A stretch of DNA of 64,000 bases from Actinomycetospora termitidis (GTDB lineage: Bacteria; Actinomycetota; Actinomycetes; Mycobacteriales; Pseudonocardiaceae), in the NCBI RefSeq assembly GCF_030286555.1, contig NZ_JASVWF010000001.1, positions 1,054,001 to 1,118,000 of the forward strand, given 5' to 3'. Position 1 is the first letter of the stretch, and the number at the start of each line of letters is the position of its first letter. A program made the position numbers and the translations under genes. The notes beneath the pieces were generated by a model. That model was not told the origin of the DNA. It searched no databases and saw only the letters and a program-made list of their open reading frames with translations. This document shows positions 1 through 64,000 of this stretch, piece after piece.

Positions 1-1
1 T

Positions 2-769
2 GGCGGGGCCAGCGGTCCGACCGGCGCCTCGGCGGGGGCCTCCGAGCACTCGGAGCGCGGCGCGGTCGCGTTCTCCCCGGTCGAGCAGCACCGCCCGCAC
101 GCGCCGACGGTGACCGGCCGGTCCCGCGAGGGCATGTTCGGCATCTCGGGCTCCGGTGACACCTCCGGGTTCGGCGGTCTGCGCCTGCCGGCCTACGCGC
201 CGGCTCCGGCCGAGCGGCCCTACGGGGGCTGGTTCGACGAGGTCGTGGACGAGACCGCGGCGGCCCTGGAGGAGGGCGGTCTCGTGGCGTTCGACGAGGC
301 CGTGCCGCAGGTGACCGTGGACCGCGGCGAGATGACCTGGTACGTCGCCCGCGAGCACCTGCCGGCGCTCGCGACGACCCTGCGCGACGACCCGGCGCTG
401 CGCTTCGAGTTCTGCTCCGGGGTCTCCGGGGTGGACTACGGCGAGGGCATCCCGCAGCAGCTCCACTCGGTGACGCAGCTGCTCTCGATGACCTACCGCC
501 GGCGGCTGCGCCTCGAGGTCTGCCTCGACGTCGACGACGCGCACTGCCCGTCGCTGGTGTCGATCTACCCGACGGCGGACTGGCACGAGCGCGAGACCTG
601 GGACATGTTCGGGATCGTCTACGACGGCCACCCGAGCCTGACCCGGATCCTCATGCCGGACGACTGGAACGGCCACCCGCAGCTCAAGAGCTATCCGCTG
701 GGCGGCATCCCGGTCGAGTACAAGGGCGCCGAGATCCCGCCGCCCGACCAGCGGAGGGCCTACACATGA
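2..769 (+). CDS. nuoC: NADH-quinone oxidoreductase subunit C (5' end outside window)
   Basis: Peripheral-arm subunit of respiratory complex I, the 30 kDa subunit that sits beside NuoD. The frame is open from base 2, so the true start is probably upstream of the window; a GTG at 110 is a possible but less likely start. The recognisable 30 kDa core includes the family signature around the segment [13 protein letters not shown], followed by [13 protein letters not shown]. The N-terminal part ([16 protein letters not shown]) is typical of actinobacterial NuoC. It overlaps nuoD by 4 bases (ATGA), as expected for a coupled nuo operon. Confidence 0.93.
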
Positions 770-2115
770 GCACCGACGTGCCCACCACCGACGCCACCGA
801 GGCCGCCGACCCGTACGCGGCCAGCTCCCGCGAGACCACCGAGGGCACCGTCTACACGGTCACCGGTGGCGACTGGGACGAGCTGGTCGACGAATCGACC
901 GGCGACGAGCGCATCGTCATCAACATGGGGCCGCAGCACCCCTCCACGCACGGCGTGCTCCGGCTCGTCCTGGAGATCTCCGGCGAGACGGTCACCGACG
1001 TGCGGCTGGTCATCGGCTACCTGCACACCGGGATCGAGAAGAACTGCGAGTACCGCACCTGGACCCAGGGCGTCACGTTCGTGACGCGCGCGGACTACCT
1101 CGCGCCGCTGTTCACCGAGACCGCGTACTGCATGTCCACCGAGCGCCTGCTCGGCATCGAGGTGCCGACGCGCGCGCAGGTGATCCGCGTGCTGCTCATG
1201 GAGATCAACCGGATCGGCTCGCACCTCGTCGCGCTGGCCACCGGCGGCATGGAGCTCGGCGCGCTGACCGGCATGACGAACGGCTTCCGGGAGCGCGAGG
1301 AGGTCCTGCACCTGCTCGAGTTCCTCACCGGCCTGCGCATGAACCACGCGTTCATCCGCCCGGGCGGCGTCGTGCAGGACCTCCCGGAGGGCGCCGAGAA
1401 GCGCATCCTCGAGTTCTGCGACGTCATGGACTCGCGCCTGCCCGGGTTCCACCAGCTGCTGACCGGCAACGCGATCTGGCAGCAGCGCCTCGTCGGGATC
1501 GGCTACCTGCCGCTGGACGGCTGTCTCTCGCTCGGCGTGACCGGGCCGATCCTGCGGTCCGCCGGCCTGGCGTGGGACCTGCGCAAGATCGACCCGTACC
1601 TGGGCTACGACCAGTACGACTTCGAGGTCCCGACCGACAATGCCGCCGACTCCTTCGCCCGCTACAAGCTGCGGGTCGAGGAGATGCACCAGTCCCTGCG
1701 GATCGTCCGGCAGTGCGTCGAGGCGCTCGAGCCGGGTCCGGTGATGGTGCAGGACGCCAAGATCGCGTGGCCGGCCAAGCTCTCCATCGGTGCCGACGGG
1801 ATGGGCAACTCCCTCGAGCACGTCCGGCAGATCATGGGTCAGTCGATGGAGTCCCTGATCCACCACTTCAAGCTGGTCACCGAGGGCTTCAAGGTGCCGC
1901 CGGGGCAGGCCTACGTGCCGATCGAGTCGCCGCGCGGCGAGCTCGGCGCGCACCTGGTCTCCGACGGCGGGACGCGCCCGCTGCGCGTGCACCTGCGCGA
2001 GCCCAGCTTCGTGAACCTGCAGGCGGCGCCGGCGATGTGCGAGGGCGGGATGGTCTCGGACGTCATCGCCGCGCTGGCCAGCCTCGACCCCGTGATGGGT
2101 GGGTGTGACCGATGA
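766..2115 (+). CDS. nuoD: NADH-quinone oxidoreductase subunit D
   Basis: The 49 kDa subunit of complex I, which forms the quinone pocket together with NuoB and NuoH. At 449 residues it is typical of actinobacterial NuoD. Visible family signatures are [15 protein letters not shown] near residue 50, the hydrogenase-like [12 protein letters not shown] segment, and the C-terminal [11 protein letters not shown]. The ATG overlaps the nuoC stop and its own stop overlaps the nuoE start, both as ATGA, so translation is probably coupled through the operon. Confidence 0.97.
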
Positions 2116-2905
2116 CCCGCTACCTCAGTCCCACCGACGCCGAGCGTCCGCGGGTGCGCCCCGACTCCGAGGTCGACCTGTCGGTGTTCGACGGCCAGCG
2201 CGAGCGCGCGGGCGCGATCGTGGCGCGCTACCCGGAGCCGCGCTCGGCCCTGCTGCCGCTGCTGCACCTGGTGCAGTACGTCGAGGGCCACGTCAGCCGG
2301 GCCGGCGTCGCGTTCTGCGCCGACGTCCTGGACATCACGCCCGCCGAGGTGTCGGCGGTCGCGACGTTCTACACGATGTACAAGCGCGAGCCGGTCGGCG
2401 AGCACCTGGTCAGCGTCTGCACGAACACGCTGTGCGCGGCGCTGGGTGGCGACGACATCTACGCGGCGGTGCGCGAGCGCCTCGGCGGCATCGGGCACGA
2501 GCAGACGGCGGGCGAGCCCGGGACCCCGGGCAGCCTGACCATCGAGCACGCCGAGTGCCTCGCGGCCTGCGACCTCGCTCCGGTGCTGACGGTGAACTAC
2601 GAGTTCTTCGACCGGCAGACGGTCGACTCCGCGCTCGAGATCATCGGGAAGCTGCAGGCCGGCGAGAAGCCGCACCCCACCCGCGGGGCCCCGCTGACCG
2701 ACTTTCGCCGGATCGAGCTGCTGCTGGCCGGCTTCTTCGACGACCCCGAGGTCGGGGGCGCGGCGGCGAACGCCGGTCCCAGCGCGGACGAGGCCACCCT
2801 CGCCGGCGCCCGGCTCGCCGAGGAGCGCGGCTGGACCGCGCCACCGATGCCCGACGGCGGACCCGACCGTCCGACCGAAGCGCCCGACCTGCCCGGAGGT
2901 GCGTC

Positions 2906-2909
<4 letters not shown>
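2112..2909 (+). CDS. nuoE: NADH-quinone oxidoreductase subunit E
   Basis: The 24 kDa subunit of complex I, which carries the N1a [2Fe-2S] cluster beside NuoF. The cluster ligands are visible as CTNTLC near residue 100 and ECLAAC about 40 residues later. At 265 residues it is longer than most NuoE proteins. The extra length is a C-terminal tail (roughly residues 200-265) rich in Ala, Gly, Pro and Asp, ending [14 protein letters not shown], which looks unstructured. It overlaps nuoD and nuoF by 4 bases each. Confidence 0.95.
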
Positions 2910-4264
<1,355 letters not shown>

Positions 4265-4265
4265 C

Positions 4266-6833
4266 ATGACCCAGGCACCAGAGCAGGAAGCGCCCCCGGT
4301 CCCCGAGGGTCACGTCAGGCTGACGATCGACGGCGAGACCGTCGACGCGCCGAAGGGCGAGATCCTCATCCGGACCTGCGAGCGCCTCGGCATCGTCGTC
4401 CCGCGGTTCTGCGACCACCCCCTCCTCGAGCCGGCCGGCGCCTGCCGCCAGTGCCTGGTCGAGGTGGAGATGGGCGGACGGCCGATGCCCAAGCCGCAGG
4501 CCAGCTGCACCATGACCGTCGCCGACGGCATGGTGGTGAAGACCCAGCGCACCAGCGCCGTCGCCGACAAGGCGCAGCAGGGCGTGATGGAGCTGCTGCT
4601 CATCAACCACCCGCTGGACTGCCCGATCTGCGACAAGGGCGGCGAGTGCCCGCTGCAGAACCAGGCGATGTCCTCCGGCCGGGCGGAGTCGCGGTTCCAC
4701 GAGCACAAGCGCACGTTCGAGAAGCCCCTCGCGATCTCCGACGAGGTCCTGCTCGACCGCGAGCGCTGCGTGCTCTGCCAGCGCTGCACCCGGTTCTCCG
4801 AGCAGATCGCCGGCGACCCCTTCATCGAGCTGCTCGAGCGGGGCGCCCACCAGCAGATCGGCACGGAGGAGACCGCCTGGGGCGACGGTGAGGACTTCCA
4901 GTCCTACTTCTCCGGGAACACCATCCAGATCTGCCCGGTCGGCGCGCTGACCTCGGCGTCCTACCGCTTCCGCAGCCGTCCCTTCGACCTGGTCTCGACG
5001 CCGGGGAAGTGCGAGCACTGCGCCTCGGGCTGCTCGACCCGCCGGGACTGGCGTCGCGGCGGGGTGACCCGCGTGCTCGCCGGTGAGGACCCGAACGTCA
5101 ACGAGGAGTGGCTCTGCGACAAGGGCCGCTTCGCCTTCCGCTACCCGACCTCGGTGCAGCGGGTGCTGCAGCCCATGGTCCGCGAGGACGGCGTGCTCAC
5201 CCCCGTCTCCTGGGTCGAGGCGCTGGAGCGGGCGGCCACGCTGCTCGCCTCCGCGCGTGACGGCGGCGGCGCTCCGCGGGTCGACGACGAGGGCACCGAG
5301 CTCGGGCCCAAGCGCGGGGTCGGGGTGCTGCCCGGCGGCCGGCTGACGATCGAGGACGCCTACGCGTACGGGAAGTTCGCCCGCCTCGCGCTGCGGACCA
5401 ACGACGTCGACCACCGCGCGCGGGCGCACTCCGACGAGGAGCTGGACTTCCTCGCCGGACACGCCGCGGGCGTCGCCCCCACCCATGTCTCCTTCGCCCA
5501 CCTCGAGGCCGCCCGCACCGTGCTGTGCGTGGCGTTCGAGCCCGAGGAGGAGGCGGCGATCGTCTTCCTGCGCCTGCGCAAGGCGGCCCGCCACGGCACC
5601 CGCGTGGTCCACCTGTCGTCCTGGACGACGCCGGCCGTGGTGAAGACCGGCGGCCACCTCGTCCGGGTCGCCCCCGGCGACGAGCCCGCGGCCCTGGCCG
5701 ACCTGCCCGACGACCTCGCGGCCGCCCTGGCCGAGCCGGGCGCCGTCGTGCTGGTCGGGGAGCGGGCCGCGGAGGTCCCGGGGTTGCTCACCGCGGTCTC
5801 CGACCTCGGTGCGCGCACCGGCGCCCGGATCGCCTGGGTGCCGCGCCGCGCCGGCGAGCGGGGCGGGGTGGACGCCGGCACGCTGCCGACCCTGCTGCCG
5901 GGGTCGCGGACCGTCACCGACGCCGACCACCGCGAGGCGGTCGCCGAGGTGTGGGGCGTGCCGACGCTGCCCGAGACGCCCGGGCGCGACCTCACCGCGA
6001 TGCTGACCGCGGCCCGCGACGGCGAGCTCGCCGGCCTCGTCCTGGGCGGTGTGGAGCTCCGCGACCTGCCCGACCCGGAGCTCGCCCGCGCCGCGCTCGC
6101 CGAGGCGGACGTGGTCATCTCGCTGGAGCAGGTGCTCTCCGAGGTCAGCGAGCACGCCGACGTCGTGCTGCCGGTGGCGCCCGCGGTCAACCGCAGCGGC
6201 ACCTACCGCAACTGGGAAGGCCGCGACCGCCCGTTCGGGACGACGATCGACCCCGGCCAGGGCGGTTCCGGCCGCGTCGGCGGCACGGCCGCGGTGACGC
6301 TGCCGGACTGCCGGGTGCTGGACTCGCTCGCCGTCGAGATGGACGTCGACCTGTTCACCCAGACCCCGCAGGCGGCCGCCGCCGAGCTCGCGGAGCTGGG
6401 CGCCGTGGCGGTCACGCCGTCCACCCCGGCGACCCGTCCCGCGGCCCCGCACGCGGATGACCCCTCCCGGACACCCGACGTCGGTGAGGCGCCACTCGCA
6501 CGTCCGGTCCGCCTCGCCACGTGGCGCCAGCTGATCGACGGCGGCGCGCTGCTGGCCGAGGAGCACGACCTGCCCGGCACCGCCCGCCCGGTGCGCCTGC
6601 GCGCCGCCGTGGGCACCGCCGAGCGGCTCGGCCTGGTGCCCGGACAGACCGCCCGGATCGCGGATGCCCTCGACCTCGTCGTCGAGATCGCGGACCTGCC
6701 CGAGGACGTGGTGTGGGCGCCGTCCCACGTGCCGGTCGCGGGCGGGGTCGTCACGCTCGCCGGGCTCGGCCTGCGCCACGGGGACCTCGTCGAGGTGACC
6801 GGCTCCACCGTCGGGAACGGAGGAGAGCAGTGA
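4266..6833 (+). CDS. nuoG: NADH-quinone oxidoreductase subunit G
   Basis: The 75 kDa iron-sulfur subunit of complex I, 855 residues. The N-terminal ferredoxin domain has the [2Fe-2S] ligands (RFCDHP, GACRQC and ASC). It is followed by the [13 protein letters not shown] and [10 protein letters not shown] clusters. The motif CEHCASGC with a later WLCDKGRF (near residues 255-285) fits the extra N7 cluster found in some bacterial NuoG. The rest is the molybdopterin oxidoreductase-like domain, which in this family has lost cofactor function. The stop overlaps the nuoH GTG. Confidence 0.96.
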
Positions 6834-8167
6834 ACCCGCTCCCGCCGCCCGGGACCCCCGGGTACACCCAGGCGCTCATCGCGGACGACCCGATCTGGCT
6901 GACGATCATCAAGGTCGTCGCCGTCTTCGGGCTGCTGGTGTTCATGACGCTGTTCATGATCTGGCTGGAGCGCCGGGTCGTGGGGCGCATGCAGCAGCGG
7001 CCCGGGCCGAACTGGAACGGCCCGTTCGGGCTGCTCCAGTCGCTGGCCGACGGGCTGAAGCTGGCGTTCAAGGAGGACATCCGCCCGGTCCTCGCGGACA
7101 AGGCGGTCTTCTTCATCGCCCCGGTGATCTCGACGATCCCGGCGTTCGTCGCGTTCGCGGTGATCCCGCTCGGACCCGAGGTGTCGATCTTCGGGTACCA
7201 CACCGCGCTGCAGGTGGCCGACCTGCCGGTGGGCATCCTCGTCGTCCTCGCCTGCTCGTCGGTGGGCGTCTACGGCATCGTGCTGGCCGGCTGGGCGTCC
7301 GGGTCGCCGTACCCGCTGCTCGGCAGCCTGCGCAGTGCCGCCCAGGTGATCTCCTACGAGCTGGCGCTCGGCCTCTCGATCATCGGCGTGGTGCTCTACG
7401 CGGGCTCGCTGTCCACCGCGGACATCGTCAGCGCCCAGCAGAACGGCTGGTACATCTGGCTGCTGCCGGTCAGCTTCATCGTGTTCGCGGTGTCGATGGT
7501 CGGCGAGACGAACCGGGCGCCGTTCGACCTGCCCGAGGCCGAGTCGGAGCTCGTCGGCGGGTTCCACACGGAGTACTCGTCGCTGAAGTTCGCGCTCTTC
7601 TTCCTCGCCGAGTACGTCAACATGGTCACCCTCTCCGCGGTGGCGACGACGCTGTTCCTCGGCGGCTGGATGGCGCCGTGGCCGCTCTCCCTGATCCCCG
7701 GGGTCAACGAGGGCTGGCTGCCGCTCGTCTGGTTCATCACCAAGATGTTCGTGTTCCTGTTCGTCTACATCTGGCTGCGCGGCACGCTGCCCCGCCAGCG
7801 CTACGACCAGTTCATGCGCCTCGGCTGGAAGATCCTCATCCCGGTCAGCCTGGTGTGGGTCGTCGCGGTGGCCGCGCTGCGGGTGCTGCGCACCGAGTAC
7901 GGCACGATCTCGGCGCCGGTGGTGCTGATGATCGGCGCGGTCGTGCTGGTGGTGGCGATCGTGGTCGCGCTGATGCTGCCCGACCGGGCGGCCGAGGACG
8001 ACGAGGCGACCGCCGAGCCACCCGTCGTCGGGAACTATCCCGTGCCGCCGCTGGACCTCACCGTCCCGACGAGCCCGCCGCGGCGCCGCCGGTCCGTGTC
8101 GGGCACGGCGAAGGAGACGGCGGCGGTGGGCTCCGGTCGGAAGTCCGATCAGAAGGAGGACGCCTGA
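6830..8167 (+). CDS. nuoH: NADH-quinone oxidoreductase subunit H
   Basis: Membrane subunit of complex I (ND1 homologue) that forms part of the quinone chamber, with about eight membrane spans. The GTG at 6830 overlaps the nuoG stop (GTGA) and gives 445 residues starting [14 protein letters not shown]; upstream in-frame codons lie inside nuoG and were rejected. Conserved segments include [33 protein letters not shown] and the [14 protein letters not shown] loop. A hydrophilic C-terminal tail of about 60 residues, rich in Pro, Arg and Lys, follows the last span. Confidence 0.96.
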
Positions 8168-8784
8168 TGGGCATGTTCGACGGCATCGCCGGCTTCGGCG
8201 TCACCTTCTCGACGATGTTCAAGAAGGTCGTCACCGAGGAGTACCCGCTGGTCAAGAAGGTGACCGCGCCGCGCTACCACGGCCGCCACCAGCTCAACCG
8301 GCACCCGGACGGGCTGGAGAAGTGCGTGGGCTGCGAGCTGTGCGCCTGGGCCTGCCCGGCCGACGCGATCTACGTCGAGGGCGGGGACAACACCCCGGAG
8401 GCGCGGTACTCGCCCGGTGAGCGCTACGGCGCGATCTACCAGATCAACTACCTGCGCTGCATCGGCTGCGGGCTCTGCATCGAGGCGTGCCCGACGCGGT
8501 CGCTCACGATGACGAACGAGTACGAGCTCGCCGACGACGACCGGCAGGACCTGATCTACACCAAGGACATGCTGCTCGCGCCGCTGCTGCCGGGCATGGA
8601 GCAGCCGCCGCACCCGATGCGGCTCGGCGAGGACGAGCAGGACTACTACGTGCAGGGCCCGGAGATGGCGCGCCGCGGCAGGGAGCAGGCCGGGGACACC
8701 GACCTGGACACCGACAACCGCGCCGGCGCCAACGCGCTGCCGGGCGCCGCGCTGGTCGGGAAGGCGTCGGAGGACAAGCGATGA
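8167..8784 (+). CDS. nuoI: NADH-quinone oxidoreductase subunit I
   Basis: The 23 kDa subunit with the two [4Fe-4S] clusters N6a and N6b, which pass electrons toward NuoB. Both ferredoxin motifs are plain: [12 protein letters not shown] near residue 53 and [12 protein letters not shown] near residue 98. At 205 residues it is somewhat long, owing to a C-terminal tail rich in Asp, Ala and Arg. The ATG shares one base with the nuoH stop (TGATG), and the gene overlaps nuoJ by 4 bases. Confidence 0.96.
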
Positions 8785-9584
8785 CCACCTCGATCGGCGA
8801 GGCCGTCGGGTTCTGGATCCTCGGGCCGGTCGCGCTCGCCGGCGGGCTCGGGATGGTCTTCTCCCGCAACGCCGTGCACTCGGCGCTGTGGCTGGTGCTG
8901 ACGATGCTCTCGCTCGGGCTGCTCTACATGACGCAGTCCGCGCCGTTCCTGGGGTTCACCCAGATCATCGTCTACACCGGCGCGATCATGATGCTGTTCG
9001 TCTTCGTGCTGATGATGGTCGGCCGGGACGCCTCGGACTCCGTCGTGGAGGTGCTGCGCGGGCAACGCGTGGCGGCGGCGGTCCTGGGCATCGGGCTCGC
9101 GGGGCTGATGATCGGCGCGGTCGCGCAGTCGGTCACGGTGCCGCTGAGCACCGGGGCGACGCCCGGGTCGAACGTCGGCGGGCTCGGCCTGCTGATCTTC
9201 CAGCGCTACCTGCTGGCCTTCGAGCTGACCTCGGCGCTGATCATCACCGGCGCGGTGGGGGCGATGGTCTACACCTTCGCCGGCCGGGCCCGGTCGAAGG
9301 CGATCACGCAGAAGGAGCGGGTCGTCGAGCGGCTGCGCGGCCCGCTGGAGAAGTTCGGGTCCCGCTCCGGTCCCGGCGTCTTCGCGACGGCGGACTCGGT
9401 CGCCACCCCGGCGCTGCTGCCCGACGGGTCCGTGGCCCCGGAGTCGCTCTCCGAGATCATCGAGGCCACCGCCCGCGAGCGGCTCGGCCACCAGTCCGAG
9501 CTGGCCCACCCGGGCGACGAGCACGACGCCGGGGCCCACTCCCACCACACCGGGCGCGAAGAGATCACGGGGAGCCAGACGTGA
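8781..9584 (+). CDS. nuoJ: NADH-quinone oxidoreductase subunit J
   Basis: Membrane subunit of complex I (ND6 homologue), 267 residues with five predicted hydrophobic spans in the first 175. The conserved span [19 protein letters not shown], which contains the pi-bulge helix of the family, is present near residue 57. The start ATG at 8781 overlaps the nuoI stop. The C-terminal 90 residues are hydrophilic and His/Glu-rich, probably a cytoplasmic tail as seen in other actinobacterial NuoJ. Confidence 0.95.
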
Positions 9585-9880
9585 GCCCCACGAACTACCT
9601 GCTGCTCTCGGCGCTCCTGTTCGCGATCGGCACCGTCGGCGTGCTGGTGCGGCGCAACGCGATCGTCGTGTTCATGTGCGTCGAGCTCATGCTCAACGCG
9701 GTGAACCTGTCGCTGGTGACCTTCGCGCGCATCAACGGCTCGCTCGACGGCCAGGTCATGGCCTTCTTCGTCATGGTCGTCGCCGCGGCGGAGGTCGTCG
9801 TCGGCCTCTCGATCATCATGGCCATCTTCCGCACGCGCCGGACCGCCTCGGTCGACGACGCGAACCTCCTCAAGTACTGA
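9581..9880 (+). CDS. nuoK: NADH-quinone oxidoreductase subunit K
   Basis: Small membrane subunit of complex I (ND4L homologue). The GTG at 9581 overlaps the nuoJ stop and gives 99 residues, the standard NuoK length. There are three hydrophobic spans. The conserved glutamate of span 2 is visible in [16 protein letters not shown], and that of span 3 in [12 protein letters not shown]; both belong to the proton-path glutamates of the family. A 13-base gap carrying a GGGAG ribosome site leads to nuoL. Confidence 0.96.
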
Positions 9881-9893
9881 CGGGAGCCTCTCG

Positions 9894-11888
9894 ATGCTCA
9901 CCGAGTTGCCCCCCGTGGCCCCCGCGACGGGAGCCGGCACCGCCGCCTGGCTCCTGGTCGCGCTGCCGGCCCTGGGTGCCGCGGTGCTCTTCCTCGGCGG
10001 TCGGCGGACCGACCGCTGGGGCCACCTGCTCGGCACCGCGACGGTGCTGGCGTCGTTCGTCTACGGCGCGGTCCTGTTCGTCTCCACGCTCGCGCTGCCG
10101 GGCGAGGAGCGGGTGCGCGACCTGCCGCTCTACGAGTGGTTCGCCTCCGGGTCGCTCTCGGTGGAGTTCGGGCTGCGCCTGGACCCGCTGTCGCTGACGT
10201 TCGTCCTGCTCATCACCGGCGTCGGGTCGCTGATCCACATCTACTCGGTGGGCTACATGGCCCACGACGAGAACCGGCGCAAGTTCTTCGCGATGCTCAA
10301 CCTGTTCGTCGCGTCGATGCTCGTGCTGGTCCTCGGCAACGGCTTCCTCACCCTGTACCTCGGGTGGGAGGGCGTCGGCCTCGCGTCGTACCTGCTGATC
10401 GGCTTCTACGTGCAGCGCCCGCTCGCCGCGTCCGCGGCGAAGAAGGCGTTCCTCATGAACCGCGTCGGCGACGTCGGCCTCGCGCTCGCGATCTTCATCC
10501 TGTTCGCGCAGCTCGGCACCACCCAGTACACCGAGGTCTTCGCGCGGATCGGGGAGCTCTCGCCGGGCGCGATCACGGCGGTGGCGCTGCTCCTCCTGCT
10601 CGGCGCGTGCGGCAAATCCGGCCAGTTCCCGCTGCAGGCCTGGCTCCCCGACGCCATGGAGGGCCCGACCCCGGTCTCGGCGCTCATCCACGCCGCCACC
10701 ATGGTCACGGCAGGGGTCTACCTGGTCGCCCGGACGCACCCGATCTACGACCTGACGCCCACCGGTCAGCTCGTCGTGACGATCGTCGGCGCGGTCACGC
10801 TGCTCATCGGCGCGATCGTGGGCTGCGCGTACGACGACATCAAGAAGGTCCTGGCCTACTCCACGGTGAGCCAGATCGGCTACATGATGCTGGCCGTCGG
10901 CCTCGGCCCGATCGGCTACGCGGCGGGCCTCGCCCACCTGCTCACCCACGGCTTCTTCAAGGCCGGGCTCTTCCTCGGGGCCGGCTCGGTGATGCACGGG
11001 ATGGCCGACGAGACCGACATGCGCCGGTTCGGCGGGCTGTGGCGGCACATGCCGATCACGTTCGCCACGTTCACCCTGGGCTATCTCGCCCTCATCGGCT
11101 TCCCGTTCCTGTCCGGCTTCTACTCGAAGGACCTCATCATCGAGGCCGCCCTCGGGGGCCCGCCGGTCCGCGGGTGGCTGCTGGGCGGGGCGGCGCTGCT
11201 CGCCGCCGGGCTCACCGCCTTCTACATGACGCGGCTGATGCTGATGACGTTCTTCGGACCGGAGCGGTGGCGCTCGCTCACCCCGCGCTCGACCCCGTGG
11301 GACCCGGCGTTCGAGGCCTCCACGCCCTCGGAGCACGGCGAGCACTACCACCCGCACGAGTCGCCCGCCTCGATGACGGTGCCGATGATCGTGCTCGCGA
11401 TCGGCTCGGTGGGGGCCGGTGCGTTCCTCGTGATCGGGGAGCGGCTCGGCGGGTGGCTCGAGCCCGCGATCGGCCCGGTGCGCGAGGTGGAGGAGGCCGT
11501 CATCCCGACGGGGCTCGTCCCCGGCATCGCGTCCGTGCTCATGCTCCTCGGCGCCGGGATCGCCTACCTGACGGTGGGCCGCAAGCCGGTCCCGGTGGAG
11601 CGCCCGGCGCGGGTGGCGCTGCCGGTGCGGGCCGCGCGGGCCGACCTGTACGCCAACGCGATCAACGAGGGGCTGATCGCGCGGCCGGGCCTCTGGCTCT
11701 CCCGCGCGCTGGTGTACCTCGACAACCGCGGGGTCGACGGCGCCGTCAACGGCACCGCCGCCCTGCTCGGCGGTGCGTCGGGGCGGGCCCGACGCACCCA
11801 GACCGGGTTCGTGCGCTCCTACGCGCTGACGATGCTGGGAGGCTCGATCGTGCTGGTCGCGGCGCTGCTGGCGGTGGCGCTGCCGTGA
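9894..11888 (+). CDS. nuoL: NADH-quinone oxidoreductase subunit L
   Basis: Antiporter-like proton-pumping subunit of complex I (ND5 homologue), 664 residues with about 16 hydrophobic segments. The core motifs include [17 protein letters not shown], the [18 protein letters not shown] loop, [16 protein letters not shown] and the [17 protein letters not shown] helix with its lysine. The C-terminal lateral helix region is present. The start is preceded by GGGAG with good spacing, and the stop overlaps the nuoM GTG. Confidence 0.97.
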
Positions 11889-13531
11889 GCGCCCTGCTGA
11901 TCGTCCTCGTCCTGCTGCCCCTGCTCGGGGCGGCCGTCGTCGGTGGCCTGGTCAAGGCCGGGCGGGACGCGGCGGCGACGTCGTCGGGCTTCGTCGTCGC
12001 CCTCGTCGAGCTCGTGCTGACCGGCGTCGCCTGGGGGCTGTTCGACCCCGCCGCGCCGACCCGGTTCCAGGGCGAGTCCTCCGTGCCGTGGATCCCGGCG
12101 TTCGGGGTGTCGTTCTCGCTGGGCGTCGACGGCATCGCGCTCGCGATGATCGCGCTGCTCGCGGTGCTGACGCCGATCGTCATCGCCTACACGTCGTTCA
12201 CGCGGGCGGCCGAGAAGTTCCCGGACGACCGCGGGGCCGGTGGCTTCGTCGCGCTGATGCTCGCCCTGCAGGGCGTGCTGGTCGCGCTGTTCGCCGCGAC
12301 CGACGTCTTCGTCTTCTACGTGGCGTTCGAGGTCATGCTCGTCCCGATGTACTTCATCATCGGGCGCTTCGGCGGGGCCCGGCGGCAGTACGCCGCGGTG
12401 AAGTTCTTCCTGTACTCGTTCCTGGGCGGGCTGATCATGCTCGGCTCGGTGATCGGGATCTACGTCGCGAGCGGCACGCGACTCGGGCAGGCCACGTTCG
12501 ACTGGGCGGAGCTGCAGCGCCTCGCGGCGTCGCTGCCGGAGTCCACGCAGATCCTCCTGTTCCTCGGGTTCTTCGCCGCGTTCGCGATCAAGGCGCCGCT
12601 GGTACCGCTGCACACGTGGCTGCCCGACGCCGGTGCGCAGGCCCCGATCGGCGGTGGCGTGATCCTGGTCGGCGTCCTGGACAAGGTCGGCGTCTTCGGG
12701 TTCCTGCGCTACTGCCTCCCGCTGTTCCCGCTGGCCTCGCAGACCCTCGCGCCGCTGGTGCTCGTGCTCTCGGTGATCGGCGTGCTCTACGGCGCGCTGC
12801 TCGCCGCCATGCAGACCGACATGAAGCGCTTCGTCTCCTACACCTCGATCGCCCACTTCGGGTTCATCGGGCTGGGGATCTTCGCGTTCTCGCAGCAGGC
12901 CGTCGCGGGCTCGGCGCTGTACATGGTCAACCACGGCATCTCGACCGCGATGCTCTTCCTCGTCGTCGGGATGCTCGCCGCCCGGGGCGGGTCGACGCAG
13001 ATCGCCGACTACGGCGGCGTCGGGAAGATCGCGCCGGTGCTCTCGGGGCTCTTCCTGGTCGCGGGCCTGACGACGCTGTCGCTGCCCGGGACGAACTCGT
13101 TCGTGTCCGAGTTCCTGGTGCTGATCGGCTCCTGGCCGCGCGAGCCCGTCTACACGGTGATCGCCACGGTCGGGATCATCTTCGCGGCCCTCTACGTGCT
13201 CTGGGTCTACCAGCGCACGATGACCGGCCCGCTGCGCGGCGAGGCCGTCGTCGGCGGCGGACCGGGCGCCGCGTCCGCACGGGCGCTCGCCGGCGGGCCC
13301 GGGTTCGCCGACCCGGTCGACACCGACCCGCCGTCGGGTACGGGCACGAAGGCCCGGTTCGGTGACCTGACCGGCCGGGAGATCGGGGTGCTCGCCCCGC
13401 TGGTCCTGCTGATCTTCCTGCTCGGGTTCTTCCCGCAGCCGGTGCTCGACGTCATCAACCCGGCGGTCTCCGCCACGATGAGCGAGGTCGGCGTGCCCGA
13501 CCCGGTCGGTCCGAACGGGGTGGCCCGCTGA
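11885..13531 (+). CDS. nuoM: NADH-quinone oxidoreductase subunit M
   Basis: Antiporter-like subunit of complex I (ND4 homologue), 548 residues. The GTG at 11885 overlaps the nuoL stop and starts the expected hydrophobic N-terminus [15 protein letters not shown]. Conserved segments include the glutamate of span 5 in [14 protein letters not shown], the [15 protein letters not shown] loop and [21 protein letters not shown] Gly/Ala-rich cytoplasmic loop near residues 450-490 is longer than in the E. coli protein. The last A of its stop is the first base of nuoN. Confidence 0.97.
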
Positions 13532-15171
13532 TGGGAACGCAGTCCTTCTCCGATGCCCTCGGCGTCGACTACGGCGCCCTGGCGCCCCTGCTGATCGTCC
13601 TCGGCGGCGCGTGCGTCTCGGTGCTGATCGAGGCGGTCCTCCCGCTCGCGCGCCGCGCGCGCGTGCAGCTGGTGTTCAGCCTCGCGGTGGTCGTGGTCGC
13701 GCTCGTCACCGTGATCGTGCGCGCCACCGGTGGGGCCGCGGACGTCGTGGTCCTCGCCGGTGCGCTGTCCGTGGACGCGCCGAGCCTGTTCCTGTGGGGC
13801 ACGCTGCTCGCCCTCGCGGTGCCGTCGCTGTTGCTGCTCGCCGACCGCTCGATCGAGCCCGGCGGGACGTTCGTGGCCGACCCCGAGGCGCTCGCCGAGG
13901 CCCAGGAGAAGGTGCTGGCCGGGAGCCGGTCCCCGTCGGGCTCGGGGATCGACTCCCACGGCGTGGTGGCCCGCCGCGGGGGGTCGGGCCCGGGCTCGGG
14001 TGACGCCGGGGGCGCGGAGCCGCCGCTCATGCACACCGAGGTCTTCCCGTTCTTGCTCTTCGCGCTCGGCGGGATGCTCGCGTTCTGCGCGTCGAACGAC
14101 CTGCTGACGATGTTCGTGGCGCTCGAGGTGCTGAGCCTGCCGCTGTACCTGCTGTGCGGGCTGGCCCGCCGTCGTCGTCTCCTCTCGCAGGAGGCGGCCG
14201 TGAAGTACTTCCTGCTGGGCGCGTTCGCGTCCGCGTTCTTCCTCTACGGCGTCGCGCTGCTCTACGGCTACGCCGGGTCGGTCCGGCTCTCCGACATCGC
14301 GTCGGCCGCCGCGGGTCCGCTGCGCTCGGACACACTGCTGTTCGCCGGGCTGGCGCTGCTCGTCGTCGGCCTGATGTTCAAGGCCTCCGTCGGGCCGTTC
14401 CACACCTGGACCCCGGACGTCTACCAGGGCGCTCCCACCCCGGTGACGGCGTTCATGGCCGCGTGCACGAAGGTCGCCGCCTTCGGCGCGATCCTCCGGG
14501 TGTTCACCGTGGCGTTCGGCACCACGGCGCTGGAGTGGCGCGGGGTGCTGTGGGCGGTCGCGATCGCGTCCATGGTGATCGGCACCGTGCTCGGGCTCAC
14601 CCAGACCGACCTCAAGCGCATGGTCGCCTACTCCTCGGTGGCGCACGCGGGCTTCATCCTGATCGGCTGCCTCGCCATCACCCCGGCCGGCCTGTCCGGG
14701 ACGCTGTTCTACCTGCTGGCGTACGGGTTCACGACGATCGCGATCCTCGGCCTGGTCTCGCTGGTGCGCTCCGGGGACGGCGAGGCCGGGCACCTGTCCG
14801 GGTACGCGGGCCTGGCCACGCGCTCCCCGGTGGTGGCCGCGGCCCTGTCCTTCTGCCTGCTCGCCCTGGCCGGGGTGCCGCTGACCAGCGGGTTCACCGC
14901 GAAGTTCGCGGTGTTCTCCGCGGGCCTGGCCGACGGGATGGCGCCGCTGGTGATCGTCGGACTGGTGTGCAGCGCGATCGCCGCGTTCTTCTACCTGCGG
15001 GTGATCGTGATGATGTACTTCTCCGAGCCGGCGCCCGATGGGCCGACCGTGAGCCTGCCCGGCCCGATGACCACGATCGCCATCACGCTCGGCGTCGTCG
15101 TGACCCTGCTCCTGGGAGTCGTGCCGACGGCCGCCCTCCAGTGGGCCGGGGCCGGACCTTTCCTAGGCTGA
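13531..15171 (+). CDS. nuoN: NADH-quinone oxidoreductase subunit N
   Basis: Antiporter-like subunit of complex I (ND2 homologue), 546 residues and the last gene of the operon. Conserved parts include FVALEVLSLPLYLLCGLAR, FKASVGPFHTWTPDVYQGAP and the TQTDLKRMVAYSSVAHAG segment. A hydrophilic Gly/Ser/Pro-rich insertion near residues 110-165 (DPEALAEAQEKV to GGAEPPLMHTEVFPF) separates the third and fourth spans. The stop lies 4 bases before the GTG of the next gene, but a promoter-like hexamer overlaps the end. Confidence 0.96.
   Translation: MGTQSFSDALGVDYGALAPLLIVLGGACVSVLIEAVLPLARRARVQLVFSLAVVVVALVTVIVRATGGAADVVVLAGALSVDAPSLFLWGTLLALAVPSLLLLADRSIEPGGTFVADPEALAEAQEKVLAGSRSPSGSGIDSHGVVARRGGSGPGSGDAGGAEPPLMHTEVFPFLLFALGGMLAFCASNDLLTMFVALEVLSLPLYLLCGLARRRRLLSQEAAVKYFLLGAFASAFFLYGVALLYGYAGSVRLSDIASAAAGPLRSDTLLFAGLALLVVGLMFKASVGPFHTWTPDVYQGAPTPVTAFMAACTKVAAFGAILRVFTVAFGTTALEWRGVLWAVAIASMVIGTVLGLTQTDLKRMVAYSSVAHAGFILIGCLAITPAGLSGTLFYLLAYGFTTIAILGLVSLVRSGDGEAGHLSGYAGLATRSPVVAAALSFCLLALAGVPLTSGFTAKFAVFSAGLADGMAPLVIVGLVCSAIAAFFYLRVIVMMYFSEPAPDGPTVSLPGPMTTIAITLGVVVTLLLGVVPTAALQWAGAGPFLG
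15164..15169 (+). promoter_or_regulatory. possible -10 element (TAGGCT), leaderless start
   Basis: The hexamer TAGGCT matches an actinobacterial -10 box and lies 6 bases before the GTG at 15176, the normal distance to a transcription start. This would give a leaderless mRNA for the polyprenyl synthase. No clear -35 is seen, so confidence is low. Confidence 0.35.
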
Positions 15172-15175
15172 GGGG

Positions 15176-16237
15176 GTGAGTACGCAGCGGCCCGCGCCAG
15201 GAGACGAATCGGAGCGGAGCTCGACCATGAGATCGGTGAGCCTGACCCAGGTCGCCGGTCTCCCCCTCGGCGACGAGGCCCTGGCGACGGAGGTGTCCTC
15301 GGGGCTGGACCAGGTGGAGGATCTGCTCCGCCGCGAGGTGCACAGCGACTATCGCTTCGTGGCGGACACGTCGCTGCACCTCATCGAGGCCGGCGGGAAG
15401 CGGTTCCGGCCGCTGCTCACCCTGCTCGCCGCCCAGCTGGCGGGCGGTACCAGCGAGGACGTGGTGGTCGCGGCCACCTCGGTGGAACTGGTCCACCTCG
15501 CCACGCTGTACCACGACGACGTCATGGACGAGGCCGTGATGCGGCGCGGGGCGCAGAGCGCGAACGCGCGGTGGGACAACACCGTGGCCATCCTCACCGG
15601 CGACTACCTGTTCGCCCACGCCTCGCGGCTCGTGTCGCAGCTCGGACCGGACGCGGTCCGCATCATCGCCGAGACCTTCGCCGAGCTCGTGACGGGCCAG
15701 ATGCGCGAGACCCGGGGTGCGCGCGGCGACGACCCCGTCGAGCACTACATGGCGGTCGTCGCGGAGAAGACCGGGTCGCTCATCGCGACGGCGGGCCGGT
15801 TCGGCGCGATGTTCGCCGGTGCGGCGCCGGAGCACGTGGAGGCACTGCGACGGTTCGGCGAGATCATCGGGACCGCCTTCCAGGTCGCCGACGACATCAT
15901 CGACATCGCCTCGCCGTCCGGCGACTCGGGCAAGACGCCGGGGACGGACCTGCGGGAGGGCGTCGCCACGCTGCCGGTGCTCTACGCGCTGGCCGACGAC
16001 GGGCCGGACGCGGAGCGGCTGCGCGCACTCGGAGTGGGCGAGAAGGAGATCGCCGACGACGCCGTGGTCGACGAGGCCCTCGGCATCCTGCGGTCCTCCG
16101 CGGGCCTCGCCCGGGCCCGGGCGGCGCTCGACGAGCAGGCCGAGGCGGCCCGGACCGAGCTGGCCGGGCTGCCCGGCGGACCGGCCCGCGACGCCCTGGC
16201 GGCGCTGCTGGACTACACCGTGGAGCGCGTCGGCTGA
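15176..16237 (+). CDS. polyprenyl diphosphate synthase (trans-prenyltransferase)
   Basis: Chain-elongating isoprenyl diphosphate synthase, soluble, probably making the side chain of menaquinone, the quinone used by complex I encoded just upstream. The first aspartate-rich motif is YHDDVMDEA near residue 118 and the second is DDIIDIASPSGDSGKTPGTD near residue 240. The GGKRFRPLL substrate motif is also present. The GTG at 15176 gives 353 residues; an ATG at 15229 would give 335 and is also possible. The gene is convergent with rarD and overlaps its end by 25 bases. Confidence 0.9.
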   Translation: MSTQRPAPGDESERSSTMRSVSLTQVAGLPLGDEALATEVSSGLDQVEDLLRREVHSDYRFVADTSLHLIEAGGKRFRPLLTLLAAQLAGGTSEDVVVAATSVELVHLATLYHDDVMDEAVMRRGAQSANARWDNTVAILTGDYLFAHASRLVSQLGPDAVRIIAETFAELVTGQMRETRGARGDDPVEHYMAVVAEKTGSLIATAGRFGAMFAGAAPEHVEALRRFGEIIGTAFQVADDIIDIASPSGDSGKTPGTDLREGVATLPVLYALADDGPDAERLRALGVGEKEIADDAVVDEALGILRSSAGLARARAALDEQAEAARTELAGLPGGPARDALAALLDYTVERVG

Positions 16238-17154
16238 GCCGACCGCCGCCCGACCCGCCGTCGGGACGCGGTCACGCTGTCGGCGGCGAAGACCAGCAGC
16301 GCGACCCACACCAGCACGAAGCCGACCCACCGGGCGGGTGGCATCGGCTCGTGGTCCACGAGGACGCCCCAGGCGAACTGCAACGTCGGGTTGACGTACT
16401 GCAGCAGCCCGAGCGTGGCGAGCGGGAGCCGCTTCGCGCCGAACGCGAACAGCAGGAGCGGCAGCGCGGTCACCGGGCCGGCGGCGATCAGCAGCAGGGT
16501 GTGCCCGGTGCCCTGTCCGAAGGTCCCGACCCCGACGGCCTGCAGCCACACCAGGTAGCCGATCGCGATCGGCCCGAGCAGGAAGCCCTCGGCGGTCAGG
16601 CCCGCGACGGGCGCCAGCGGGACGCGCTTCTTCAGCAGGCCGTAGAAGCCGAAGCTGCACGCCAGCACGAGGGCCACCCACGGCAGGGCGCCGGTCCCGA
16701 CCCAGAGGACGGCCACGGCCACCGTCGCGATGCCGACCGCCACCCACTGCACCCGCCGGAGCCGCTCGCCCAGCACGAGCACGGCGAGCACGACGGACAC
16801 CAGCGGGTTCACGTAGTAGCCCAGCGCGCTCTCCACGACCCGGCCGTGCGTGACGCCCCAGATGTAGACGCCCCAGTTGATCGTGATCAGCACGCTGGCG
16901 GCGGTGATCGTGAGCCACGTGCGGGCGGACTGCCCACGCAGCTGCGACCACCCGCGGACCGCGGTGAGCACGACGAGCATCCCGACCAGCGTCCACGCGA
17001 TCCGATGGGCGAGGATCTCCACAGGCTCCGCAGGCGCGAGCAGCGGCCAGAACGCGGGGAAGGCGCCCCACAGGACGTAGGCGCCGAGGGCGGCGGCGAG
17101 CCCGGAACGGGGAGGGCGGGCCGTCGGGTCGGTCGTCGACGGCGTCGTGGTCAC
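16213..17154 (-). CDS. rarD: EamA-family exporter RarD
   Basis: Membrane permease of the drug/metabolite transporter superfamily, 313 residues with about ten hydrophobic spans. The RarD hallmarks are AYVLWGAFPAFWPLL near the N-terminus, EILAHRIAWTLVGML, and INWGVYIWGVTHGRVVESAL with YYVNPLVSV, the conserved asparagine-rich centre. The substrate is unknown; chloramphenicol resistance was reported for a Pseudomonas homologue. The GTG at 17154 was chosen because upstream codons encode non-conserved residues. The 3' end overlaps that of the polyprenyl synthase by 25 bases. Confidence 0.9.
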   Translation of the reverse strand: MTTTPSTTDPTARPPRSGLAAALGAYVLWGAFPAFWPLLAPAEPVEILAHRIAWTLVGMLVVLTAVRGWSQLRGQSARTWLTITAASVLITINWGVYIWGVTHGRVVESALGYYVNPLVSVVLAVLVLGERLRRVQWVAVGIATVAVAVLWVGTGALPWVALVLACSFGFYGLLKKRVPLAPVAGLTAEGFLLGPIAIGYLVWLQAVGVGTFGQGTGHTLLLIAAGPVTALPLLLFAFGAKRLPLATLGLLQYVNPTLQFAWGVLVDHEPMPPARWVGFVLVWVALLVFAADSVTASRRRVGRRSAQPTRSTV

Positions 17155-17224
17155 GGCTCCGACCCCATCACGGGATGTGTGCGCCACGCACCTGTCTTTC
17201 CGTGCAGAGTGGCAGGTCCGGTGG

Positions 17225-17275
17225 GAACGAACGGCACTCTCGCGTCCATAGAAGCTGTGAGGGTGCCGCTCGCTC
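17225..17275. repeat. 51-bp palindromic repeat, copy 1 (degenerate)
   Basis: One of four 51-base elements with arms GAACGAACGGCAC... and ...GTGCCGTTCGTTC. This copy has a degenerate right arm (GCCGCTCGCTC). Its centre reads CATAGAAGCTG, the reverse orientation of copies 2 and 4. It lies between korB's terminator and the start of rarD. Confidence 0.8.
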
Positions 17276-17293
17276 ACTCCGGAACGGGCCCGG

Positions 17294-17340
17294 ACGACGA
17301 CGAGGCCGGCCCCGTCGTGCGGGACCGGCCTCGTCGTCGT
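17294..17340 (-). terminator. strong hairpin terminator of korAB
   Basis: A perfect 16-base stem (17294-17309 with 17325-17340, arm ACGACGACGAGGCCGG) with a further CCC/GGG pairing in the loop lies 5 bases beyond the korB stop. There is no T tract, which is common in high-GC actinobacteria. Confidence 0.8.
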
Positions 17341-17345
17341 GGGGT

Positions 17346-18440
17346 CTACGCCTCCTGCTCCGGGGTGGGCATGACGGCCCAGGTGTCCTTGCCGGTGAGC
17401 AGGGCCTGCAGGTTGTCGCCGCGCTGCTGGGCCTGCTCGGTCGCGGCGGTGACCTGCGCGCGGGCGCCGTCGTCGTAGGTGGGGCGGTCGACCTTGCGGA
17501 AGATGCCCGTGACGGTGTGCGTCAGGTCCTGGTCGGACAGCCGCGAGAGCGCGAACGCCTGGGTGGGGTCCTGCTCGCCGGCACGGTGGGTGACCAGCGC
17601 GTCCTCGCCGACCTCGGCGACCGGGCGGACCTCGAGGCCGCCGGAGTCCGCGCGGACCACGCCGTACTCGCCGTCGTTGCCGAAGCGGATCGGCTCGCCG
17701 TCGACCAGCGGGATCAGCCGCTGCGCGACGTCGTCGCCCTTGCGCAGGACGTCGAAGGAGCCGTCGTTGAAGATCGGGCAGTCCTGGAAGATCTCGACCA
17801 GCGAGGCGCCGCGGTGGGCGGCGGCCTGGCGCAGGACCTCGGTGAGGCCCTTGCGGTCGGAGTCCAGGGCGCGCCCGACGAACGTGGCCTCGGCGCCGAG
17901 GGCGAGCGAGACCGGGTTGAAGGGAGCGTCGACCGAGCCCATCGGGGTGGACTTGGTGACCTTCCCGACCTCGGAGGTCGGCGAGTACTGCCCCTTGGTC
18001 AGGCCGTAGATCCGGTTGTTGAACAGCAGGATCGTGATGTTCATGTTGCGGCGCAGCGCGTGGATCAGGTGGTTGCCACCGATCGAGAGCGCGTCGCCGT
18101 CACCGGTGACGACCCACACCGACAGGTCCGGGCGCGTGACCGCCAGCCCGGTCGCGATCGCCGGCGCGCGGCCGTGGATCGAGTGCATCCCGTAGGTGTC
18201 GAGGTAGTACGGGAACCGGCTCGAGCAGCCGATCCCGGAGACGAACACGATGTTCTCGCGCCTGAGGCCGAGCTCGGGCAGGAACGAGCGGACCGAGGCG
18301 AGCACGGCGTAGTCACCGCAGCCCGGGCACCAGCGCACCTCCTGGTCGGAGGTGAAGTCCTTGGCCTTCTGCGTCTCGTCCGTGGTCGGGACGAGGTCCA
18401 GTCCGCCCCGCTGCGGGGTGGGCAGGTCCACGGCGGTCAT
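17346..18440 (-). CDS. korB: 2-oxoacid:ferredoxin oxidoreductase subunit beta
   Basis: Beta subunit of a CoA-dependent 2-oxoacid (probably 2-oxoglutarate) ferredoxin oxidoreductase, which yields acyl-CoA, CO2 and reduced ferredoxin. It binds thiamine diphosphate: RWCPGCGDYAVLAS near residue 32 and VVTGDGDALSIGGNH with NITILLFNN near residues 110-145 form the cofactor site. Length is 364 residues. The ATG overlaps the korA stop (ATGA), so the two are coupled. Mycobacteria carry a similar oxygen-tolerant pair; 2-oxoglutarate as substrate is inferred from that. Confidence 0.92.
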   Translation of the reverse strand: MTAVDLPTPQRGGLDLVPTTDETQKAKDFTSDQEVRWCPGCGDYAVLASVRSFLPELGLRRENIVFVSGIGCSSRFPYYLDTYGMHSIHGRAPAIATGLAVTRPDLSVWVVTGDGDALSIGGNHLIHALRRNMNITILLFNNRIYGLTKGQYSPTSEVGKVTKSTPMGSVDAPFNPVSLALGAEATFVGRALDSDRKGLTEVLRQAAAHRGASLVEIFQDCPIFNDGSFDVLRKGDDVAQRLIPLVDGEPIRFGNDGEYGVVRADSGGLEVRPVAEVGEDALVTHRAGEQDPTQAFALSRLSDQDLTHTVTGIFRKVDRPTYDDGARAQVTAATEQAQQRGDNLQALLTGKDTWAVMPTPEQEA

Positions 18441-20356
18441 GCGGGCAGGTCCCCCTTCACGGCGTCGGTCAGGACGCCGGCGAGCTCTTCGGCGCCGAAC
18501 GGGAGTCCGGCCACCTTCGTGTAGGAGCGGACGTCGACCAGGTAGCGCGCACGCAGCATCATCGCGAACTGGCCGAGGTTCATCTCGGGCACGACGACGC
18601 GGCGGTAGCGGTGCAGCACGTCGCCGAGGTTGCCCGGCAGCGGGTTCATGGAGCGCACGTGCGCCTGCGCCACCGACATCCCGGCCGCTCGCACGCGGCG
18701 GCAGGCCGCGCCGATCGGGCCGAACGTGGAGCCCCAGCCGAGCACGAGCACCTCGGCGGCACCGTCGGGGTCGTCGACCTCGACGTCGGCGACGGTGATC
18801 CCGTCGATCTTGGCCTGGCGCAGCCGGACCATGCGGTCGTGGTTGTCCGGGTCGTAGGAGATCGACCCGCGACCGTCGGCCTTCTCCAGCCCGCCGATGC
18901 GGTGCTCGAGCCCGGCGGTGCCCGGCACGGCCCACGGGCGCGCGAGGGTGTCGTCGTCGCGCAGGTAGGGCCAGAACTCGGTGCCGTCGGGGGAGTTCGG
19001 CGCCGTCGCGAACTCGACCGACAGGTCGGGCAGGTCGTTCACGTCCGGCACGTTCCACGGCTCGGAGCCGTTCGCGATCGCGCCGTCGGAGAGCAGGAAC
19101 ACCGGCGTCCGGTACGTGATGGCGATCTTCGCGGCCTCGATCGCCGCGGCGAAGCACTCGCTCGGCGAGGCCGGGGCGATGATCGGCACGGGCGCCTCGC
19201 CGTTGCGGCCGTACATCGCCTGCAGCAGGTCGGCCTGCTCGGTCTTGGTCGGCAGACCCGTGGACGGGCCACCGCGCTGCACGTCGAGGATCAGCAGCGG
19301 CAGCTCCAGGGCCACCGCCAGCCCGATCGTCTCCGACTTCAGCGCCACACCCGGCCCCGAGGTCGACGTGACGCCCAGCGCGCCACCGAATGAGGCGCCC
19401 AGCGCCGCGCCGATGCCCGCGATCTCGTCCTCGGCCTGGAACGTCGTCACGCCCATGCCCTTGTGCTTGGACAGCTCGTGCAGCACGTCCGAGGCCGGGG
19501 TGATCGGGTAGGTGCCCAGGAACACCGGGAGCTTCGAGAGCTGCCCGGCGGCGACGACGCCGTAGGCCAGCGCGAGGTTGCCGGTGATCTGGCGGTAGGT
19601 GCCCGTCGGCAGCGCCGCCGGGGCGACCTCGTAGGTGACCGCGAACGACTCGGTGGTCTCGCCGTAGTTCCAGCCGGTGCGGAACGCCAGGATGTTCGCC
19701 TCGGCGAGCTCCGGCTTCTTCGCGAACTTCTCGCGCAGGAACGCCTCGGTGCCCTCGGTGCCGCGGTGGTACATCCACGACAGCAGCCCGAGCGCGAACA
19801 TGTTCTTCGCCCGCTCGGCGTCCTTCTTGGACATGCCGGTCGGCTCGAGCGCGGTACGCGTGATCGTCGCCATCGCGACCCGGTGCACCTGGTACGGCGC
19901 GAGCGAGTCGTCCTCGAGCGGGTTCGCCTCGTAGCCGACCTTCGTCAGGTTCCGCTTGGTGAACTCGTCGGTGTTGACGATCAGGACCCCGCCGTGCGGC
20001 AGGTCGGACAGGTTCGACTTCAGCGCGGCCGGGTTCATCGCCACGAGGACGTCCGGGCGGTCGCCCGGCGTCAGGATGTCGTAGTCGGCGAAGTGAAGCT
20101 GGAAGCTCGACACCCCCGGCAGGGTCCCGGCAGGCGCGCGGATCTCGGCGGGGAAGTTCGGCAGCGTCGCGAGGTCGTTGCCGAAGGCCGCGGCCTCGGA
20201 GGTGAAGCGGTCCCCGGTCAGCTGCATCCCGTCGCCGGAGTCGCCGGCGAAGCGGATCACGACGCGATGGGTCTGCCTGACCTCGGTCTGCCGGATCTCG
20301 CCGTGGGCCACCAGGTGGTCCGGCAGGTCCGCCCCGACCTCGGTGTCAGTGCTCAT
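18437..20356 (-). CDS. korA: 2-oxoacid:ferredoxin oxidoreductase subunit alpha (gamma-alpha fusion)
   Basis: Alpha subunit partner of KorB, 639 residues. The N-terminal gamma domain starts at RFAGDSGDGMQLTGDRF (near residue 35). It is joined to the pyrimidine-binding alpha domain, with GTYPITPASDVLHELSKHKG near residue 280 and the TSTSGPGVALKSETIGLA motif. Fusion of gamma and alpha is usual for this actinobacterial type. It is the first gene of a two-gene operon. The 134-base region upstream separates it from the enoyl-CoA hydratase, which has the same direction. Confidence 0.93.
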   Translation of the reverse strand: MSTDTEVGADLPDHLVAHGEIRQTEVRQTHRVVIRFAGDSGDGMQLTGDRFTSEAAAFGNDLATLPNFPAEIRAPAGTLPGVSSFQLHFADYDILTPGDRPDVLVAMNPAALKSNLSDLPHGGVLIVNTDEFTKRNLTKVGYEANPLEDDSLAPYQVHRVAMATITRTALEPTGMSKKDAERAKNMFALGLLSWMYHRGTEGTEAFLREKFAKKPELAEANILAFRTGWNYGETTESFAVTYEVAPAALPTGTYRQITGNLALAYGVVAAGQLSKLPVFLGTYPITPASDVLHELSKHKGMGVTTFQAEDEIAGIGAALGASFGGALGVTSTSGPGVALKSETIGLAVALELPLLILDVQRGGPSTGLPTKTEQADLLQAMYGRNGEAPVPIIAPASPSECFAAAIEAAKIAITYRTPVFLLSDGAIANGSEPWNVPDVNDLPDLSVEFATAPNSPDGTEFWPYLRDDDTLARPWAVPGTAGLEHRIGGLEKADGRGSISYDPDNHDRMVRLRQAKIDGITVADVEVDDPDGAAEVLVLGWGSTFGPIGAACRRVRAAGMSVAQAHVRSMNPLPGNLGDVLHRYRRVVVPEMNLGQFAMMLRARYLVDVRSYTKVAGLPFGAEELAGVLTDAVKGDLPA

Positions 20357-20490
20357 CGAGCGGTCCAGTCCCTTCCTCGATCGTCGTGGCGTGCGATGTC
20401 ACCACGTCAAACCTCCACGCTAACCCTGTGGTGATCGCCGCAGCGGGGCGGTTCGTCACGTGTCACAACGCTGGACCGAGCAAGCCCGCC

Positions 20491-21342
20491 TCAGGAGCGT
20501 CGGCGCAGCCGCTCGAGGCCCTCTCGGAACGCGGACGAGCGCAGCGAGGTCAGCTGCGGGCCGACCTCGGTGCTCACCGCGTCGGCGTGCTCGGTGAGGG
20601 TCGCCGTGGTGCGGATGGAGGCCTTGGTCGCACGCACCAGGTCGCGCGGCGCGCGGGCGGAGAAACCGGCCATGCGCAGCGCCTCCGTGACGACCGGCGA
20701 GTGCCCCTGGTCGGGCACCTCGCCGGGCACCCGGCGGAGCACGAGGCCGGCACGTTCAGCGGCCGCCGCGTCCATCGCCTCCCCGGCGAGCAGCATCGCC
20801 AAGGTGGTCTGCGGACCGACGAGCCGCTGGGTCATCCAGGTCATCCCGCCGCCGGGGTGGATGCCCAGACGCAGGAAGCCGGGCTCGAAATGGGCGGTGT
20901 CACCGGCGAGCCGGATGTCGGCCGCGAGCGCCATGTTGATGCCGGCGCCCACGGCGGGCCCGTCGACGGCGGCGATCGTGGGCAGCGGGCACGCGGCGAG
21001 CCGCAGGAAGCCGGCGTAGACCCCGCGGATGGCCTCCTCGCCGTCCTGCCCGGTCGTCGCGCCCACGGCGGCCAGTTCGTCGAGGTCACCGCCCGCGCAG
21101 AACGCGGGGCCACGATCGGCGGCGCCGGTGACCACGACGGCGTGCACGCGCTCGTCGGCCTCGACCTCGTCGAGGACCGCCACGAGGGCGTCCGAGAGGG
21201 CCCGGCTCATCGCGTTGCGGCGCTTCGGGTCCCGCAGGGTCAGCAGGGCGGTGACGCCACCGACCCCGCTGTCGTCCCGCGCGCCGTCGGGCGTGATCCG
21301 GTCGAGCAGGACGTCGGGGGTGTTGTCTGCCACGGCCGCCAT
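20491..21342 (-). CDS. enoyl-CoA hydratase/isomerase family protein
   Basis: Crotonase-fold enzyme of about 283 residues acting on an acyl-CoA. The oxyanion-hole segments are visible as AFCAGGDLDELAAVG near residue 80 and DGPAVGAGINMALAADIRLA near residue 130. LGIHPGGGMTWMTQRLVG follows where one catalytic glutamate normally lies; here the position is less clear, so hydratase activity is not certain. The ATG at 21342 was chosen; a GTG at 21333 is an alternative. It is divergent from the thioesterase gene, 27 bases away, so the two probably share a control region. Confidence 0.85.
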   Translation of the reverse strand: MAAVADNTPDVLLDRITPDGARDDSGVGGVTALLTLRDPKRRNAMSRALSDALVAVLDEVEADERVHAVVVTGAADRGPAFCAGGDLDELAAVGATTGQDGEEAIRGVYAGFLRLAACPLPTIAAVDGPAVGAGINMALAADIRLAGDTAHFEPGFLRLGIHPGGGMTWMTQRLVGPQTTLAMLLAGEAMDAAAAERAGLVLRRVPGEVPDQGHSPVVTEALRMAGFSARAPRDLVRATKASIRTTATLTEHADAVSTEVGPQLTSLRSSAFREGLERLRRRS

Positions 21343-21369
21343 CCTGCCCGGGACGGTTAACGTTCGCTC

Positions 21370-21957
21370 ATGCCCGCGTCCCCCACCGCGTCGCCGAGCC
21401 TGGAGCTCCCCGCCGACGCGACGCTCCCCGAGCGGCATCCGAACGCCCCCGGCGTCGGCGAGCGGATTCCTCCGCACTCCGAGGTGTGCTTCGGGTGCGC
21501 GGACGTCCCGCACGGGCTGCGTCTCGAGTTCCGGGTCGCGGAGGACGCCGCGGGCGGGGTCGCGGTCTCCGCGCGCATGGTGCTGCGCGCCGACCAGCAG
21601 GGTGCGCCCGGCCTGCTGCACGGCGGGCTGCTGACCGCGGCCTTCGACGAGGTGCTCGGCTCGGTCGTCGCGCTGGTCACCCGGCCGTGCGTCACCGCAC
21701 GGCTGGAGACCGACTTCCGCCGTCCGATGCCGATCGGGTCCACGCTGTGGCTGCGCGGCCGGGTCGACGGCCGCGCGGGACGCAAGCTCTACGTCAGCGG
21801 TTCCGCCCACCTCGACGCCGAGGACGGACCCGTCGTCGGGACCGCGAAGGCGCTCTTCCTCAAGGTCGGCATGGAGCACTTCCTGCGCAACAGCCGCCCG
21901 GAGGATCTCGAGGCACTCGGGGTGTCGGCGGAGCAGATCCGCGCCGCGCGTTCCTGA
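21370..21957 (+). CDS. PaaI-family acyl-CoA thioesterase (hotdog fold)
   Basis: Hotdog-fold protein of 195 residues resembling PaaI/YigI thioesterases, which hydrolyse acyl-CoA. The family pattern is seen in GLLHGGLLTAAFDEVLGSV near residue 80, with HGG and the catalytic acid in DEVLG, followed by CVTARLETDFRRPMPIGS. An N-terminal CFGCADVPHGLRLEF segment is typical of this subgroup. It is divergently arranged with the enoyl-CoA hydratase, which suggests a shared role in acyl-CoA handling. Confidence 0.85.
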   Translation: MPASPTASPSLELPADATLPERHPNAPGVGERIPPHSEVCFGCADVPHGLRLEFRVAEDAAGGVAVSARMVLRADQQGAPGLLHGGLLTAAFDEVLGSVVALVTRPCVTARLETDFRRPMPIGSTLWLRGRVDGRAGRKLYVSGSAHLDAEDGPVVGTAKALFLKVGMEHFLRNSRPEDLEALGVSAEQIRAARS

Positions 21958-22041
21958 GCCGGGAACGGGCGGTGCGCCGCGCTCGTTGATCCGGGTGGAG
22001 TACCGGGAGCCGACTCCCGGAACGACACGAGAGGAACGACG

Positions 22042-22872
22042 GTGCGCAACGGGCTCAAGACCGCCCTGCTCCTCGGGGCGCTCAGCGCGTTCATCCTGGT
22101 CATCGGCTCGTTGTTCGGCCGTGGCGGCCTGCTGATCGCGCTGCTGATCGCCCTCGGGGTGAACGGCTACTCGTACTTCTTCTCCGACCGGCTCGCCCTG
22201 CGGGCCATGCACGCCGTGCCGGTCACCGAGGCCGAGCAGCCGCAGATGTACCGGATCGTGCGGGAGCTCGCGTCCGCCGCCCACCAGCCGATGCCCCGGC
22301 TCTACGTCAGCCCCACCGAGGCGCCGAACGCGTTCGCCACCGGCCGCAGCCCGCGGCACGCCGCGGTGTGCGCCACCACCGGGATCCTGCGGCTGCTCGA
22401 CGAGCGGGAGCTGCGCGGCGTGCTCGGTCACGAGCTCTCGCACGTCTACCACCGCGACATCCTCATCTCGTCGGTCGCGGGCGCGCTGTCGAGCGTGGTC
22501 ACCTACGTCGCCCTCGGCGCGCAGCTCTTCGGCGGGAACCGGAACGTCCTCGCGACCCTCCTGCTGGCCCTCGTCGGGCCGGTGGCGGCCGGCATCGTGC
22601 AGATGGCGGTCAGCCGCACCCGGGAGTACCAGGCCGACGCGAGCGGCGCCGAGCTCACCGGCGACCCGCTCGCGCTCGCCTCGGCGCTGCACAAGCTGGA
22701 GTACGGCACGCAGGCCGCGCCGCTCGCGCCGGACCCGCGTCTGGTCCCGCAGTCGCACCTCATGATCGCCAACCCGTTCCGGCCGGGCGAGGGCCTGTCC
22801 CGCATGTTCTCCACGCACCCGCCCATCGCCGACCGGATCGCCCGGCTGCAGCAGATGGCCCGTCACGGCTGA
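22042..22872 (+). CDS. htpX: membrane zinc metalloprotease HtpX (M48)
   Basis: Integral membrane M48 endopeptidase involved in membrane protein quality control. The zinc site [11 protein letters not shown] is near residue 133, and the third ligand is the glutamate in [15 protein letters not shown] near residue 195. Two N-terminal spans and two spans after the zinc motif are visible. The GTG at 22042 is preceded by GAGAGGAACGAC. At 276 residues it is close to the usual 280-290. It overlaps the end of the next, convergent gene by 10 bases. Confidence 0.93.
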
Positions 22873-23435
22873 TCGTCCGCGACGACGAGGTCCGCGACGT
22901 GCAGGAACACGTCGTCGTCGATGCCGACCGGTCCGGGGATGCGACGCAGGGGCTCGGTGCGGGGCGGGCGGCCACCCGTCCGGAGCCGGTACCGGCGCAC
23001 CGCGACCAGGCGGTAGACGCGGCCCGTCGTCGACGGGAGGTCCGTGTCGAGGTACACCGAGCCCTCGACGTAGACCGGTTGGTCGGGGTCGAGGTCGGGC
23101 ACCGACTCCAGCCCGGCGCGGTTGACCGGGACCACCCGGTCGCCGATCTCGAGGGCGTCGAGGTCGCCCGCCTCCGTCGTCAGCACCCCCGGCACGCCGC
23201 AGGCGACCACCGTCCCGTACTCGTCGAGATCCCACAGTCGCTCCGGGCGGCACCGGAGGCGGTCCACCTCGCTCGCGTAGATCACCGGGGTCGCCGTCAG
23301 GACGTCCCCGACGGCGGCCGCGGGCAGCAGGCCCTCCCGCAGGTGGCGGGGCAGGAGCTGCGCGGTGGTCACCTCGTCGCGGCGGGCGTCGGCACGCGAG
23401 GTCCAGCCTCCGTGCCGATGCCGGGCGGCCGTCAT
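22863..23435 (-). CDS. uncharacterised protein, paralogue of its upstream neighbour
   Basis: I do not recognise a family. The 190-residue protein has no signal peptide or membrane span. It is a diverged copy of the protein encoded at 23432-24094. Shared positions include AQLLP, VGD.L...P.IYA..V, DE(F/Y)G.V, LTT, PVN, GS.YLD and RL.AVRRYR, followed by a Pro-rich stretch and an acidic segment ending in ADLV. Its start overlaps the stop of that gene by 4 bases (ATGA), so the pair form an operon. No cysteine or histidine cluster or catalytic motif stands out. Confidence 0.7.
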
Positions 23436-24094
23436 GTCCCCGCCCCGTCGGGCGCCGCCGCGCCGCTCGCGGTCTCCGGCGCGTCGAACGAGCGGTCCGC
23501 GACCAGGTCGGCGATGTACACCGCGTCCTCGGTGACCTCGGCCGGCGCGGGGAAGCGGGGCAGGGGCACCGGCGCGACCGGCACGTCGAGGGTGCGCCGG
23601 TAGCGCCGGACGGCGGCGAGCCGGAAGGGACGGCGGCAGAGCGCGACCGCGTCGCCGTGCTCGGTGCCCGGCTCGAGCACCGGATCGAGGTAGAGCGACC
23701 CGTCGAGGTGGACCGGGCTGTCGCCCTCCGGCGGCTGCGCCGCCGCCCAGTTCACCGGGGCGAGCCAGCCGCCCGCGTCCAGGACCTCGATCCGGCAGGT
23801 GCAACCCCCGGCCGGGTCGAGGTGGATCGTGGTGAGCGTGCCGCGGGCGTCGACGCAGCCGAACTCGTCGACCGACCAGTGGTCCGTGGGCCGGGTGCCG
23901 TGGTGCGTGGCGTCGGGATGGACCACGCCCGCGTAGATCGCCGGGGCCACCTCCAGGGTGTCGCCGACCCGCGGTCGTCCGAGCTCCCCGGCCGCCAGCA
24001 GGTGCGGCAGCAGCTGGACGGCCGTCGCCCCGGACGTCCGTGGCCGGGCGCCCGTGTTCCCGGCGGTGCGCCTCGTCCTGCGTCGCGTACTCAT
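23432..24094 (-). CDS. uncharacterised protein, first of a tandem paralogous pair
   Basis: Unrecognised 220-residue protein with a basic N-terminus (MSTRRRTRRTAGNTG) and no membrane span. The body aligns along its length with the product of the next gene (22863-23435). It starts with AVQLLPHLLAAGELG, then VGDTLEVAPAIYAGVV, VDEFGCVDARGTLTTI, LYLDP and RLAAVRRYRR. It also holds a GGCTCRIEVLD segment, with two cysteines, that the second copy lacks. The mix of short conserved strands suggests a beta-rich fold; that is inference. Upstream lies the direct-repeat region. Confidence 0.7.
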   Translation of the reverse strand: MSTRRRTRRTAGNTGARPRTSGATAVQLLPHLLAAGELGRPRVGDTLEVAPAIYAGVVHPDATHHGTRPTDHWSVDEFGCVDARGTLTTIHLDPAGGCTCRIEVLDAGGWLAPVNWAAAQPPEGDSPVHLDGSLYLDPVLEPGTEHGDAVALCRRPFRLAAVRRYRRTLDVPVAPVPLPRFPAPAEVTEDAVYIADLVADRSFDAPETASGAAAPDGAGT

Positions 24095-24173
24095 CGCGCC
24101 TCCCGTGTCGTCGTCTCACGGGCTTGGACTGCGGTGGGCGCCGATCGGTTCCGACTTTCTCTCAGCCGGTCGT

Positions 24174-24305
24174 CCTGTCGCGGTCTACGTCCCGGCCGGG
24201 GTCGCCTTGTCGTTGAGATTCACAACGACAGGGTGAGCGGTGGTGGGTGGAAGGCCGCGACAAGCTGGCCGGTGGGGGTCCTGTCGTTGTGGTTCGCCGG
24301 GACGA
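24174..24305. repeat. direct repeat copy A (period 200 bp)
   Basis: First of two nearly identical copies of about 132 bases in the 476-base gene-free gap 24095-24570. It contains the hairpin TTGTCGTTGAGATTCACAAC (24207-24226) and further TGTCGCGG / CCGCGACA segments that can pair with one another. No credible gene lies in the gap. Confidence 0.85.
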
Positions 24306-24373
24306 GCGGGCGCGGGGCGCGTTCGGCGTCTGTGGGAGACGGCGTTGGGGCCCGCCGGAGCGTCAGCTGGCGC

Positions 24374-24505
24374 CTTGTCGCGGTCTACGTCCCGGTCGAG
24401 CTCGCCTTGTCGTTGAGATTCACAACGACAGGGTGAGCGGTGGTGGGTGGAAGGCCGCGACAAGCTGGCCGGTGGGGGTCCTGTCGTTGTGGTTCGCCGC
24501 GACAA
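24374..24505. repeat. direct repeat copy B (period 200 bp)
   Basis: Second copy, exactly 200 bases after copy A. Differences are few, mainly CTTGTCGCGG for CCTGTCGCGG at the left edge and CCGGTCGAGCTC for CCGGCCGGGGTC. It ends in CGCGACAAGCC, which can pair with its own left edge. About 65 bases follow to the ATG of the GH172 gene. Confidence 0.85.
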
Positions 24506-24570
24506 GCCGTCGTCACCCGGAGCCTCCACCCCGGGGTCTCGCCGGCTCCCCGCGCGGGAAGACTCGACCC

Positions 24571-25623
24571 ATGAGCGCCGACTACGGCCCGCACGGCTCC
24601 AGCCTGCGGGACCTGCCCCGCCTGCGCCGCACCCGCCGTCGTCGGGAATCGACCTGGGATCGCACCGGGGGTAACGACGACCGGGCGCACGTGCCCGCCG
24701 GGGGCTCGGTGACCCTGCTCGACGTCGACGGGGCCGGCGTCGTGACGCACCTGTGGATCACCGTGAACGGCCCCCGACGACGGCGCGCGGAGCTTCTGAG
24801 GCGACTCACGATCCGGATGTGGTGGGACGGCGAGGAGTCCCCGAGCGTCCAGGCCCCGCTCGGCGACTTCTTCGGCGTGGGCCACGGGCGCACCACGAAC
24901 TTCGTCTCCGCGCCGCTGCAGATGAGCCCCCAGGACGGACGGGCGCTGAACTGCTGGTTCGCGATGCCGTTCGCCGACGGCGCCCGCATCGAGGTGGCGA
25001 ACGAGGCGCCCGGCGAGGTGTGGCTGTACGCCTACGTCGACCACGAGGAGCTCGACACCCTCGACGCCGAGGTCGGCCGCTTCCACGCCCAGTTCCGACG
25101 CGAGCGCACGCGGGGAGTCCGGCCCGGGCTCTCCAACGCCCGCTACCAGTTCGGCGGGCGGAACCTGACAGGAGACGGCAACTACACGATCCTGGACGCC
25201 CGCGGGCACGGGCACTACGTGGGCTGCGTGCTCAACGTCCGGCCTCGTCGGCGCCGCCGGTGGAACTGGTACGGCGAGGGCGACGACATGATCTTCGTCG
25301 ACCAGGAGCCCGGCGACTGGCCCCCGACCCTGCACGGCACCGGGACCGAGGACTACGTCAACACGGCCTGGTGTCCGACCCAGGCGTACTCCGCGCCATA
25401 CCACGGGGTCACGCTGCCGGGCGGCCGTAACTGGCGCGGCCCGGTCTCGCTCTACCGCTTCCACGTCGAGGACCCGGTCGTCTTCGAGCGCAGCATCCGC
25501 GTGACGATCGAGCACGGCCACGCGAACCGGCGCAGTGACGACTGGTCGTCGGTCGCCTACTGGTACCAGGCCGAACCGCACGTGCCGTTCGACCTCCCGC
25601 CGCTCGCGGAGCGGCTGCCGTGA
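24571..25623 (+). CDS. GH172 / DUF2961 family glycosidase-like protein
   Basis: A 350-residue protein of the DUF2961 family, now glycoside hydrolase family 172, which includes difructose anhydride synthase and exo-arabinofuranosidases. Recognisable parts are VTHLWITVNG, IRMWWDGEESPSVQAPLGDF, FFGVGHG, LNCWFAMPFADGARIEVANE and LHGTGTEDYVNTAWCP with its GTGTEDY signature. No signal peptide is seen, so it may be cytoplasmic. The ATG at 24571 was chosen because upstream codons lie in the repeat. D-arabinan as substrate is an inference from mycobacterial GH172 enzymes. It overlaps the next gene by 4 bases. Confidence 0.85.
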   Translation: MSADYGPHGSSLRDLPRLRRTRRRRESTWDRTGGNDDRAHVPAGGSVTLLDVDGAGVVTHLWITVNGPRRRRAELLRRLTIRMWWDGEESPSVQAPLGDFFGVGHGRTTNFVSAPLQMSPQDGRALNCWFAMPFADGARIEVANEAPGEVWLYAYVDHEELDTLDAEVGRFHAQFRRERTRGVRPGLSNARYQFGGRNLTGDGNYTILDARGHGHYVGCVLNVRPRRRRRWNWYGEGDDMIFVDQEPGDWPPTLHGTGTEDYVNTAWCPTQAYSAPYHGVTLPGGRNWRGPVSLYRFHVEDPVVFERSIRVTIEHGHANRRSDDWSSVAYWYQAEPHVPFDLPPLAERLP

Positions 25624-26015
25624 CCGGTCATTGGGTCTGGGTCGTCGGCCCGGACTGCTATCTCGACGACGACGGGCGCGAGCACCCGAAGCTCGCCCCG
25701 GGCGCCCCGGCGATGCGCTGGGCCTGCCACCGTGACACCCGGCCCGGGGACCTCGCCGTCCTCTACCGCTCGCAGCGCGCGAAGGACCTCGGCTACCTGT
25801 TGCGGGTCACCTCGGAACCGGCGTACGAGGCCGGGCCGCGGCCGTGGAACTGCGCTGCCGAGGTCGTCCGGCGACTCACCCCGCCGATCCCGCTCGCCGA
25901 CCTGCGGGCCGACCCCGTGACGGCGACGTGGCCGGCGCTGCGGGCGTCGTTCGTGCGGACCGGCGCCCCGGTCCCCGAGGACGTGTGGGCACGGCTCCTG
26001 GAGATGGCCCCGTGA
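25620..26015 (+). CDS. EVE/PUA-like domain protein
   Basis: Small 131-residue protein that looks like an EVE-type PUA-fold domain. Signs are HWVWVVGPDCYLDDDG at the N-terminus, MRWACHRDTRPGDLAVLYRS near residue 31, and AKDLGYLLRVTSEPAY. These match the EVE pattern of an N-terminal strand, an arginine-containing loop, GD.....YRS and a following strand. EVE domains bind modified bases or nucleic acids. The GTG overlaps the GH172 stop, so it is co-translated with that gene, a pairing with no obvious reason. Confidence in the family is moderate. Confidence 0.6.
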   Translation: MTGHWVWVVGPDCYLDDDGREHPKLAPGAPAMRWACHRDTRPGDLAVLYRSQRAKDLGYLLRVTSEPAYEAGPRPWNCAAEVVRRLTPPIPLADLRADPVTATWPALRASFVRTGAPVPEDVWARLLEMAP

Positions 26016-26082
26016 CCGACCGGGCTGCTTGCCGACCACGTGCCACCCGGCTTCCTGACCCGCCGTCGGGAAGGATGAGCGC

Positions 26083-26538
26083 ATGCACGATGCGGTGACC
26101 GAGCACGTCGACGCCCCGCCGGAGCGGGTGTGGGAGCTCGTCGCCGACGTGACGCAGACCCACCGCTACAGCGAGGAGACCTTCGAGGCGGAGTGGCTGG
26201 ACGGAGCCGACGGTCCGGCGGTCGGCGTGCGCTTCCGCGGCCACGTGAAGCGCAACGGCCGCGGCCCGACGTACTGGACGACCTGCCGGGTCACCGCGTG
26301 CGAGCCCGGCCGCGAGTTCGGCTTCGAGGTCCTCGCCGGCGGACGGGTGGTGAACACCTGGCACTACGCCTTCCGTCCGTCGGACCGGGGCACCGACGTC
26401 ACGGAGTCCTTCCGGCTGCCCGCGACCCCCGCGACCCGCCTCTACTGGACGCTCGCCGGCTGGGCCCGCGGGCGTACCAACCGGGCCAACATGCGGACCA
26501 CGCTGCGCCGCATCAAGGACGTCGTCGAACACGGTTAG
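26083..26538 (+). CDS. SRPBCC family protein (polyketide cyclase/START-like)
   Basis: A 151-residue helix-grip protein of the SRPBCC superfamily. The N-terminus HDAVTEHVDAPPERVWELVA is the classic start (strand, then PxxVW helix). It is followed by the beta-sheet region with TTCRVTACEPGREFGFEV and a C-terminal helix NMRTTLRRIKDVVEHG. The family binds hydrophobic ligands; the ligand here is unknown. Its stop overlaps the end of the convergent deacetylase gene by 4 bases. Confidence 0.8.
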   Translation: MHDAVTEHVDAPPERVWELVADVTQTHRYSEETFEAEWLDGADGPAVGVRFRGHVKRNGRGPTYWTTCRVTACEPGREFGFEVLAGGRVVNTWHYAFRPSDRGTDVTESFRLPATPATRLYWTLAGWARGRTNRANMRTTLRRIKDVVEHG

Positions 26539-27425
26539 CCCGGGACGTGCTCGTCCCACCAGTCGACGACCTGCTGCCGGTGCACGAACGCGACCTCGGG
26601 CAGCGTCGTCACGTGCGCCAGGAAGTCGCGGACCGCGACCGCCCGGGCGGCCTGACCGCTCCAGCGCGGGTGCAGCCCGACCGTCATCATCCGGGCGCCC
26701 GCGCCGTGCCGGGCCTCGTCGAGCAGGAACTCGACCGCCCCGGTCAACGACTCCGCGAAGTGGCGCGGGGTCGCGTAGGTGGGCGGGAGGAAGTAGCGCG
26801 TGTCGTTGTGGACCTTGGAGTACGGCACGACGAGCCACGGGCGGCCGTCGACCTCGGTCCGGTACGGGAGCTCGTCGTCGACGGCGTCGCTGTCGTAGCG
26901 CAGGTCCGGGTGTGTCGCCGCCAGCCGGCGGGTCCGCTCCGACGGGAACGACCGCACGTACCACCCGCGGACCGGCCGCCCGACCAGCTCCGGCAGCACC
27001 CGCATCGCGTGCTCGAGGTCCGCCCGCTCCTCGTCCTCGGTCATCGCCGTGACCTCGGCCCAGCGGTAGCCGTGTCCGAGCACGTCGTGGTCGCTCGCCC
27101 GCAGCCAGGCCGCGAACGGAGGGTTGCGCTCCAGCGCGCGGGCGCAGACGCCGAACGTGACCGGGACGTCGAACCGCTCGAACAGCCGGACCAGGCGCCA
27201 GATGCCGACCCGGGCGCCGAAGGCGTAGTGGCCCTCGGTCCCGAGATCGCGGACCGCGGGATCGATCGGCAGGGCGTACTCGCCCCAGCCGTCGTTGCCC
27301 TCGCCGTCCTCCCAGGACGCCTCGGCGCCCTCCTCGACGTTCACGACGACGTTGACCGCGACCAGCGAGCCGTCCGGCCAGCGCGGGAGCGGTGTGGTCG
27401 GCCCGTACCCGACGAGGTCGCGCAC
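26535..27425 (-). CDS. polysaccharide deacetylase family protein (PuuE/PgdA-like CE4)
   Basis: NodB-fold carbohydrate esterase 4 relative of 296 residues. The cytoplasmic PuuE/Helicobacter PgdA-like subgroup is suggested by VNVVVNVEEGAEAS at the N-terminus and by HYAFGARVGIWRLVRLFERF. DHDVLGHGYRWAEVT near residue 140 carries the conserved histidine. RPVRGWYVRSFPSERT and a late HPRWSG also fit. There is no signal peptide. GTG 27425 lies 7 bases after the rmlA stop, so the two probably form an operon. The substrate could be a cell-wall sugar or a ureide. Confidence 0.8.
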   Translation of the reverse strand: MRDLVGYGPTTPLPRWPDGSLVAVNVVVNVEEGAEASWEDGEGNDGWGEYALPIDPAVRDLGTEGHYAFGARVGIWRLVRLFERFDVPVTFGVCARALERNPPFAAWLRASDHDVLGHGYRWAEVTAMTEDEERADLEHAMRVLPELVGRPVRGWYVRSFPSERTRRLAATHPDLRYDSDAVDDELPYRTEVDGRPWLVVPYSKVHNDTRYFLPPTYATPRHFAESLTGAVEFLLDEARHGAGARMMTVGLHPRWSGQAARAVAVRDFLAHVTTLPEVAFVHRQQVVDWWDEHVPG

Positions 27426-27432
27426 CGCGTCG

Positions 27433-28323
27433 CTACCCGCTCGCCCCGGCCCGTCGCGCGACGTCCATGACGTACTCGCCGTAGCCGGACTTGCCCTGGG
27501 CCAGGCCGAGCCGCAACGCGTCGTCGGGGGTGATCCAGCCCTCGCGCAGGGCGAGTTCCTCGAGGCAGGCGATGCGGACGCCCTGGCGGTGCTCGAGCAC
27601 GGAGATGTACTGCCCGGCCTCGACCAGTGAGTCGTGGGTGCCGGTGTCGAGCCAGGCGAAGCCACGGCCGAGGTCGATCAGGCGGGCGTCGCCGCGGTGC
27701 ATGTAGGCGAGGTTGAGGTCGGTGATCTCGAGTTCGCCGCGCGGGGAGGGCGTCAGGGTCCGGGCGAGGGAGACGACGTCGTTGTCGTAGAGGTAGAGCC
27801 CGGTGATGGCGCGGTTGGACCGGGGCTTCGCGGGCTTCTCCTCGATGGAGATCAGCCGGCCGGTGGCGTCGGCCTCGCCGACGCCGTAGCGCTCGGGGTC
27901 GCCGACGGGGTAGCCGAACAGGGTGGCGCCCTTGTCGGCGTCGACCTGGGCGACGGCGCGCTGCAGGATCGTGGAGAAGCCCTGGCCGTGGAAGATGTTG
28001 TCGCCGAGGACGAGGGCGGCGGTGTCGTCGCCGATGTGGTCGGCGCCGATGAGGAAGGCCTCGGCCAGCCCGTTGGGCTCGGCCTGCTCGGCGTAGGAGA
28101 ACCGCACGCCCCACTCGGAGCCGTCGCCGAGCAGCCGTTGGAAGGCGGGCAGGTCGACGGGGGTGGAGATGATCAGGATGTCCCGGATCCCGGCGATCAT
28201 GAGTACCGAGATCGGGTAGTAGATCATCGGTTTGTCGTAGACCGGCAGGAGCTGCTTCGAGACCGCCCGGGTGACCGGGTGCAGTCGGGTGCCGCTGCCC
28301 CCGGCGAGCACGATTCCCTTCAC
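27433..28323 (-). CDS. rmlA: glucose-1-phosphate thymidylyltransferase
   Basis: Makes dTDP-glucose from glucose 1-phosphate and dTTP, the first step toward dTDP-rhamnose, which links peptidoglycan to arabinogalactan in related bacteria. The nucleotidyltransferase signature [20 protein letters not shown] lies at residues 7-26, followed by [15 protein letters not shown]. The [14 protein letters not shown] and [16 protein letters not shown] segments are typical of RmlA. The GTG at 28323 ([11 protein letters not shown]) was chosen over an upstream start at 28377 because it gives the family length (296 residues). Confidence 0.95.
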
Positions 28324-28469
28324 GCCGGCGACTCTAGATGGCGCAGTGCGCCTCACTCCTTCGAGTGTCCCGGTCAAGGGGCGATAACGATCCGGTCGCC
28401 ACTCGCGACATCCCGGTCACGAGCGCATCGCTCGGAAATCCCGCCCAGCGCACCTCCCGGGGGACACCT

Positions 28470-28727
28470 GTGCCCAGCCACCGACGTACCCGTCACGCCC
28501 GCCCCGTCGTCGGGCGGATCGCCCTCGCGGGTGTCGCGCTCGCCGGCCTGTCGGCCGCTCCCGGTGCCACGGTGGCCGTGACGACGCCGACCGAGGCCGT
28601 GCAGGCACCGACCGTCGCCGCTCCCGCGGACCAGGACGGTGCCCTCTGGTACGGCCTGCTCTCGGCCGCCGCACTCGCGGGCGCGGCCGGCGCGCACCAG
28701 CTCGCCGGCCGGCCGCGCCGCGCCTGA
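28470..28727 (+). CDS. small putative secreted or membrane protein
   Basis: An 85-residue protein with no recognised family. The N-terminus is basic (VPSHRRTRHARPVVGR), followed by a hydrophobic stretch IALAGVALAGLSAAPGATVA that looks like a signal peptide. A Thr/Ala/Pro-rich region comes next, then a second hydrophobic segment ending in a basic tail. The GTG at 28470 was chosen because GGGGGA lies just upstream and the longer reading frame adds unconvincing sequence. It is divergent from rmlA. Confidence 0.55.
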   Translation: MPSHRRTRHARPVVGRIALAGVALAGLSAAPGATVAVTTPTEAVQAPTVAAPADQDGALWYGLLSAAALAGAAGAHQLAGRPRRA

Positions 28728-28791
28728 GCCGGGTGGTTCCCCGGGCGGCGCGGTCCCGGGGAGCCACCCGTCGCCAGGAGGCTCGTGAGGC

Positions 28792-29820
28792 TCAGGCCGG
28801 GAAGGCGACGAGCTCCTCGCGGTGGTGGAAGGGGTAGGGCGCGGGCCCGGCCTCGACCGCGCGGGCCGCGAGGATCTCCGCGTACTGCGTGCGCGGGTCG
28901 ACGACGCCGTACTGCGCCCGGGCCTCGGCCGGCTCCCGCACGACGGGGTTCACCGGCTCGATGCCCCGCAGCAGGGGCTCGATCACCGGCACCGTCCGGG
29001 GGCTCGCGAGCTTGAGCGCCCACAGCTGCACGTGCTTGCTCGCCGCGACCGCCCGGACGACGGGGCGGGTCAGCGCGATGGCGACGTGGTCGGTGAATCC
29101 CGACTGCCCCGTCGCTCCCAGCTTGCGCATCCAGCGCGGCATCGTCGCGATGACCGCGCGGCGGGCGACGGCGTTGAACACGAGCCGCAGTGGGGCCGGC
29201 ATCCGCTCGGGCAGCACGATCGTGTTCGCGTCGAGCAGGAAGTCCATCATGTCCTGCGCGACCTCCGAGCCGACCAGCCGCGGCCGGTAGGCGGCGAAGT
29301 AGGCGCGGATGCCGTCCCGGTCCCGGGGGACGTCGGCCGGGTCGATCGTCTGGAACTCGGCCGCCCGCGCGCACTCCTCCCAGTACCGCGTCTCCTCGTC
29401 CGGGGTGAGCTTCCCGGGGCCGAACACCTCGTAGGTGTAGAGGATCGAGTGCCACGCGGTGAGGTGGATCCACAGCTGCGAGGCCGGGTCGTTGGCGTCG
29501 TAGGTCCCGCCCGTCACCGGGTCGTGGCCGATCGCGCGCGAGTGGATCTTCATCAGGGTGTCCGACGCGCGGAGCACCGACTCGGCGTCGCCGAACTTCA
29601 CCGTCGCGAAGTACTGCATCGTCCGGTCGTAGCGCAGCTTCGGGCGCTGCTTGACCTGCCCGGATTGGTCGACGGACGCCACGAGGTGTGGGTCGAGCTC
29701 CTCGATGACGACGGCGCGGAGGAACCCGAGCACGATCGAGGTCGGGTAGCTCCAGACCTTCCAGGTCACCGACTCCGGCCCGAAGAACCCGTAGTCCTGC
29801 TGCCGACGAGTGCCCACCAC
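28792..29820 (-). CDS. oxygenase MpaB family protein (DUF2236)
   Basis: A 342-residue member of the MpaB/rubber-oxygenase-like superfamily, a group of haem-dependent or latex-clearing-protein-like oxygenases. Visible family features are DYGFFGPESVTWKVWSYP at the N-terminus, LRYDRTMQYFATVKFGD, VLRASDTLMKIHSRAIG with its conserved histidine, and LWIHLTAWHSILYTYE. The substrate is unknown. The GTG at 29820 follows AAGGTGGGAC. Upstream are two copies of a GTAAGNGSTAC sequence that may be regulatory. Confidence 0.82.
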   Translation of the reverse strand: MVGTRRQQDYGFFGPESVTWKVWSYPTSIVLGFLRAVVIEELDPHLVASVDQSGQVKQRPKLRYDRTMQYFATVKFGDAESVLRASDTLMKIHSRAIGHDPVTGGTYDANDPASQLWIHLTAWHSILYTYEVFGPGKLTPDEETRYWEECARAAEFQTIDPADVPRDRDGIRAYFAAYRPRLVGSEVAQDMMDFLLDANTIVLPERMPAPLRLVFNAVARRAVIATMPRWMRKLGATGQSGFTDHVAIALTRPVVRAVAASKHVQLWALKLASPRTVPVIEPLLRGIEPVNPVVREPAEARAQYGVVDPRTQYAEILAARAVEAGPAPYPFHHREELVAFPA

Positions 29821-29871
29821 GTCCCACCTTCGTCGCTGGTATGTGAGACCGACGGTAACGGCAAACACCAT

Positions 29872-29898
29872 GTAAGGGCTACCCCCGGTAAGAGGTAC
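29872..29898 (-). promoter_or_regulatory. possible operator: two direct GTAAGNGSTAC half-sites
   Basis: GTAAGGGCTAC at 29872 and GTAAGAGGTAC at 29888 are spaced 16 bases apart, about 50-80 bases upstream of the MpaB-family start. Each is itself an imperfect GTA...TAC palindrome. The pattern suits a TetR-type binding site, but no regulator is next to it. Confidence 0.35.
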
Positions 29899-29972
29899 AT
29901 GCCGTTCACCCTGGCGACGATCAGGGTTCCACCGGAGGTGCCGGGGCCTTCCCGACGGCGAGGGTGGTCGGC

Positions 29973-30395
29973 ATGCGCCTGACCTCCCGCTCCTCGCGAT
30001 CGCTCGACCTCGCCCGCCTCGAGGCCCTCGGGCTGGGAGCGGTCGAGATCGGGACGGCCCACCTGCTGCTCGGACTCGCCCGCGAGGGCCGCGAGAACGG
30101 CGACCCGCTGCTCGCGGACGTCGATCCGGACCGGGTCCGGGGGCTGCTGCCGATGCGGGGTGGTGACGTCGGGTCGCCCCCGCTGAGTCCGTGTGCGGCC
30201 GCGTCCCTCGCGGTGGCCGCCCGCCACGCGGCCGGCGGCCGGGTCGACGTGACCCACCTGCTGGCGGCCGTGCTGACCTACCCGTCGTCGACCGCGATCG
30301 GGGTCCTCGAACGGCTCGGCGTCGACGCCGGCCACCTCTGGGTCCGGGCGACCGCGGCCGTCCCGGAGCCGACTCCGCTGCTCGTCAGGAGGTGA
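29973..30395 (+). CDS. Clp N-terminal-domain protein
   Basis: A 140-residue protein consisting only of the double Clp repeat (Clp-N). Repeat 1 is ALGLGAVEIGTAHLLLGLAR near residue 18 and repeat 2 is GRVDVTHLLAAVLTYP with GVLERLGVDAG near residue 98. There is no AAA+ module, so it resembles stand-alone ClpS/ClpC-N-like adaptors that may bind substrates or arginine-phosphorylated proteins; that role is inference. ATG 29973 follows GAGGG. It overlaps the end of the convergent TauE gene by 11 bases. Confidence 0.7.
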   Translation: MRLTSRSSRSLDLARLEALGLGAVEIGTAHLLLGLAREGRENGDPLLADVDPDRVRGLLPMRGGDVGSPPLSPCAAASLAVAARHAAGGRVDVTHLLAAVLTYPSSTAIGVLERLGVDAGHLWVRATAAVPEPTPLLVRR

Positions 30396-31140
30396 GCAGG
30401 AGGTCGACGATCGCGACGACGCCGATCACGACGATCACCACGCGCAGCACCACCGGCGAGAGCTTCCGGCCGATCCGCGCCCCGAGCAGCCCGCCGACCG
30501 TCGAGGAGATCGCGAGGATCAGCACGACGGTCCAGTCGATGGGCGCGACGACCGCGTAGATCGCGCCCGCGACGAGGTTGACGACGGCGGCCAGCGCGTT
30601 CTTGAAGGCGTTCAGCCGCTGCAACGGGTCGTCGAGCAGGAGTCCCATGACCCCGACGAGCATGATCCCCTGCGCCGCGGTGAAGTAGCCGCCGTAGACC
30701 CCGACCAGGAAGATCAGCGGGTAGAGCAGCCAGGGGTGACCAGTGGACCCGGTGTCGCGGTCCCGGAGCCGCTTCGTGAGCAGCGGCTGCACGGCGACGA
30801 GCAGCACGGCGGCCGCGACCAGGACCGGCACGATCGTCTCGAAGGCGTCCGCGGGCAGCGAGAGCAGCAGCACCGTCCCGCCGATCGCGCCGAACAGCGA
30901 CGCGATCCCGTAGCGCACGAGTCGGCGACCGTGCCCGCGCAGTTCCTCGCGGTAGCCGTACGCGCCGGTGATGGTCCCGGTGATGAGGCCGATCGCGTTC
31001 GACGTCGTCGCCGTGACGGGCGGGAAGCCGAGTGCCACCAGCACCGGGAAGGTCACCAGCGTCCCGGACCCGACAACGGTGTTGATCGTCCCCGCCCACA
31101 GCCCGGCGACGGCGATGAGCGCGATCTCCCACCAGGTCAC
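30385..31140 (-). CDS. TauE/SafE family sulfite/anion exporter
   Basis: Membrane protein of 251 residues with about eight hydrophobic spans, from the TauE/SafE (TSUP) family of organosulfur or sulfite exporters. The family signature AGLWAGTINTVVGSGTLVTF lies at residues 12-31, followed by PPVTATTSNAIGLITG. A second half repeat starts at LVGVYGGYFTAAQGIMLVG. The substrate is not clear. GTG start at 31140. The 187 bases upstream, to 31327, hold no gene I can support. Confidence 0.88.
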   Translation of the reverse strand: MTWWEIALIAVAGLWAGTINTVVGSGTLVTFPVLVALGFPPVTATTSNAIGLITGTITGAYGYREELRGHGRRLVRYGIASLFGAIGGTVLLLSLPADAFETIVPVLVAAAVLLVAVQPLLTKRLRDRDTGSTGHPWLLYPLIFLVGVYGGYFTAAQGIMLVGVMGLLLDDPLQRLNAFKNALAAVVNLVAGAIYAVVAPIDWTVVLILAISSTVGGLLGARIGRKLSPVVLRVVIVVIGVVAIVDLLLTS

Positions 31141-31327
31141 GGCGCGCGACCCTACGACCGCCCGTGGGGGCGCCGCCCGCTGTCAGCACTGCGGCCTTGC
31201 TGACACTGGACGTCACGATCGCCACAACGTCGATCGGCGCCGGTCCGGCGACGACCGCCGACGTGATCAGCAGGCACTCAGAGCTCTCGCAAGCCCTCGG
31301 CGACAGCGCTGAGTACCCGTTCGTTGA

Positions 31328-32173
31328 TCAGGAGCCGAAGGCGTTGCAGTTGACCGAGGCCGAGCCGTAGTCCCCGCCCTGCGACGAGGCGGACTTCGTG
31401 TCGAGCACGCGTCCGGCCTGGTCCGTGATCGTGCAGGTGAGGTCACCGGACGTGCCTGGGTAGGTGTAGGCGCTCAGCGACGCCGAGTGCCACGAGTCGC
31501 TGCCGACCGTCATGACCTTCGTCCACGGAACCTTGGTCGACTGCCCGGCCGATCCGGAGGAGCCGTCGACGCTCCAGTTCACCGAGGTCTTCGACGCCGA
31601 CCCGGTGATGGAGAGCGTGTAGCTGGTGACCGCGGCCGACTCCTCGGTGCCGCCGACCGACTGCGCCGGAACGGCGGGACCGGACGACACGCTCGAGCCG
31701 ATGTTGTTCAGGTCGTTCACGAAGGCCTCGGTGAAGGCGATCGCGGAGATGACGCCGAGGACCGACAGGGCGAGACCGATGGCGGCCATCACGAGACGGA
31801 TACGGCGTCGGACGCCGATGACCACGGCCGCGATCCCGAGGCCCGCACCGACGATCCCGACGAGGATGCCGGCCTGGTTCAGGAAGGGGAGCGGCGAGAG
31901 GCCGAGCGTGACGATGCCGAGGATCAGCGTGGGCATGGCCAGGGAGTTCTTCGGCTGCGGCGGCTGCGGTCCACCCCAACCGCCCTGCATCGGCCACTGC
32001 CCCTGCGGGCCCCAGGGACCCTGCGGCGGGACGTACGGGCCACCCTGTTGCGGGTAGCCCGTGCCGGCCGGCGCGCCGTAGCCGTAGCCGTAGCCGTAGC
32101 CGTAGGGCGGCGGGTACTGCCCGGCGTCGCCGGAGGCGGGCTGCTGCTCGTGCGGCTGCCGGATGTCGGTCAC
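31328..32173 (-). CDS. proline/glycine-rich membrane protein with MmpS-like domain
   Basis: A 281-residue protein. The N-terminal 80 residues are rich in Pro, Gly, Gln and Tyr and include a YGYGYGYG run. Two or three hydrophobic spans follow (AMPTLILGIVTLGLSPLPFL; AGILVGIVGAGLGIAAVVIG; LVMAAIGLALSVLGVISAIA). The C-terminal domain (residues about 180-281) reads like an MmpS/DUF4333-type extracytoplasmic beta domain: SYTLSITGSASKTSVNWSVD and GDLTCTITDQAGRVLDT, with two cysteines. DUF4190-like spans are possible. A hairpin lies just upstream of its ribosome site. Confidence 0.7.
   Translation of the reverse strand: MTDIRQPHEQQPASGDAGQYPPPYGYGYGYGYGAPAGTGYPQQGGPYVPPQGPWGPQGQWPMQGGWGGPQPPQPKNSLAMPTLILGIVTLGLSPLPFLNQAGILVGIVGAGLGIAAVVIGVRRRIRLVMAAIGLALSVLGVISAIAFTEAFVNDLNNIGSSVSSGPAVPAQSVGGTEESAAVTSYTLSITGSASKTSVNWSVDGSSGSAGQSTKVPWTKVMTVGSDSWHSASLSAYTYPGTSGDLTCTITDQAGRVLDTKSASSQGGDYGSASVNCNAFGS
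32075..32104. repeat. hexanucleotide tandem repeat (GCCGTA)x5
   Basis: Five exact GCCGTA units inside the MmpS-like gene encode a Tyr-Gly repeat on the minus strand. Each unit is six bases, so gain or loss keeps the frame. It may vary between strains. Confidence 0.85.
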
Positions 32174-32185
32174 GCGGGTCTTCCT

Positions 32186-32213
32186 TGACGAAGCGGTTAC
32201 CCACGCTTCGTCA
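32186..32213. promoter_or_regulatory. perfect 10-bp inverted repeat in the 5' leader of the MmpS-like gene
   Basis: TGACGAAGCG and CGCTTCGTCA are separated by 8 bases. It sits between the yajQ stop (32261) and the AAGGAAG ribosome site of the next gene (start 32173), both on the minus strand. It could be a terminator of yajQ without a T tract, or an operator or leader hairpin. Confidence 0.55.
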
Positions 32214-32260
32214 GGAGTGGAACTTGCGTTACCGACGCCGCCCGTTCGAGCGGATCGCCG

Positions 32261-32752
32261 TCAGCGGTAGTTCGTGAACTGCAGCGCGATGCCGAAGTCC
32301 TGGCCCTTGAGCAGGCCGATGACCGCCTGGAGGTCGTCCTTCTTCTTCCCGGTGACCCGGAGCTGGTCGTCCTGGATCTGCGCCTGGATGCCCTTGGGGC
32401 CCTCGTCGCGGATCACCTTGGAGATCTCCTTGCCCTTCTCCTTGGAGATGCCCTGCACGAGGGTGCCGGTGACCTTGTAGGTCTTCCCGGAGACCGACGG
32501 CTCGCCGACCTCGAACGCCTTCAGCGAGATGTCCCGCTTGATCAGCTTCTCCTTGAACACCTCGATCGCGGCCTTGCAGCGCTCCTCGGTCTCCGCGCCG
32601 ATCGTGATGGCCTCCTCGCCGGCCCACGCCACGGACGCGCCGGTGCCCCGGAAGTCGTAGCGCTGCGAGAGCTCCTTGGCGGCCTGGTTGAGCGCGTTGT
32701 CCACCTCCTGGCGGTCCACCTTGCTCACGACGTCGAACGACGGGTTCGCCAT
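32261..32752 (-). CDS. yajQ: YajQ family nucleotide-binding protein
   Basis: A 163-residue cytoplasmic protein of the YajQ family (UPF0234); some members bind cyclic di-GMP. Family segments are [20 protein letters not shown] at the N-terminus, YDFRGTG, and [18 protein letters not shown] with [13 protein letters not shown]. The conserved end [11 protein letters not shown] is present. Full family length. It may respond to the same nucleotide signal as the GGDEF-EAL protein at 56330, but there is no direct link in the sequence. Confidence 0.93.
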
Positions 32753-32842
32753 GCCGGGGCTCCTCCTCGAGACTGCGGTGACGGCGGGTCGCCGCCCGGT
32801 CTACACCCACCCCCGGGTGCACCCCAGTGGTACACCGGCTTG

Positions 32843-32848
32843 TAGTCT
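32843..32848 (+). promoter_or_regulatory. possible -10 element of tRNA-Tyr (TAGTCT)
   Basis: TAGTCT lies 31 bases before the mature tRNA-Tyr 5' end, in the 127-base gap after yajQ. It fits a -10 box; the -35 region is not clear. Confidence 0.35.
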
Positions 32849-32879
32849 TTCGGTCGCCGTCCAGCGAGGCGGTGTCCCC

Positions 32880-32960
32880 GGCGGGTTGCCCGAGCGGCCA
32901 ATGGGAGCGGACTGTAAATCCGTCGCGAAAGCTTCGAAGGTTCGAATCCTTCACCCGCCA
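32880..32960 (+). tRNA. tRNA-Tyr (anticodon GTA)
   Basis: The acceptor stem GGCGGGT (32880-32886) pairs with ACCCGCC (32953-32959), with discriminator A. The anticodon loop CTGTAAA gives GTA. The extra-long variable arm marks a class II tRNA, as in bacterial tRNA-Tyr. GGTTCGAATCC forms the T loop. The terminal CCA is not encoded. Confidence 0.95.
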
Positions 32961-32964
32961 CAAC

Positions 32965-33003
32965 ACGGCCCGTCGGCCCCGGTGTCACCGGGGGACGGGC
33001 CGT
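32965..33003 (+). terminator. strong hairpin terminator after tRNA-Tyr
   Basis: ACGGCCCGTC pairs with GACGGGCCGT (10 bases), and CCCCGGT pairs with ACCGGGG inside it. It starts 5 bases after the tRNA. No T tract follows. Confidence 0.8.
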
Positions 33004-33162
33004 CGTCGCGTCCAGGGGTGGAAAGCCTGGTCATCTGTACGTCGAGCGATGACCCTGTACGCCCACCGCACCCCGACGAGGCGTAACGTCGATGATGTCG
33101 GTCGTGCCCCCCGCGGCCGATCCGGCCCCGGGACCGCACCCCCCTGCGTCCCGGGGCCACCC

Positions 33163-33486
33163 CTACACCGCGTCGTGACCCATCTCCCCGGTCCGCACGC
33201 GCAGCACGAGGTCGACGTGGCGCACGGAGATGTGGCCGTCCGCGTCGCCGAGGTTGGTGCGGATCTGCTCGACGAGCCGCTCGACGACGTCGTCGTCGAC
33301 CACCGTCTCGATGCGCAGCCGCGGGACCAGGTCCACCGCGATCCGTGCGCCCTTGCGCAGTTCGACGTGGCCCGCCTCGTGCACCCGGACCTCGCTGATC
33401 GTCATCCCCAGGACCGCGAGGCGCTCGCAGGCCCGCCGGACGCCGTCGAGCGCGTGCGGGCGCACCACCGCCGTCAGCAGCTTCAC
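33163..33486 (-). CDS. PII-like protein with a degenerate T-loop
   Basis: A 107-residue protein of the PII (GlnB/GlnK) fold. It starts KLLTAVVRPHALDGVRRACE, and LAVLGMTISEVRV and IETVVDDDVVERLVEQIRT match PII well. The C-terminal VLRVRTGEMGHDAV also matches. The T-loop is short (VHEAGHVELRKGARIAVDL), lacks the GRQKGH segment, and has Ile where the modified Tyr-51 sits in canonical PII. It is therefore unlikely to be uridylylated or adenylylated. No amtB or glnD is nearby. GTG start. Role unknown. Confidence 0.75.
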   Translation of the reverse strand: MKLLTAVVRPHALDGVRRACERLAVLGMTISEVRVHEAGHVELRKGARIAVDLVPRLRIETVVDDDVVERLVEQIRTNLGDADGHISVRHVDLVLRVRTGEMGHDAV

Positions 33487-33554
33487 GCGCTCCTCCTCCG
33501 GATCGGGGCCCCACGCTAGGCCCTGGACGCCCGGTCCTGCGACGCTCTGCGTCC

Positions 33555-34298
33555 GTGTCCGGTTCCGTTCTCGTCCTCGGCGGCCGCAGCGAGATCGGGG
33601 TCGCCCTCGCGCGGCGTCTCGTCGCCGGCGGCCGCGCCTCCACCGTCGTCCTCGCCGCGCGCCGTCACGACGACCTCGTCGCGGAGACGGCCTCCCTCGG
33701 CGCGGCGCGCGTGGAGACCGTCGAGTTCGACGCCGACGACGTGGCGGGGCACGCGGCGGTCCTCGACGAGGTCGAGCGCACCTGCGGCCTGCCGGACGTC
33801 GTCGTGGTCGCCTTCGGCGTCCTCGGCGACCAGCAGCGCGCGGAGTCGGACGCGGAGCACGCCCTGGCCGTGGTGCACACCGACTACGCGGCGCAGGTCG
33901 GGATCCTCACGCGGATCGCGGCCCGGATGCGGGCGCGCGGGCGCGGCGAGATCGTCGTGTTCTCCTCGATCGCCGGCTGGCGGGTGCGGCGGGCCAACTA
34001 CGTCTACGGGTCGGCCAAGGCGGGCCTGGACGGGTTCGCGACGGGGCTCGCGGACGCGCTGCGGGGCTCCGGGGTGCACCTGACGGTGGTCCGCCCGGGC
34101 TTCGTCGTCGGGCGCATGACCGCCGACAGCGGCCTCTCACCCGCCCCGCTGTCCTCGACCCCGGAGCAGGTCGCCGACGCGGTCGCCGACGGACTCGCGT
34201 CGGGGCGGGACGTCGTCTGGGTTCCGCGTCGGTTGCGCCTGCTCGCCGCGGTCATGCGGGTGCTCCCGGCGCCCGTCTGGCGTCGGATGCCACGGTGA
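33555..34298 (+). CDS. dprE2: SDR family reductase, DprE2-like (decaprenylphosphoryl-arabinose synthesis)
   Basis: Short-chain dehydrogenase of 247 residues. The NAD(P) motif is LVLGGRSEIGVALARR and the catalytic pair is YGSAKAG (YxxxK) near residue 155. The whole length, especially RVRRANYVYGSAKAGLDGF and the C-terminus VLPAPVWRRMPR, resembles mycobacterial DprE2. DprE2 reduces the keto intermediate made by DprE1 to decaprenylphosphoryl-D-arabinose, the arabinan donor. DprE1 is not in this window. GTG start; divergent from the PII-like gene. Confidence 0.82.
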   Translation: MSGSVLVLGGRSEIGVALARRLVAGGRASTVVLAARRHDDLVAETASLGAARVETVEFDADDVAGHAAVLDEVERTCGLPDVVVVAFGVLGDQQRAESDAEHALAVVHTDYAAQVGILTRIAARMRARGRGEIVVFSSIAGWRVRRANYVYGSAKAGLDGFATGLADALRGSGVHLTVVRPGFVVGRMTADSGLSPAPLSSTPEQVADAVADGLASGRDVVWVPRRLRLLAAVMRVLPAPVWRRMPR

Positions 34299-34473
34299 CG
34301 ATCGCCCGGGTGTGTGCACCCGACCGGGGGACTTCTCCTGCTCTCGACGTCGCTGCACGCCAGGGCGGCAACCGCTGAGCGGTGATGTTCGCCCTTCCGT
34401 CGCACGCCGGCCGCCGTTCGACGCAGTCGCAGGAAAACCGCGTGTGAACTGTTACTCGCGGGTTTGTCTCAGC

Positions 34474-34491
34474 CCTGTCTGATCGGACAGG
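34474..34491. promoter_or_regulatory. inverted repeat CCTGTC-N6-GACAGG
   Basis: A perfect 6-base inverted repeat with a 6-base spacer (CCTGTCTGATCGGACAGG) lies in the 261-base gap between dprE2 and the small gene at 34560, about 70 bases before its start. It may be an operator. A GGGTGTGTGCACCC hairpin near 34308 could end dprE2 transcription. Confidence 0.4.
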
Positions 34492-34559
34492 ATGAGCCGA
34501 TCCGCGGCGGACGACGTCGGTCCGCCGGTCGCCACCCCACGTGTAGGAGGCCTCGAGGC

Positions 34560-34727
34560 GTGACCCTGTTGACCGCTCCGCTGCGACCGCTCGCCGATGT
34601 CCTGGACCTCACCTCCGAGGCCGTCGTCGCCCTGGGCACCCTCTCCGTCGGCGCGTTGAGCCTGCTCCTCGCGGCCGACGAGGACGACTATCCCCCGCTG
34701 CACTCCGTCGAGCGTCCCCGCTCCTGA
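34560..34727 (+). CDS. small hypothetical protein
   Basis: A 55-residue protein supported mainly by its strong ribosome site AGGAGG (34545-34550), 9 bases before the GTG. The sequence has a hydrophobic middle (VVALGTLSVGALSLLLAA) and an acidic end (DEDDYPPLHS). I recognise no family. It could be a single-span membrane peptide. It is convergent with the HTH gene. Confidence 0.55.
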   Translation: MTLLTAPLRPLADVLDLTSEAVVALGTLSVGALSLLLAADEDDYPPLHSVERPRS

Positions 34728-34740
34728 GTCGCGCGCACCC

Positions 34741-35106
34741 TCACGGCGCCCGTCCGGACCCCGTCCGGGCGGGCGCCCGGTCGTCGTGGCGAGCCTCGAG
34801 CAGTGCGCGGATCGCCCGGAGCTCGTCGCGGATCTCGACGAGCAGGTCCGGCACCTCGTGGCCGCGCTCCCAGTGCGGGGTGACGTCGATGCCGAGGTCG
34901 GCGAGATCGCGCTCGTACAGCTCCGCGAGCAGCGTGCGGTAGGGCTCCTCCGGCACGGTCCCGTTCTCCCAGCGCGAGAGCTGGGTCTTCAGGCTGGCCG
35001 CCGAGGCGACCGCGACGCGACCGGCGTCGGCGAGTTCGCGGAGACGGGACACCGCGGCCGTCTGTGACCATCCCTTGTCGCGGCGAGCCTCGCGCAGGGA
35101 AACCAC
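34741..35106 (-). CDS. XRE-type helix-turn-helix DNA-binding protein
   Basis: A 121-residue regulator with a Cro/C1-type HTH at the N-terminus: SLREARRDKGWSQTAAVSRL, then SLKTQLSRWENGTVPEEPYR, the typical LSRWENG recognition turn. The C-terminal half is acidic and helical (LLVEIRDELRAIRALLEARH), perhaps for dimerisation. No ligand domain is present. GTG start. It lies just upstream, in transcription order downstream, of the hydrolase gene at 35131. Confidence 0.8.
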   Translation of the reverse strand: MVSLREARRDKGWSQTAAVSRLRELADAGRVAVASAASLKTQLSRWENGTVPEEPYRTLLAELYERDLADLGIDVTPHWERGHEVPDLLVEIRDELRAIRALLEARHDDRAPARTGSGRAP

Positions 35107-35130
35107 GCGGCGAGCGTAGACGAGCGGGGC

Positions 35131-36423
35131 TCAGTCCCGGCCGCGGGTGCGGGTGGCCCGCTTCGGTGCGGGCCGGGGACGACGGCCGGTGCGGCGGGGT
35201 GCGGGGGTGTCCTCCGGCGGCGGGGTGGGCGCGGCGGCGGGCAACGGACGCCGGGCGGCGCGGCGCGGGCGGCGGGACGGCAGACCGGACTCGATCGCGG
35301 CCGGGGGATCGTGCCGGTCGAGGAAGGCGCAGAGGGCGGGCCAGAGCCGGTCGCGCGACGCCCGTCCGCACAGCACGCCGAGGTGCCCGCCCGGGGCCGT
35401 CATGAGAGACGCGTCCGCGGACGTGAGCACCCCGGAACCGGCCCGCACCGCGCGGGGCGGCACCACGGTGTCGTCCTCGCCCGCCACGAGCAGGACCGGA
35501 CGTTCGAGGCGCCCGAGGTCGATCTCGTGGCCCGCCACCCGGACCCGGCCCGACGCGAGTTCGCGGCCGTCGACCATCGCGTGGAACGAGGCCCCGACCT
35601 GGCCGGCCTGCGCGCCGACGATCGCCCGGACGTCGTCGACGGCTTCGAGCTGGGCGAGGAAGTCCCGGTCCGCGAGGTGGGCGAGGACGGTCAAGGGGGT
35701 GGTGAGCAGCGTGCCGACCGACCCGGCGGACAGCACGGACGGGACGCCCGGCAGGGTCGGCAGGAGCCCGAGCAGGGCCTGGGTGGTCGCGAGCACCGGC
35801 CCCCCGGCCGCCAGGGCCAACGGGCGCACGGGCACGCGTTCCGGGACCGGCTCGAGGGTGAACGGGGTCGCGATCGCGGTGACCGAGGCGATGGGGAGGC
35901 CCGGGTCGTCGGCCGCGGCGAGCAGCGTCGCGAGCCCCCCGATCGACCAGCCGACGACGTGCACCGGTGCTCCGTCGTGGTGCGCGGACACGGTGCGCAC
36001 GACGTGCGGGAGGATGTCCTCCACCCAGCGCGCGAGGTCGGCGGGGGAGGCGGGGACCGGGGTCTCGTGCCCGACGACGTCCTCGTCGTCGACCTGGTGG
36101 ACGTGCCGGCCCTCGCCGACGAGGTGCTCGACGAGGCTGCAGCCCCGTCGCAGGTCGAACGCGACCCCGCACGCCCCCAGCGGGGAGACCAGCAGCACCG
36201 GGGCGCCGCGCAGCCGCGCGGTCGGGTGCACGGCATAGCGGTAGGTGCTGACCTGGCCCGAGCGCGCGAGCCCGTGCGCGCGCCCCACCGCCCACGCGTC
36301 GGGGTCGGCGGGTCCGGTGTCGATGGCGACGCGCGGCATGCGGCGCAGGTCGGCGAGCGGGCCCTCGATCACCCGGTCACGGACGTTGGCGAGCGCCCGC
36401 GCGACAGTCCTCGGTGTGAACAC
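35131..36423 (-). CDS. alpha/beta hydrolase, PHA synthase-like
   Basis: A 430-residue alpha/beta-hydrolase related to poly(hydroxyalkanoate) synthase-like proteins of actinobacteria. The nucleophile elbow is HVVGWSIGGLATLLAA near residue 170, with Ser where true PHA synthases have Cys. The acid in VLLVAGEDDTVVPP and a late histidine in GGHLGVL complete a triad. A basic Pro/Arg-rich C-terminal tail of about 60 residues follows. GTG 36423 (VFTPRTVARAL) was chosen. It probably acts on an acyl ester or acyl-CoA; the substrate is unknown. Confidence 0.75.
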   Translation of the reverse strand: MFTPRTVARALANVRDRVIEGPLADLRRMPRVAIDTGPADPDAWAVGRAHGLARSGQVSTYRYAVHPTARLRGAPVLLVSPLGACGVAFDLRRGCSLVEHLVGEGRHVHQVDDEDVVGHETPVPASPADLARWVEDILPHVVRTVSAHHDGAPVHVVGWSIGGLATLLAAADDPGLPIASVTAIATPFTLEPVPERVPVRPLALAAGGPVLATTQALLGLLPTLPGVPSVLSAGSVGTLLTTPLTVLAHLADRDFLAQLEAVDDVRAIVGAQAGQVGASFHAMVDGRELASGRVRVAGHEIDLGRLERPVLLVAGEDDTVVPPRAVRAGSGVLTSADASLMTAPGGHLGVLCGRASRDRLWPALCAFLDRHDPPAAIESGLPSRRPRRAARRPLPAAAPTPPPEDTPAPRRTGRRPRPAPKRATRTRGRD

Positions 36424-36491
36424 GCCGCCCCCTCGCCCTCGGTCGCGATGATCGTGCCACCACCGCGGCCGGTCCTGCCCGACGGAGAGGG

Positions 36492-37640
36492 TCAGGCCTG
36501 GCTGACCACCCCGGCGGCCCGCAGCTTCTCCACGCGGTCGGCGTCCAGGCCCCACGCCGTGAGCGCCTCGACCGTGTGCTGGCCCGGGAGGGGCGGCGTC
36601 GTCGGGGCGGCGCTGGGCGTGCGGTCGAACCGCGGCGCGGGCGCCGGCTGGCGCACCCCGAAGGCCTCGGTGATGGTGCCGCGCGCCGCGATGTGCGGGT
36701 GCTCGGCCGCCTCCTCCATCTCCAGCACCGCGGCCACGCAGGCCTCGGTCGGCTCGAGGTCGGCGGCCCACTCGTCGCGGGTGCGGGTCGCGAACACCTC
36801 GGTCAGCTGCGCGGTGAACTCGGGCCAGCGGGAGATGTCCCACTGGTTCGTCGCGATGTCGGAGCCCTCGAGCCCGAGCCCGGACATCAGTGCGGCGTAG
36901 AACTGCGGCTCGATCGCCCCGACGGCCACGTACTTCCCGTCGGAGCAGCGGTAGGTCTCGTAGAACGGCGCCCCGCCGTCGAGCAGGTTCCGCCCCCGGC
37001 CACCGGGCCAGAGACCCTGCGCCCGCATCCCGTAGATCATCGCCATCTGCAGCGCCCCGCCGTCGACGATCGCCGCGTCGACCACCTGGCCCTGCCCGCT
37101 CGTCGCACGCTCCACGAGGGCACCGAGCACCCCGACGGCGAGCAGCATCCCGCCACCGCCGAAGTCCCCGACGAGGTTCATCGGGATGCCGGGCGAGCCG
37201 TCGGGACCCTCGACGTGGCCGACGACGCCCGCCGTCGCGAGGTAGGTCAGGTCGTGGCCCGCGCGGGAGGCCTGCGGGCCCTCCTGGCCCCAGCCGGTCA
37301 TCCGGCCGTAGACCAGGCGCGGATTGCGCTCGCGGCACACGTCCGGCCCGATCCCCAGCCGCTCGGCGACCCCGGGGCGGAAGCCCTCCAGGAGCACGTC
37401 GGCCCCGGCCACGAGGTCCAGCAGCACCTCGACGGCCTCGGGCGACTTGAGGTCGAGCGCGACGGAGCGCCGGCTGCGATTGAGCACGTCCTTCGCCGGG
37501 TCGCCGAGCTGCAGCCCGCCGGCCTTCGTCCGGTCGATGCGCAGTACGTCGGCACCGAGGTCCGCGAGCACCATCGCCGCGAACGGGCCGGGTCCGATCC
37601 CGGCCACCTCGATCACCTTCACGCCGTCCAGGACACCCAT
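36492..37640 (-). CDS. CaiB/BaiF family alpha-methylacyl-CoA racemase (Mcr-like)
   Basis: Class III CoA-transferase fold, 382 residues. The start MGVLDGVKVIEVAGIGPGPF is typical of alpha-methylacyl-CoA racemase. RAGHDLTYLATAGVV and LVGDFGGGGMLLAVGVLGAL place the catalytic His and Asp as in the mycobacterial enzyme, and FYETYRCSDGKYVAVGAIEP follows. It inverts 2-methyl branched acyl-CoAs so they can enter beta-oxidation, as needed for sterol side chains or isoprenoid acids. An RGTCA-type inverted repeat sits 15-34 bases before the ATG. Confidence 0.9.
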   Translation of the reverse strand: MGVLDGVKVIEVAGIGPGPFAAMVLADLGADVLRIDRTKAGGLQLGDPAKDVLNRSRRSVALDLKSPEAVEVLLDLVAGADVLLEGFRPGVAERLGIGPDVCRERNPRLVYGRMTGWGQEGPQASRAGHDLTYLATAGVVGHVEGPDGSPGIPMNLVGDFGGGGMLLAVGVLGALVERATSGQGQVVDAAIVDGGALQMAMIYGMRAQGLWPGGRGRNLLDGGAPFYETYRCSDGKYVAVGAIEPQFYAALMSGLGLEGSDIATNQWDISRWPEFTAQLTEVFATRTRDEWAADLEPTEACVAAVLEMEEAAEHPHIAARGTITEAFGVRQPAPAPRFDRTPSAAPTTPPLPGQHTVEALTAWGLDADRVEKLRAAGVVSQA

Positions 37641-37654
37641 GCCCGCACCCTAAA

Positions 37655-37674
37655 TGACAGTCAGGGCTGACCGG
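37655..37674 (-). promoter_or_regulatory. RGTCA-N4-TGACY operator candidate upstream of racemase
   Basis: TGACAGTCAGGGCTGACCGG holds AGTCA-GGGC-TGACC, 15-34 bases before the racemase ATG. It shares its layout with the palindrome before the TetR gene at 41429. Confidence 0.6.
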
Positions 37675-37694
37675 AAGCGTGACGCCCCCGGAAC

Positions 37695-37745
37695 GAACGA
37701 ACGGCACCCTCGCAGCGTCTACGCGCGCGAGAGTGCCGTTCGTTC
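37695..37745. repeat. 51-bp palindromic repeat, copy 2
   Basis: Nineteen-base arms (GAACGAACGGCACCCTCGC with GCGAGAGTGCCGTTCGTTC, one mismatch) and an 11-base loop AGCGTCTACGC. It starts 21 bases after the operator candidate and ends 9 bases before the fadB stop. Confidence 0.9.
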
Positions 37746-37754
37746 AATGCAGCC

Positions 37755-39932
37755 TCAGAGCGAATCGCGGAGGTTCTGGCCCTTCTCGGCCTTCTCCACG
37801 AGCGACGCCGGCGGGTCGAACCGGTCGCCGTAGGCCTTGGCGAGGATCCGCGAGCGCTCGACGAAGCCGGGCAGGCCGCCCGGGTAGCCGTCGATGTACT
37901 GCGCGACGCCGCCGGTCCAGGCCGGGAAGCCGATGCCCATGATCGAGCCGATGTTGGCGTCGGCGATGGTGTGCAGCACGCCCTCGTCGAAGCACTTCAC
38001 GGTCTCGAGCGCCTCGGCGAAGAGCATCCGCTCCTTCATGTCCTCGAACGGCAGGCCGTCCGAGTCCGTCGCGCCGTGGAACTGCTCCTGCAGGCCGGAC
38101 CACAGGTGGGTCCGCTTGCCGGACTCGTCGTACTCGTAGAACCCGGCGCCCGAGCTGCGGCCCTTGCGGCCCAGGTCGACCATCCGGTCCACGATCGCGT
38201 CCGACGGGTGCGGCGTCCACGTGCCGCCGGCCGCCTCGACACCCTTGCGGGTCTCCTCGCGGATGTGCTGCGGCAGCGTCAGGGTCAGCTCGTCCATCAG
38301 CTGCAGCGGCGGCGCCGGGTAGCCCGCCTGCGAGCCGGCCTGCTCGATGGCCGCCGGCGCCGCACCCTCGCCGAGCATGGCGACGGCCTCGTTGATGAAC
38401 GTGCCGATGACGCGGCTGGTGAAGAACCCGCGCGAGTCCGACACGACGATCGGGGTCTTGCGGATCTGCAGCGCGATGTCGACCGCCTTCGCCAGCGTGG
38501 CGTCGGAGGTCTTCTCGCCCTTGATGATCTCCAGCAGCGGCATCTTGTCGACCGGCGAGAAGAAGTGCAGGCCCACGAAGTCCTCGGGCCGCTCGACGCC
38601 GGTCGCGAGGTCGGTGATGGGCAGCGTCGAGGTGTTCGAGCCCAGCACCGCGTCGGGCGCGAGGTACGGGTAGATCTCGGCGAAGACCTGCTTCTTGAGG
38701 TCCGGGCTCTCGAAGACGGCCTCGATGACGAGGTCGGCGCCCTGCGCGTCCTCGGGCTTCTCCGACGGCGTGATCCGGGCGAGGATCGCGTCCGCCTTCT
38801 CCTGGGTCTGCTTGCCGCGCGAGACGGCCTTGTCCAGGATCTTCTTCGAGTAGTCCTTGCCCTTCTCGGCGTTGGCCAGGGCGACGTCCTTGAGGACCAC
38901 GTCGATCCCGGCGACCGCGCACGAGTACGCGATGCCCGCGCCCATCATCCCGGCGCCGAGCACGACCACCTTGGACGCGGTGTGCTTCTCGTAGCCGTCC
39001 GGGCGCGAGCCGCCCTTGTTGATCGACTGCAGGTCGAAGAAGAACGCGTTGATCATGTTCGTCGAGACCTGCCCGACGACGAGGTCGGCGAAGTAGCGCG
39101 ACTCGATCTTGGCGGCGTTGTCGATGTCGACCTGCGAGCCCTCGACCGCGGCGCACATGATGTTGTACGGCGCCGGCATCGGGGCGTTCTTGAGCTGCTT
39201 GCGCAGGTTCGCCGGGAACGCGGGGAGGTTCGCCGCGAACTTCGGCACCGACGGGGTGCCGCCGGGGATCTTGTAGCCCTTGACGTCCCAGGGCTGCACG
39301 GCCTCGGGGTTGGCCTTCAGCCACTCCTTGGCCTTGCTCAGCAGCTCGTCGGGGGAGTCCACGACCTCGTCGACGAGGCCGGTCTCCTGCGCCGCGCGCG
39401 GGTTGCGCTGCTGGCCCTGCAGTAGGACCTGCAGCAGTGCGTCCGCGATGCCGAGCAGGCGCACGGTGCGCACCACGCCGCCGCCGCCGGGCAGCAGGCC
39501 GAGGGTGACCTCGGGGAGCCCGATCTTCGAGCCCTTCGCGTCCAGGGCGATGCGGTGGTGGGTCGCCAGGGCGATCTCCAGGCCGCCGCCGAGCGCGGCG
39601 CCGTTGATCGCGGAGACCACCGGCCTGCCGAAGGTCTCCAGGCGGCGCAGCGCGGTCTTGATCGCCTGCGACTGGTCGTAGGCCTTCTGCGCCTCCGAGG
39701 GACCGTAGCTGCGCAGGTCCTCGAGGTTGCCGCCGGCGAAGAAGGTCTTCTTCGCGCTGGTCAGCACGACGCCTGCGATCGAGTCCTTCTCGGCCTCGAG
39801 GCGGTCCAGCGTCGCCTCGAGGTCGGTGCCGAACCGGGCGTTCATGGTGTTCGCCGAGGAGTCCGGGTCGTCCATCGTCAGCGTGACGATGCCGTCGCCG
39901 TCCTGCTCCCACCGGAACATGTTGTCGCTCAC
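37755..39932 (-). CDS. fadB: fatty acid oxidation multifunctional protein (enoyl-CoA hydratase / 3-hydroxyacyl-CoA dehydrogenase)
   Basis: Two-domain beta-oxidation enzyme, 725 residues. The crotonase half has FFAGGNLEDL near residue 70 and NGAALGGGLEIALATHHRIA near residue 115, with GLLPGGGGVVRTVRLLG. The dehydrogenase half has VVVLGAGMMGAGIAYSCAVA near residue 335 and the catalytic histidine in GLHFFSPVDKMPLLEIIKG near residue 455. GTG 39932 follows AAAGGAG. It lies 43 bases after the thiolase gene in the same direction, so fadA-fadB is an operon. Confidence 0.95.
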   Translation of the reverse strand: MSDNMFRWEQDGDGIVTLTMDDPDSSANTMNARFGTDLEATLDRLEAEKDSIAGVVLTSAKKTFFAGGNLEDLRSYGPSEAQKAYDQSQAIKTALRRLETFGRPVVSAINGAALGGGLEIALATHHRIALDAKGSKIGLPEVTLGLLPGGGGVVRTVRLLGIADALLQVLLQGQQRNPRAAQETGLVDEVVDSPDELLSKAKEWLKANPEAVQPWDVKGYKIPGGTPSVPKFAANLPAFPANLRKQLKNAPMPAPYNIMCAAVEGSQVDIDNAAKIESRYFADLVVGQVSTNMINAFFFDLQSINKGGSRPDGYEKHTASKVVVLGAGMMGAGIAYSCAVAGIDVVLKDVALANAEKGKDYSKKILDKAVSRGKQTQEKADAILARITPSEKPEDAQGADLVIEAVFESPDLKKQVFAEIYPYLAPDAVLGSNTSTLPITDLATGVERPEDFVGLHFFSPVDKMPLLEIIKGEKTSDATLAKAVDIALQIRKTPIVVSDSRGFFTSRVIGTFINEAVAMLGEGAAPAAIEQAGSQAGYPAPPLQLMDELTLTLPQHIREETRKGVEAAGGTWTPHPSDAIVDRMVDLGRKGRSSGAGFYEYDESGKRTHLWSGLQEQFHGATDSDGLPFEDMKERMLFAEALETVKCFDEGVLHTIADANIGSIMGIGFPAWTGGVAQYIDGYPGGLPGFVERSRILAKAYGDRFDPPASLVEKAEKGQNLRDSL

Positions 39933-39975
39933 TGCTCTTCGTGCTCCTTTGCTACGAGGTGGTGGGGGCGGGGAC

Positions 39976-41184
39976 TCAGACGCGCTCGATGATGGTGGCG
40001 ACACCCATGCCGCCGCCGATGCACAGCGTGACGATCGCGCGGCGCAGGTCGCGGCGCTCGAGCTCGTCGACCATGGTGCCCATGATCATCGCGCCGGTGG
40101 CGCCCAGCGGGTGGCCCAGGGCGATGGCGCCGCCCATGACGTTGGTGCGCTCGTGCGGGAAGCCCAGGTCCTTCATGAGCTTCATCGGCACCGCGGCGAA
40201 CGCCTCGTTGATCTCGAGCAGGTCGATGTCGTCGATCGTCAGGCCGGCCTTCGCGAGCACCTTCTGGCAGGCGGGCGTGGGGCCGGTGAGCATGATCGTC
40301 GGGTCGGCGCCGGAGACGGCGGTCGCGACGACGCGGGCGCGCGGGGTGAGGCCGTTCTTCTTGCCGGCCTCCTCGCTGCCGACCAGCACCAGCGCGGCGC
40401 CGTCGACGATGCCCGAGGAGTTGCCGCCGTGGTGGACGTGGTCGATCTGCTCGACCCAGTGGTACTTCTGCAGCGCGACGGCGTCGAAGCCGCCCATCTC
40501 GCCGATGCCGGCGAACGACGGCTTGAGGCCCGCGAGCCCCTCCATCGTCGTCTCGCGCATGTGCTCGTCGTGGTCGAGGATCGTGAGGCCGTTGCGGTCC
40601 TTGACGGGGACGATCGAGCGGTCGAAGGCGCCGTCGGCCCACGACTTGGCGGCGCGGGTCTGCGACTCCAGCGCGTACGCGTCGACGTCCTCGCGCGAGA
40701 AGCCCTCGAGGGTGGCGATCAGGTCGGCGCCGATGCCCTGCGGGGCGAAGCCGGTCTTGAAGTTGGTCTCCGGGTCCATGGCCCAGGGCCCGCCGTCGGA
40801 GGCCATCGGGACGCGCGACATCGACTCGACGCCGCCGCCGATGAGCAGGTCCTCCCAGCCGGACGCGACCCGCTGCGCGACCTGGTTCACGGCCTCGAGG
40901 CCGGAGGCGCAGAAGCGGTTGAGCTGCACACCGCCGGTGGTGTCGGGGTACCCCGCGGCGATCGTGGCGGTCCGGGCGATGTCGCCGCCCTGGTCGCCGA
41001 TCGGGGAGACGCAGCCGAGGACGACGTCCTCGATCTGGTCGACGTTCATCTCGGGGTTGCGTGCCTTGAGCTCGTCGAGCAGGCCGACGACCAGCGAGAC
41101 CGGCTTGACCGAGTGCAGGGACCCGGTCGCCTTGCCCCGTCCACGGGGCGTGCGGATGGCGTCGTAGATGAATGCCTCGGTCAC
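39976..41184 (-). CDS. fadA: acetyl-CoA C-acyltransferase (thiolase)
   Basis: Thiolase II type enzyme, 402 residues, giving acetyl-CoA and a shortened acyl-CoA. The active-site cysteine is in [20 protein letters not shown] near residue 90. The [11 protein letters not shown] loop, the NEAFAAVP histidine/glutamate region, [15 protein letters not shown] with its histidine, and the C-terminal [15 protein letters not shown] with the second cysteine are all present. GTG 41184 follows GGAAGGG. It is the first gene of the fadA-fadB unit, preceded by an RGTCA-type inverted repeat. Confidence 0.95.
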
Positions 41185-41237
41185 GGGCGGTGTCCCTTCC
41201 ATACGGCACGTCGAGCACCCGGGCTGGCGCGTGCTCC

Positions 41238-41257
41238 TGACAGTCATGATGGACTGT
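41238..41257 (-). promoter_or_regulatory. RGTCA-N4-TGACY operator candidate upstream of fadA
   Basis: TGACAGTCATGATGGACTGT holds AGTCA-TGAT-GGACT and a wider ACAGTC/GACTGT pair. It lies 54-73 bases before the thiolase start. Confidence 0.6.
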
Positions 41258-41352
41258 TTGTGGCGCCTGTCAACGGGGTGAACGGTGACGTTACCGGCCG
41301 GTAGGGGTCAGGAGAAGGTCGAGTCCCCGATGTCGGTGACCCCGCGGGCGCA

Positions 41353-41376
41353 GTGACGGTCAACGTTGACCGTCAC
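41353..41376. promoter_or_regulatory. 24-bp perfect palindrome, likely TetR operator
   Basis: A perfect 24-base palindrome with half GTGACGGTCAAC, containing GGTCA-ACGT-TGACC. It lies 53-76 bases before the TetR ATG and about 170 bases before fadA on the other strand. It is probably the autoregulatory site. Confidence 0.75.
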
Positions 41377-41428
41377 GGGTACGGTCGGCGACGATCTGTG
41401 GCCGTCGACCACCGGGAGGGAGGGCCCC

Positions 41429-42112
41429 ATGACCGCAGGGAACGGGGCGGACGCCCCGGTGGACGCCGTCGAGCGCGAGATCCCGGAGCCGGCCGGCCGC
41501 CGCGGGACGGCCACGCGCCGCTCGCGCGAGCAGCGGACCTCCGACAGCCGGGTCCGCATCCTGGACGCGGCCGTCGCCTGCCTCGTGGAGTCGGGCTACG
41601 CCGGCACCACGACCCTGACGATCCAGGCCCGGGCGGGGGTGTCCCGCGGTCGGCTGCTGCACCACTTCCCGTCGAAGGAGAACCTGCTGGTCGCGGCCGC
41701 GCAGCACCTCGCGGCGACCCGCTTCGCCTCGGACGGGCTGGCCGCGGCCGAGCTGCCCGACCCGCGTCAGGACCCCGTCGCGCACCTCGACCGCGTGGTC
41801 GACGAGATGTGGAAGACCTACCAGCAGCCCTACTTCTGGGCGTCGGTCGAGCTCTGGACCGCCGCCCGCACGGACGCGGCGCTCGCGGCCGCCCTGCTGC
41901 CCGCGGAGCGACGTCTGGGCGCGGCGATCCGGCAGACGCTCGACGCCGTGTTCGAGCCGTACACCGAGCACGCCTTCTACCCGTTGGTGCGCGAGATGCT
42001 GCTGACCGGGATGCGCGGGGTGGCCCTCACCTACGGTTTCGACCCGCGGGACGCCGCCACCGACCCGCACGTCGCGCAGTGGAAGCAGATGACGCGGGTC
42101 CTGCTCGACTGA
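41429..42112 (+). CDS. TetR/AcrR family regulator (likely lipid regulon repressor)
   Basis: A 227-residue regulator. The HTH region is RILDAAVACLVESGYAGTTT then ARAGVSRGRLLHHFPSKENL, with the standard TetR start about 45 residues in. The variable C-terminal domain (residues 100-227) is helical and probably binds an acyl-CoA or lipid; that is inference. ATG 41429 follows GGGAGGGAGGG; an upstream GTG at 41366 falls inside the palindrome. It is divergent from fadA, and four nearby lipid genes carry matching half-sites. Confidence 0.9.
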   Translation: MTAGNGADAPVDAVEREIPEPAGRRGTATRRSREQRTSDSRVRILDAAVACLVESGYAGTTTLTIQARAGVSRGRLLHHFPSKENLLVAAAQHLAATRFASDGLAAAELPDPRQDPVAHLDRVVDEMWKTYQQPYFWASVELWTAARTDAALAAALLPAERRLGAAIRQTLDAVFEPYTEHAFYPLVREMLLTGMRGVALTYGFDPRDAATDPHVAQWKQMTRVLLD

Positions 42113-42118
42113 ATCCCG

Positions 42119-42985
42119 TCACCGCGCGTGGGCGCGCACCGCCCGGGCGTAGGCCTCCGGGGTGCGGCCGAGGGCGGCGCGGAAGTCGCGGACGAGGTGG
42201 GCCTGGTCGGCGTAGCCCAGCGATCCCGCGACCTCGGCCCAGCTGACCCGGGCCCCGTCCCGCACCGCCTCGGCGGCCTCGAGCAGCCGGTACCGGCGCA
42301 GCACGTACGTCGGGGACACGCCGGCGCAGCGGGCGAAGGATCGCTGCAGGGCGCGCGCCCCGGTCCCGGAGCGGGCGGCGAGGTCGTCGAGCCTCCGCAC
42401 CTCCCGGTCGGTCTCCGCGATCCGAGCGACGGCCGCGACGTCCCGGGCCTGGGCCACCCGGGCCGGATCGGCCTGCGCGAGGGCCTCCTCCAGGGCCGCG
42501 ACGAGCACCTCGACGCGCGCGGGCTCGGCCGCCCGGGCGTCGGCGTCGTCGCCGCCCATCGCCGCGAGCAGCGTCGATGCCTCCAGCCCGGCGACGGTGT
42601 CCAGTCCGACGACGCGGCCGCGCAGCGCCGAGACGTCGTCGACGAAGGCCCCGAAGCCGCCGACCGTCGACTTCGCCGCCACGGTCCACCCGGTCCCGCC
42701 GAGCTCGCGGTCGACGAGGTCCAGGTACACCCCGTTGAGGACCGCCTCGGACGCCGTCCGGCCCGTCCGCGCGTCCGGCGTCCCGACCGAGACGTTCGCC
42801 GACGGATGGGGGAGGACCTCCTGTCGGTGGTTCCCGCCCGGTGGCAGCGCCCAGCGCACGGCCCAGACGAAGTCGACGATCCCGTCGAGCACGGGCGGCA
42901 CGGGGTGGCGCGTGAAGGACACCCGCTGCCGGAGCAGCCAGGGATCGAGGATGCCGCGGCTGTCGCGCTCCACGGGTTCGGGCAC
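42119..42985 (-). CDS. AraC family transcriptional regulator
   Basis: A 288-residue regulator with the AraC double HTH at the C-terminus (residues about 185-285): LDDLAARSGTGARALQRSFA, then GVSPTYVLRRYRLLEAAEAV and SWAEVAGSLGYADQAHLVRD with FRAALGRTPEAYAR. The N-terminal domain (PPVLDGIVDFVWAVRW, HPSANVSVG) resembles the DUF6597 sensor found on many actinobacterial AraC proteins. The GTG lies 73 bases from the divergent gene at 43059, which it may control. It is convergent with the TetR gene. Confidence 0.88.
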   Translation of the reverse strand: MPEPVERDSRGILDPWLLRQRVSFTRHPVPPVLDGIVDFVWAVRWALPPGGNHRQEVLPHPSANVSVGTPDARTGRTASEAVLNGVYLDLVDRELGGTGWTVAAKSTVGGFGAFVDDVSALRGRVVGLDTVAGLEASTLLAAMGGDDADARAAEPARVEVLVAALEEALAQADPARVAQARDVAAVARIAETDREVRRLDDLAARSGTGARALQRSFARCAGVSPTYVLRRYRLLEAAEAVRDGARVSWAEVAGSLGYADQAHLVRDFRAALGRTPEAYARAVRAHAR

Positions 42986-43058
42986 GCCGCATCCTCCCGC
43001 TGCTCCGGGTGTCGCGGAAGTTCAATCCTGCGGCGGGACGCCTCGTCAGACTGAGGTC

Positions 43059-43631
43059 ATGACCGAGACCCGGACACACCTCCACACCGTGCTCACCGAC
43101 CTCGCGGACGTCGTCGGCGGCGTCGGGGACGACCAGTGGCGGACCCGGACCCCCTGCTCCGAGTTCGACGTCGACGCCCTGGTCGACCACGTCGCCGGCT
43201 GGTCGACGACGTTCGCCACCGGCTACGCCGACCCGGAGGGCCGGGCCCCGGGCGGTCCGACCGCGGTCGAGGGCGACCGCGCGGCCGCCATCCGCACCGC
43301 GGCCGACCGCATGGACGAGGCCCTGGCCGCCGGCGCGGCGCAGCGCCCGCTGTCCCTGGGCGGGGCCGCGATGCCGGGGGAGATGGCGCTGTCGATGATC
43401 CTCTGGGAGTACCAGGTGCACGGCTGGGACCTGGCCACGGCGCTGGGCCGCCCGTGGTCGCCCGACCCCGAGGGGCTCGAGGCCTCGCTGGCCTTCGCGC
43501 CGATGATGCTCACCGACGACTACCAGGGCGAGGGCAAGCCGTTCGCCGCCCGCGTGCCGGTCGCCGCCGACGCCCCGGCGCTGGACCGGCTCGTCGCGAT
43601 CTCCGGCCGGGACCCGCACTGGTCGGCGTGA
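43059..43631 (+). CDS. TIGR03086 family protein (mycothiol-dependent maleylpyruvate isomerase-like)
   Basis: A 190-residue protein of the DinB/mycothiol maleylpyruvate isomerase N-terminal superfamily. Signs are the N-terminal helix with DVVGGVGDDQWRTRTPCSEF, and DVDALVDHVAGWSTTFA near residue 30 with its metal-site histidine. ILWEYQVHGWDLATALGRPW near residue 115 carries the second (HxWDL) histidine. Members bind a divalent metal and often act with mycothiol; the reaction here is unknown. It is divergent from the AraC gene. Confidence 0.82.
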   Translation: MTETRTHLHTVLTDLADVVGGVGDDQWRTRTPCSEFDVDALVDHVAGWSTTFATGYADPEGRAPGGPTAVEGDRAAAIRTAADRMDEALAAGAAQRPLSLGGAAMPGEMALSMILWEYQVHGWDLATALGRPWSPDPEGLEASLAFAPMMLTDDYQGEGKPFAARVPVAADAPALDRLVAISGRDPHWSA

Positions 43632-43646
43632 CGGCCTCCTCCGGAG

Positions 43647-43697
43647 GAACGAACGGCACTCTCGTGCACAGAGAAGCTGCGGGAGTGCCGTTCGTTC
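43647..43697. repeat. 51-bp palindromic repeat, copy 3
   Basis: Arms GAACGAACGGCACTCTCG and GGGAGTGCCGTTCGTTC, centre CAGAGAAGCTG, in the same orientation as copy 1. It lies between two convergent gene ends (43631 and 43714) and probably ends transcription of both. Confidence 0.9.
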
Positions 43698-43713
43698 ACC
43701 ACGGGGGAGACGA

Positions 43714-44754
43714 TCAGATCAGCGACTTCAGCGTCTCCAGCTGAGTCTTGACGGTCGCGTGGTCGGGGTTCAGCGGCATGATGTTGAGCTGCGTGACCCC
43801 GGCGTCCGCGAACTGCTTGACCTGCGCGCGGACCTCGTCCTCGGTGCCGACGAGGGAGACGGCGTGGGCGAGCTCGTCGGGCACGACGGCCGCGGCCTCG
43901 TCCTTCTTGCCGGCGAGGTAGAGGTCCTGGATCTCCGCGGCCTCGTCGACGTAGCCGTAGCGCTGCATGAGCTGGTTGTAGAAGTTCTGGTCCTTCGCGC
44001 CCATCCCGCCGATGTAGAGCGCCATGGTCGGCTTGACGTACTGCAGCATCTCCCCGGCGCCCGGCCCGATCGCCAGGCCGACCGCGGTGGAGATGCCCAG
44101 CGGCCCGAGCTCGGGGGCCCGCTTCGCCTTCCCTGCCTCCAGGGACTCGCCCCAGATCTCGTGCGCCTTGCCCGGGTGGAAGAACAGCGGCTCCCACACC
44201 TGCACGAGCTCGGCGGCGAGCGCCACGTTCTTCGGCCCGAGCGCGGCGAGCAGGATCGGGATGTCCGCGCGCACCGGGTGGTTGATCAGCTTGAGCGGCT
44301 TGCCCAGGCCGGTGCCCTTCTCCGGGGCGAGCGGCACCTCGTAGTACTTCCCGGAGTGCTGCACCTTCTCGCGGCGCCACACCTGCCGGCAGATGTCGAC
44401 GATCTCGCGCGTGCGGCCCAGGGGAGCGTCGTACTTGATGCCGTGGAAGCCCTCGATCACCTGCGGGCCGCTCGCGCCGATGCCGAGCGTGAAGCGACCG
44501 TCGGAGACGTAGTCCAGCCCGGCTGCCGTCATCGCCGTGAGCGAGGGGGTGCGCGTGTAGATCTGGATGATCCCGCTGGCGAGCTCGAGGTGCTCGGTGC
44601 GCGCCGCGATGTAGCCGAGCTGGCTGATCGCGTCGAACGTGTACGCCTCGCGGACGGCGACGGCGTCCAGCCCCGCCTTCTCCAGCTCCACGAGCTGGTC
44701 GACGGTCTCGCGGAACCCCTCGCCGCTGTAGGCGAGGCTCATCCCGATCTTCAC
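43714..44754 (-). CDS. LLM class F420-dependent oxidoreductase
   Basis: Luciferase-like TIM-barrel oxidoreductase of 346 residues, probably using F420H2. The N-terminus KIGMSLAYSGEGFRETVDQL is typical, and YIAARTEHLELASGIIQIYT and GRFTLGIGASGPQVIEGFHG near residue 100 are hallmark LLM segments. The substrate cannot be read from sequence. An RGTCA-type inverted repeat lies 45-64 bases upstream. Probably cotranscribed with, or separately controlled from, the upstream acyl-CoA dehydrogenase. Confidence 0.9.
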   Translation of the reverse strand: MKIGMSLAYSGEGFRETVDQLVELEKAGLDAVAVREAYTFDAISQLGYIAARTEHLELASGIIQIYTRTPSLTAMTAAGLDYVSDGRFTLGIGASGPQVIEGFHGIKYDAPLGRTREIVDICRQVWRREKVQHSGKYYEVPLAPEKGTGLGKPLKLINHPVRADIPILLAALGPKNVALAAELVQVWEPLFFHPGKAHEIWGESLEAGKAKRAPELGPLGISTAVGLAIGPGAGEMLQYVKPTMALYIGGMGAKDQNFYNQLMQRYGYVDEAAEIQDLYLAGKKDEAAAVVPDELAHAVSLVGTEDEVRAQVKQFADAGVTQLNIMPLNPDHATVKTQLETLKSLI

Positions 44755-44798
44755 TGCTGGGTCCTTCCCTCTGGCTGGAGAACGGCGGGCGGGGTGAA

Positions 44799-44818
44799 CG
44801 ACGGTCAGGGCTGACCGA
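44799..44818 (-). promoter_or_regulatory. RGTCA-N4-TGACY operator candidate upstream of LLM oxidoreductase
   Basis: CGACGGTCAGGGCTGACCGA holds GGTCA-GGGC-TGACC. It falls exactly between the acyl-CoA dehydrogenase stop (44819) and the LLM start (44754). Confidence 0.6.
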
Positions 44819-45961
44819 TCACGCGAGGGCGATCCGCCCGATGATCTCCTTCATGATCTCGGTGGTGCCGCCGTAGATGGTCTGGACGCGGTTGTCCAGG
44901 AACGCCTTGGCCACCGGGTACTCGCGCATGTAGCCGTAGCCGCCGTGCAGCTGGAGGCACCGGTCGATGACCTCCTTGGCGGTCTCCGAGGCCCAGTACT
45001 TGGCCATCGACGCCTCGGCCGGGCCCAGCTTCTTCGCGTTCAGCTCGGTGATGCACCGGTCGACGAAGGCCCGGGTGACGGCGAGCTTCGTGGTCAGCTC
45101 GGCGACCGTGAAGCGGGTGTTCTGCAGCGAGGCGATCGGGCGACCGAAGGCCGTGCGCTCCTTGACGTAGGCGATCGTGTCCTCGAGGACCTTCTCCGCG
45201 CCCGCCGTCGAGGCGATCGCGATCGAGAGGCGCTCGCGGGGCAGGTTCTGCATCAGGTAGATGAAGCCCTGGCCCTGCTCGCCGAGGAGGTTCGACGCGG
45301 GCACGCGGCAGTCGGTGAACGACAGCTCGGCGGTGTCCTGGGCCTTCATGCCGATCTTGTCCAGGTTGCGGCCGCGCTCGAAGCCGGGGGTGTCGCGCTC
45401 GACCGCGATGAGCGAGAAGCCCTTCGACCCGGCGTCGGGATCGGTCTTGGCGACCACGATGACGAGGTCGGACATGATCCCGTTGGTGATGAAGGTCTTG
45501 GCGCCGTTGATGACCCACTCGTCGCCGTCGCGGACCGCGCGCGTCTGGATGCCCTGCAGGTCGGAGCCGGTGCCGGGCTCCGTCATGGCGATCGCGGTGA
45601 TCATCTCGCCGGAGCAGAAGCGGGGGAGCCAGCGCTCCTTCTGCTCGTCGTTCGTGAGCTCGGTGAGGTAGGGCGTCACGACGTCGTTCGCGAGGGGGAA
45701 GCCGAGGCCGGAGAACCCGGCGCGGGCGATCTCCTCGGAGAGGATCCAGAGGAAGGTCAGGTCGTCGGTGCCGCCCCCGCCGAAGCGCTCCTCGACGTCG
45801 AGCCCGAGCAGCCCGGTCTTGCCGGCCTGGAGCCAGACGTCGCGGCTGACGTGCCCGTCGGACTCCCACTGTTCGTGGTACGGCGCGACCTCCTTCTCCA
45901 GGAAGTCCCGGACCATCTCCCGGAACGCGTGGTGTTCGTCGGTGAAGATCGTGCGCTCCAC
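44819..45961 (-). CDS. acyl-CoA dehydrogenase
   Basis: FAD-dependent acyl-CoA dehydrogenase of 380 residues. The flavin site is seen in AMTEPGTGSDLQGIQTRA near residue 130 and VINGAKTFITNGIMSDLVIV. The C-terminal LHGGYGYMREYPVAKAFLDN is present. The common catalytic Glu position near the end is Gly here (IYGGTTEI); an acid in the KVLEDTIAYVKER helix matches the LCAD/isovaleryl-type location. It is divergent from the acyl-CoA ligase gene at 46137, with which it probably works in beta-oxidation. Confidence 0.93.
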   Translation of the reverse strand: MERTIFTDEHHAFREMVRDFLEKEVAPYHEQWESDGHVSRDVWLQAGKTGLLGLDVEERFGGGGTDDLTFLWILSEEIARAGFSGLGFPLANDVVTPYLTELTNDEQKERWLPRFCSGEMITAIAMTEPGTGSDLQGIQTRAVRDGDEWVINGAKTFITNGIMSDLVIVVAKTDPDAGSKGFSLIAVERDTPGFERGRNLDKIGMKAQDTAELSFTDCRVPASNLLGEQGQGFIYLMQNLPRERLSIAIASTAGAEKVLEDTIAYVKERTAFGRPIASLQNTRFTVAELTTKLAVTRAFVDRCITELNAKKLGPAEASMAKYWASETAKEVIDRCLQLHGGYGYMREYPVAKAFLDNRVQTIYGGTTEIMKEIIGRIALA

Positions 45962-46009
45962 GAGCGAGCTCCTCTCAAGGGGTGCCGTCAGGGTCCCCGG
46001 ACCGGACGG

Positions 46010-46029
46010 TAACAGTCAAGCCTGACTCT
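46010..46029. promoter_or_regulatory. RGTCA-N4-TGACY operator candidate between acyl-CoA dehydrogenase and ligase
   Basis: TAACAGTCAAGCCTGACTCT holds AGTCA-AGCC-TGACT. It is 49-68 bases before the dehydrogenase start and 108 bases before the divergent ligase, so it could act on both. Confidence 0.6.
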
Positions 46030-46136
46030 TCGGTTGTCCTTCCTGTCCCCGCGCCGTCCCGCTAGCGTGCCGCCTCGCGGTGTGTCGCCCATCACCGGAC
46101 ACCCGATTCGTCCGATTCCGTCGACCAGGAGGCGTC

Positions 46137-47657
46137 GTGACCGCATCCGCCCCGTTCCGGCTCACCGACATCGTCCGGGACCATGCCCGGGACCACGGCG
46201 ACCGCGTCGCCCTGACCGCCGGCGAGCAGCGACTGACCTACGCCGAACTCGAGGACCGCTCGGCGCGGGTCGCGGGTGGCCTCCGCGACCTCGGCCTGGC
46301 GGAGGGCGGCCGCGTGGTGTGGATCGGCAAGAACGCCACCCCGTTCTTCGAGCTGCTCTTCGGTGCCGCCTCGATCCGCGCCGCGGTCGCCCCGCTGAAC
46401 CTGCGGCTCACCCCGGCCGAGCTGGTCGACCTCGTCGGCGACGCCGAGGCGGGGCTCGTCGTCCTCGGCCCGGAGTTCGCGGCGCTGCGGGAGAAGCTCG
46501 ACGGCCCGACGGTGCTCGTCGTCGGCCAGGACTACGAGGGCTGGGTCGACGGGCTCACCGGGCGCGTCGAGCCGTCGGCGGACTCGGCCGACGACGACGC
46601 GGTCCTGCAGCTCTACACCTCGGGCACCACCGGGCGGGCGAAGGGCGTGCTGCTCTCGCACGGCAACTTCGCGGCGCTGCTCTCGGTCGGGGGCCACTGG
46701 GGCTTCGACGACGAGTCGGTGGGTCTCGTCGCCATGCCCCTGTTCCACATCGGCGGGTCGGGCTTCGCGCTCGTGTGCCTCTCGTTCGGTGCGCGCGTGG
46801 TGCTCGTCGCGGACATCGTCCCCGACCAGCTGCTCGAGACGATGGCCTCGGAGGGCGTCTCGAACGCCTTCCTGGTGCCGGCCGTGCTCCAGATGCTGTG
46901 CGCGGTGCCGGGTGCCGCCGACCGCGACTGGTCGCGCCTGCGGGCCATGGCCTACGGCGCCTCGCCGATCACCGGCGCGGTGCTGAACAAGGTGCTCGAG
47001 ACCTTCAAGGCGCCGCTGTTCCAGGTCTACGGCGCGACCGAGACCACGGGTGCCATCACCCAGCTCGACCCCGAGGACCACGACCCGGACGGCCCCCGCG
47101 CGCACCTCATGCGCTCGGCCGGGAAGGCGTACCCGTGGGTGGAGCTCACGATCGTCGTCGACGAGGCCGAGGTCGGCCCGAACGAGATCGGCGAGGTCTG
47201 GATCCGCTCCTCGCAGGTGACGGCGGGGTACTGGCAGCGCCCGGAGGAGACCGACAAGGCGCTCACGTCCGACGGGTGGCTACGCACCGGCGATGGCGGC
47301 TACCTCGACGAGGAGGGCTACCTGTTCCTCACCGACCGCATCAAGGACATGATCGTCACCGGCGCGGAGAACGTGTACCCCATCGAGGTGGAGAACGTCG
47401 TCGCGCAGCACCCGGCGGTCGCGGACGTCGCCGTCATCGGGGTGCCCCACGAGAAGTGGGGCGAGGAGGTCAAGGCGGTCGTCGTCGCGAACGAGGGCCA
47501 GACGATCGACCCCGACGAGCTCGTGGCGTGGGTGAAGGAGCGCATCGCCGGGTTCAAGCGCCCGCGCTCGGTCGACGTCGTCGACGCGCTGCCGCGCAAC
47601 GCGACGGGGAAGATCCTCAAGAAGGACCTCCGCGCGCAGTACGGCGAGGGTTCCTGA
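46137..47657 (+). CDS. fatty-acid/acyl-CoA ligase (AMP-forming)
   Basis: ANL-superfamily ligase of 506 residues that activates a carboxylic acid to its CoA ester. The AMP-binding motif is LYTSGTTGRAKGVLLSHGNF near residue 160. VYGATETTGAITQLD, the WLRTGDGGYLDEEGYLFLTD hinge with IKDMIVTGAENVYPIEVENV, and PRNATGKILKKDLR with the catalytic lysine near the end complete the family. GTG 46137 follows AGGAGG. The neighbouring dehydrogenase and racemase suggest a lipid or isoprenoid acid substrate. Confidence 0.94.
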   Translation: MTASAPFRLTDIVRDHARDHGDRVALTAGEQRLTYAELEDRSARVAGGLRDLGLAEGGRVVWIGKNATPFFELLFGAASIRAAVAPLNLRLTPAELVDLVGDAEAGLVVLGPEFAALREKLDGPTVLVVGQDYEGWVDGLTGRVEPSADSADDDAVLQLYTSGTTGRAKGVLLSHGNFAALLSVGGHWGFDDESVGLVAMPLFHIGGSGFALVCLSFGARVVLVADIVPDQLLETMASEGVSNAFLVPAVLQMLCAVPGAADRDWSRLRAMAYGASPITGAVLNKVLETFKAPLFQVYGATETTGAITQLDPEDHDPDGPRAHLMRSAGKAYPWVELTIVVDEAEVGPNEIGEVWIRSSQVTAGYWQRPEETDKALTSDGWLRTGDGGYLDEEGYLFLTDRIKDMIVTGAENVYPIEVENVVAQHPAVADVAVIGVPHEKWGEEVKAVVVANEGQTIDPDELVAWVKERIAGFKRPRSVDVVDALPRNATGKILKKDLRAQYGEGS

Positions 47658-47702
47658 CGACGGGTCCGGCTCCCGGACCGCGGGAGGAGGCAGGATCGGG
47701 GT

Positions 47703-48341
47703 GTGCTGACGCTCTCGTGGGCGAGCTACGGCGCGTTCGTCGCGTTCGCCCTGCTCATCTGCATCTCGCCGGGGCCCGACTTCGCGATCGTCACGAAGAA
47801 CGCGCTGGCCGGTGGTCGCCTGTCGGGCATCTCGACCGCGCTCGGCGTCGGCGTCGGCAGCGCGGTCCAGGGCACGATCGCGGCGTTCGGGCTCGGCGCG
47901 ATCATCGTGGCGTCGCGCCCGGTATTCGAGGTGGTCCGCTGGGCGGGTGTGGCCTACCTCTGCGTGCTCGGGGTGCAGGCCCTCCGCGCCGCGCTCCGTG
48001 CTCGGGGGACGGACGTCGTCGAACAGGTCCCGACGACCGGTCGCGGGGCCCTCACCCGCCTGCTGCAGGGCGTGCTGACCAACCTCACCAACCCGAAGGT
48101 CCTGGTCTTCTACCTGTCGGTGCTCCCGCAGTTCCTCGGCCCGACCGCGACCGTCGTCGACGCGCTGACCCTGGCGAACACGCTGCCCGTGATCGGCACG
48201 GTGTGGCTGCTCGCGATCGTGCTGGCCCTGCACCTCGTGCGGCGGTGGGTGCTGCGCCGCCGCGTCCGGCGGGCGCTCGACGGCGCGACCGGGCTCGCGA
48301 TGCTCGGCCTCGCCGGGAGACTGGCGACCGACGCGCACTGA
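47703..48341 (+). CDS. LysE family amino acid exporter
   Basis: Membrane exporter of the LysE/RhtB family, 212 residues with about six hydrophobic spans. The family start FVAFALLICISPGPDFAIVT with the SPGPD motif lies near residue 10. NALAGGRLSGISTALGVGVG and LLQGVLTNLTNPKVLVFYLS (the conserved NPK) near residue 120 confirm it. The exported compound is unknown. GTG start. It follows the ligase gene by 45 bases in the same direction. Confidence 0.9.
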   Translation: MLTLSWASYGAFVAFALLICISPGPDFAIVTKNALAGGRLSGISTALGVGVGSAVQGTIAAFGLGAIIVASRPVFEVVRWAGVAYLCVLGVQALRAALRARGTDVVEQVPTTGRGALTRLLQGVLTNLTNPKVLVFYLSVLPQFLGPTATVVDALTLANTLPVIGTVWLLAIVLALHLVRRWVLRRRVRRALDGATGLAMLGLAGRLATDAH

Positions 48342-48356
48342 GGCCACGCTGCGGCC

Positions 48357-48959
48357 GTGCGCACCCTCTCCGACACCGTCTGGGCCGCGCTCGGCGTGGC
48401 CGGCGCCCTCGGCGGGATCCGGGTCATGGAGCGACTCCGGCCCGCGGTCGTCGCCGACGACGTCGGGGCGCCGGACGACCAGGCCGGCCTGCGGGAGCTC
48501 CCGAGGGCGTACCTCGTCTCCGCCGGGACGATCCTCGCGAGCCCGGTCGTGGCGTCCGGAGTCCGACTCCCGCGGTGGTCGGGTCCGCTCGGCCTCGTCG
48601 TCGGTCTCGCGGGCGTCGGGCTGCGCGTGTGGGCCATGCGCACGCTGCAGGGCCACTACGCGCACGCCCTGCGGGTCGTCGACGGCCAGCCCGTCGTCCG
48701 CACCGGCCCCTACGCCGTGGTGCGCCATCCCGGCTACCTGGGCGTGCTGCTGCTCTGGGTCGGAGCGGGGATCGCCGCCCGGAACGCCCTGGCGCCGGTG
48801 CTGACGCCGGCGGCGGTCGGCACCGCCTACCGCCACCGCATCGAGGCCGAGGACGCGCTCCTGCGCCGCGACCTCCCGGGCTACGACGAGTACGCGGCCG
48901 GGACGCCGCGCCTCGTCCCACTGGTCGGACGCCGCACCGGGTACAGGACCGGGATGTGA
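48357..48959 (+). CDS. isoprenylcysteine carboxyl methyltransferase (ICMT) family protein
   Basis: A 200-residue membrane protein with two to four hydrophobic spans. The C-terminal half matches the ICMT/phospholipid methyltransferase family: VVRTGPYAVVRHPGYLGVLL near residue 118, then RIEAEDALLRRDLPGYDEYA and TPRLVPLVGR. The RHP and EE.LL...P.Y..Y motifs bind S-adenosylmethionine in family members. The acceptor is unknown. GTG start, 15 bases after lysE. Confidence 0.85.
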   Translation: MRTLSDTVWAALGVAGALGGIRVMERLRPAVVADDVGAPDDQAGLRELPRAYLVSAGTILASPVVASGVRLPRWSGPLGLVVGLAGVGLRVWAMRTLQGHYAHALRVVDGQPVVRTGPYAVVRHPGYLGVLLLWVGAGIAARNALAPVLTPAAVGTAYRHRIEAEDALLRRDLPGYDEYAAGTPRLVPLVGRRTGYRTGM

Positions 48960-48977
48960 CGGCGCTCGCTTCCGTAG

Positions 48978-48993
48978 CATGAAGTACGTTATG
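48978..48993 (+). promoter_or_regulatory. palindromic site upstream of ferredoxin-P450 genes
   Basis: CATGAAGTACGTTATG is an imperfect 16-base palindrome, 42 bases before the ferredoxin start and overlapping a TAGCAT -10-like hexamer. Its right half TACGTTATG matches TACGTTGTG before the divergent TetR/CoA ligase pair. Confidence 0.5.
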
Positions 48994-49034
48994 GTCGCCG
49001 CGGACGTCGTCGTCTCGAACGGAGGTTCCGACCG

Positions 49035-49226
49035 GTGAAGATCGACGTGGACTACGACAAGTGCAGCGGCCTCGGGATGTGCGAGTCGATCGCGCCCGAC
49101 GTCTTCGAGGTCGAGGACGACGGATCCCTGACCCTGCACCTCGTCGAGGTGCCCGAGGGGCGCGAGGACGAGATCCGGCAGGCCTGCGAGGCGTGCCCGA
49201 CCGAGGCGCTCTCGCTGGAGGACTGA
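49035..49226 (+). CDS. ferredoxin, probably 3Fe-4S
   Basis: A 63-residue small ferredoxin that probably delivers electrons to the P450 encoded 2 bases downstream. Cluster residues are in YDKCSGLGMCESIAPDVFEV near residue 8 and EIRQACEACPTEALSLED at the end. A CxxxxxC pattern with a single distal CxxCP is the usual layout of 3Fe-4S P450 partners in actinobacteria. GTG 49035 follows CGGAGG. Confidence 0.92.
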   Translation: MKIDVDYDKCSGLGMCESIAPDVFEVEDDGSLTLHLVEVPEGREDEIRQACEACPTEALSLED

Positions 49227-49228
49227 CG

Positions 49229-50506
49229 ATGACCACCACCGAGCAGGCCCCCGAGAAGCCCGATCACGACCCCCTCGACCTGTCGTCGCTGGACTTCTGG
49301 TCGCGCTCCACCGCCGAGCGCGAGGAGACCTTCGCCGAACTGCGGGCCGAGCGGCCCGTCACGTGGCATCCGCCGGCCGAGGGTGTCCTGGGCCGCCCGG
49401 AGGGCGAGGGCGGCTTCTGGGCGGTCGTGCGACACGAGGACATCGCGTACGTCTCCAAGAACCCGAAGCTCTTCTGCTCCGGCCAGGGCGTGCAGTTCCA
49501 GGACGCGCCGCCGGAGCTGCTCGAGGCCAGCCAGTCGTTCCTCGCGATGGACTCGCCGCGGCACACGCAGCTGCGCAAGATCGTCGGGTCGGCGTTCACG
49601 CCGAAGCAGATCCGCACGCTCGAGAACCGGATCGCGCAGCGGGCGGACATGATCGTCGACGAGCTGCTCGAGCACGGGGACGGCGACTTCGTGCAACTCG
49701 TCTGCCGGCGACTCCCGATGTGGATGATCTACGACATGATGGGCCTGCCGGCCGAGCAGCAGGACGCGCTCGCCGAGGCCGCCGACCTGCTCGTCTCCGC
49801 CAACGACGCCGAGGTGCGCGCCGCGCACGGCGTGGACGACCCGGTGCAGCTCATGGGCCAGGCCCTGATGGCACTGCTGGGGCCCGGCCTCCAGGTCGCC
49901 GAGGAGCGCCGGAAGGACCCGCGCGACGACCTCATGACGAACCTCGTCCAGGCCGAGGTCGACGGACAGTCGCTCACCGACGACGAGATCGGTGCGTTCT
50001 TCGTGCTGCTCTCGGTGGCCGGCAACGACACGACGCGGAACACCATCGCGCACACCGCCGTCGCGCTGACCGAGTTCCGCGACGAGCGTCGTCGGCTCGC
50101 CGCGGACCTCGACGGCCTCCTGCCGACCGCGGTCGAGGAGATGGTGCGCTGGGCCTCGCCGGTGCTGACCTTCCGCCGGACCGCGGTCGAGGACACCGAG
50201 ATCCGCGGGCAGCGGATCGCGGCGGGCGACAAGGTCGTCATGTTCTACGAGTCCGGCAACCGCGACACCGCGGTCTTCACCGACCCGCTGCGGCTCGACG
50301 TCGGGCGGGACCCGAACCCGCACCAGGGCTTCGGCGGCGGTGGCCCGCACTTCTGCATGGGCAACATGCTGGCCCGCACCCAGCTGCGGGAGATCTGGCG
50401 CCGGCTGCTCACAGTGGCCCCGGACTTCGAGGTCGGCGAGCCGGCCCGGCTGACGAGCAACTTCGTCAACGCGGTGAAGTCGCTGCCGATCCGGCTGAAC
50501 CGCTGA
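49229..50506 (+). CDS. cytochrome P450
   Basis: A 425-residue soluble bacterial P450. Oxygen-activation helix motif AGNDTTRNTIAH near residue 267, EEMVRWASPV (ExxR) near residue 310, and the haem ligand loop FGGGGPHFCMGNMLAR near residue 370 with the proximal Cys. The wider sequence recalls the CYP124/125/142 group, which hydroxylates sterol or isoprenoid side chains; that assignment is inference. It is paired with the upstream ferredoxin. Its 3' end overlaps the opposite-strand TetR gene by 41 bases. Confidence 0.95.
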   Translation: MTTTEQAPEKPDHDPLDLSSLDFWSRSTAEREETFAELRAERPVTWHPPAEGVLGRPEGEGGFWAVVRHEDIAYVSKNPKLFCSGQGVQFQDAPPELLEASQSFLAMDSPRHTQLRKIVGSAFTPKQIRTLENRIAQRADMIVDELLEHGDGDFVQLVCRRLPMWMIYDMMGLPAEQQDALAEAADLLVSANDAEVRAAHGVDDPVQLMGQALMALLGPGLQVAEERRKDPRDDLMTNLVQAEVDGQSLTDDEIGAFFVLLSVAGNDTTRNTIAHTAVALTEFRDERRRLAADLDGLLPTAVEEMVRWASPVLTFRRTAVEDTEIRGQRIAAGDKVVMFYESGNRDTAVFTDPLRLDVGRDPNPHQGFGGGGPHFCMGNMLARTQLREIWRRLLTVAPDFEVGEPARLTSNFVNAVKSLPIRLNR

Positions 50507-51053
50507 CCGGTCGCGCCGAGCTGCGCACGAGGACCTCGAACTGGTCGAGCTGGGCCGCGAGGTCGACCGGGGGCCCGGAGTGGTGCAGTTGCTGGTGTCC
50601 GACGAGCAGGCTGAGGCCCACCTCCGCGAGCGTCGCCGTCAGCTCCGCGTCGCCGATCAGCGGGCCGAGGACCTCCCGGAGCACCTCGCGGCGCCCGTCG
50701 TCCACCCGCTGCTGCGCGGCGGCGACCGCCTCGTCGGTCCCCGCCCAGCGCCGGATCGCGGTCTCGGCGGCGTGCGGCACGGTCACCGCGAGCCGCTTGG
50801 TGAGCTGGACGCGCTCGAGCGGATCGGGCTCGCGGCGCACGAGCGCGGCGACCCGGTGCACCTCCTCCTGCGCCCAGTGCTCGAGCAGGGCGGCGACGAA
50901 GCCGTCCCAGCTGCCGAAGTGGTGGTAGAAGCTGCCGCTGGTGACACCGACCTCCCGGCAGAGCCGCCCGATCCGGAGCGCGGGCAGCCCGGGCCCGGCG
51001 AGCAGCGCCATCGCGGCGGCGAAGAAGCGCTCGCGGGAGGCGGTGCGGGCCAC
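50466..51053 (-). CDS. TetR/AcrR family regulator of the P450 / CoA ligase cluster
   Basis: A 195-residue TetR regulator. HTH: RERFFAAAMALLAGPGLPAL, then LCREVGVTSGSFYHHFGSWD near residue 30, with SGSFYHHF typical. The C-terminal ligand domain ends LVGHQQLHHSGPP. GTG 51053. It faces away from the CoA ligase gene, 107 bases apart, and its 3' end overlaps the P450 gene. The shared half-site TACGTT(A/G)TG before both flanking units suggests it controls both. Confidence 0.88.
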   Translation of the reverse strand: MARTASRERFFAAAMALLAGPGLPALRIGRLCREVGVTSGSFYHHFGSWDGFVAALLEHWAQEEVHRVAALVRREPDPLERVQLTKRLAVTVPHAAETAIRRWAGTDEAVAAAQQRVDDGRREVLREVLGPLIGDAELTATLAEVGLSLLVGHQQLHHSGPPVDLAAQLDQFEVLVRSSARPVSGSAGSAATSPR

Positions 51054-51091
51054 GGCCTGTCCTCCTCCGCGCGACGGTCTCGACGCGGACC

Positions 51092-51112
51092 ATAACGCAC
51101 TATACGTTGTGC
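51092..51112. promoter_or_regulatory. palindromic operator candidate between tetR and CoA ligase
   Basis: CATAACGCAC-T-ATACGTTGTG is an imperfect palindrome about 40 bases from both divergent starts. It shares TACGTT(A/G)TG with the site before the ferredoxin gene. Confidence 0.55.
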
Positions 51113-51160
51113 CCGGCCGTAGGCGACGTCGCCGCGGACGACCTTCGGAGGAGGAGCTGC

Positions 51161-52708
51161 GTGTATCCCGGGACCTACGCCGTGTCCGACCCGGAGCGGC
51201 CGGCCGTCGTCGTCGCCGAGACCGGCGAGACCCTCTCCTACGGCGAGCTGGACCGCGAGTCGACCCGCCTCGCCCGCGCCCTGCACGAGCAGGGTCTGCG
51301 TCGCGGTGACGTCGTCGCCATGCTCGCCGACAACACCCCCTGGGCCTTCGTCGTGTACTGGGCCGCGCAGCGCTCGGGTCTCTACATCACGGCGATCAAC
51401 CACCACCTCGCGCCCGACGAGGCGGCCTACATCGTCGGCGACTGCGGTGCCCGGGTGCTGGTGGTCGCGGGGCAGCGGCCCACCCTGCGTGAGCTCGCCG
51501 TCGCCCTCGTCGACCGCACCCCCGGCGTCGAGCACCGGCTCGCGCTCGAGGGGGCGCTCGAGGGCCACGAGGACGGGGCGGCACTGCTCGCCGCCACATC
51601 CGCCGAGCCGCTCGCCGACCAGCCGCGGGGCGCGGACATGCTGTACTCCTCCGGCACGACGGGCCGGCCCAAGGGGATCAAGCCGTCCCTGCCGGAGCGA
51701 CAGGTCGACGAGCCCGGCGACCTCATGCTCGCGGTGTTCGGCCGGCTCTACGGCTTCGACGAGGACACCGTCTACCTCTCCCCGGCGCCGGTCTACCACG
51801 CCGCGCCGCTGCGCTACTGCGGGATGATCCAGTCCACCGGCGGCACCGTCGTGATGATGCGGCGCTTCGACCCGGAGGCCGCCCTCGCGGCGATCGCGCG
51901 GTACCGCGTGACCCACGGTCAGTTCGTCCCGACGATGTTCGTGCGGATGCTCAAGCTGCCGCAGGAGACCCGGGACGCCTACGACGTCTCGAGCATCCGC
52001 GTCGCCGTGCACGCGGCCGCGCCGTGTCCGGTCGACGTCAAGCGGGCGATGATCGACTGGTGGGGCCCGGTGCTGCAGGAGTACTACGCCTCCACCGAGG
52101 CGAACGGTGTCGCCCTGATCGACTCGCCGACCTGGCTGGAGCACCCCGGCTCGGTCGGGCGCGCCGCGCTCGGCACGCTCCACATCTGTGACGACGACGG
52201 CCGCGAGGTGCCCACCGGCGACGTCGGCACGGTCTACTTCGAGCGCGACGAGGTCCCGTTCGCCTACCACAACGACGCGGAGAAGACGCGCGCCGCGTAG
52301 CACCCGGAGCACCCCACCTGGACGACGACGGGCGACCTCGGCCGCGTCGACTCCGAGGGCTTCCTGTACCTCACCGACCGCAAGAGCTTCATGATCATCT
52401 CGGGCGGGGTGAACATCTACCCGCAGGAGATCGAGGACGCCCTCGCGCTGCACCCGCGGGTCCTGGACGTGGCCGTCGTCGGGATCCCGGACGAGGACAT
52501 GGGCGAGTCGGTCCTCGCCGTCGTCACGCCGGAGGGGGAGCCGTCGGACGCGCTGGCCGAGGAACTGCTGGAGCACCTGCGCGGCCGGATCGCGGGCTAC
52601 AAGGTGCCGCGGCGCCTCGTGTTCGACGACGACCTGCCCCGCACGCCCACCGGGAAGCTCGTCAAGCACACGCTGCGCGAGCGCTACGGCGCGGCGGGGG
52701 TCGCGTGA
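51161..52708 (+). pseudogene. acyl-CoA ligase interrupted by an in-frame TAG
   Basis: AMP-dependent acyl-CoA ligase whose frame is intact from GTG 51161 to 52708 except for one TAG at 52298-52300 (codon 380). The first 379 residues have MLYSSGTTGRPKGIKPSLPE and YYASTEANGV. After the stop the same frame runs HPEHPTWTTTGDLGRVDSEG, MIISGGVNIYPQEIEDALAL and PRTPTGKLVKHTLRERYG with the catalytic lysine. Relatives read AAQHPxHPTW here, so TAG replaces an expected CAG (Gln). It may be a recent nonsense mutation, a base-call error or readthrough. The start follows GGAGGAGGAG. Confidence 0.9.
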
Positions 52709-53520
52709 GCGACGACGCCCACCGCGGCGGCTCGGGCACACCGCTCGTCCTGCTGCACGGCGCGTCGGTCTCCTGGCGCTCCTGGGACCCGGTGCTCCCC
52801 GCCCTCGAGCGCGAGCACCGCGTGTTCGCGCCCACGCTGCCCGGCCACCGGGGCGGACCGGCGTGGGACACCGCGCTCGGCCCGTTCACGATCGACCGCC
52901 TCGTCGACGGCGTGTGCGCCCAGCTGGACGCGGAGGGGATCGACACCGCCCACGTCGTCGGGAACTCGCTCGGCGGGTGGGTGGCCCTGGAGCTCGTCCG
53001 CCGCGGCCGCGCCCGCTCGGCGGTCGCGCTCTCCCCGGCCGGGGCCTGGCGCTCCGGCTGGGACCTGCGCCGGTTGCTGTGGACCTTCCGGGTCCTGCGG
53101 GTGGTCGCGCGCCCCGCGTTCGGCCCGGTGCTCGCGGCCCGACCGCGGCTGCGGCGGGCGCTGGTGCGGAAGACCATGGAGCACGGCGAGCGGCTCCCGC
53201 CGGAGCTGGTGCCCGACATGATCGCGGACGTGCGGGGATGCGACGTCCTGCTGCCGCTGCTCGACGCGGCCGTCGCCCACGGCTCCACCCGCGTGCTGCG
53301 CGACCTCCCGTGCCCGGTGCGGATCGCGTGGGCCGAACACGACCGCATGATCCCGTGGCGCTCCTACGGGGCCCCGATGCGCGACGTCGTCCCCGGGGCC
53401 GAGTTCGTGCGGCTGCCGGGCGTCGGCCACGTGCCGATGTGGGACGACCCGCAGCTCGTCGTGGACACGGTCCTCGGGGTCACGCGGGCCGTCGACGCGG
53501 GCGAGCGCGCCCTCGCCTGA
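52705..53520 (+). CDS. alpha/beta hydrolase
   Basis: A 271-residue alpha/beta-hydrolase. The oxyanion strand is PLVLLHGASVSWRSWDPVLP, the nucleophile elbow VVGNSLGGWVALELV near residue 92, the acid in RIAWAEHDRMIPW near residue 215 and the histidine in PGVGHVPMWDDP near residue 242. The GTG overlaps the stop of the interrupted CoA ligase by 4 bases, so the two are one operon. It may hydrolyse an ester or lactone in the same pathway; this is inference. Confidence 0.85.
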   Translation: MSDDAHRGGSGTPLVLLHGASVSWRSWDPVLPALEREHRVFAPTLPGHRGGPAWDTALGPFTIDRLVDGVCAQLDAEGIDTAHVVGNSLGGWVALELVRRGRARSAVALSPAGAWRSGWDLRRLLWTFRVLRVVARPAFGPVLAARPRLRRALVRKTMEHGERLPPELVPDMIADVRGCDVLLPLLDAAVAHGSTRVLRDLPCPVRIAWAEHDRMIPWRSYGAPMRDVVPGAEFVRLPGVGHVPMWDDPQLVVDTVLGVTRAVDAGERALA

Positions 53521-53527
53521 GCGGGGA

Positions 53528-54364
53528 TCAGCCCGCGAGGGCGGTCTGGCGCACCACCATCGCCGCCAGCTCGTCCGGGGCCTCGTCGGGAATCCAGTGC
53601 GACACCCCGGACAGCACCTCGAGGCGGTAGGGCGCCGTCACGAAGCGGGGGTTGTTCTCGACGGCGGCCCGGGTGATGAAGTCGTCTCCGTCGCTCCACA
53701 CCTGCAGCGCGGGGCGCTGCACCGGCCGCGCGGTGTAGCCCGGCGAGGCCAGCGGCAGCGCCCGGTACCAGTTGAGGGGGCCGGTGATGTGCGCGGCGAG
53801 CGCCGCGGCGTCCCGGGCGGCATTGCCGGGCGTCGCGCCGGTCCGGCGCAGCATCGCGGCGAAGCGCCCCTCGTCGCCCAGCAGCAGCTCCGGCAGACGC
53901 GGCAGCTGGAACGCGCCCATGTACCAGGAGTGCGGCAGCTGCGGGCCGGCGTACATCGCCCGGAGGAACGCGGCCGGGTGCGGCACCGAGACACCGGTGA
54001 CGGTGCGCACGAGCTCCGGCCGGTGCGCCGCCAGGGCCCACGCGACCACCGCCCCCCAGTCGTGCCCGACCACGTGGACCGATCCGGCACCGGACGATTC
54101 CACGAGCGCCGCGGCGTCGTCCACCAGGTTCTCGACCCGGTAGGCGCGGCGACCGCTCGGCCGGGCCCCCGGCGAGTAGCCCCGCTGGTCCGGGGCGAGG
54201 GTGCGCAGGCCGGCGTCGTGCAGGCGGGTGGCGACCGGGTCCCAGGAGACGGACGTCTGCGGGAAGCCGTGCAGCAGGAGCACCGTCTCGTCGGCGTCCT
54301 CCGGGCCGGCGTCGGTGACGTCGAACCGCAGCGATCCGTGCGTGAAGGCCGTGAGCCGGGGCAT
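53528..54364 (-). CDS. alpha/beta hydrolase, epoxide hydrolase-like
   Basis: A 278-residue alpha/beta-hydrolase with Asp as nucleophile in VHVVGHDWGAVVAWALAAHR near residue 97, which marks epoxide hydrolases and haloalkane dehalogenases. LLLHGFPQTSVSWDPVATRL supplies the HGFP motif and LAPDQRGYSPGARP follows. The late acid is in WSDGDDFITR and the base in GVSHWIPDE. A lid tyrosine (WYMGAFQLPRLP) fits an epoxide hydrolase. Convergent with the preceding hydrolase, 8 bases apart. Confidence 0.87.
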   Translation of the reverse strand: MPRLTAFTHGSLRFDVTDAGPEDADETVLLLHGFPQTSVSWDPVATRLHDAGLRTLAPDQRGYSPGARPSGRRAYRVENLVDDAAALVESSGAGSVHVVGHDWGAVVAWALAAHRPELVRTVTGVSVPHPAAFLRAMYAGPQLPHSWYMGAFQLPRLPELLLGDEGRFAAMLRRTGATPGNAARDAAALAAHITGPLNWYRALPLASPGYTARPVQRPALQVWSDGDDFITRAAVENNPRFVTAPYRLEVLSGVSHWIPDEAPDELAAMVVRQTALAG

Positions 54365-54529
54365 GGTCGGTCATCCTGCCGCAGGCCGGAGACGCAGCGC
54401 AGCGCAGCTCGACCCGCCAGAACGGTTCCGCGACACGTCCCCGAACGCACCCGTCCGACGGCGGCGTCACGTTACGGTCGCCCCGCGCGTCACCCGGGCG
54501 GGGTGCGCGACGACCGGCGGAAGGACCCG

Positions 54530-54697
54530 ATGAACCCGCGAGTGCGACTCCTGATCATCCTGATCGTCGTCGCGGTCATCCTGTACTTCGTCATCGCCCA
54601 GCCGGACAACGCGGCGGCCCTGGTCCGGACGATCCTCGCCGCGATCGGCGACGCGATCAACCAGATCATCCGCTTCTTCCGGGGCCTGACGGCCTAG
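54530..54697 (+). CDS. small single-span membrane protein
   Basis: A 55-residue protein with a basic start (MNPRVR), one hydrophobic span (LLIILIVVAVILYFVIA), and an amphipathic tail (TILAAIGDAINQIIRFFRG). Many actinobacteria carry a protein of this type next to cinA; its role is unknown. ATG 54530 has GGCGGAAGGA upstream. It overlaps the stop of cinA by 4 bases, convergently (CTAG). Confidence 0.65.
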   Translation: MNPRVRLLIILIVVAVILYFVIAQPDNAAALVRTILAAIGDAINQIIRFFRGLTA

Positions 54698-55983
54698 TCC
54701 ACAGGGGACAGGATGCGCCGCACCAGGTGCATCGCGAGCACCACGGACCGCTCGCGGACGTCGCCCCGCGCGCCGGGCAGCACCGGGTCGCGCACGATCT
54801 CGGCGCCGTCGGCCGTGCGCACGCAGAAGCAGACGTAGCCGACCGGCTTCTCCTCGGTGCCCCCGCCCGGGCCCGCGACACCGCTGATCGCGACCGCGAC
54901 GTCCACGCCGAAGGCGTCGATCGCACCGCGCGCCATGGCCTGCACGGCCTGCGTCGAGACCGCGCCGTGGGTGTCCAGGACCTCCTGCGGGACCCCGAGC
55001 AGGTGCGCCTTCGCCTCGTTCGAGTAGGAGACGATGCCGCCCTGGACGTGCGCGGAGGCCCCGGCCGGCTCGGTGAGCCGGCCGGCCAGCAGGCCGCCGG
55101 TGCAGGACTCCGCCGTGGCGATCGTGTGCCCCTCGAGGAGGTCGAAGAGGAGTTCGTCGATCGTCTGCCCCGTCCGGGAGAAGACCGCGGAGCCGTGCCG
55201 GGCGTCGATCTCGGACACGACGGCGTCGTGCGCGGCCGCGGCGGCCTCGTCCCCGGGACGCCGGCGCAGGTCGACCTCGAGGGCGAAGTCGCGCAGGCAG
55301 GTGGTGATCTCCAGGGGCGTGATATCGGTGCGCTCCCCGGCGGCCCGCAGGGTCGCCGCGATCTCGGACTCCGGCACCCCGAACAGCCGCAGGTGGGTCT
55401 CGGCGAACGGCTCGGTGCGGGCGAGCAGTGCCTGCATCGGCGCGGAGGCCACGGCGTCGTCCCACATGCCCTGGACCTCCCGTGGCGGGCCGGGGAGCAC
55501 CAGCACGGTGGGGCGGAAGCCGTCCCCGGGCGGCACGGCCAGGCCGGGGGCGGTGCCGACCGGCGGGATGGCCGCGGCCCCGCGAGGCACCATGGCCTGC
55601 TTGCGGTTCGCGTCAGCGAGGGCATCGGCGTCCCAGCGCAGCCGGTCGGCGAAGCGGGCGATGATGTCGCCGACGACCTTCTCCATGTGCTCGTCGAGCT
55701 CGAGCGGACGACCGGTGAGGTCGGCGACGACGGCGGCGGTCAGGTCGTCGGCGGTCGGTCCGAGGCCGCCGCTGGTCACCACCAGGTCGAGATCGGCGAG
55801 GGACCGCAGCGCGGCCTCCATCTCCTCCGGCCGGTCGCCGACGAGGACGATCTCGACGACGTCGACGCCGAGCCCGCCGAGGCGCTCGGCGATCCACGGT
55901 CCGTTCGCGTCGCGCACCCGACCCGCCAGCAGCTCGCTCCCGGTGGCGACGATGCCCGCCGTGACCCGTGCTCCCACCGACAT
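54694..55983 (-). CDS. cinA: CinA family nicotinamide-nucleotide amidohydrolase
   Basis: A 429-residue CinA protein. The N-terminal MoeA/MogA-like domain (residues 1-175) has GIVATGSELLAGRVRDANGP and TSGGLGPTADDLTAAVVADL. The C-terminal amidase domain has TIATAESCTGGLLAGRL near residue 285 with the catalytic serine, plus GGIVSYSNEAKAHLLGV and SGVAGPGGGTEEKPVG. It degrades pyridine nucleotides (NMN deamidation or ADP-ribose hydrolysis in relatives). ATG 55983 was chosen; an upstream frame extends to 56025. Confidence 0.93.
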   Translation of the reverse strand: MSVGARVTAGIVATGSELLAGRVRDANGPWIAERLGGLGVDVVEIVLVGDRPEEMEAALRSLADLDLVVTSGGLGPTADDLTAAVVADLTGRPLELDEHMEKVVGDIIARFADRLRWDADALADANRKQAMVPRGAAAIPPVGTAPGLAVPPGDGFRPTVLVLPGPPREVQGMWDDAVASAPMQALLARTEPFAETHLRLFGVPESEIAATLRAAGERTDITPLEITTCLRDFALEVDLRRRPGDEAAAAAHDAVVSEIDARHGSAVFSRTGQTIDELLFDLLEGHTIATAESCTGGLLAGRLTEPAGASAHVQGGIVSYSNEAKAHLLGVPQEVLDTHGAVSTQAVQAMARGAIDAFGVDVAVAISGVAGPGGGTEEKPVGYVCFCVRTADGAEIVRDPVLPGARGDVRERSVVLAMHLVRRILSPVD

Positions 55984-56137
55984 CGCCGGTCCTCCTCGTT
56001 CGTGCGCCGTCCCTGGCGTCCCCATCCCACCAGGGGAGGCGGCGATCCGCCGGACACCGGGGGCTCCGGCGTCACCACGTGTCCGGGAGGTTCCGGAGCG
56101 TCATAGCCTCCGGCCGGTTCGGGCCTCCGGCGGCGGG

Positions 56138-56195
56138 ATTGCTCTCAATGGGTGATACAAGAGGGCACAATCCATTCAGGATTCTTGCGTAGAGT
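56138..56195. promoter_or_regulatory. AT-rich promoter region upstream of the GGDEF-EAL gene
   Basis: An unusually AT-rich stretch for this genome, with the inverted repeat AATCC-ATTCA-GGATT (56168-56182) and a TAGAGT hexamer near 56190 that may be a -10. The 346 bases from 55984 to 56329 hold no other gene. Probably the promoter and a regulator site. Confidence 0.4.
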
Positions 56196-56329
56196 GAGCG
56201 GGTACCTGATGAGGTGACGACGGCGCGCCCCACGGTGGACGCGAGGACGGGGTGAACGCGGATGTCGGCTGCGACGACGCGGGTCCCCGTGCCCCCCGCG
56301 CCGCTCGACGGCCCCGGGAGGACCGGGCG

Positions 56330-58390
56330 GTGAGCGCCCTGGTCCTCACCGCCCTCGTCGTCGTCGTGGTCGCCGTCCTGGCGCTCGTCGTCGTGATCGC
56401 GATGCGTGCCGCGCGGCGCCGTCGCACGTCGGACCTACGCACCCTCGGTGCGGTCGGACGGGCCCTCGCGGCACACGCGAGTCGTCGCGGGACGGACGAC
56501 GGACGGGCCGCGGCGCGCGCCGTGGCCGAGGCGCTGCGCCAGCGGTTCGACGCCCGCCGGGTGGTGATCGCGGTGGCCACGCTCGTCGAGCAGGTCGGGG
56601 TCCCGTTGCCGGACGACCTGCGCGCGGTCGACCTGGTCGCGCCCGACGAGGCCTTCCGCCCGGGCCGCGGTGCGTCGCGGTGGCACCGCCGCTCCGCGCC
56701 CGTCGCGGTCCGCAGCTGGATGCGGGCCCGCGGGACCGCCGAGATCCTCGTCGCCCCGGTGGCCGCCCCGGAGCTCTACGACGCGTCCGGCGAGGCGCAG
56801 CCGCCGGAGGTGGTGCGCTCCCGACGCGGGGTCATCGAGATCCACGAACCGGGTCGCGGCCGTCGGGGCGGGGGACGGCGCATGCCCGGGCGGTCGCGGG
56901 TGCGGGGCGAGCTCGCGCTGCTCGCCACCATCGCCCGCCAGGTCGGTGCGGAGGTCGAGAACACGCGGCTCGAGGCGAGGCTGCGGCGTGACGCGCACCG
57001 CGACCCGCTGACCGACCTGCTCAACCGCTCGGGCTTCCTCCAGGCGACGGCGCGCGAGCTGCACGCCGGCGGGGGCGCGGTGGCCGTCGTCTCCTTCGGG
57101 CTCATCGACCAGGTCAACGACACGCTCGGGCACGCCAGCGGGGAACAGTTCGTCACCCTGGCCGCCCGCCGGCTCGAGGCGGTCTGCGGGAGTGGCCGGG
57201 CCGCGAGCGTGGCTCCGGGGGCACGCCTCGCCGCGCGCCTCGAGGGCGACACGTTCGCCGTCGTCGTCGCGGACGTGGACCCGGAGACCGCCCACCGCAG
57301 TGCGATCGAGATGCGCGACCACCTGGTCCGGCCGCTCGTCGTGGAGGGCATCCCCTTCGAGGCGCCGGTGCTCGTGGGCGTCGCCGCCGCGGGCGTCCCG
57401 GGGCTCGCCGGCGAGCGCGACGGCCACGTCCTCGCCTCCCGGCTCCTCTCCCGCGCCGACATCGCCCTGTCCGCCGCGCGCGAGGGCAGCGGGCCCGTCC
57501 GGTGCTACGAGCCGAGCATGGGGGAGCGGGCCGACCGACGGCTCGCGCTGATCCGCGGCTTCGGACCCGCCGTCACCGACGGGCACCTGCGGGTGCACTA
57601 CCAGCCGACGGTCTCGCTCGAGGGGCGCACCGTGCTCGGGGTGGAGGCGCTCGCCCGCTGGGAGCACCCGGAGCTGGGGGCCCTGCTGCCCGACGAGTTC
57701 GTCCCCGTCCTGGAGGCCACCGGGCAGATCGGGGGACTCACCGAGTTCGTGCTCGACGAGTCGCTCGCGGCGGCCCGGCGGTGGCACGACCGCGGCATGC
57801 GGCTGTCGGTGGCGGTGAACCTCTCGGTGGGCTCGCTCGACGACGGGTTCCCCGACCTCGTCGCCGCGGCCCTGGACCGGCACGGCGTGCCCGCCGAGCT
57901 GCTCATCCTCGAGGTGACCGAGAGCGGGGTGTCCGCGGAGCGGGAGTACGCGCTGCCGGCGCTGCGCCGCCTGCACGCCCTCGGGTGCCGGCTCGCGGTG
58001 GACGACTTCGGGACCGGACAGTCCTCGCTGGCCCACCTGCGCCGGCTCCCCGTCGACACGGTCAAGATCGACAAGAGCTTCGTGCTCGGCATGGGGACCG
58101 AGACCGGCGACGTCGCCGTCGTCCGCGCGATCGTGGAGATGGGACACACGCTCGGGCTGACCGTGGTCGCCGAGGGCGTGGAGAGCGCGGCGGTGCGGAC
58201 CGCCCTGGCCGACATGGGCTGCGACGTGGCGCAGGGCTACCTGGTGTCCAAGCCCCTGCCGGCGGGGTGCCTGGAGCAGTGGCTGGACTCCCTCGCGGAG
58301 GCGGGGGGTGCCCCGCCGGGGGCCGAGGGAGGCCCTGTACGCTGGTCACCACCCACGGGGACGGCGCCCGGCACCACCGGAGCCGCCTGA
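56330..58390 (+). CDS. membrane-anchored GGDEF-EAL protein, cyclic di-GMP phosphodiesterase
   Basis: About 686 residues. GTG 56330 (after GGGAGGA) opens directly into a membrane span, ALVLTALVVVVVAVLALVVV; a GTG at 56252 would add 26 residues. Then a GAF-like region (60-225) and a GGDEF domain with DPLTDLLNRSGFLQ but EGDTF at the signature, so cyclase activity is probably lost. The EAL domain (residues about 425-665) keeps EALAR, NLSVG, EVTES, DDFGTGQSS, KIDKS and VAEGVES, so hydrolysis of cyclic di-GMP is predicted. Confidence 0.9.
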   Translation: MSALVLTALVVVVVAVLALVVVIAMRAARRRRTSDLRTLGAVGRALAAHASRRGTDDGRAAARAVAEALRQRFDARRVVIAVATLVEQVGVPLPDDLRAVDLVAPDEAFRPGRGASRWHRRSAPVAVRSWMRARGTAEILVAPVAAPELYDASGEAQPPEVVRSRRGVIEIHEPGRGRRGGGRRMPGRSRVRGELALLATIARQVGAEVENTRLEARLRRDAHRDPLTDLLNRSGFLQATARELHAGGGAVAVVSFGLIDQVNDTLGHASGEQFVTLAARRLEAVCGSGRAASVAPGARLAARLEGDTFAVVVADVDPETAHRSAIEMRDHLVRPLVVEGIPFEAPVLVGVAAAGVPGLAGERDGHVLASRLLSRADIALSAAREGSGPVRCYEPSMGERADRRLALIRGFGPAVTDGHLRVHYQPTVSLEGRTVLGVEALARWEHPELGALLPDEFVPVLEATGQIGGLTEFVLDESLAAARRWHDRGMRLSVAVNLSVGSLDDGFPDLVAAALDRHGVPAELLILEVTESGVSAEREYALPALRRLHALGCRLAVDDFGTGQSSLAHLRRLPVDTVKIDKSFVLGMGTETGDVAVVRAIVEMGHTLGLTVVAEGVESAAVRTALADMGCDVAQGYLVSKPLPAGCLEQWLDSLAEAGGAPPGAEGGPVRWSPPTGTAPGTTGAA

Positions 58391-58404
58391 CCGGTGGCAG
58401 ACTG

Positions 58405-58477
58405 GCCCCTTTAGCTCAGTCGGCAGAGCGTCTCCATGGTAAGGAGAAGGTCTACGGTTCGATTCCGTAAAGGGGCT
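58405..58477 (+). tRNA. tRNA-Thr (anticodon GGT)
   Basis: GCCCCTT (58405-58411) pairs with AAGGGGC (58470-58476). The anticodon loop ATGGTAA gives GGT. D loop AGCTCAGTCGGCAGAGC and T loop GGTTCGATTCC are standard. CCA is not encoded. Confidence 0.95.
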
Positions 58478-58526
58478 CGGTGACGAGGAGGCCGGCGGGC
58501 TGGGTCCGCCGGTTTCGTCATGCCGT

Positions 58527-58602
58527 GGCGGTGTAGCTCAGGTGGCAGAGCAAACGGCTCATAATCGTTGTGTCGCCGGTTCAAGTCCGGCCACCGCTAC
58601 CA
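58527..58602 (+). tRNA. tRNA-Met (elongator, anticodon CAT)
   Basis: GGCGGTG (58527-58533) pairs with CACCGCT (58592-58598), with one G-U. The anticodon loop CTCATAA gives CAT. D and T loops are standard. CCA is encoded (58600-58602). It lies 40 bases before rpmG. Confidence 0.94.
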
Positions 58603-58642
58603 GATCCGATGCAGTAGCAGTAGTTCTCGAAAGGACACTCCC

Positions 58643-58807
58643 ATGGCCGCAACCGACGTGCGCCCGAAGATCACGCTCGCGTGCGAGGAGTGCAAGAACC
58701 GCAACTACATCACGCGCAAGAACCGGCGGAACGACCCCGACCGGCTCACGCTGAAGAAGTTCTGCCCGAACTGCGGCACGCACCGCGGGCACCGCGAGAC
58801 CCGCTGA
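58643..58807 (+). CDS. rpmG: 50S ribosomal protein L33
   Basis: A 54-residue ribosomal protein, zinc-binding (C+) form: [17 protein letters not shown] and [17 protein letters not shown] hold the two CxxC pairs. ATG 58643 follows AAGGACACTCCC. Many actinobacteria have a zinc-free paralogue used under zinc limitation; this copy keeps the cysteines. It lies 15 bases before hadA, the same order as in Mycobacterium. Confidence 0.96.
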
Positions 58808-58822
58808 CCGGAACGCCCCGCC

Positions 58823-59272
58823 GTGCCGCTGGACGCCTCCTTCGTCGGCCGGACCTGGCCGGCGCGGACCTACCGGGTCGGCGCCGAGAAGGTCCGTGAG
58901 TTCGCGCTGGCCGTCGGGGCCACCGATCCGGTGCACACCGACGCCGAGGCGGCCCGGGCCGCCGGGCACGCGGACGTCCTCGCGCCGCCGACCTTCCCGG
59001 TGGTCTTCACCTGGGAGGCGACGCGGGAGGTCGTCGACGACCCGGCGCTCGGGCTCGACTTCTCCCGTGTGGTGCACCGGGACCAGTCGTTCGAGCTGCA
59101 CCGCCCGGTCGTGGCCGGTGACGTCCTGACGACCGTCGTGAGCGTCGCGGAGATCAAGGAACTGGCGGGCAACGACGTCGTCACCTTCCGGTGCGACGTC
59201 ACCGATCCCGACGGGGAGCCGGTGCTGGTCAGCACGGCGACGCTCGTCGGACGGGCCGGGGAGGCGTCGTGA
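58823..59272 (+). CDS. hadA: MaoC-like (3R)-hydroxyacyl-ACP dehydratase subunit HadA
   Basis: A 149-residue hotdog protein, the substrate-binding partner subunit of the FAS-II type dehydratase HadAB. VGRTWPARTYRVGAEKVREF and ATDPVHTDAEAARAAGHADV resemble mycobacterial HadA, and LAPPTFPVVFTWEA and SRVVHRDQSFELHRPVVAGD follow. The complete DxxxxH catalytic pair is in HadB. GTG 58823. It overlaps hadB by 4 bases. In bacteria lacking mycolic acids it may serve ordinary fatty-acid or lipid synthesis. Confidence 0.92.
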   Translation: MPLDASFVGRTWPARTYRVGAEKVREFALAVGATDPVHTDAEAARAAGHADVLAPPTFPVVFTWEATREVVDDPALGLDFSRVVHRDQSFELHRPVVAGDVLTTVVSVAEIKELAGNDVVTFRCDVTDPDGEPVLVSTATLVGRAGEAS

Positions 59273-59688
59273 GTCTCCCCGCGGTCGCCGTCGGCGACGA
59301 GCTCGAGGGTCGGCCGGTCACCGTCACCCGCGCCGACCTGGTGCGCTACGCGGGCGCCTCGGGCGACCTCAACCCGATCCACTGGAACGAGCGCACCGCC
59401 ACCGCGGTCGGCCTCCCCGGCGTCATCGCCCACGGGATGCTCACGATGGCCCTGGCCGCGCAGTTCGTGGCCGACTGGGCGGGCGACCCCGCCGCGGTCC
59501 GGTCCTTCTCCACCCGCTTCACCCGCCCCGTCGTCGTCCCGGACGACGACCAGGGCGCGACCGTCACGCTCGGCGCGACCGTCAAGGCCGTCGACGACGA
59601 CGGCTCGGTGACCCTCGGGGTGACGGCCCTGGGCCCGGACGGCAAGGCCGTGCTGGGCAAGGCGCTCGCGGTCGTCCGCGCCCGCTGA
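59269..59688 (+). CDS. hadB: MaoC-like (3R)-hydroxyacyl-ACP dehydratase subunit HadB
   Basis: The catalytic hotdog subunit, 139 residues. The hydratase-2 motif YAGASGDLNPIHWNERTATA near residue 25 has the catalytic Asp and His. GVIAHGMLTMALAAQFVADW near residue 48 is also typical. GTG 59269 overlaps the hadA stop. In Mycobacterium hadC and then tRNA-Trp, secE and nusG follow. Here no hadC is present; a palindromic repeat and two reverse-strand genes fill the position. Confidence 0.93.
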   Translation: MSLPAVAVGDELEGRPVTVTRADLVRYAGASGDLNPIHWNERTATAVGLPGVIAHGMLTMALAAQFVADWAGDPAAVRSFSTRFTRPVVVPDDDQGATVTLGATVKAVDDDGSVTLGVTALGPDGKAVLGKALAVVRAR

Positions 59689-59706
59689 CGCGTCTCGCTC
59701 CCTTCC

Positions 59707-59757
59707 GATCGAACGGCACCCTCGCAGCTTCTATGCGCGCGAGAGTGCCGTTCGTTC
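59707..59757. repeat. 51-bp palindromic repeat, copy 4
   Basis: Arms GATCGAACGGCACCCTCGC and GCGAGAGTGCCGTTCGTTC, centre AGCTTCTATGC, same orientation as copy 2. It lies between two convergent gene ends (hadB 59688, SGNH hydrolase 59776). Confidence 0.9.
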
Positions 59758-59775
59758 GCTCCGGGGCGGCTCCGC

Positions 59776-60657
59776 TCACTCCGCCGCGGCGTCCGCCAGC
59801 GTCTCCACCACCGCGCGCGAGGTGGCCTCGGACCCGGCCGCGTTCGGGTGGAACGGGTAGGCCGGGGCGGTCGGCACCAGGCCCTCGACCCACTTCACGC
59901 CGGGTGCCTGGCAGAAGTCGTGGCCGACCGACGGGCCGGCGGTGTCCACCCAGGTCGCGTCGCCCGCCGCGGCCGAGCGCTCGAGGCGCGTGTTGAGCTC
60001 GGTGAGGATGCCGCGCAGGTAGGCGACGTCACCCGGCGCAATGGGCACGGCCGGGTAGCAGCCGAACCCGGACGCGGGCAGGACGGACGGGTAGCCGACC
60101 AGTGCGACCCGGGCCTCCGGCGCGCGCCGGTGCACCTCGCGCAGCACCCGGGCGAGCGTCGGGCCGAGGGCGGCGATCCGGGCCCGGAGCTGGTCGGTGC
60201 CGCCGGCGGTGTAGCGGTCCCGGCAGGGCGTCCCGACGGGGAGGGCGGAGAGGCACGTCCGCACGATCTCGGCGAAGCCGATGTCGTTGCCGCCGATCCC
60301 GATCGTCACCAGCGCGGTGTCCCGGGTCAGCGCCGAGAACTGCGGCGGGTTGGTGCCCGCGTTCGTGCGCTGGGCGGTCCGGAACCCGTCGGTGGTCGCC
60401 CCGGAACAGCTCACGTCCGTGAGCGGGACGCCGAGCCGCTCCGCGACGAGGTGCGGGTAGTTCGTGACCGAGCGCAGACAGCCGATCGGGCTCCCGGCGT
60501 TCGTCCCGGTCAGCGGGGCCGAGGTGTAGGAGTCACCGAGGGCGACGTAGGGCCCGGTGGGTGGGCCGCCCTCCTGGGCGGAGGCCACCCCACCGCCCGC
60601 GAGGACGAGCCCCGTGACGACGCACCCGACCAGCATCGACCGCCACGTCCGCCGCAC
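59776..60657 (-). CDS. secreted SGNH/GDSL hydrolase
   Basis: A 293-residue esterase/lipase-like protein. The N-terminus (RRTWRSMLVGCVVTGLVLAG, then GVASAQEG) is a signal peptide, so it is probably secreted. Block I is YVALGDSYTSAP with the catalytic serine, followed by GIGGNDIGF (Gly and Asn blocks), and block V is YPFHPNAAGSEA with Asp/His. Cysteines near 60, 74, 132 and 145 suggest disulfides. GTG 60657 chosen; an ATG at 60636 is also possible. The substrate is unknown. Confidence 0.9.
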   Translation of the reverse strand: MRRTWRSMLVGCVVTGLVLAGGGVASAQEGGPPTGPYVALGDSYTSAPLTGTNAGSPIGCLRSVTNYPHLVAERLGVPLTDVSCSGATTDGFRTAQRTNAGTNPPQFSALTRDTALVTIGIGGNDIGFAEIVRTCLSALPVGTPCRDRYTAGGTDQLRARIAALGPTLARVLREVHRRAPEARVALVGYPSVLPASGFGCYPAVPIAPGDVAYLRGILTELNTRLERSAAAGDATWVDTAGPSVGHDFCQAPGVKWVEGLVPTAPAYPFHPNAAGSEATSRAVVETLADAAAE

Positions 60658-60704
60658 CCACGCTCCACCCGTCGTCCCGAACCGCTGCCGGGACCGAGGA
60701 TCTC

Positions 60705-61958
60705 TCAGGACATCTCGGCGAGGAGATCGCCCATCCGGCTGACTCCGGCCCGGAGGTCGTCGTCGCCCAGGGCGTACGAGAGCCGGAAGTACCCCGGCGT
60801 CCCGAAGGCCTCGCCCGGGACGACCGCCACCTCGGCGTGCTCGAGGATCGCGGCGGCGAGGTCGACGGAGGTCTTCGGCCGCTCGCCGCGCAGCTCCTTG
60901 CCGAGCAGGCCCTGCACGTCGGCGTACACGTAGAAGGCGCCCTTCGGCGTGGGGCACTCGACCCCGTCGATGGCGGAGAGCATCTCCACGATGGTGCGCC
61001 GGCGGCGGTCGAACGCCGCGCGCATCTCCTCGACCGCGTCCAGCGGGCCGGAGACGGCGGCCAGGGCCGCTCGCTGTGCGACGTTGCAGACGTTGGAGGT
61101 GACGTGCGACTGCATGTTCGCGGCCGCCTTGATGACGTCGGCCGGCCCGATCAGCCAGCCCACGCGCCACCCGGTCATCGCGTAGGTCTTCGCGACCCCG
61201 TTCACCACGATGCAGCGGTCGGCGAGCTCGGGCACGGCCACCGGCATCGAGACGTGCTCGGCGCCGTCGTAGACCAGGTGCTCGTAGATCTCGTCGGCGA
61301 TCACCCAGATGCCGTGCTCGACGGCCCAGCGCCCGACGGCCTCGACGAGCTCGCGGGGGGCGACCGCGCCCGTCGGGTTCGACGGCGAGCACCACAGCAG
61401 CACCTTGGTGCGCGGGGTCCGCTTCGCCTCGAGCGCCTCGACGGTGGGCAGGAAGCCGGTCGAGGCGTCGGTGTCGACCTGCACCGGGTCCCCGCCGGCC
61501 ATCCGCGCGGCCTCCGGGTAGGTGGTCCAGAACGGCGCGGGGAGCAGGACCTCGTCGCCCGGGTCGACGATCGTCGCGAAGGCCTCGAAGACCGCCTGCT
61601 TCCCGCCGTTGGTGATCAGCACCTGGGACGCGGCGACCTCCCAGCCGGAGTCGCGCAGCGTCTTCGCGGCCACGGCCTCGCGCAGCTCGGGCAGGCCACC
61701 CGCCGGGGTGTAGCGGTGGTTCTTCGGGTCGCTGCACGCGGCGACCGCGGCGTCGACGACCGGCTGCGGCGTGGGGAAGTCCGGCTCGCCCGCACCGAAC
61801 CCGATCACCGGCCGGCCGGCGGCCTTGAGGGCCTTCGCCTTCGCATCCACGGCCAGCGTCGCCGACTCCGCGATCCCGCCGATGCGCTCGGAGATGCGAC
61901 GGTCGGTGGCGGCGGGAGCGAGGCCTCCGGAGGACGACGAGGACGTGACTGCGGTCAT
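60705..61958 (-). CDS. aspC: aspartate aminotransferase (class I)
   Basis: PLP-dependent aminotransferase of 417 residues. The PLP lysine is in [19 protein letters not shown] near residue 253. [49 protein letters not shown] and [16 protein letters not shown] are the usual landmarks. It is the actinobacterial type I-gamma aspartate aminotransferase, linking the citric-acid cycle to aspartate; a prephenate activity is possible in relatives. ATG 61958. Divergent from tRNA-Trp. Confidence 0.93.
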
Positions 61959-62050
61959 GTCATGGGATTCTCCCACCCGCGCCGCGTCGGACCCCGGGCA
62001 GGTCGCCGGGACCGGCAGGGGGAGCCGGGAACCCCGTCGACGGGGTGCCG

Positions 62051-62056
62051 TAGCAT
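62051..62056 (+). promoter_or_regulatory. possible -10 element (TAGCAT) of tRNA-Trp/secE unit
   Basis: TAGCAT, 90 bases before tRNA-Trp, is a good actinobacterial -10 hexamer in the 188-base gap after aspC. The -35 is not clear. Confidence 0.45.
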
Positions 62057-62146
62057 GGTGTGCACAGGGCGATGAGTCCTCGGTTCGGCGTGCGTGCGCA
62101 CCCGGGTCGGGTCCTCCTCGCCCGGCGGCTCCCGACGGGCCGCCAC

Positions 62147-62219
<73 letters not shown>

Positions 62220-62300
62220 CAGCGCGACCGTGCAGGATCGAGGACGGCGCCCCGCGACCCGCAGGTCGGTCCGCGGGAGGCCCGGGGTGAGGACGGAACA

Positions 62301-62672
62301 GTGAGCGAGGACCGCAGCGGCCGTGGGGCCGACCGGCCCGACGGCGACGACGCGCGTCCCACCACCGCCGCGGGTCGTCGTCGTCGTGCCGGCGACGGCG
62401 GGGACACCTCCTCGGGCTCGTCGGTCGCCACCAAGGGCTCGCCGACCCCGTCGCGGGACGGCCGCCCGTCCGGGTCCGAGGGCAACGTCCTGCAGCGGCT
62501 GCGCCGGTTCCTGCGGGAGGTCGTCGCCGAGCTGCGGAAGGTCCACTGGCCCACGCGTCGGCAGATCGTCGTGTACACGGTGGTGGTCCTGGTCTTCGTG
62601 GCCTTCATGGTCACGCTGGTGGGCCTGCTGGACGTCGGTTTCCAGAAGCTGACGTTCACGCTGTTCGGCTGA
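62301..62672 (+). CDS. secE: preprotein translocase subunit SecE
   Basis: Membrane subunit of the SecYEG channel, 123 residues. The last 60 residues are the conserved SecE core: [20 protein letters not shown] (amphipathic helix with KVxWP), then one membrane span [19 protein letters not shown]. The N-terminal 65 residues are a charged, low-complexity extension common in actinobacteria. GTG 62301 follows GAGGACGGAACA. It is 61 bases before nusG. Confidence 0.95.
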
Positions 62673-62733
62673 TCGCACGCCGGCACGTCCCGTGCGGTCC
62701 ACCGCCGCGCACCCGAAGGAAGTGAGACGAGAA

Positions 62734-63744
62734 GTGACCTCCGCAGATGTCCCCGCCACCGGGCCCGAGGGCGGCGAGCCCGAGCTCGTGGGCGAGTCCC
62801 GCACACGTGGCGTGATCGTGCGCGAGGGCTCGGACCTGAGCACCGAGGAGGCCCCGGCGACCCTCGACGACGCCGAGGTCGCCCGCGCCGCCGCGCAGGC
62901 CCGCGAGGAGTCCGACGCGGATGCCGAGGACACCGATCCCGAGCACGACCCCGAGGCCGACCTGGCCGCCGCCCGCGAGGCGCTCGGCGGCCCGACCGGC
63001 GACGGGGACGACGAGCCGGAGGATCAGGCCGTCACCACGGCCGACGAGACCGCGGTGGGCGCCGAGGGTGCCCCGGCGGAGGAGCCCGTCGCCGAGGTCG
63101 AGCCCGACGAGCCCGAGGACCCGGTCCAGGCCCTCAAGGACTCGCTGCGCCTGGCGCCCGGCGACTGGTACGTCGTGCACTCCTACGCCGGCTACGAGAA
63201 CAAGGTGAAGACCAACCTCGAGACGCGCGTGCAGACGCTCGACGTCGAGGACTTCATCTTCCAGGTCGAGGTGCCCACCGAGGAGGTCACCGAGATCAAG
63301 AACGGCCAGCGCAAGCAGGTCCAGCGCAAGGTCCTGCCCGGCTACATCCTCGTGCGGATGGACCTCAACGACGCCTCGTGGAGCGCGGTGCGCAACACGC
63401 CCGGCGTCACCGGGTTCGTCGGGGCGACGTCGCGGCCCTCGCCGCTGACCCTCGACGAGGTCGTGAAGTTCCTGCTGCCGCGCCAGGAGGCCCCGGCGAA
63501 GAAGGCCAAGGGCGGCGCCGACGGGACGTCCGGGACGTCCGCGGCCGCCGCGAGCGGGCCGGCGCCGGTCGAGGTCGACTTCGAGGTCGGCGAGTCGGTC
63601 ACCGTCATGGACGGGCCGTTCGCGACGCTGCCGGCGAGCATCTCCGAGGTCAACGTCGACGCCCAGAAGGTCAAGGTCCTGGTGTCGATCTTCGGCCGCG
63701 AGACCCCGGTGGAGCTGGGCTTCAACCAGGTGTCGAAGATTTGA
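62734..63744 (+). CDS. nusG: transcription termination/antitermination factor NusG
   Basis: Conserved transcription factor binding RNA polymerase and Rho, 336 residues. The NGN domain starts at [20 protein letters not shown] near residue 143 and carries [13 protein letters not shown]; the KOW domain reads [20 protein letters not shown] near residue 285. An acidic N-terminal extension of about 130 residues (Glu/Asp/Ala-rich) and a Gly/Ala-rich insert near 255-280 are typical of actinobacteria. GTG 62734 follows GGAAGTGAG. Confidence 0.96.
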
Positions 63745-63750
63745 GTCGTC

Positions 63751-63772
63751 CTCCCGGAGTCCGGTCCGGGAG
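63751..63772 (+). promoter_or_regulatory. hairpin between nusG and rplK
   Basis: CTCCCGG pairs with CCGGGAG across an 8-base loop, 7 bases after the nusG stop. It may be an attenuator or a weak terminator in front of the rplKA operon. Confidence 0.45.
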
Positions 63773-63782
63773 GCGAGCCCCG

Positions 63783-63806
63783 ATGAAGAACGTGAGGAAG
63801 TCCTAG
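63783..63806 (+). CDS. possible 7-residue leader peptide before rplK
   Basis: ATG AAG AAC GTG AGG AAG TCC TAG encodes MKNVRKS. It follows GGGAGG at 63768-63773, and its stop lies 2 bases before the rplK ATG, so coupling is possible. It could equally be chance. Confidence 0.25.
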
Positions 63807-63808
63807 GG

Positions 63809-64000
63809 ATGCCCCCGAAGAAGAGGCGACTGTCCGCAGTCGTCAAGCTGCAGATCAAGGCGGGCGCGGCGACGCCCGCGCCGCCGGTCGGCCCCGCGCT
63901 GGGTCAGCACGGCGTCAACATCATGGAGTTCTGCAAGGCCTACAACGCCGCCACCGAGGCGCAGCGCGGGCAGGTCGTGCCGGTCGAGATCTCGATCTAC
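63809..64000 (+). CDS. rplK: 50S ribosomal protein L11 (3' end outside window)
   Basis: The first 64 codons of L11 are seen: [20 protein letters not shown], then [20 protein letters not shown], the classic L11 N-terminal domain that binds the GTPase centre of 23S rRNA. It runs off the window end in [13 protein letters not shown] 63809. It starts the rplK-rplA operon that follows nusG in most bacteria. Confidence 0.96.

Follow-up and report, generated by a model that had tools for sequence, protein, structure and literature searches.

A palindromic operator predicted for a TetR-family regulator of beta-oxidation genes in Actinomycetospora termitidis

A cluster of acyl-CoA genes in Actinomycetospora termitidis contains five related palindromes. 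Very likely they are the operators of the TetR-family regulator encoded at 41429-42112, which would repress its own gene together with beta-oxidation genes until it is released by an acyl-CoA. This is a familiar type of switch, and we regard its assignment here as a well-supported prediction. All positions refer to the window, that is, the whole stretch of 64,000 nucleotides analysed.

Palindromes of the cluster and the genes behind them

Exact matches to RGTCA-N4-TGACY start at 37659, 41358, 44803 and 46014 of the window, as compared with 0.15 expected from shuffled sequences, and none of 100 shuffles contained four or more. The earlier note had counted five such sites; this was correct for four of them, and the fifth, at 41242 before fadA (AGTCATGATGGACT), departs from the pattern by one mismatch. 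The positions given in that note lie 4-5 bases below the starts recomputed here. When one mismatch was allowed, the 14-mer occurred seven times in the window, which is not above chance (shuffle mean 4.62; 20 of 100 shuffles reached 7), and the significance of the sites therefore rests on the exact matches, on a longer consensus and on conservation. The longer consensus, ACRGTCA-N4-TGACYGT (18 bp), fits all five sites with at most one mismatch, and a search of the 64-kb window at up to two mismatches returned exactly these five, a count that is merely descriptive since the consensus was derived from the same sites. The sites are real. Together with the genes that surround them, they are arranged as follows:

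36492..37640, minus strand: CaiB / alpha-methylacyl-CoA racemase-like protein (NCBIfam CaiB-type CoA-transferases, all below cut-off)
37657..37674: predicted operator before the CaiB/racemase-like gene, 1 mismatch
37755..39932, minus strand: FadB-like multifunctional beta-oxidation protein (NCBIfam FadJ/FadB, E down to 9.3e-152, below cut-off)
39976..41184, minus strand: FadA-like thiolase (NF006090, 693.3 bits, cut-off 514)
41240..41257: predicted fadA operator, 1 mismatch to the 18-mer
41353..41376: predicted tetR operator, a perfect 24-bp palindrome (18-bp core 41356-41373, 0 mismatches)
41429..42112, plus strand: TetR-family regulator, predicted cognate repressor, 227 aa
43714..44754, minus strand: LLM-class F420-dependent oxidoreductase, Rv3520c subfamily (TIGR03559, 491.7 bits, cut-off 335)
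44801..44818: site that follows the stop codon of the acyl-CoA dehydrogenase gene and precedes the LLM oxidoreductase start, 1 mismatch
44819..45961, minus strand: acyl-CoA dehydrogenase (NCBIfam acyl-CoA dehydrogenase-type matches, E down to 2.7e-104, below cut-off)
46012..46029: predicted operator shared by two divergent genes, those for acyl-CoA dehydrogenase and acyl-CoA ligase, 1 mismatch
46137..47657, plus strand: FadD-like acyl-CoA ligase (NF004837, 487.2 bits, cut-off 476)

The name racemase for the product of 36492..37640 combines the label of the earlier note with a family inference. Three further details claimed from the sequence were borne out: all five sites have 4-base spacers, the palindrome before tetR is perfect over 24 bases, and each site lies 15-110 bases from a start. 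The distances from core to start, with gene starts taken from a simple gene caller, ranged from 18 to 109 bases (racemase-like gene 18, fadA 57, tetR 57, LLM gene 48, acyl-CoA dehydrogenase gene 52, acyl-CoA ligase gene 109). A promoter-like match, TTGACA-16-CATCAT (41273-41246, minus strand; a match to consensus only), places its second hexamer, CATCAT, inside the fadA operator.

Conservation of the sites within and beyond the genus

TetR homologues were present in all 18 Actinomycetospora genomes searched, own genome included. At up to two mismatches, a site was found within 250 bp before tetR, before fadA and between the dehydrogenase and ligase genes in 18 of 18 genus loci each, and before the racemase-like gene in 14 of 14, the loci whose fetched stretch included that gene. 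By the same measure, a site preceded the gene called SDR1 in 17 of 18 loci (a count that leaves out one SDR match without assigned locus) and npdG in 11 of 14; an npdG match at E 1e-40 was absent from 7 of the 18 genus genomes.

Outside the genus, 71 TetR loci (1.30 Mb) were compared. They contained 91 sites at no more than one mismatch, distributed over 56 loci, with none in the other 15; in the same loci the reversed pattern occurred 0 times, the patterns with 3-, 5- and 6-base spacers 4, 0 and 8 times, respectively, and the pattern with swapped halves twice. The motif taken from this window thus predicts sites in other genera. None of the 91 sites fell inside a called gene (random positions, 80%), 85 lay within 300 bp before a start (random, 25%) and 74 preceded a lipid-type gene (random, 8%); this placement analysis was done without L172 and L173, two loci fetched for holding sites. 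The tetR gene itself was preceded by a site in 25 of the 71 loci. The genes behind the sites, classified by the best-matching entry of a small reference set and in some cases at 25-32% identity, were FadD-like (27), TetR (25), FadA-like (17), dehydrogenase-like (15), SDR2-like (11), hydratase-like (11), unassigned (8) and LLM-like (3). In 30 stretches picked for holding a site, several of the matches listed were intragenic or before genes with no evident relation to lipids.

The palindromes might also be read as RNA hairpins (terminators or leader structures) or as a dispersed repeat. The 44803 palindrome directly follows a stop codon, and in three relatives (loci L076, L077 and L093) such a palindrome likewise stands after the dehydrogenase stop codon, followed by a convergent gene instead of an LLM gene. 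Against this speaks the placement of nearly all sites before starts. Moreover, the choice of R and Y was independent between the two halves (45 mixed among 97 countable distinct sites), which fits a DNA operator rather than an RNA hairpin, and on this ground the hairpin was rejected. No terminator-like match was found at the sites, and bases outside the core were hardly conserved among distinct sites. We consider either alternative to operators very improbable.

When 298 genomes of the order were compared, 35 of the 55 with a close TetR homologue contained the exact operator (20 did not), versus 13 of 243 others, among which 27 have a weaker TetR match (E 1e-40 to about 1e-59); Fisher p was 7e-21, although this p value, like the other p values and percentages given here, overstates independence because of the shared ancestry of genomes and loci, several of which come from one or near-identical genomes. 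The reversed pattern occurred once in the 298 genomes. Within a single family (f16), the exact operator was found in 25 of 31 TetR-positive genomes versus 1 of 27 others. As judged from site-TetR pairs matched by hand from tables, 31 of 74 exact sites in this set lay within 300 bp of a TetR homologue. Three of 30 chosen TetR-positive genomes had no site at one mismatch. A smaller sample outside the genus gave a weak excess (26 sites and 8 controls in 7 TetR-positive genomes, 56 and 27 in 36 others; p = 0.03). The regulator-operator pair recurs in Actinomycetospora, Pseudonocardia, Saccharopolyspora, Frankia, Klenkia, Blastococcus and others. Conservation, co-occurrence and site placement support the proposal, made in the earlier note, that the adjacent TetR is the probable cognate regulator, that it is autoregulated and that its regulon is lipid-catabolic.

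The regulator and known TetR systems

The product of 41429..42112 matched PF00440 (TetR_N) with 54.4 bits (cut-off 24), indicating the N-terminal helix-turn-helix of the TetR family, and its AlphaFold model (mean pLDDT 83.8) has the all-helical TetR fold. The recognition segment VSRGRLLHHF was invariant or nearly so in two alignments; the structure alignment had 28 rows, with L121 left out (stop codons in its stretch), as were L109, L113, L130, L137, L139, L146 and L152. The structural neighbours of the model were TetR structures in general, including KstR and FadR, that of Bacillus among them; the search shows the general TetR fold, and our choice of ligand is not based on it.

It seems improbable to us that the palindromes belong to another regulator, be it a second TetR or a global factor, with tetR as just one of the targets. 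The own genome encodes a second TetR, 47% identical (C25:433667), but its recognition segment is changed to VSRGSLLHQF and the surrounding 20 kb contain no site at up to two mismatches, so that it was rejected as alternative binder. The exact operator in 13 genomes without a close homologue also favours another binder, and in G053, G076 and G094 distant TetR homologues adjoin an exact site, so that the operator type is common to more than one TetR group. The strong co-occurrence and adjacency with the operator, however, point to the TetR of 41429..42112.

The protein stayed below the cut-offs of the models for KstR (NF033703, 29.8 of 280 bits), FasR (NF053731, 30 of 330 bits) and Bacillus-type FadR (NF053878, 21.3 of 200 bits). 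The operators of KstR and KstR2 are other palindromes. In its general design the system resembles KstR and KstR2, TetR repressors of cholesterol and lipid catabolism, of which KstR has a large regulon and, according to PDB titles, forms CoA-thioester complexes. It is also similar to BkaR, PccD and AccR, described in the available text of PMC3920632 and PMC11596240 as actinobacterial TetR repressors of branched-chain keto-acid and propionyl-CoA genes, in having a TetR beside acyl-CoA genes and palindromic operators; BkaR is autoregulated according to the same text. The targets of BkaR span accD1 to bkdC, and its published core, GTTA(N)T(N4)A(N)TAAC, as given in the available text of PMC3920632, is unlike the present operator and disagreed with the base frequencies of 178 distinct sites, operators rather than proteins being compared. 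The TetR fold is shared with FadR of Bacillus and Thermus, which controls fatty acid degradation with acyl-CoA ligands (PMC13176608, available text), while the Thermus FadR consensus TTRNACYNRGTNYAA (PMC5597230, available text) is different from our operator. We found no recognisable report of the operator in the available text of the open-licence literature, although the motif figures of PMC4482099, a survey of mycobacterial TetR proteins, may include a match.

Reach of the regulon and the F420 genes

The genome-wide motif scan that the earlier note had suggested returned 9 exact 14-mer sites in 6.56 Mb (reversed-pattern control, 1), four of them inside the 8.4-kb cluster. The 18-mer gave 13 sites at one mismatch or fewer (control, 1) and 24 at two or fewer (control, 5). 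The regulon is not local, contrary to the earlier note: sites also precede genes elsewhere in the genome, and those before an SDR gene (operator at C1:438916) and npdG are conserved in the genus. Some genome sites do not fit a lipid regulon: C2:63046 precedes an ECF-sigma-like gene and C1:625004 a glycosyltransferase-like gene, and C1:428372 is a further case.

In the mechanism that we propose, a TetR dimer would bind the 18-bp palindrome over or beside promoters of tetR itself and of the thiolase/FadB, CaiB/racemase-like, acyl-CoA dehydrogenase and acyl-CoA ligase genes, with an SDR gene and, in Actinomycetospora, npdG as putative distant targets, and would repress them until released by an acyl-CoA ligand. 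We infer that this TetR occupies the sites, that it represses and does not activate, and that its ligand is an acyl-CoA.

The substrate had been suggested to be a branched or isoprenoid acid. A dedicated pathway of this kind, instead of general beta-oxidation, is a minority possibility in our judgement: the conserved site before the CaiB/racemase-like gene and the SDR genes among the targets are hints only, and one of the genome sites precedes a biotin carboxylase gene, which is compatible with propionyl-CoA handling. However, the genes behind the sites in other genera are mostly generic beta-oxidation genes, and in L130 the gene behind the site encodes an acyltransferase and the next one a wax ester/triacylglycerol synthase. 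General beta-oxidation fits the regulon better, and the branched or isoprenoid substrate was not established.

The site reported before the LLM oxidoreductase gene is present at 44803, but as a conserved promoter element of that gene it did not hold, being found in 1 of 15 genus loci and in 1 of 30 LLM loci from the order search (the window's own). We keep the LLM gene as a possible target because two Frankia-group loci carry a site 27 and 45 bp before it. The Rv3520c-type F420 oxidoreductase gene of the cluster usually lies directly behind the dehydrogenase gene. The npdG gene encodes the F420-NADP oxidoreductase. Beyond the genus, 15 of 30 chosen TetR-positive genomes contained npdG, and a site preceded it in 0 of 17 loci, so that its link to the regulon is genus-specific. 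It is a rather doubtful idea that the Actinomycetospora regulon links acyl-CoA oxidation with cofactor F420 via npdG and the Rv3520c-type oxidoreductase; if true, an F420-dependent redox step would be part of fat or methyl-branched acid oxidation.

To our knowledge, this beta-oxidation regulator-operator pair has no described counterpart. The pair gives the F420 genes npdG and Rv3520c-type oxidoreductase a testable context, and the operator could serve to infer lipid regulons from the sequences of many actinobacteria that are still unstudied.

The proposed operator in the cluster and in the rest of the genome

The genome, from the genus Actinomycetospora (Pseudonocardiaceae), comprises 6,562,599 bases in 30 contigs (C plus a number), with the window at C1:1054001-1118000. 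The genes of the cluster, with starts from a simple codon-usage caller, are listed below.

Genes of the cluster (window positions and strand)
36492-37640, minus, CaiB/racemase-like
37755-39932, minus, FadB
39976-41184, minus, FadA
41429-42112, plus, TetR
42119-42973, minus, AraC-type regulator
43059-43631, plus, MDMPI-type protein
43714-44754, minus, LLM oxidoreductase
44819-45961, minus, acyl-CoA dehydrogenase
46137-47657, plus, acyl-CoA ligase

The genome (G000) encodes another LLM oxidoreductase outside the cluster, at C22:771483-772475, which shares 67% identity with that of the cluster. The earlier note had described five RGTCA-N4-TGACY repeats here; four are exact, with 0.15 expected in the window, but the one before fadA is one base off. 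All five sites (37657, racemase-like gene; 41240, fadA; 41356, tetR; 44801, LLM; 46012, dehydrogenase and ligase) are flanked by called genes and none lies within a gene. Aligned side by side, they share a longer core, ACRGTCA-N4-TGACYGT, referred to here as the operator. Genome-wide there are nine occurrences of the 14-mer, of which the cluster holds four, and 13 of the 18-mer with at most one mismatch, versus one of the reversed pattern. The regulon had been described as local, which does not hold, since sites also precede genes outside the cluster.

Sites outside the cluster
C1:438916, before a short-chain dehydrogenase-type gene (SDR1), no mismatch
C1:1161385, before a second such gene (SDR2)
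C11:946117, before npdG (F420-NADP oxidoreductase; TIGR01915, 246.4 bits, cut-off 149.8)
C2:78982, before a biotin carboxylase gene

Conservation of the sites within the genus

The window sites were sought in 18 genus loci, at no more than two mismatches and within 250 bp before the gene. A site was found before fadA, before tetR and, as one shared site, before the dehydrogenase and ligase in 18/18 loci each, and before the racemase-like gene in all 14 loci that include it. By the same measure, the LLM site was found in only 1 of 15 loci. This site (44801-44818) sits just behind the dehydrogenase stop codon, and in three loci where LLM is absent (L076, L077 and L093) a palindrome with the exact RGTCA-N4-TGACY core persists at the same place; in L072-L075, where LLM is present, it is degenerate or absent. 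The gene next to the persisting palindrome is convergent, with no obvious promoter to control. In two Frankia-group loci an LLM gene is preceded by a site, at distances of 27 and 45 bp. Because of the single genus locus, the palindrome in relatives lacking LLM and the two Frankia-group sites, we treat the site at 44801-44818 as an uncertain element.

Outside the cluster, the SDR1 site was recovered at up to two mismatches in 17/18 genus loci (16 at up to one), the SDR2-like site in 8/12 (3) and the npdG site in 11/14 (7), the npdG gene having been found in 11/18 genus genomes (E 1e-40). None of 17 npdG loci from chosen TetR-positive genomes outside the genus had the site. In 30 stretches from other genus genomes, chosen for holding a site among the matches listed, sites preceded SDR1, SDR2-type, enoyl-CoA hydratase and npdG genes, and also genes with no obvious fit (by eye an IclR-type regulator, a glycosyltransferase, an ECF-sigma-like gene and GXWXG proteins); a few were inside genes and one had no called gene in reach. 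The sequence ACGGTCATCCGTGACGGT at C2:63046-63063 (L192:6047), one mismatch from the operator, is identical in G003, G014, G015 and G016 among the matches listed; as it precedes an ECF-sigma-like gene in the own genome and G014, it may belong to another regulator. A GXWXG/DUF4334 protein gene has a one-mismatch site about 6 bp upstream in three genus genomes (C22:666963, L197:3964; L175; L182).

Association of the proposed operator with TetR

The motif was drawn from the window and tested on other loci and genomes. In 71 TetR loci outside the genus (1.30 Mb), which are not independent as several come from one genome or near-identical genomes, 56 carried 18-mer sites with no more than one mismatch, 91 sites in all, versus 0 to 8 occurrences of control patterns. 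None of the 91 lay inside called genes (80% of random positions), 85 were within 300 bp before a start (25%) and 74 preceded a lipid-type gene (8%). Genes were typed by their best blastp match in a small reference set drawn from the genus (E 1e-10 or better), with identities down to about 25%. A site before tetR itself in 25 of the 71 loci agrees with the autoregulation predicted earlier.

Among 298 genomes of the order, the exact operator was present in 35 of the 55 that encode a close homologue of this TetR (E about 1e-70 or better) versus 13 of the 243 others, a group that includes 27 genomes whose TetR match is weaker; the reversed pattern occurred once. The co-occurrence p of 7e-21 is too optimistic owing to shared ancestry; family f16 pointed in the same direction (25/31 TetR-positive versus 1/27 others). 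In a smaller sample of 61 genomes the excess was clear in the genus (155 sites versus 6 controls) and weak in seven TetR-positive genomes outside it (26 versus 8; p = 0.03 against the other 36). Adjacency and co-occurrence favor the adjacent TetR as the likely cognate regulator, as the earlier note had suggested from sequence.

A TetR paralogue of 47% identity (G000:C25:433667-434227), with a changed recognition segment, adjoins an acyl-CoA ligase-like gene, and no operator-type site was found in the 20 kb around it. In two Pseudonocardia loci (L130, 5211-8180; L111, 5096-8124) the operator precedes a gene which in L130 is of the HAD/acylglycerolphosphate acyltransferase type and is followed by a wax ester/triacylglycerol synthase gene, the L111 genes being alike by eye; lipid storage genes may therefore join the regulon.

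Possible mechanism and relation to known systems

Two promoter-like matches were found in 36400-47700. The second hexamer of the better one, TTGACA-16-CATCAT (10 of 12; 0.2 expected), falls inside the fadA operator, although the match is to a consensus only and no proof of a promoter. Steric repression by TetR bound at this operator would suit the overlap. The R/Y choice is independent in the two half-sites, since 45 of the 97 distinct sites that could be counted are mixed; this would suit a protein dimer on DNA. The predicted model has the TetR fold, with many TetR structural neighbours, including Bacillus FadR and KstR; given these relatives and the lipid targets, we infer that the effector could be an acyl-CoA.

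The protein reached the cut-off in none of the 17 NCBIfam TetR families listed. KstR operators are other palindromes. The operator differs from that of BkaR, whose core is given in PMC3920632, and from the consensus for Thermus FadR in PMC5597230, and no recognisable description of it was found in the open-licence literature. This TetR is probably a repressor of lipid catabolism, of a known type, with a wide distribution and an operator for which no described match was found.
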